This document shows positions 1 to 21,186 of a DNA stretch of 21,186 nt, in pieces. Within the stretch, counting starts at the first letter, position 1. Each line of letters opens with the position of its first letter. The notes beneath the pieces are model-generated. The model made no database searches, had not been told where the DNA came from, and saw only the letters and a program-made list of their open reading frames with translations. A program made the position numbers and the translations under genes. Source of the DNA: a virus; IMG/VR virus record IMGVR_UViG_3300030451_007093, positions 1 through 21,186 of that record. One strand, given 5' to 3'.

Positions 1-26
1 TCTAATATTTTCCCAAAGACTACTCT

Positions 27-1076
27 TTATTTCGCCTTTTTTTTTTCTTTCATGATCTCCTTATGACGTTTCATAAATTCATCATGACTTTTTCCAGGCA
101 TGTATACAGGCTTGCCATCTTTACCTTTATGCATGTGGACACCTTGTAATCCTAGTTTTTTTGCATCTTTCATGGCCTCTTTAGCTGTAGGGAAGGAGTG
201 ATCCATAGGATCGTCGGCAGCCTCTATTTTTTTCTTATGATGCATCCCAGCCTTAGTTTTTTCATCTTTGTGCATACCACCTTTCATTTTTTCCTTATCT
301 TTATGCATGCCGCCCTTCATTTTTTCCTTATCCTTATGCATGCCGCCTTTCATTTTCTCTTCATCCTTGTGCATGCCAGCCTTAGTTTTCTTGTCCTCAT
401 GCATACCACCTTTCATTTTTTTCTTGTCTCCGTGCATACCAGCCTTCATTTTTTTCTTATCCTCATGCATACCAGCTTTTGTCTTTTTCTTTTCATGCAT
501 GCCAGCTTTGCTTTCTTCATCTCCATCATGATAATTTGCCTTACCCTCCTCTTTCATTTTTTTAAGAATGGCCTCTTGTAAGGCTGGTGGCAACTTCTTT
601 TGTTTTTCAGTAAGTTGGCCATTTGTATTTTCCATGAGCATTGGCCTATCCTTGCTATACTGAACGCCACACGCTTTCATAGTATTATCCAAATTCATAT
701 CCTTGGTATCTACCATATCAGCGTCATTCATAGCACAATGACTCATATAGGATTTGAATATTTTAGTTTCTTTTTCGTCCATTTTGTGACGATTAGATTT
801 TGATTTCTCGTTATCGTGATAGCTAGCTTCGCTCATTTTAGTTTTTGGTTTATTAAAGTAAAAAAATAAATCTTGATCATCCCATGGACCTTTTCCATCT
901 AAAAACTCATTTCCTACAGAAACAGAAGCTTTTTTGGATGCTTTTTCGAATTGTGATATGCAAACAGCAACTCTTTGTTTATTATCTCCAAATTCCCCTT
1001 TTTCTGATAAATCAGCAACACATCTGCTCATAAAATCAGATCTTTTTTCTTTATCGTTTGGAGTTGGAATCGGCAT
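27..1076 (-). CDS. Probable phage structural or prohead-associated protein with Gly-Met-His repeats
   Basis: The 349-residue product has three parts. Residues 1-46 form a small domain with a Pro-rich start followed by FMSRC, then a GEFGDNKQR-like stretch and AVCISQF. This resembles a short Cys-containing motif I associate with phage prohead protease and other head proteins. Residues about 189-281 are nine tandem 10-11-residue repeats built on K[A/G]GMH followed by acidic and lysine residues. The C-terminus (about 290-345) has a compact segment ending in MPGKSHDEFMKRHKE and then a Lys-rich tail. Composition is extremely rich in Lys, Met, His and Asp/Glu, with no signal peptide or membrane segment. 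Start is an ATG at 1076, with no clear Shine-Dalgarno sequence but a 12-base motif just upstream. A structural or DNA/metal-binding role is inference; the coding call is firm. Confidence 0.75.
   Translation of the reverse strand: MPIPTPNDKEKRSDFMSRCVADLSEKGEFGDNKQRVAVCISQFEKASKKASVSVGNEFLDGKGPWDDQDLFFYFNKPKTKMSEASYHDNEKSKSNRHKMDEKETKIFKSYMSHCAMNDADMVDTKDMNLDNTMKACGVQYSKDRPMLMENTNGQLTEKQKKLPPALQEAILKKMKEEGKANYHDGDEESKAGMHEKKKTKAGMHEDKKKMKAGMHGDKKKMKGGMHEDKKTKAGMHKDEEKMKGGMHKDKEKMKGGMHKDKEKMKGGMHKDEKTKAGMHHKKKIEAADDPMDHSFPTAKEAMKDAKKLGLQGVHMHKGKDGKPVYMPGKSHDEFMKRHKEIMKEKKKAK
237..512 (-). repeat. Nine tandem 30-33 bp coding repeats (K[A/G]GMH units)
   Basis: Nine in-frame copies of a 30- or 33-base unit encode K[A/G]GMH plus five or six charged residues. 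The two units around 280-345 are nearly identical at DNA level, while the outer copies have diverged. The units keep the reading frame and have no unique spacers, so this is a tandem coding repeat and not a CRISPR array. Recent expansion by slippage or recombination is likely for the central copies. Confidence 0.85.
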
Positions 1077-1084
1077 TTTGCACT

Positions 1085-1096
1085 AATATTTACACT
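1085..1096 (-). promoter_or_regulatory. Shared 12-base motif AGTGTAAATATT, copy 1
   Basis: Read on the minus strand, AGTGTAAATATT lies about 8 bases before the ATG of the Gly-Met-His repeat protein, in the 25-base gap after the kinase-fold gene. The identical 12-mer occurs at 4599-4610 before the Clp gene. Its core TGTAAATA differs by one base from the T4-type late promoter octamer TATAAATA. A second GTGTAAA stands about 15 bases further upstream. A promoter role is inference; the identity of the two copies is seen directly. Confidence 0.35.
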
Positions 1097-1101
1097 TAAT
1101 A

Positions 1102-2154
1102 TTATGCTTTTACACCTAAAACTGGTTCTGTTATTGTTTTAAGTAAAAAATCTTGATTATCAATAAAAATAGGTAGTTTTTTAAAGTTTTTAAAATTAGA
1201 ATAGAATACAGACATAATATCAGTTATTTTATTTATTCTAAGGCATCTTAATTCATATACTTCTCTCAGATAATCACTAAGACTTTCCAATAGTTTCTTT
1301 TTAACGCAAAATTTGAAAAAACTATCAAACTCTCCCTGATTAAAATCTTTGTGAATGGATTTATATATAGATATAATTTGCTCCTTTGCGTCATCTTTAT
1401 AGCTTAAATTCAATATTATATCACATAAGTCTATATATGGGTGATATTTACAACAATCTTCTAACTTATCGAAAAAAAACAATGAGTTAGTTAAAAATAT
1501 AGAATCAATAGTAATGTTTGACAAACATGGGATGGGATCACTTACCTTTGGAGCTGTGTGGCTGATATCATCAAGCAAGCTAAGTAAAATTTTTTCTAAC
1601 TTATCGTAGTCAGTATAATCTTTTATTAAATTTTTTGTTCTATCTGTAAAATTTTTAGAAAAATTTTGGTGTTCAGTTAATTCTTTAAGATATCCGCTTT
1701 TTAATCTTTTTGGTTTAATTTTTTCAATTACAGCTTTATGAGTCCAAAAAAATACATCTGCATTTTTTAAGAAAAAATCTCTACCAGCATCTTTTAAATT
1801 AATACAATTAGGAAATTGGCACAATAAACATAATATATCATCCCCTACTTTTACTTTTTTAAGACATATGAACTTAGCAGACGCAAAATTTTTTAACTGC
1901 TTTAAAAAAAAACTCTCCCTAGCTAACTGAACATTATCTGGGTCAAGTGATACTTTTAAAAGATAAAGCTTGCCATCTGACGCTTTCAAAGAATAAGTGT
2001 CATAGTTAATGCCATTATCTATCAGTGTTATGTTTTCAACACTCAACTGATTATATATTTTATCTAAAATGCTGAGAATATACTCCCTAGTAGAATCTTT
2101 TAAGCTGGGCGTATTTAATACATAAGCTTTGTCATTGTATAAATGTAAACTCAT
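1102..2154 (-). CDS. Kinase-fold (aminoglycoside phosphotransferase-like) protein, probable pseudokinase
   Basis: The 350-residue protein has a recognisable kinase-like N-lobe: a nucleotide-loop-like segment (ITLIDNGINYDTYSLK), a beta strand LYLLKVS carrying the candidate VAIK-type lysine, and RESFFLKQL supplying the pairing glutamate. In the C-lobe, the segment ending FFFDKLEDC then YHPYIDLCDII resembles the metal-binding Asp region of APH and choline-kinase families. Where those families carry HGDxxxxN, this protein reads CLSNITID, so catalytic Asp and Asn appear to be lost. It starts one base after the Clp unfoldase stop codon and is probably translationally coupled to it. The assignment is by eye and moderate; a divergent active enzyme remains possible. 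Confidence 0.5.
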   Translation of the reverse strand: MSLHLYNDKAYVLNTPSLKDSTREYILSILDKIYNQLSVENITLIDNGINYDTYSLKASDGKLYLLKVSLDPDNVQLARESFFLKQLKNFASAKFICLKKVKVGDDILCLLCQFPNCINLKDAGRDFFLKNADVFFWTHKAVIEKIKPKRLKSGYLKELTEHQNFSKNFTDRTKNLIKDYTDYDKLEKILLSLLDDISHTAPKVSDPIPCLSNITIDSIFLTNSLFFFDKLEDCCKYHPYIDLCDIILNLSYKDDAKEQIISIYKSIHKDFNQGEFDSFFKFCVKKKLLESLSDYLREVYELRCLRINKITDIMSVFYSNFKNFKKLPIFIDNQDFLLKTITEPVLGVKA

Positions 2155-2155
2155 T

Positions 2156-4597
2156 TTATAAACAACATATGTTTTTATTTTTTATCTTAACTCCAACTGT
2201 ATCAACATCTTTATGCTCAATGATATACTTAGAAACAGGGAATTGAATAAATTTCTTTACAAAGTTTTTTATATCTCTTGCATGAATTTTTTTGTTTTTT
2301 ATTTCATTAAAAATAAATTTTTTAACATGAGGAGTTATTTTTAAGTGGACACCTTTTAACTCTAATCTTTCTTTGAGCTTTTTGATTTCTTTTGTAATAA
2401 TACTTAGATAAACAGAATCTTGTAAATCATTAAAACTTAATATCTCATCTATTCTTGAGATTAGCTCAGGTCTTAAATATTTTTTTACGGCAGCATTTTC
2501 TAATTTTTTAGGGCTGTCAGAGTCATCTAAAAACCCCATGCTTCTTTTATGTTTTTGCTGCTGACCTATGTTTGATGTCATAACAACTATTGTATTACTA
2601 AAATCAATTTTTCTATTTAAGTTATCTGTTATGTAACCCTCATCTAATAAATGTAGTAAAATGTCCAATATTTTTGGCTCACATTTTTCTATTTCATCAA
2701 ATACAACCACGCAATTAGGGTTATTTCTTACATGCTCAGACAATATACCGCCATCCTCATAACCAACGTATCCAGCGCTTGCACCAATTAATTTATTTAT
2801 ACTAGTTTTGTCTTGATACTCACTCATATTAAGCTGTATGTAAGATTTCTCGCTACCAAAAAAGTATTTAGCTATATTCTTAGCTGTAAATGTTTTACCC
2901 ACTCCAGTAGAACCTACAAACAGAAAACTTGATAGTGGTTTGTTTTTATCTGATAGACCTGTTTTAGCGCATGATAGATTGCTATATATTCTCTCTAATG
3001 CGTCATCTTGCCCAAAAACTTCAGATTTAATATTTTCCATAAACTTAGAGAAAATATTCTTTTTTTGCATGATTGCTTTTTTTGATATGCCGCTTTTTTC
3101 ACTAACTACGTCTATTATGTCATTTTCTTTAATTTTTCTTTTTCTACCCTTACCCTTAGAGGTCATAAACGTAGACATTGTAGTTATATAATCTTTTATA
3201 ATTTCAGTAAATTTAGCCTCATCAAACTCTGAATTATCATCTAAATTTTTTATTAAGCCAGTAAAAGTCTCACGGGCATCAATAACTTTATCTGAGTTTT
3301 TAAAATATTTTATCTTAGTTTTAGCTCCAACTTGATCAATTACATCAAAAGCCTTATCTGGAAAATTTTTATTACTTAAAAATGTTTCACACAAATCTAA
3401 AATCAAATCTATTTCTTTTTCTTCATACTTAACATGATGAAAATTTTCATAGTATTCTAAGGTATTGATTATAATTTTTTTAGTATCTGATTTGCTAGGC
3501 TGATTAACTAAAATTTTATCGAATCTTCGGGTAATCGCAGAGTCTTTTTCAAAGAATTTTTTGTATTCTTGAAGGGTTGTAGCGCCTATGCATTTTATAT
3601 TACCGCGAGCTAAAGCTGGTTTTAACATGTTTGAGGCATCAACGCCCCCTTCAGAACTGCCAGCTCCAATAATAGTATGTATCTCATCTATAAAAAGTAT
3701 AATATTGTCATCTTTAGAAACTTCATTTATCAATTGCTTGAATCTCTCCTCGAACTCTCCACGATACTTTGTACCAGCTAACATTGAAGTTATATCAACT
3801 GAGTATATTTGCATCAATGCTAAATGACAGGGCACTTCTTGATTTACAATCTTTTGCGCTAAACCCTCTACTATCGCAGTTTTACCAACGCCAGCATCAC
3901 CAATGAGAATCGCATTACATTTATTTTTTTTAAGTAAAATCTCAATTAACTCATTAATTTCTGAGTCTCTACAAGAAATTGTTGATGAATTTTCTGTTAT
4001 AAATTTATGATTTAAATTAACACAATACTTCTCTAATATTTGTATGCTTTTTAAAGTTTTTTTAGCGTCAACTTTTTCAAAAGAAAAAACTTTTTTGCCT
4101 TCTATATGGAAAATATTTTTAACCTGATCTGTAGATGGTATTGATGTCTCTACAACATGAGCTTCTATGATTTCTTTAGCGTATTGAACCTCAACATTTT
4201 TTTGTTTCAAGAATTTTACAAAATCACCGTCCATGTCAAAAATAACGTACAGTATGTGCTCTACTCCAATAAAATAGCTGTCAAAGTTATCTGAAAAATC
4301 TTTAGCAAAAAAGATTACTTCATTAACTTCTTCGTGCCAACCTTCTTCATCAGTGTCATACAAATCTTTTCTTTCTTTGCAAAACTCTTTAAATAATTTT
4401 AAAAATTCTTTTATATCTGGATCAAACCCAAAACTTTTAAGCTTTACCACACAACTATCAGATAAATTTACTAAACATCCATAAATTAAATGACTTATGT
4501 TGATTAACTTATGATTATTAGATTGTGCAAAAGCTTTTGCATCTTTTATGCATTTTTTTGCTTTTGGAGTTAAATTGAAATCTGTTAAACCCATCAT
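2156..4597 (-). CDS. ClpA/ClpC-type double-AAA+ unfoldase
   Basis: The 813-residue protein has the full Hsp100 layout. A Clp N-domain-like repeat pair covers about residues 1-150. D1 has Walker A GDAGVGKT (233-240), Walker B LFIDEIH (301-307), pore loop KYRG (277-280) and arginine finger RRFD (357-360). D2 has Walker A GSTGVGKT (562-569), pore loop GYVG (609-612), Walker B with DEIE (634-637), sensor 1 TSN (674-676), SRID (714-717) and a sensor-2 Arg (HAR, 772-774). There is no long ClpB-type coiled-coil middle domain, so it is ClpA/ClpC-like. At 687-689 MGF sits where ClpA has IGL and ClpC has VGF, the ClpP-docking tripeptide. No ClpP gene is in the window. It would unfold proteins with ATP, either feeding a protease or remodelling virion or host complexes. 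Two ATGs start the frame. Confidence 0.93.
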
Positions 4598-4598
4598 A

Positions 4599-4610
4599 AA
4601 TATTTACACT
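4599..4610 (-). promoter_or_regulatory. Shared 12-base motif AGTGTAAATATT, copy 2
   Basis: Read on the minus strand, the motif begins inside the TAG stop codon of the DNA polymerase gene and ends about 1 base before the first ATG of the Clp gene. It is identical to the copy at 1085-1096. The 11-base intergenic gap consists almost entirely of this motif. If it is a promoter, the transcript would start at or just inside the Clp start, possibly leaderless. An initiation-context or regulator-binding role is the alternative. Confidence 0.35.
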
Positions 4611-7179
4611 ATTTTATCTCAGATAGTTTCATGTAGATTTTATCTTTTAAAGAATGCATTTTTTCTATAAAAATTATATCCTCACCTAATCTACCATGAA
4701 TTACAACAATGTCTTCTTTTTTAGGTATTTTATTACCAGAATTTAGATAATTTGTTAATTTTTGTTCTCTATCAGAATCCATGAATAAACCGCTTATTAG
4801 CGCACTTTCATCTTGCAAATCTAATCTAACATACTTGTTACCATTTCTGCTAGTTCTTTTTACAGAATCTGTCACAACTCCTATAAATTTTAAATCTCTA
4901 AAAGCAGGAGACTCTTCATTAGATTCTATTTTGATTTCTTCAGCGGATACAAAGTCTTGAGATAAGTCAAAAATATCTTTTAATTTATGCGAGTAGCTGT
5001 ACCCAAGCAATTTGTTTTCAAAAAACCAATTAGCGTACCTAAGATACTTTTTATTCATTTCATAAATATCTTTGTATGGACCATACTTTTTCTTAAAAGT
5101 TTGAAACCTTTTTTCAGTCATCATTAATCTGCCGTCATCACCGACAGACTTGCTAGAATATTGATCATGGACTGCATTTAAAATATCAAAGTCATATTTT
5201 GTGCCAAGCTCAATAAAATTACGCTTTTCTCTATCAGTTAATATATTAAAAGTTTGAGCCTCAAGAACTAAACGGCATCTGTTTGAAGAGACAAAAGAAT
5301 CTAATAATCCCGCTTGAATCAAAGCTGATAAAATACCTATGTTCATTCCTGCCTGTTTAGCAGAAACAAAAATGTCATATTTATTAGAAAAACTTTCCTC
5401 TCTAAAATTTAATAATGACTGTAAAACTTTATCGGAAACTCCTTTAATAGAATTTAAACCATACCTTATATTTGAGCCTTCTATTTTAAAATCTATGTCC
5501 GATTTGTTTAAATCAGGTGGTAAAAGTTTGATGTCGAATGATGAAAGTTCTTGGGTGATTTTTGCTATCTCTTCATGAGAGTTTGGCTCATATTTTGCAT
5601 ATTTTAAAAGACTTAAAAAGAACTCTTTAGGATAATTAAACTTTAAATAAACTGTTATTGCAGCTAGATAGGCATAACTTATGGAATGCGACTTATTAAA
5701 AGAGTAATTAGCTGAATCTTCAGCTACTTTCCACAAAACTTCACCGATTTTAGCATCTAAATTATTGTCTTTTATTTTTTGTGTTATTTTAGCTTTCCAA
5801 GCTGGCATTTGCTCAGTTTTTTTCTTACCAATTATTCTTCTTAACTGCTCCGACTCATCTAAACTAAAGCCAACTTTAACAGCCATTTTCATGAGCTGCT
5901 CTTGGTAAAGAGGTATACCGCCTGTATAGCTTAAAATATCGTCAAAAAACTCATGAACAGATGAAAAATCGCCTGTTCTAGCGTATGCTGCATAATAGTC
6001 CAAAAACTCTAAAGCTCCAGGTCTTGCTATAGCCACAACAGCAGATAATTCCTCTAAACTTTTAGGGCATATTGTGCGACAGACTTTATAGTTTGTGTCG
6101 GCTTCAATTTGAAATAATCCTTGAGGAGATCGTAAACAAGATAAAGCTGCATATATTGATGGATCGTGAGGATCTATGTCTTTTACATTTATTTTAAGCT
6201 GTTTGCAGACATCATTTACAACAGATAAAGTTCTTAAACCTAAAATGTCAAACTTGACTGTTAAACTAGCGACATCATTCATATCATAAGCTGATATTAG
6301 TGAATCGTCATTAGTTAGCTGTAAGGGCATAATATCTTCTAAATCAAAAAATGATATTGATATGCCTGAAGGGTGTACCCCTGTGTTTTTATTTAAACCT
6401 TCTAATTTTTTTGCTATAGCAAAAGCTTTTGCATGATTATCTGCATGTTTTTTAAAAGTTTCACTCTCATTGCAAGCATTGTTTAAACTTGCAACTTTAC
6501 CAAAACTTTTAGGTATGCTTTCACTAATTATATTGACATCAGCTTCTGAAAGCTCTTCAACTATTTTACAACACTCTTTCATGCAAAGCTTACTGCTTAG
6601 AGTATTTAATGTTAAAATTTTAGAAGTCCTACCTTTAAATTTTTTTTCAATATATTCAATGACCTCAGATCTACGATCATAGGAAATATCATTATCGACA
6701 TCAGCTAATAAGCTGCCATCTAAATATATTTCACCATTATGTTCTATTTTTTTAGCTCTGCTTTTAGATACAAATCTCTCAAAAAATAAATCATGCTCTA
6801 TAGGATCTATGTCCGTTACGCCAATAACATATAGAACCAAAGATCCAGCGGCGCTGCCTCTACCTGCACCAACAGGGATGTCATTCTGTACACAAAAATT
6901 TATTATGTCCCAGTTTAAAAGAACATAGTCAATAAATCCAAGATCTTCAAAAATTTGTAATTCTTCTTTTAATCTATCATAGTAAACTTGAGCATTTTCT
7001 AATTCATGTATGCCTTTTTGTTTTAATCTATTGAAGCAAAGCTTTCTTAGGAACTGATAGTTACCTTCCAGGTCTTTGCAAGAAACCTCGTCATAATATT
7101 TTTTTTCTATCTTAATCTCTGGCAGTTTTACGCCAACTGGAAAAGGTGTTTTATATGGCTTGTAACTTGAAAGTTTCAT
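4609..7179 (-). CDS. dnaE-like: C-family DNA polymerase III alpha catalytic subunit lacking its PHP domain
   Basis: The 856-residue protein aligns by eye to bacterial DnaE from just after the PHP domain to the OB fold. Key landmarks are GAGRGSAAGS (104-113), the catalytic pair D162 and D164 in ADVDND (DnaE PDFDVDF), and the third aspartate D311 in VKFDILGLRTL. Also present are GVHPSGI (267-273), GGIPLYQEQLM (420-430), GKKKTEQM (451-458) and YSFNKSHS (492-499). A helix-hairpin-helix-like region (about 552-628) begins with LLPPDLNKSD, and an OB-fold region spans about 760-845. All three catalytic aspartates are kept, so it should polymerise DNA. No clear clamp-binding motif was seen. The first residues correspond to the PHP-palm junction of DnaE, and the PHP part is a separate gene upstream. 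Its ATG overlaps the exonuclease stop as ATGA. Confidence 0.95.
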   Translation of the reverse strand: MKLSSYKPYKTPFPVGVKLPEIKIEKKYYDEVSCKDLEGNYQFLRKLCFNRLKQKGIHELENAQVYYDRLKEELQIFEDLGFIDYVLLNWDIINFCVQNDIPVGAGRGSAAGSLVLYVIGVTDIDPIEHDLFFERFVSKSRAKKIEHNGEIYLDGSLLADVDNDISYDRRSEVIEYIEKKFKGRTSKILTLNTLSSKLCMKECCKIVEELSEADVNIISESIPKSFGKVASLNNACNESETFKKHADNHAKAFAIAKKLEGLNKNTGVHPSGISISFFDLEDIMPLQLTNDDSLISAYDMNDVASLTVKFDILGLRTLSVVNDVCKQLKINVKDIDPHDPSIYAALSCLRSPQGLFQIEADTNYKVCRTICPKSLEELSAVVAIARPGALEFLDYYAAYARTGDFSSVHEFFDDILSYTGGIPLYQEQLMKMAVKVGFSLDESEQLRRIIGKKKTEQMPAWKAKITQKIKDNNLDAKIGEVLWKVAEDSANYSFNKSHSISYAYLAAITVYLKFNYPKEFFLSLLKYAKYEPNSHEEIAKITQELSSFDIKLLPPDLNKSDIDFKIEGSNIRYGLNSIKGVSDKVLQSLLNFREESFSNKYDIFVSAKQAGMNIGILSALIQAGLLDSFVSSNRCRLVLEAQTFNILTDREKRNFIELGTKYDFDILNAVHDQYSSKSVGDDGRLMMTEKRFQTFKKKYGPYKDIYEMNKKYLRYANWFFENKLLGYSYSHKLKDIFDLSQDFVSAEEIKIESNEESPAFRDLKFIGVVTDSVKRTSRNGNKYVRLDLQDESALISGLFMDSDREQKLTNYLNSGNKIPKKEDIVVIHGRLGEDIIFIEKMHSLKDKIYMKLSEIK

Positions 7180-7808
7180 ATCTCTAAATCAAAAAGTTGT
7201 TTTTTAAATATTTTAAAATTCATCTCTATGTCATAGAGTGCGTCATGAAGTTTTTTAGGGTCGTGTTTTATGTTATAATGCTTTAACAAGAAACCCTGTG
7301 ATGTTTTTAAACCTCTCTCCTTATAATTTAGAAGCCTATATTGCCAATTAATAAATTTATCATTATTATATGGTATGTTTTTAGCTATGGCGGTTGCTAA
7401 AGCTTTAGTATCTATGATTCTTTTTATATAACTCTGATCTAATTTTCTACCCATCGCTCTACGCCAGACATCAATCATATATACATCAAATCCAAGTAAG
7501 TTTTGACCGACTATCAAAGTATCTTCATCATACAAATACTTAGAAAATTCATCCCATACTTGATTTGGCGCTAAGCACTTAGAATAGTATTTTTTTTCTG
7601 AAAAACCTGTAACTTTAGCTGCACCTTCAGATACATTTATATTAGGCCAATGTATAAATTTATCATGCCTCTCTTGAATTTCATCACCTTTTACCACAAG
7701 CCAAGCAATTTGCCAAGGTCTTGATGTAATTAAATTCAAACCCTCCGTTTCAGTATCAAAAACAATGTATTTTTGATTTTTATTAAATCTTAGTAATGTA
7801 TCATCCAT
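7176..7808 (-). CDS. dnaQ-like: DEDDh 3'-5' exonuclease, DnaQ/epsilon-like proofreading subunit
   Basis: The 210-residue protein has the three Exo motifs of the DnaQ family: Exo I FDTETEGL with D18 and E20, Exo II GQNLLGFD with D108, and Exo III LHDALYDIE with H188 and D193. All metal-binding and catalytic residues are present, so it should be an active 3'-5' exonuclease. It lies between the separate PHP gene and the polymerase gene, overlapping them by 8 and 4 bases. This supports a proofreading role in the phage replicase. The position recalls PolC, where the exonuclease is inserted within the PHP domain of one polypeptide. It covers the catalytic fold with little extra at the C-terminus, so an alpha-binding tail like that of E. 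coli epsilon is not evident. Confidence 0.93.
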   Translation of the reverse strand: MDDTLLRFNKNQKYIVFDTETEGLNLITSRPWQIAWLVVKGDEIQERHDKFIHWPNINVSEGAAKVTGFSEKKYYSKCLAPNQVWDEFSKYLYDEDTLIVGQNLLGFDVYMIDVWRRAMGRKLDQSYIKRIIDTKALATAIAKNIPYNNDKFINWQYRLLNYKERGLKTSQGFLLKHYNIKHDPKKLHDALYDIEMNFKIFKKQLFDLEI

Positions 7809-8544
7809 TTACGTACTCCTCAAAACTTTCAAAGCAAAACTCATTACTGCCAAAATGATTTAAATTTGGACAACTTAATGTGGAGGGTCTACCAAATTTC
7901 CTGCCACATATAATTTTATATGTCTGTAAAGCCTCTGCATCATCTTTTTTTTCATACAAAACGCTTTTTACCAACTCTGAATCATATTTATCCTTGCAAT
8001 ACTCAAAAACAGCTTGAGATATAATATCGTCAAATGGCAAGTTGTTTTTCTCTATCCAAAAAATAGGTTTAATTTTATTAAAATTAGGTATGCAATTTTT
8101 TAAGTACAATTGGTTTTGATATATAAAAGAATCGTAAAAAGGGATTACTAACTCCAAACTATCATTATCCCATATTGTGTTTAAATAATTAAAATCAACT
8201 TGACCTTTGTTACCTATATGAGCAAAAGAGTATATTTTATTTAACAACTTACAGCCTTGATCGTTTTTTGCTAAAATTATAACTTTATGATCTGAATTAT
8301 CATTTTCTTTTGATACGTCGTTGCAACAAGACACTCTCAACCCAAAAACTAGATGTATGTCATTTTGTTTTGTCAAGTTATGAGCTTTCACAAAACCAGT
8401 CATAGAGTCCTCAACTAAGACCAAAAACTTTTCATTAGTTTTTTTGTAAAGCTTTACTATGTTTTCTATAGTAAGAATACTTTTACCTATTGAATAATCT
8501 GACTTAAAAATTGGGGTCATGTAAAAAATATATGACCACATCAT
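7801..8544 (-). CDS. Stand-alone PHP domain of a DNA polymerase III alpha subunit
   Basis: The roughly 247-residue protein matches the N-terminal PHP region of DnaE in order: KSDYSIGKSIL (DnaE HSDYSMIDG), VEDSMTGFVKAH (TDFTNLCGLVKF), FGLRVSC (VGADFNV), ILAKNDQGCKLL (VLAANNTGYQNL), LELVIPFYDS, then EALQTYKII and NEFCFESFEEY near the end, matching the DnaE strand ending in SPEEM. Several metal-binding positions look substituted (Lys for His in HSD, Arg for the acidic residue in VGAD/E), so catalysis by this domain is doubtful, as for E. coli alpha. It probably associates with the polymerase or exonuclease. The frame opens at a TTG at 8547, with ATGs at 8544, 8541 and 8520; 8544 is chosen because it follows the upstream stop closely. 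No Shine-Dalgarno sequence is obvious. Confidence 0.8.
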   Translation of the reverse strand: MMWSYIFYMTPIFKSDYSIGKSILTIENIVKLYKKTNEKFLVLVEDSMTGFVKAHNLTKQNDIHLVFGLRVSCCNDVSKENDNSDHKVIILAKNDQGCKLLNKIYSFAHIGNKGQVDFNYLNTIWDNDSLELVIPFYDSFIYQNQLYLKNCIPNFNKIKPIFWIEKNNLPFDDIISQAVFEYCKDKYDSELVKSVLYEKKDDAEALQTYKIICGRKFGRPSTLSCPNLNHFGSNEFCFESFEEYVNG

Positions 8545-8550
8545 CAACTG

Positions 8551-9576
8551 TCAAGTTAAATGAGCAGGACAACCCTCATAATATTTTATTTCATATGTAA
8601 AATTTTCAGGTAATGATTTTTCATCAAAATCTTCTTCAAAAACAGATGAATGTAGATCGCCTTTTTCATCAAACACTTTGTAATAGAAAAAATCAAACTT
8701 CATAGGGCAATGCCATTTTGGATCGCCATCAATTTTTAATTCACCTTTTTTTGTAGCAAAGCCACATAAAAGTTTGCCGCTAAATGAACCATCACTTGGA
8801 AAACCTTTATAGGCTGCATAATTGCTTTTGGCATCTTTTATAGTAAAATTATCTAAATATCTCTGTATTTCAGATAGTTGTAGCTCAAATCCATGTAATT
8901 CATCATTATCTAATGGTTTCATTTTTACAAGACCAGAATTATTAGAATTTTCATCTAAATCGAACTTTAAAAACAAAAATTCACTAACTCTTGTAGAGTA
9001 CTCAGGAAACATTTTTTTTACAGCCAAACTGTACATTAGATCTTGGAGATTATCAGTATAATCTTTACCTTTAAAAACTGATTTACTTGTTTTAAAGTCT
9101 CTTATAATAGCAAATTTTTTTCTTTTATATAAAAACAGTTTGTCTATGAAGCCTCTTATTTTATATTTTATATCGCCATTATTTTCTACGATTAAAAAAT
9201 CTTTTTCAGAATAATCTTCAGTAGGTTTACCTAGATCTTTACCAAAAAAATCATAAGTTAAGCCATTAAATATCATCTCCTTCATTAACTGCACGTTTTC
9301 CTCGTCAGAAACACCCTCTCTAACGGCATGTTTTAGTATTAGTTTTTTTATTGATGGGACAGAAAAAACATCTTGCGTTTTTATAATTTTATTAAAATAT
9401 TTTTTTCTTTTAGGTAATCCTAAAACCTCAAATATTAAATGGCAAATAGACCCTCTTTTTGCACCATCATTACTTTTATCTGGTAAATTTAATTTATATT
9501 TACACCAGTAAAGCCAAGAGCACGATTCAGCCGTTTTAATTCTGCTGGCAGATAAAGGTGTCTCAGGAATGTTCAT
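8551..9576 (-). CDS. PD-(D/E)XK nuclease, RecB/Cas4-like
   Basis: The 341-residue protein opens with SASRIKTAESCSWLYWCKY, the helix typical of RecB/AddB/Cas4 nucleases. GSICHLIFE follows with the motif I histidine H46. GFIDKLF supplies D145, RDFKTSK supplies D160 and K162, and QDLMYSLA gives the Q178/Y182 pair of motif QxxxY, so the active site looks complete. C19 and C25 near the N-terminus and C271, C290 and C336 late in the chain could support a metal or iron-sulfur site, although the spacing is not the classical Cas4 pattern. It overlaps the primase by 14 bases and ends just before the PHP gene. This suggests a role in replication or recombination, such as end resection or processing of forks, rather than CRISPR adaptation; no CRISPR array or other cas gene is present. 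Confidence 0.85.
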   Translation of the reverse strand: MNIPETPLSASRIKTAESCSWLYWCKYKLNLPDKSNDGAKRGSICHLIFEVLGLPKRKKYFNKIIKTQDVFSVPSIKKLILKHAVREGVSDEENVQLMKEMIFNGLTYDFFGKDLGKPTEDYSEKDFLIVENNGDIKYKIRGFIDKLFLYKRKKFAIIRDFKTSKSVFKGKDYTDNLQDLMYSLAVKKMFPEYSTRVSEFLFLKFDLDENSNNSGLVKMKPLDNDELHGFELQLSEIQRYLDNFTIKDAKSNYAAYKGFPSDGSFSGKLLCGFATKKGELKIDGDPKWHCPMKFDFFYYKVFDEKGDLHSSVFEEDFDEKSLPENFTYEIKYYEGCPAHLT

Positions 9577-10636
9577 TGCTTAACACTAACGAAGTTTTTA
9601 TTTCATTCTTAGTGAAGCATGAATTGTTCTTATCTATAAATTCTAAGATTTTTTGAAATTGTTTAGGTTGGTCTACGCTATCATAGTACCAATTTTTAAG
9701 TTCAAAATCGTCTAAATTAGCATCACCAAAATCATTATAAGGTTTTGGCGGCATTTTTATACTTAAATTTTGTAAATCGAAGTATTTCGATAATTTTAAA
9801 TAATTTTTAACAGCTGCAATATGTCCTCTATTTTGCGAACTATGGTCATCATTATTAGTACAAATATAGATATTGTTGACACACTTACTGCTAAGAAAAT
9901 TAATAATATTGTTGTTAACGCATAAGCCAAATATGACAAGCACGTTCTTAATATTTTGTTCATAAAGGGCAAGGGCATCTCCTATACTTTCTACTAGTAT
10001 TACTGTTTTATTTTGTTCTATAGCTTGGTTAACACCTGTTTTTACATTAAATGCAGGATAAACCCAGTTGTTTCTTCTGCCTATATGCTTCCATTTTGGA
10101 TAATTATTGTTATTATCAACTTTTCTACCAGAAAATCCTATAATTTGTTCATGCTCATTATATATCGGAAAAACCATTCTTCGATACATTTTTCCTACGC
10201 CAGCTAAACCAACATCAAAAAGCTTTTGGGTCTCCTCAGATATGTTCCTATCATTATAAAATTTATAATTAGGAAATAATTTGTCTAGAGATTTTGCAGG
10301 GTAAACTTTTTCCATTTCAATAGTCTGCTTTTTTACATATTGTTCTACAGTGCCAGACTTAATTTTTGAAATAATTGAACTATAATCCTCGTTTTTTAAT
10401 GATGCGGTAGCCCTAACAAGTGACTCAAAGGGTTGAGAGCCTTTGTTTTGAACAAAATCCATCCAAACGCCTGTATTTTTATATATTTTTACAGCTGTTT
10501 TGTTATCGCCATTTCTATACAAAGCTTGAGTTCTCCAGTGATCTCCACAATCTATGAGATTGTAACCTAAAGACTCTAAGGTTTGTTGAAAATCATCCGA
10601 GCTGATCGAAGTCTGGTATTTCTTGTTGCTGTCCAT
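9563..10636 (-). CDS. DnaG-like TOPRIM DNA primase with degenerate zinc-binding domain
   Basis: The 357-residue protein has a primase-type N-terminal domain (about 10-80) with the conserved flow of a zinc-binding domain, including KIYKNTGVWMDF. The expected Cys/His ligands are replaced by ALYR and FVQN. A middle RNA-polymerase-like region follows with GFSGRKV (167-173), then KWKHIGRRNNWVYPAFN. The TOPRIM core has E216 and D220 in VILVESIGDALAL and an acidic pair D263/D264 in NNDDHSSQNRG. It should make RNA primers for the neighbouring helicase and polymerase. Its ATG lies 44 bases inside the 3' end of the helicase gene, the longest overlap in the window, and no later Met is available before residue 59. 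No C-terminal helicase domain is present, so primase and helicase are separate, as in bacteria. Confidence 0.87.
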   Translation of the reverse strand: MDSNKKYQTSISSDDFQQTLESLGYNLIDCGDHWRTQALYRNGDNKTAVKIYKNTGVWMDFVQNKGSQPFESLVRATASLKNEDYSSIISKIKSGTVEQYVKKQTIEMEKVYPAKSLDKLFPNYKFYNDRNISEETQKLFDVGLAGVGKMYRRMVFPIYNEHEQIIGFSGRKVDNNNNYPKWKHIGRRNNWVYPAFNVKTGVNQAIEQNKTVILVESIGDALALYEQNIKNVLVIFGLCVNNNIINFLSSKCVNNIYICTNNDDHSSQNRGHIAAVKNYLKLSKYFDLQNLSIKMPPKPYNDFGDANLDDFELKNWYYDSVDQPKQFQKILEFIDKNNSCFTKNEIKTSLVLSNEHS

Positions 10637-12113
10637 CTGTATTTAACTCAATGTCACCATTTAATACACGAGCTATATCTCTCAAATCGCCCCTCTCAGT
10701 AATATTAAAATTATTAAAATCTAAATTAATTGAATTTTTTCTCAAGGTATCTCCAACTCTAACAGGTTCTATAGCGCCAGCTATATCGTTTCCTAAATGT
10801 CTAGATTTTACATTTATAAGCTTATGTGTGCCAAAAGACGCACCCTCCCTCTCTATTTCATCAGCAGTTTTATTTCTTAATATAAACATGTGAGAACAGA
10901 ACTGTGTGATCCTGTCAGATAATGAAACAACTGATTCATCGTCTACTATTGTATCTGAATTTCGGTTATTCGTTATGCCATACCTATTTGATTGAACTGA
11001 GGTAATCATAGGAATAATCGGCTCGCCATCATACAAAATTTCTTTCTGAACGCATTTTTTAAATTTATCAACCATCTCTCCAACAATTTGCCACTCAGAT
11101 TTATTCATCATGGATTCAGAGGTTGTTTTAATATAATCAAAAGAAAAAATCATCTGATTGCCTCTGCCGACTTTAGAGTAATAAAATCTTTTTAAAGTAT
11201 TTATCATTGAGTCTACGTCCATACCCCCCACATTATAATAGTAAAATTTTAAATCTTTTACTTTAGCCCAAACTGATCTAACTTTATCTACAACTGTTTT
11301 ACCCGCCTGTCTCCACTTACCACTCTCTAATAAATGCATGGGTATGTTTGAGAGAGCAGAGCACTGTCTCATAATAAGCTCCTCTTTGCTCATCTCTCCG
11401 TTATCAAAATGCAAGACAGGAACATTATATTTTAGACTAACTTTAGTGCAATAATCCATACAAAACTGAGTTTTACCAACTCCAGATCTAGCGACAACAA
11501 CAGTTATATTTCCAGGTCTTAATAAAGATCCATATATACTATTGATTTTGTCATGAGGGCCAAACATACCGAACTCAGTAACAGGATTGTTGCCTCTATG
11601 CTCAATAATACTTTCCATGTCATCATATATGTTAACAGGAATGTCATTGCCAATCTCATATAAATTTATTTTTGAATTGTAAATTTTATCTGCGGCTTCG
11701 ATAATATCGGCATAAGATGTCTCAGGAGACATGCCTTTCATCTTTTTGGCTATAGTATTAGATGATTTAAGGATCTCGCGCCTAATTGAATACTTTTTAA
11801 GTTCTTTAGCGGTTTTTATTGTGTTGCCAGACGGAACTTTTCGCAAGCATAAAGATTTTATATAGTCTGATGGATTTAGATTATCCTCAAATGATATACC
11901 TACCTCGTTAACTCTTTGAGCTATAATAATCTCATCGACATCCTCACCAGCATTTACAGCTTGCTCTATGATTCTAAATATAGTGCTATTTAAAGATGAC
12001 TGCTCAGAGTAAAAATCAGAAACACTTATGAAGTTGCATATTTCTGTTAAAGCTTGAGGCTCTTTTAACAAACCTGCTAAAAGCTGTTTTTCTAATTCGT
12101 AAGAGTATATCAT
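10593..12113 (-). CDS. dnaB-like: DnaB-type replicative DNA helicase
   Basis: The 506-residue protein has an N-terminal DnaB-like helical domain starting YSYELEKQLLAGLL, a linker helix region (about 100-150), and a RecA-type motor. Walker A is ARSGVGKT (208-215), the catalytic glutamate is E240 in FDNGEMS, Walker B is IFSFDYI with D326, and the H4-type motif SVQSNR (372-377) gives Q374. The C-terminal part carries the regular SDRITQFCSHMFILRN and RHLGND stretches of DnaB-like helicases. It would unwind DNA as a hexameric ring ahead of the phage replicase. The start ATG overlaps the stop of the 81-residue unknown as ATGA. No helicase-loader gene was recognised nearby; the two small unknown genes upstream are candidates only by position. 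Confidence 0.93.
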   Translation of the reverse strand: MIYSYELEKQLLAGLLKEPQALTEICNFISVSDFYSEQSSLNSTIFRIIEQAVNAGEDVDEIIIAQRVNEVGISFEDNLNPSDYIKSLCLRKVPSGNTIKTAKELKKYSIRREILKSSNTIAKKMKGMSPETSYADIIEAADKIYNSKINLYEIGNDIPVNIYDDMESIIEHRGNNPVTEFGMFGPHDKINSIYGSLLRPGNITVVVARSGVGKTQFCMDYCTKVSLKYNVPVLHFDNGEMSKEELIMRQCSALSNIPMHLLESGKWRQAGKTVVDKVRSVWAKVKDLKFYYYNVGGMDVDSMINTLKRFYYSKVGRGNQMIFSFDYIKTTSESMMNKSEWQIVGEMVDKFKKCVQKEILYDGEPIIPMITSVQSNRYGITNNRNSDTIVDDESVVSLSDRITQFCSHMFILRNKTADEIEREGASFGTHKLINVKSRHLGNDIAGAIEPVRVGDTLRKNSINLDFNNFNITERGDLRDIARVLNGDIELNTDGQQQEIPDFDQLG

Positions 12114-12355
12114 TCTTCGTCATCTTGAGATCGCTTTTCTACAGTAGAACTATCAAGAAAGTCTTGCAAGCATTTACTTAGCGCAAGCTCAGTCATTGCA
12201 CAATCAAACTTTCTGTAAATCAAAGGTTTACCATTTTCAGATGAAACAGCCATTATAATTCCTTTATATTTATCTGCGCCACCTGAAAGCTCATATAGCT
12301 TATCAACCATCTCGCTTGGTATATGGAAATCACTTTCCTCATCTTCAATGTTCAT
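12110..12355 (-). CDS. Small acidic protein of unknown function in the replication operon
   Basis: The 81-residue product is not recognised. It is acidic at both ends (MNIEDEESD and a C-terminal SQDDEE). The middle contains GGADKYKGIIMAVSSENGKPLIYRKFD, which reads as a short beta-rich unit, followed by a helix-like segment (MTELALSKCLQDFLDSS). There is no signal peptide or membrane segment. ATGA overlaps link it to the nuclease upstream and the helicase downstream, so it is translated in step with them. An accessory role in replication, such as helicase loading, is possible from position alone. Coding potential is supported by tight packing and the absence of any competing frame. Confidence 0.65.
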   Translation of the reverse strand: MNIEDEESDFHIPSEMVDKLYELSGGADKYKGIIMAVSSENGKPLIYRKFDCAMTELALSKCLQDFLDSSTVEKRSQDDEE

Positions 12356-12759
12356 AGGTATATATCTTGATTTTTAAATAATGATGCCTGTATCTCATCT
12401 TGAGGATAAACCTCTGCTAACTTTATGCCATTCGCTTGACAGAAATCAAGTTTCTTTTCATCTCTTTTTAACTGATCAGAATATTTAAAGTGATTTTTAT
12501 GGAAGAATTTTACATACTTTGTATGTTGCGCCCCTTGAACTTCAACAGCAATTTTTTTATTGGCGTTATAAAAATCTAAAGTTAATCTAGTCCCTACAAC
12601 TCTGAACTCCTCAAAAACAATATCGTTCTGCCAATATTCAAAAAGAAATTTTTTAACCTTTGTTTGAAATTTGCTACGACTAGGTTTATGCCAATCTATT
12701 AAATATTTTTTTGCGTTTTTAAGATTTCTTTGTTTACCATATTGATCAACAAACTTCAT
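12352..12759 (-). CDS. PD-(D/E)XK endonuclease of the Vsr/DUF559 type
   Basis: The 135-residue protein has the layout of small very-short-patch-repair/DUF559 nucleases: a helix with QTKVKKFLFEYW, a candidate acidic residue at E50/E51, LTLDFYNANKKIAVEVQG with D62, E73 and Q75 (ExQ in place of ExK), H79 shortly after, then a helix QLKRDEKKLDFCQANGIKLAEV typical of the family's end. It lies between the RecA-like gene and the helicase with ATGA overlaps on both sides. This suggests a recombination or repair role; Holliday-junction or branch cleavage would be a natural partner activity for RecA, but specificity cannot be read from the sequence. Mismatch repair or host DNA degradation are alternatives. 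Confidence 0.72.
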   Translation of the reverse strand: MKFVDQYGKQRNLKNAKKYLIDWHKPSRSKFQTKVKKFLFEYWQNDIVFEEFRVVGTRLTLDFYNANKKIAVEVQGAQHTKYVKFFHKNHFKYSDQLKRDEKKLDFCQANGIKLAEVYPQDEIQASLFKNQDIYL

Positions 12760-13865
12760 GAGGTTATTTGCTGTTTGAAGTAATCAATTAAAAATTTGCA
12801 AAGTTTTTCATCTTCATCAAGGATTTTAAATAAATTGTTATCTCCTTGAACTTGCTCAGGAAACTCTAATTTATTATCATTTAATAAATCTTTGAAATCG
12901 TCTGTAGGTTTGATCCAAGATCCTTTTTTTTCTACAAAGTCCCAAGCATAAAGTAAATCAACTACCTCTTTTTCAATCCATATAGAGTTGCCCCCAGATC
13001 TATTGTACCTAACAGGATAAGTTAAAGTGACATTTGATTTTTCATTAGGAGATTTAGCTATTAAAACCTTTGCAAAATGACCAATGATTGGGTTTTTTTT
13101 CTCATCAATAGTTTTTAAACTTGGGTTCTGAAGAATCAAGTCGGCTTTATACCTAGGTTGAAACTGTATGCAAGTATTAGCATAATGCTGTAAAGCATAT
13201 CCACCTGTAGCTACAGATTGTCTAGGCGGCTCTTTAGAATATTGATCTCTCATTTCTGATCTTACCTGACTAATAAAAATAGCCATGTGACCTCTCTTGC
13301 CTAAAGCTATACTAGTTTGAGCACACCACCTAGCTGCAATAGACGCTCCAGAGGCTATTTTAGCAAACTCTTCAAAACCTTTAGATGCGTCATTTTTCGC
13401 TGTTAATCCATCAACAGAATCTAATATAAAACAATATTTTTGTGGGTTTTTTACATTATCTATAAGTTGCTTGATGCAAGTCATAGCTGTTTCATATATA
13501 TTGGTTTCTAACACAAAACAAGTGCCATCCTCCCATTCATCAGCTGACCAAACAAACTTTACACCTGATCTTTCTCTTATTTCTGGAGCGAGTCTACCTT
13601 CAGCTTTGATATACAAACCTCTTGGTTTCTCTACAGTGTTTAAAAAATTCTTCATTACTTCCAAAGCTTCAGAGGTTTTACCTCCCTCAGTCAGCCCAGT
13701 AAAGCGATGTAATCCAGGTCCAAAGCCTCCATTCATACAAAGGTCAAACTGCAAAGATCCACTAGAGACTTTGTAATCGCACTCTTTTTCAAAGTTATAA
13801 TGATCGCTTTTGTTTGATTTCAAAAAATTGCCAAGAAGTTCATTTGGGTCTGGTCCGTCACTCAT
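12756..13865 (-). CDS. recA-like: RecA-like recombinase
   Basis: The 369-residue protein matches RecA in order. Walker A is GLTEGGKT (57-64), the catalytic glutamate is E89 in KAEGR, and Walker B is CFILDSVDGL with D149. SGASIAARWCAQ precedes loop L1. IFISQVRSEMRD (residues 197-207, with Q200) leads to loop L2, and TGGYALQHYA (220-229) matches the RecA GGNALKFYA helix. It would form filaments on single-stranded DNA and drive strand exchange, in phages usually for recombination-dependent replication and repair. The N-terminal helix is short compared with cellular RecA, and the C-terminus is acidic and then basic. It overlaps the unknown gene upstream by 8 bases and the nuclease downstream by 4. 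Relation to T4-type UvsX versus cellular RecA would need a tree. Confidence 0.92.
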   Translation of the reverse strand: MSDGPDPNELLGNFLKSNKSDHYNFEKECDYKVSSGSLQFDLCMNGGFGPGLHRFTGLTEGGKTSEALEVMKNFLNTVEKPRGLYIKAEGRLAPEIRERSGVKFVWSADEWEDGTCFVLETNIYETAMTCIKQLIDNVKNPQKYCFILDSVDGLTAKNDASKGFEEFAKIASGASIAARWCAQTSIALGKRGHMAIFISQVRSEMRDQYSKEPPRQSVATGGYALQHYANTCIQFQPRYKADLILQNPSLKTIDEKKNPIIGHFAKVLIAKSPNEKSNVTLTYPVRYNRSGGNSIWIEKEVVDLLYAWDFVEKKGSWIKPTDDFKDLLNDNKLEFPEQVQGDNNLFKILDEDEKLCKFLIDYFKQQITS

Positions 13866-14205
13866 TTAAAAAATCTCTAATTGTTTTTTTATTAGGTTTG
13901 ATTTTGGCATCCTTGCCAAACTTATCGCCGATATTATACCGTGGGTATTTTGAAAAGTCCACTTTAAAATTAAATGCTCTAAACTTTTCATCTAATTTAT
14001 CTGTCAGCTTTGGGCTAATCAAGTAAGTTAATGAATCAAACTTTTTTGGAAAAGAAACAATACTCATAAATTCTTGTGAGTACTTAGAACATAAATCGTT
14101 CAAAAGCTTCATCTCGCGAGAAAAAAAAGGTCTACGACCCTTTTCTGGGATGATTAAAAGCTTTTCTAAAATTTGTCTTTTATTAAGCTTTAGTTTCTTA
14201 GCCAC
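13858..14205 (-). CDS. Small basic protein of unknown function preceding recA-like gene
   Basis: The 115-residue product is not recognised. It is basic, beginning with a Lys-rich helix (AKKLKLNKRQILEKLL), then EKGRRPFFSREMKLLNDLC, and later a Tyr/Lys-rich stretch with FSKYPRYNIGDKFG and a C-terminal helix TIRDFLNE. There are no membrane segments. The start is GTG, sharing one base with the TAG stop of the dehydratase gene (TAGTG), and the 3' end overlaps the RecA-like gene by 8 bases. Charge and position suggest a nucleic-acid-binding accessory of recombination or replication, but this is inference. It is the first gene of the replication block in the direction of transcription. Confidence 0.65.
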   Translation of the reverse strand: MAKKLKLNKRQILEKLLIIPEKGRRPFFSREMKLLNDLCSKYSQEFMSIVSFPKKFDSLTYLISPKLTDKLDEKFRAFNFKVDFSKYPRYNIGDKFGKDAKIKPNKKTIRDFLNE

Positions 14206-15284
14206 TAATAAGAATTTACAATTTTTAAATCATTGTCAACCATTTTTCTTACTAAGTCTACAAAAGTGCTTTTAGGCTCCCAGCCAAGCTCATTTCTAGC
14301 TCTGGTTGAATCACCAAGCAGTAAGTCAACTTCTGCTGGTCTGTAAAACTTTGGATCAACCTCCATTAATAAATCATCACCATGAAAATACTTAGTGTTT
14401 TCCTCAAATCCCTCCCATCTACACATTGATCTGTGAAATCCAGCTATATGAAACGCCTCCTCAACAAATTCTTTTATGCTATGTGTTTCATCTGAAGATA
14501 AAACATAATCGTCAGGAGTTTTTTTAGAAGTATTAGTTGAATATTGTTCTTGATTTAACATTCTCCATACACCATCCATAAAATCTTCAGTATCGCTCCA
14601 ATCTCTTCTAGACTCTACATTTCCAAGTCTCAAAGGTTCAAAATTTTTTTTATTAACGTATTCATTACTAATACGTGCAACATTTTGAGTAATCTTTCTA
14701 GTGACAAATTCCGAACCTCTACGCACACCCTCATGATTAAAAAGCCAACCTTGAATTGCATATAACCCATAAGAGTCTCGATATACTTTTACTAAGTGCC
14801 TAGCGGAACATTTTGAAGCGCCATAAGGACTTCTTGGTCTAAGTGGGTGTTCTTCATTTTGTGGTTGTGTTATGACATCGCCAAATTCCTCAGACGATCC
14901 AGCATTGTAGTATCTACATTGTGGGCAGTGCCTTTTTATGGCTTCTAATTGATGTAAAACAGACATGCAGTTTGTCACCATGTGATTTACTGGCTGTGTC
15001 CAGCTATTTCCAACAAAAGAATTTGCTGCAAAATTTATAAAGTAATGAGGTTTATGCTCAGCTATTACTTTATCTATGTTTTGAGGGTCAGTGACATCTA
15101 AGTCAATAAGAAAAAATCTTGGATGATCAAGCAAATGTGAAATATTATCGTGATTTTTAACACTTAACCGTCTAGCGCCCCCAATAATTGTGTGTTTTGT
15201 ATTTTTGAGTAAGTAATCTGTCATGAGACTACCGTCTTGCCCAGTAACCCCAGTGATAATAATTACAATATTATCTTTTTTCAT
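14205..15284 (-). CDS. gmd: GDP-mannose 4,6-dehydratase family protein
   Basis: The 359-residue protein is a typical extended short-chain dehydrogenase of the GMD family, close to the family's usual length. It has the NADP-binding GVTGQDG (12-18), FAANSFVGNSW, the catalytic triad region AGSSEEFG (128-135) with S130/S131 and E132, YGASK with Y154 and K158, and the GMD signature NHEGVRRGSEFVTRKIT (183-199). It would convert GDP-D-mannose, or a related GDP-sugar, to the 4-keto-6-deoxy form, the first step to GDP-fucose, rhamnose or perosamine. It overlaps the epimerase gene by 14 bases, so the two are probably made together. Plain GDP-mannose as substrate is assumed from the family; GMD homologues acting on GDP-heptose also exist. 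Confidence 0.94.
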   Translation of the reverse strand: MKKDNIVIIITGVTGQDGSLMTDYLLKNTKHTIIGGARRLSVKNHDNISHLLDHPRFFLIDLDVTDPQNIDKVIAEHKPHYFINFAANSFVGNSWTQPVNHMVTNCMSVLHQLEAIKRHCPQCRYYNAGSSEEFGDVITQPQNEEHPLRPRSPYGASKCSARHLVKVYRDSYGLYAIQGWLFNHEGVRRGSEFVTRKITQNVARISNEYVNKKNFEPLRLGNVESRRDWSDTEDFMDGVWRMLNQEQYSTNTSKKTPDDYVLSSDETHSIKEFVEEAFHIAGFHRSMCRWEGFEENTKYFHGDDLLMEVDPKFYRPAEVDLLLGDSTRARNELGWEPKSTFVDLVRKMVDNDLKIVNSY

Positions 15285-16293
15285 TGACTTTTTCTTCTAT
15301 CCATTGATATGTTGAAGACACCCCCTTTAGTAATGGTTTTTGTGATTCCCAGCCAATTTTTTCTTTAAAAAGTGTGTTGTCAGAATTTCTACCCTTCACT
15401 CCTAATGGGCATTTATGACCATACTTTTGCTCAAATTCTTCACCAAAAAGATTTTTAATGGATATATTTTTGCCTGATGATTTAATAGCTAGCTCTGCTA
15501 ATTCATTAATAGTAACCATTTCCTCTGAGCCAATGTTAACTGGACCAGAAAAATGATCTTGAGCCATAAACTTTTCAATAGCTTTTAAGCACTCATCAAT
15601 GTATAAAAAAGAACGAGTTTGTTTTCCATCTCCCCATACCTCAATTTCTCCCCCGTCTTCACATTCTGCTACTTTACGACACATCGCAGCTGGAGCTTTT
15701 TCTTTGCCGCCTGTCCAAGTTCCTTGAGGGCCAAAAATATTATGAAATCTGCCTATTCTAATTTTAAGGTCATAATTTCTTTGAAATGCTAAATATAATC
15801 TCTCACTAAAAAGTTTTTCCCAGCCATATTCAGAATCTGGATTTGCAGGGTACGCTGAAGACTCTTCGCAATTAGGATTATCAGGATCAAGCTGATTATG
15901 CTCTGGATACATGCATGCTGAAGATGAATAAAATATTTTGCCAACTTTTTGTTTAACCGCCTCTTTAGCTAAATGTAAATTAATCAACGCAGAATTATGC
16001 ATGACGTTAGCGTCGTTCTCTCCTGTAAATATATACCCTGCCCCGCCCATATCTGCGGCTAATTGATAAACTTCATCAAAAGAATGATTTGGGCCAAGTT
16101 CTACAACTTCAGACATTATTTTTGCATCTGTCAAATCAGCCCGAATAAATTCATCACATATCTCCGACCAATCAAAGTACTCATGATGCTTAATATCCAC
16201 CGCTCTTACCCAGTATCCTGCATTTTTAAGTTTTCTAGCTAAATGCCCACCAATAAAGCCCCCACCTCCTAAAATTAATGCTGTTTTATCCAT
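15271..16293 (-). CDS. GDP-mannose 3,5-epimerase-like NAD-dependent epimerase
   Basis: The 340-residue protein resembles plant GDP-mannose 3,5-epimerase along most of its length. Landmarks are the NAD-binding GGGGFIGG (9-16), LAADMGGAGYI (78-88), SSACMYPE with the catalytic cysteine C127, YGWEK with Y156 and K160, GRFHNIFGPQGTW (181-193), GGKEKAPAA with the second acid/base lysine K199, and GRNSDN near the C-terminus. Active-site residues known from the plant enzyme are retained. Plant enzymes turn GDP-D-mannose into GDP-L-galactose or GDP-L-gulose; some bacterial homologues act on GDP-4-keto-6-deoxy sugars. Being next to the 4,6-dehydratase, this one could epimerise that product. It follows the only sizeable gap (16294-16368). 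A GDP-fucose synthase is the alternative but fits the cysteine and lysine motifs less well. Confidence 0.87.
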   Translation of the reverse strand: MDKTALILGGGGFIGGHLARKLKNAGYWVRAVDIKHHEYFDWSEICDEFIRADLTDAKIMSEVVELGPNHSFDEVYQLAADMGGAGYIFTGENDANVMHNSALINLHLAKEAVKQKVGKIFYSSSACMYPEHNQLDPDNPNCEESSAYPANPDSEYGWEKLFSERLYLAFQRNYDLKIRIGRFHNIFGPQGTWTGGKEKAPAAMCRKVAECEDGGEIEVWGDGKQTRSFLYIDECLKAIEKFMAQDHFSGPVNIGSEEMVTINELAELAIKSSGKNISIKNLFGEEFEQKYGHKCPLGVKGRNSDNTLFKEKIGWESQKPLLKGVSSTYQWIEEKVNEKR

Positions 16294-16368
16294 TTTTTTT
16301 TAATTTAAAATATAATCTGTGCAAATATCAAATTATTATGTGTTGTTAACTTTTAATTTCTATATTGT
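16294..16368 (-). promoter_or_regulatory. Longest intergenic gap, possible promoter for the epimerase gene
   Basis: This 75-base gap is about 85 percent A+T and is the only clear break in the cassette. Reading on the minus strand there is a TTGATA at 16331-16326 and a TATATT at 16314-16309, but their spacing is too short for a standard sigma-70 pair. A TTAAAT at 16308 has the right spacing but a poor match. I see no convincing hairpin followed by a T-run that would mark a terminator. A promoter here is plausible only because the packing is otherwise so tight. Confidence 0.2.
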
Positions 16369-16662
16369 TTATATCTCCTCGATTCGTTTTGTCTTGTCGC
16401 AAATTAACAAATCATAGTCTGGTTTTTCATTACAAATTAACTGATGGTATTTGCATCCCCAATCTCTAAGTTGTTTGATTGTTAATGCTGAACAGTCTGT
16501 TTTTGATCGACACCCTCTAGCTGTCCAATAAATTATTTCATTACCCTCATCAAATAACTTGTTAATTTTTTTTATATTTTTATAACTAGGTTTTGCTAAC
16601 TCATATCTACGCTTACCTGTATAAAAACAAATTGTTTCATCTATATCGACATATATTTTCAT
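16369..16662 (-). CDS. Small HAD-superfamily phosphatase
   Basis: The 97-residue protein shows all four HAD motifs in compact form: VDIDET with the nucleophile D6 and D8, WTARG with T47, the lysine K80 in NEKPDYD, and acidic residues D84 and D89. It has no cap domain and is much shorter than typical HAD phosphatases, but similar small proteins occur in capsule and lipopolysaccharide loci. The substrate is probably a sugar phosphate or bisphosphate. By analogy with GmhB in heptose synthesis it could remove a phosphate between the kinase and nucleotidyltransferase steps of this cassette; that is inference. It shares one base (TAATG) with the sulfotransferase gene upstream. Confidence 0.8.
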   Translation of the reverse strand: MKIYVDIDETICFYTGKRRYELAKPSYKNIKKINKLFDEGNEIIYWTARGCRSKTDCSALTIKQLRDWGCKYHQLICNEKPDYDLLICDKTKRIEEI

Positions 16663-17291
16663 TAAAATTTGTAATCGAAACTTTTTAAATCATTTTTGTA
16701 AAAGTCGCCTATAGCTTCAATACTTTCTTTGTCGTAAAATTCTCTATAGGTTTTGTTGTTTCTTAAATGACTCTTGTTATTCTCATGAAAGTTTAAATTG
16801 TTTTTGAAGTTAAGTGTTTTTGATAAAATACTATAATCATCTAGCAAGTTTTCAAATTTTCCAATAAAATCTACTTTATTATTTGCTAAAGAAAGTTGAT
16901 CAGAAAGGGGTAAAAAGTGTATTTGAGATGACAAGGAAGAATTCTTAAAATCCACACATAAATCTTTGAATGATTGATATTTCAAAAACTCAGCAGCCCA
17001 TTTATCATAGTTAGAAATTCCATAACGTGGATAAAACTGATTAAACAGAGAAAGGAATCTGCTCCACGGATTTCTTACAAAAGCAAACTTAAAGTATTTT
17101 TCTGTTTCAGGAAATTCTTTTACCACATTTTTAGCCGACATGTGATATTGTGGTGGGTAAGCCTTTAATCCCCCCTCCCACTCAATAGAGTCTCCTTCTG
17201 ATTCTTTTTCTAACTGCTTATACATACTTGTGCAAGCACACCTAGCATTAGCTATAAAAACAAACTTTTTTGTATGATTTATAAAAGCCAT
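16662..17291 (-). CDS. Carbohydrate sulfotransferase-like protein
   Basis: The 209-residue protein matches Sulfotransfer_2-type enzymes. ANARCACTSMYKQL (14-27) is in the position of the 5'-phosphosulfate loop, with Arg in place of the usual Lys. FAFVRNPWSRFLSLF (69-83) is the 3'-phosphate binding motif with R73 and S81-type residues. Later IGKFENLLDDYSIL (143-156) and the closing YREFYDKESIEAIGDFYKNDL are typical of the family's end. It would transfer sulfate from PAPS to a sugar hydroxyl. It is cytosolic by sequence, with no transmembrane anchor as in Golgi enzymes. It abuts the WavE-like gene without a gap and overlaps the HAD gene by one base, so sulfation of the glycan made by this cassette is the simplest reading. 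Confidence 0.85.
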   Translation of the reverse strand: MAFINHTKKFVFIANARCACTSMYKQLEKESEGDSIEWEGGLKAYPPQYHMSAKNVVKEFPETEKYFKFAFVRNPWSRFLSLFNQFYPRYGISNYDKWAAEFLKYQSFKDLCVDFKNSSLSSQIHFLPLSDQLSLANNKVDFIGKFENLLDDYSILSKTLNFKNNLNFHENNKSHLRNNKTYREFYDKESIEAIGDFYKNDLKSFDYKF

Positions 17292-18029
17292 TCAGTAATG
17301 TTTCCAAACGTATTTTTCAAAATTTTCCACTTTGTTTTCTAAAAGTTGTTTTTCGAGTTCTGGAGTAAGAATGTGTCCATTAGGGTCGTTTACTTCTCGA
17401 AAATTAAACCATTTGATATCAGAAGGAGTTAAAATCTTTATATTTTTTTTGATAGATCGTTTCCAGAAATCCAAATCGAAATTTTTAGGCATAGCCTCAT
17501 TATTAACATCTTCTATGTAATTTCGTGCAAGAGGGCCAGTTCCATCATCAATCCAAGAAACTGACCATTTTTCAGGGTTAAACATTTTTAGTTGGGTGTT
17601 TACGTGAGAATACATAAACAAGTCCATTAATCTATAACTGTTTTCATAATAAAAAGTATTTAATAATGCTTTTTTACTATTTATTAATTCTTGATGACAA
17701 AAACTAGTTATTTCTGGCATCATGTTTAAGGAGTCAGTTCTAGTTTTACAAACATATTTTATTCCCTTATCTTTAATGTGTTGTAAACCTTTAGAGACCA
17801 GTTGTGGGTGACCTTTACCAAGTTCGGTTCTTAAGATTTGAGAGGGCCAATAATGCCAATCTGTGTGCTCTAAAGTGCTTTTTAGTGGTAACTCGCCATG
17901 CCCGACCAAAGCTATGTAGCTATCTGGATTGTTTCTCCTATAATGTTTAACACAAAAATCAAAAACTCTATATTTCCAGTCTTCTCCTTTTTCTATATAT
18001 TGATGAGTTATTAGTAAAGCTTTATTCAT
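17292..18029 (-). CDS. WavE-like putative glycosyltransferase
   Basis: The 245-residue protein resembles WavE-type lipopolysaccharide proteins: an opening strand ALLITHQYI, YIALVGHGEL, a central YVCKTRTDSLN (92-102) in the place of the family's K-x-R-x-D signature, and MDLFMYSHVNTQLKMF (135-150), similar to the DxFFFG-type segment. WavE proteins are found in polysaccharide loci and are thought to be glycosyltransferases, but catalysis is not well established. There is no membrane segment. It abuts the phosphodiesterase gene upstream (TAAATG) and the sulfotransferase downstream (TGAATG). It probably adds a sugar in the glycan this cassette builds. Similarity is by eye and moderate. Confidence 0.6.
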   Translation of the reverse strand: MNKALLITHQYIEKGEDWKYRVFDFCVKHYRRNNPDSYIALVGHGELPLKSTLEHTDWHYWPSQILRTELGKGHPQLVSKGLQHIKDKGIKYVCKTRTDSLNMMPEITSFCHQELINSKKALLNTFYYENSYRLMDLFMYSHVNTQLKMFNPEKWSVSWIDDGTGPLARNYIEDVNNEAMPKNFDLDFWKRSIKKNIKILTPSDIKWFNFREVNDPNGHILTPELEKQLLENKVENFEKYVWKHY

Positions 18030-18449
18030 TTAATAAAGTGGATAGTCGGTGCATACGCCATAGCACTTGTAATTTTTTTCTTTCCAATCTTGATCTTTAT
18101 GAACAATAATAGATTTATCACAAACTTTTTTATTAGGAAAAGTCCAAATTAAATTATTAGAAATTAGAGTGTAATCGTCATTTTGATGCCAAAAAAAACA
18201 AACATAATTAGGAAGATAGGTTAAAGCTTCTAAATTTTTAGCATGAATCCACAGGTTCGGTTTGCATAAAAATTTCCAATCAATGTCGTAGATGGGTTGG
18301 TGATGTCCTGTATAAAAGTTTCCGTCTATTCTCCAAACATCTATTTCGCAATCAATGCCTTTGTTTAAAACTTTTAAGATTTGATCTGGATGGTTTTCGG
18401 TTTTGGGGTCTGGGCCAGAAATATTTGCTCTATGTGATATTAATCTCAT
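18030..18449 (-). CDS. Minimal glycerophosphodiester phosphodiesterase (GDPD)-like protein
   Basis: The 139-residue protein begins with the GDPD core: SHRANI with H6 and R7, ENHP with E18, CEIDVW with E35 and D37, and YTGHHQP with H49/H50. It ends with WIHAKNLEAL, FWHQNDDYTL and CYGVCTDYPLY, which read like the remaining strands of the barrel. It is about 100 residues shorter than usual GDPD enzymes yet keeps the metal and catalytic residues. Short GDPD-like proteins of this kind occur in capsule loci. There is no signal peptide, so it should act in the cytosol on a phosphodiester or nucleotide-sugar intermediate; the substrate is unknown. Its ATG shares one base with the stop of the nucleotidyltransferase-RpiB gene. 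Confidence 0.72.
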   Translation of the reverse strand: MRLISHRANISGPDPKTENHPDQILKVLNKGIDCEIDVWRIDGNFYTGHHQPIYDIDWKFLCKPNLWIHAKNLEALTYLPNYVCFFWHQNDDYTLISNNLIWTFPNKKVCDKSIIVHKDQDWKEKNYKCYGVCTDYPLY

Positions 18450-19600
18450 TATTGCTCACTAATTCTAGTCATATGCCTACCGCCATCAAAAGAAGATTTT
18501 ACAAGGGTGTCTACAATGTCCTTCAAAGAATCCATAGAAGTATATTTAGATGGTATAGAAAAAAAGTTAGCACAGTTATGTCTACGCGACATTTCTGCTG
18601 TGTATTTATCGAATATAAGCGCAGCCCTGACTCCCTCTTTATGGTTAGCTAAAATATTAATTCCTTGTCCTGTCCTACAAAAACCCAAAATAAAATCACA
18701 AGTCTTATTGTTGAGAGATTCAACTGCTTGATTAACATAAGCGTTATAATCAACGTCTTTTTCTACATGACACCCAAAGTCCACATGTTCAATACCCAAA
18801 GATTTTAAGACCTTTTTAACGTCTTCCTTTCTTTGGTATCCAGAGTGATCGCAACATAATCCTACAGGTTTTTCACCAAACCTATACGCCACCTTATCAA
18901 CAAAAAATTCTAATTCCTCTGGAGTGCCTAACACATGCATTTTTTCTACTTGTTTGATGCCAACACTGCGACCATCTCTAATTAGAAGGTTATACATCGG
19001 GCAGATATAGAATTCATCTTTAGTTCTAATATCTTTAGTTACAAGCTCTTCGGCATAATCTACAAAATATTTTCCTTTTTTAAAGTAATAAACACCAACC
19101 GCTGCATCTGAGCTTATAACTTGTTTCTCTGCTGTTTTAGTAGCAAACCCATCTGTGTCAATGGCTACATAACTATGAGCTGGGCTGTTGGCTTTAAATG
19201 TCAGAAGTAATCCATCTAAGTCTTTATCTATTGTATTAGGATCAAAAGTGTTTTGGAAATAAACGTCTGGTGTGTATATGATTAGAGGGTTATCATTATC
19301 TATATATTTTTTCGCCAATAAACAAGTTGATACGGAACCATCTGTGTCATGATCAACCACTACTATTTTAGTGTCTGGACCGAACTTCTGTTTTAAAATT
19401 TGATCAATAGAAAAATTGTTTATGTGCTCCAGTCTAACAGCAAAAATTAAATTACAATCTTTTGTGTCGATAGACTCCATAGCCCAATCAATAACCTGCT
19501 TGGTTTTAGCCATAATTAACGGTTTTGGCATGGTGTAACCCTGATCGCTAAATCTTTGAGCTTTACCAGCTATGGGCAATAATAAATTATATTTCTTCAT
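18449..19600 (-). CDS. Sugar nucleotidyltransferase fused to ribose-5-phosphate isomerase B (RpiB) domain
   Basis: The 383-residue protein has two domains. Residues 1 to about 235 are a nucleotidyltransferase: AGKAQRF (11-17) and MPKPLI with K26 form the NTP site, TPDVYF with D112 the metal site, and MHVLGTPEEL (221-230) the closing motif. Residues about 246-383 are a full RpiB domain: CCDHSGY with D251 and H252, FCRTGQGINILANH with the catalytic-type C308, SRRHN with H341, and FDGGRHMTRI near the end. Both domains keep their active-site residues in one unbroken frame. RpiB interconverts aldose and ketose phosphates, and the first domain would activate a sugar phosphate with an NTP. It overlaps genes on both sides (ATGA and TAATG). 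The base used (CTP, GTP or other) cannot be read. Confidence 0.88.
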   Translation of the reverse strand: MKKYNLLLPIAGKAQRFSDQGYTMPKPLIMAKTKQVIDWAMESIDTKDCNLIFAVRLEHINNFSIDQILKQKFGPDTKIVVVDHDTDGSVSTCLLAKKYIDNDNPLIIYTPDVYFQNTFDPNTIDKDLDGLLLTFKANSPAHSYVAIDTDGFATKTAEKQVISSDAAVGVYYFKKGKYFVDYAEELVTKDIRTKDEFYICPMYNLLIRDGRSVGIKQVEKMHVLGTPEELEFFVDKVAYRFGEKPVGLCCDHSGYQRKEDVKKVLKSLGIEHVDFGCHVEKDVDYNAYVNQAVESLNNKTCDFILGFCRTGQGINILANHKEGVRAALIFDKYTAEMSRRHNCANFFSIPSKYTSMDSLKDIVDTLVKSSFDGGRHMTRISEQ

Positions 19601-20445
19601 TTTATTTTTCTCAGTGTCCCTTGATAATTTTTTTCAAAAACCCCACGCTCTTCTCCTAGTTCTACTAATCTCATGAATTCAAGACTACTTCTTTGTGTTA
19701 AAATATTATTGTTTTTTAACAAAAGACCCAGTAAGCACTCTGGAGGTGGAGGTTGGTATACCTTATATTTTCCCCAGCTTTGAGGTTCATTATATTGTTT
19801 TTTAATATTTAAAATATTTGGATATAAACTACAATAAGTGTCCATAACACTAGAGCTTCCAAAAGCAAAATTATCAGCGACAAAAGGCATAACATTTGGG
19901 GCTGGCTCAAACCAAAAACTATTTCTTATGGTTCTTTCTCCCACATCCAATAAACTAGTGCTCACAAAAATAAGTTTATTATTTTCTAAACATTGATTTA
20001 TTTCTTTTGAGGGTATTTCCTGCTCATAAAGAGAGTCCATTCTGCTTCTTATTACAATATCATACTTAAACCCTAATTGTTTTTCTCTTGTTTTTTTTAT
20101 CTCGTTGCTTCTATACCAGCTATAGGAAGCTGGCGTAATTGTGCTTCCTTCTATATCTGCTTTTAAGTAATTCCATTCTTGATCTTCATAAGCTTCAATA
20201 GAATAGTCGAAATAATTTTTTTCTTTATTTAAGTGATTTGTAAAAAAAGATATTTTTTCGTCTTGTGTTTTCCAGTTATCAGAAACAGCTTTGAATCTAT
20301 TTGCTGCTCTGCCTCCTCCTGATTCTATATCCCAAGTATGAACAAACAGGTCAGCATCATAAGGCTCGACAAGATACTTAATTATATCTTTAACAGTAAA
20401 TTTAACACCCCTTGTTAATCCAGATAAACATACAGCGACCTTCAT
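19597..20445 (-). CDS. Putative glycosyltransferase
   Basis: The 282-residue protein starts with VAVCLSGLTRG, followed by YDADLFVHTWD (29-39), YDIVIRSRMDSLY (128-140) and DNFAFGSSSVMDTYCSLYP (191-209). These are the ordered motifs of a family of putative glycosyltransferases common in capsule, lipopolysaccharide and phage glycan loci; the RSRMD aspartate is the likely DxD-type metal ligand. There is no membrane segment or signal. It starts two bases after the kinase stop codon (TAATATG) and overlaps the nucleotidyltransferase-RpiB gene as ATGA. Donor and acceptor are unknown; the sugar nucleotide made by the neighbours is the obvious candidate donor. Confidence 0.65.
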   Translation of the reverse strand: MKVAVCLSGLTRGVKFTVKDIIKYLVEPYDADLFVHTWDIESGGGRAANRFKAVSDNWKTQDEKISFFTNHLNKEKNYFDYSIEAYEDQEWNYLKADIEGSTITPASYSWYRSNEIKKTREKQLGFKYDIVIRSRMDSLYEQEIPSKEINQCLENNKLIFVSTSLLDVGERTIRNSFWFEPAPNVMPFVADNFAFGSSSVMDTYCSLYPNILNIKKQYNEPQSWGKYKVYQPPPPECLLGLLLKNNNILTQRSSLEFMRLVELGEERGVFEKNYQGTLRKIK

Positions 20446-20446
20446 A

Positions 20447-21145
20447 TTATTTTTTTGATTTTAAAAATGATGTAGTTTTGTGCATAGCTAAGTTGGATGC
20501 TTTTATTATATTAGAATATTGTAAATCTTCAATTAAAAAGGCGGCATAAGAATCTCCTGCGCCGTTTACTTCTAAATTGTTTAGTTTTTTTATTTTAGAC
20601 GAATAGATTTTCTTGCTTTTTTCTAATATTTCAATACCTTTATCATCGTGCAATATTGTAAAATTCTTTAAATGTATATTGTTGTACAAATTTTTTCTTT
20701 CTCTAGAATCAAATATAATTTCTGCTTTTTCCATTACATCTATAAAATTTTCTCTAGGTGAGTTAGTGCAAAAATCTAAACTAATTGGTATATTTATATT
20801 AAATATTTTTCTGTAATCTTCTATATCATCTATATAAGCAACGTGGAGCCAATCACAATTTTTATTAATTGATTCAACGCTGGATAAACTTAAATAAGAT
20901 TTTTCTTCTAAAAATGTAAAAGAAGTTCTTTTGCTGCTACCAACATCGTTAATTATAAAAGCTTTTCGTTTACCTGTATCATAAATTTTAAAATTTACAT
21001 TTTTTACAGGAACTCGTAAAAAATTATAGATACCACCTAATCTATTTTTAAAACAGTCACAAATATTTGTTTCACCCTCAAGTAAAGACTTGCTCGTTAA
21101 TAAGTGATCCTCATATTTTTTCCCCAGTAAACCAACTGTTAGCAT
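20447..21145 (-). CDS. PfkB (ribokinase-family) carbohydrate kinase, short form
   Basis: The 232-residue protein has the PfkB signature NGAGDSYAAFLI (194-205) with the catalytic D198 and anion-hole glycines, and an N-terminal RLGGIYNFLR (35-44) in the place of PfkB motif 1. A substrate-facing ISLDFCTNSPRE segment (121-132) and FTILHDDKG (162-170) fit the central sheet. It is about 60-70 residues shorter than typical ribokinases, mostly in the N-terminal lid region, but the ATP and catalytic site is intact. It would phosphorylate a sugar or sugar phosphate. Position two genes before a nucleotidyltransferase-RpiB fusion suggests it works in the same activation pathway. The ATG at 21145 is preceded by AAACC with no clear Shine-Dalgarno sequence. 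Confidence 0.75.
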   Translation of the reverse strand: MLTVGLLGKKYEDHLLTSKSLLEGETNICDCFKNRLGGIYNFLRVPVKNVNFKIYDTGKRKAFIINDVGSSKRTSFTFLEEKSYLSLSSVESINKNCDWLHVAYIDDIEDYRKIFNINIPISLDFCTNSPRENFIDVMEKAEIIFDSRERKNLYNNIHLKNFTILHDDKGIEILEKSKKIYSSKIKKLNNLEVNGAGDSYAAFLIEDLQYSNIIKASNLAMHKTTSFLKSKK

Positions 21146-21148
21146 GGT

Positions 21149-21186
21149 TTAAATTTTCTTAAAGGGCATTATCAATGTTCTAAAAT
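21149..21186 (-). CDS. Possible 3' end of an upstream gene, cut by the window edge
   Basis: On the minus strand one frame entering from the right edge reads FRTLIMPFKKI and stops with TAA at 21149-21151, three bases before the kinase ATG. This matches the tight packing seen elsewhere. A second frame stops at 21172-21174 and cannot be excluded, so the call is weak and no function can be given. Confidence 0.3.
   Translation of the reverse strand, partial: FRTLIMPFKKI

Follow-up and report, generated by a model that had tools for sequence, protein, structure and literature searches.

The window, by which the whole stretch of 21,186 nucleotides of viral DNA analysed here is meant, contains on its minus strand an ORF that encodes a nucleotidyltransferase (NT) domain and an RpiB/LacA/LacB-type isomerase domain in one polypeptide. 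This NT::RpiB fusion and its neighbouring genes are listed in Table 1. A longer contig, L001, shows no difference from the window in the shared genes that were compared.

Table 1. Positions of the NT::RpiB fusion, its domains and neighbouring genes in the window
Feature	Position	Strand	Size or residues	Basis or remark
Short PfkB-fold sugar kinase, proposed anomeric kinase	20447..21145	minus	232 aa	AlphaFold/Foldseek, profile, GAGD motif, co-occurrence
Protein with DUF7796 at its cut-off	19597..20445	minus	282 aa	Between kinase and fusion
NT::RpiB fusion ORF	18449-19600	minus	383 aa	ATG start, uninterrupted
NT domain of fusion, RmlA/GlmU-like by homology	18890..19600	minus	residues 1-237	Pfam/NCBIfam, 4evw match, invariant motifs
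RpiB/LacA/LacB-type isomerase domain of fusion	18458..18865	minus	residues 246-381	PF02502, TIGR00689, PDB RpiB matches, conservation, comparison with stand-alone RpiBs
Short GDPD/PI-PLC-like protein	18030..18449	minus	139 aa	Motifs only: HR, E-x-D, H and TDY kept
HAD-like protein	16369..16662	minus	97 aa	Weak match to EcbF/BcbF capsule phosphatase (0.0048), below cut-off
GDP-mannose 4,6-dehydratase-like and NAD-dependent epimerase/dehydratase genes	14205..16293	minus		Same glycan island, outside core cassette

The GDPD-like protein matches PHROG_34507, a family of unknown function, and has no Pfam match. Elsewhere in the window, translations read by eye reveal an ORF like a C-family DNA polymerase (4609-7179), a DnaQ-like exonuclease ORF (7176-7808) and an ORF that looks like a separated PHP part (7801-8547). 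The protein encoded at 27-1076 contains many Lys/Met/Gly/His-rich near-repeats (AGMHEDKKKM-like) and matches neither an NCBIfam nor a PHROG model.

The N-terminal half of the fusion is most similar to RmlA/GlmU-like enzymes among the NCBIfam models (best 3e-9). Pfam PF00483 (NTP_transferase) matches residues 11-184 of the window copy at 4.8e-4 with 20.2 bits, just below the cut-off of 21.2, and gives 40-56 bits for related unfused and HAD-fused NTs. The nearest solved relative by sequence is 4evw (1.6e-13 by phmmer and 1.5e-26 by profile), which is named nucleoside-diphosphate-sugar pyrophosphorylase; its record name gives no substrate and, unlike the fusion, it is a single-domain protein. The G..RF...PK motif, the metal-binding Asp and the EK sugar-phosphate motif are all present in the fused NTs, and G12, R16, P25-K26, D112, E158-K159 and E196 are invariant across 49 non-redundant fused copies, a set obtained by dropping copies at least 95% identical to another. 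Several plasmid-borne relatives of the NT sit under features named 'glycosyltransferase family 2 protein'.

The C-terminal half is assigned to the RpiB/LacA/LacB family by PF02502 (LacAB_rpiB), which matches residues 246-381 at 1.8e-35 with 122.4 bits (cut-off 24.7), by TIGR00689 (112.4 bits, above the cut-off of 88.3) and by RpiB structures in the PDB (6e-30). The catalytic-type residues that this half has in common with the RpiB, LacA and LacB isomerases (D251-H252, C308, T/S310, H341, R375 and R379) recur in every one of the 49 non-redundant copies. The domain differs from these isomerases in being fused to an NT, in its active-site loop and in its score against the curated RpiB equivalog TIGR01120, which is 101 bits and misses the cut-off of 138.65. 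The loop reads C-R-[TS]-G-Q-G-x-N in 49/49 fused copies, whereas C-G-[TS]-G is the form in the stand-alone RpiBs used for comparison, so that Gly is replaced by Arg beside the catalytic Cys308, with Gln and Asn at two more loop positions. Because the loop signature is the family's own and the equivalog cut-off is missed, specificity for a pentose (ribose-5-phosphate) is not to be assumed.

An earlier note on this DNA had claimed that both domains share one polypeptide with their active-site motifs intact, and the profile matches and the residues invariant in 49 copies bear this out. A scan of viral contigs yields full-length relatives of the window protein at 49-100% identity, together with relatives of the NT half only. 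A profile scan confirms 120 relatives, and the 80 that were kept each match nearly end to end. In the loci fetched, both domains lie in one frame in 90 ORFs, with duplicate records counted, and the 49 non-redundant copies are what is left of these. Two isolated Synechococcus phages have the fusion as well: Bellamy, represented by two records, and SynMITS9220M01, by one. It is annotated as 'phosphatase' in MF351863.1 (gene 206) and in MT408532.1 (SynMITS9220M01_192). Chance or an assembly artefact is ruled out as the origin of the fusion by the 90 fused ORFs, the independent contigs and the isolated phages. The earlier note had named relatives with two separate genes as the finding that would speak against a fusion. 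No such relatives turn up: when the RpiB signature alone is used as the query, 77 of 79 loci are fused, many of these being contigs already found. One of the two exceptions (L220) is an ORF that begins at the end of its locus. The other (L171) is a 187-aa ORF in which the tail of an NT domain still precedes the RpiB domain, which marks it as a truncated or chimeric derivative of the fusion. Purifying selection acts on both halves: comparison with close relatives gives dN/dS values, where computable, of 0.03-0.05 for the NT and 0.03-0.12 for the RpiB half. In a quick tree, in which long branches outside this group leave the placement of outside rows uncertain, the NT domains of the fusions all fall together with an SH-aLRT support of 100%, and this grouping is consistent with a single fusion event. 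The AlphaFold model of the fusion, built with 11 sequences, is poor (pLDDT 60).

The fused protein is not found in about 940 bacterial and archaeal genomes of four phyla other than Pseudomonadota, and a search of 72,556 plasmids at 80% coverage likewise yields no copy. The genomes were sampled by phylum around L047 (292 genomes), L048 (296), L049 (199) and L044 (151), and the matches listed for these samples are either NT-only or RpiB-only, or do not reach 1e-40. For the short kinase, a search at 1e-12 of 244 genomes of one phylum, run without a positive control, yields no cellular homologue. Two bacterial loci from a single phylum (L162 6182-9972 and L163 4698-8991) encode two NTs, a HAD and a cupin at a short distance from each other, in L163 with a GDPD-like protein. 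The related NT occurs in these two loci without the short kinase or RpiB, which suggests an older association of NT, GDPD and cupin, to which phages may have added the kinase and the isomerase.

The genes that surround the fusion are conserved as well. Within eight genes of the fusion, 48 of the 49 non-redundant loci have the short kinase (46 of them at position -1), 45 a KdsC-like HAD (41 at -2), 45 the GDPD-like gene and 21 a cupin gene; 10 of the loci have split transketolase genes just downstream. The kinase gene directly adjoins the fusion in most relatives, and in the window virus the gene for the 282-aa protein is inserted between the two. Among the loci counted, 50 have a 4-nt overlap of the fusion with the upstream gene, which is consistent with one operon. 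The islands that contain this cassette hold glycosyltransferases, a sulfotransferase, dehydratases and epimerases. Of the KDO pathway (KdsD, KdsA, KdsC and KdsB), neither a KdsA-type synthase nor a KdsB-type CMP transferase is recognised among the recurring neighbour clusters.

The kinase is about 230 aa long, compared with about 300 for typical PfkB enzymes. The window kinase alone has no Pfam match, and Pfam PfkB picks up only 7 of 14 members at 0.01. An AlphaFold model from an alignment of 12 sequences has a pLDDT of 94 and a pTM of 0.90, and Foldseek matches this model best to ketohexokinase (4.5e-12), and also to ribokinase and HldA. The kinase profile matches a sugar kinase in the PDB at 1.5e-6, and the GAGD motif is kept in 46 of 48 kinase relatives. 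A search of 50,697 phage records with the Bellamy kinase yields it in three of them only, the same three that have the full-length fusion. The HAD of the cassette, about 175 aa long, matches the KdsC/YrbI model at 1e-18 to 2e-25, under the curated cut-off, and the GmhB model at 0.003-0.03, and is thus closer to KdsC/YrbI. A KdsC-like HAD is not found near the fusion of the window, nor among the upstream genes available in L001. The 97-aa HAD-like protein is a candidate stand-in for it.

These results suggest that the fusion probably supplies the first and the last activity of a compact pathway, carried by the virus, that leads from a ketose phosphate to a nucleotide sugar, an NDP-aldose. An aldose that bears only a terminal phosphate is no substrate for a sugar-1-phosphate NT. 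A kinase and a phosphatase are therefore needed, because the product of the isomerase cannot feed such an NT directly. The analysis shows the fusion and its conservation, the intact catalytic motifs, the fold of the kinase and the recurring set of genes; the individual reactions, the sugar and the nucleotide are inferred, as is, by analogy, the order of the steps. The RpiB-type domain would convert a ketose with a terminal phosphate to the aldose phosphate, the short kinase would phosphorylate the anomeric hydroxyl to give an aldose 1,n-bisphosphate, the KdsC-like HAD phosphatase would remove the terminal phosphate, and the NT domain would join the resulting aldose 1-phosphate with an NTP to give the NDP-aldose, a possible donor for the glycosyltransferases encoded in this island. 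In the window virus, the phosphatase step may be carried out by the product of a gene outside the contig, by the 97-aa HAD or by a host enzyme. The main reason to prefer this four-step cascade is the conserved presence of the kinase and the phosphatase. Several points count against it. The kinase is short for a PfkB enzyme and half of the members compared escape the Pfam model, the HAD is missing near the window copy, gene adjacency alone is no proof of one pathway, and the GDPD-like gene (45/49) and the cupin gene (21/49) have no role in the scheme. The earlier note proposed that the sugar phosphate, once isomerised, goes on to become an activated sugar. This idea gains from the conserved kinase and phosphatase, which provide the two steps that would be missing with an isomerase and an NT only.

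The ADP-/GDP-heptose pathway (GmhA, HldE or HddA/HddC, and GmhB) consists of the four reaction types proposed for the cassette, in the same order: a ketose-to-aldose phosphate isomerase, an anomeric kinase, a HAD phosphatase and an NT. In the heptose route, S7P is acted on by GmhA, followed by the HldE kinase at the anomeric carbon, GmhB and the HldE NT (PMC10948575). This pathway also contains an enzyme fusion, HldE, in which a kinase is joined to an NT (PMC10948575), that is, the second step to the last, whereas the fusion of the cassette would join the first step to the last. The modelled fold of the cassette kinase is of the PfkB type, like that of HldE. In contrast, the isomerase is RpiB-type rather than of the SIS fold of GmhA, the phosphatase is KdsC-like (and absent near the window copy) rather than GmhB-like, and the NT is of the RmlA/GlmU type, unlike the NT of the heptose pathway.

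This similarity raises the question of whether the cassette simply makes ADP- or GDP-heptose by the ordinary route, with the RpiB-type domain performing the GmhA reaction from sedoheptulose-7-phosphate to heptose-7-phosphate. Transketolase can supply sedoheptulose-7-phosphate, and the split transketolase genes downstream in 10/49 loci would fit this reading, as would the four chemical steps and the presence of HldA among the fold matches of the kinase. RpiB-family enzymes are known to act on C4-C6 sugar phosphates, with which the NCBIfam names agree, and this range argues against a heptose phosphate as the substrate. Besides, SynMITS9220M01 has a separate set, consisting of a SIS protein annotated as phosphoheptose isomerase, a GHMP kinase annotated as heptose kinase and a HAD-cytidylyltransferase, so that a second route to the same product would be redundant. 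An ordinary heptose pathway is thus rather unlikely. Only slightly less doubtful is the possibility that the NT acts on the terminal phosphate like a cytidylyltransferase, producing a CDP-polyol or CDP-ketose, while RpiB sets the balance between aldose and ketose and the kinase and the HAD serve another sugar of the island. The weak similarity of some relatives to IspD, a cytidylyltransferase, points in this direction, as do bacterial loci where this NT subfamily recurs together with a cupin and a GDPD-like gene but with neither kinase nor RpiB. The kinase (48/49) and the HAD (45/49), mostly directly upstream of the fusion, are hard to square with service in another pathway, and no reductase recurs among the neighbour clusters listed.

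Two further explanations concern the isomerase domain alone. It is improbable that this domain serves the pentose phosphate pathway, supplying ribose-5-phosphate for phage nucleotide synthesis, with its fusion to the NT being incidental. In SynMITS9220M01, genes for glucose-6-phosphate and 6-phosphogluconate dehydrogenases do lie near the cassette, which speaks for such a role, but the RpiB half almost never occurs without the NT half, it is located in glycan islands, and in every one of the 49 copies the loop at its active site is unlike that of stand-alone RpiBs. The substitution of Arg for Gly beside the catalytic Cys and two further substitutions in the same loop could also mean that the domain is a non-catalytic module for regulation or oligomerisation. 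This explanation is the hardest to credit, given that D251, H252, C308, T/S310, H341, R375 and R379 are kept in 49/49 copies.

If the four-step cascade is accepted, its substrate may be a pentulose phosphate such as ribulose-5-phosphate, a choice that we regard as tentative, with hexulose or longer ketose phosphates as the next guesses. Glucose-6-phosphate and 6-phosphogluconate dehydrogenases lead to ribulose-5-phosphate, and their genes in SynMITS9220M01, located within 10 kb upstream of the cassette, provide a hint in favour of this compound. The split transketolase genes hint that longer ketoses are allowed. The separate heptose-annotated set of SynMITS9220M01 speaks mildly against an ordinary heptose as the product. 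The missed RpiB equivalog cut-off, the family-specific loop and this separate set leave the suggestion of the earlier note, a product derived from a pentose or a heptose, as no more than a possibility. It is conceivable, if somewhat doubtful, that the pathway has no known counterpart in cells and that, by means of an isomerase fused to the NT of the last step, it turns a metabolic ketose phosphate, such as ribulose-5-phosphate, into an NDP-aldose that is new as a glycan precursor, for example an NDP-pentose.

The cassette probably encodes a variant pathway of the isomerase-kinase-phosphatase-NT kind. No description of an NT::RpiB fusion is found in the open-access literature searched. Many aquatic bacterial viruses carry the fusion, nearly always next to the sugar kinase and in most cases with the phosphatase, and thus seem equipped with the greater part, or the whole, of a small set of enzymes that makes an activated sugar. 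If this is true, a family of widespread aquatic phages leads material from central metabolism to an activated sugar in a few steps of its own, the first and the last of which are catalysed by a single protein. Such phages would offer a testable case of a virus that provides an uncommon or even novel sugar unit for modifying glycans, and the domain pair would allow searches for the pathway in metagenomes.

Related NTs are joined to other partners in phages. In HAD::NT fusions, such as that of Synechococcus phage B23, an NT of a related subfamily is preceded by a different sugar-phosphate enzyme, a beta-phosphoglucomutase-like HAD at the N-terminus. These fusions likewise lie in glycan islands, and group apart from the RpiB fusions in the tree. 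They are present in L013-L020, L041 (9347-10720) and L008 (15073-16476), with a domain scan made on L008 and L041, and L008 carries a HAD::NT fusion and an RpiB fusion together. The partner of a related NT in Synechococcus phage S-SKS1 is a domain of 3,4-dihydroxy-2-butanone-4-phosphate synthase (RibB) (L043 7998-9425); RibB uses ribulose-5-phosphate. Two NTs in tandem make up proteins of at least about 520 aa in phage and bacterial loci (L024, L028-L037, L042 and L046-L050).
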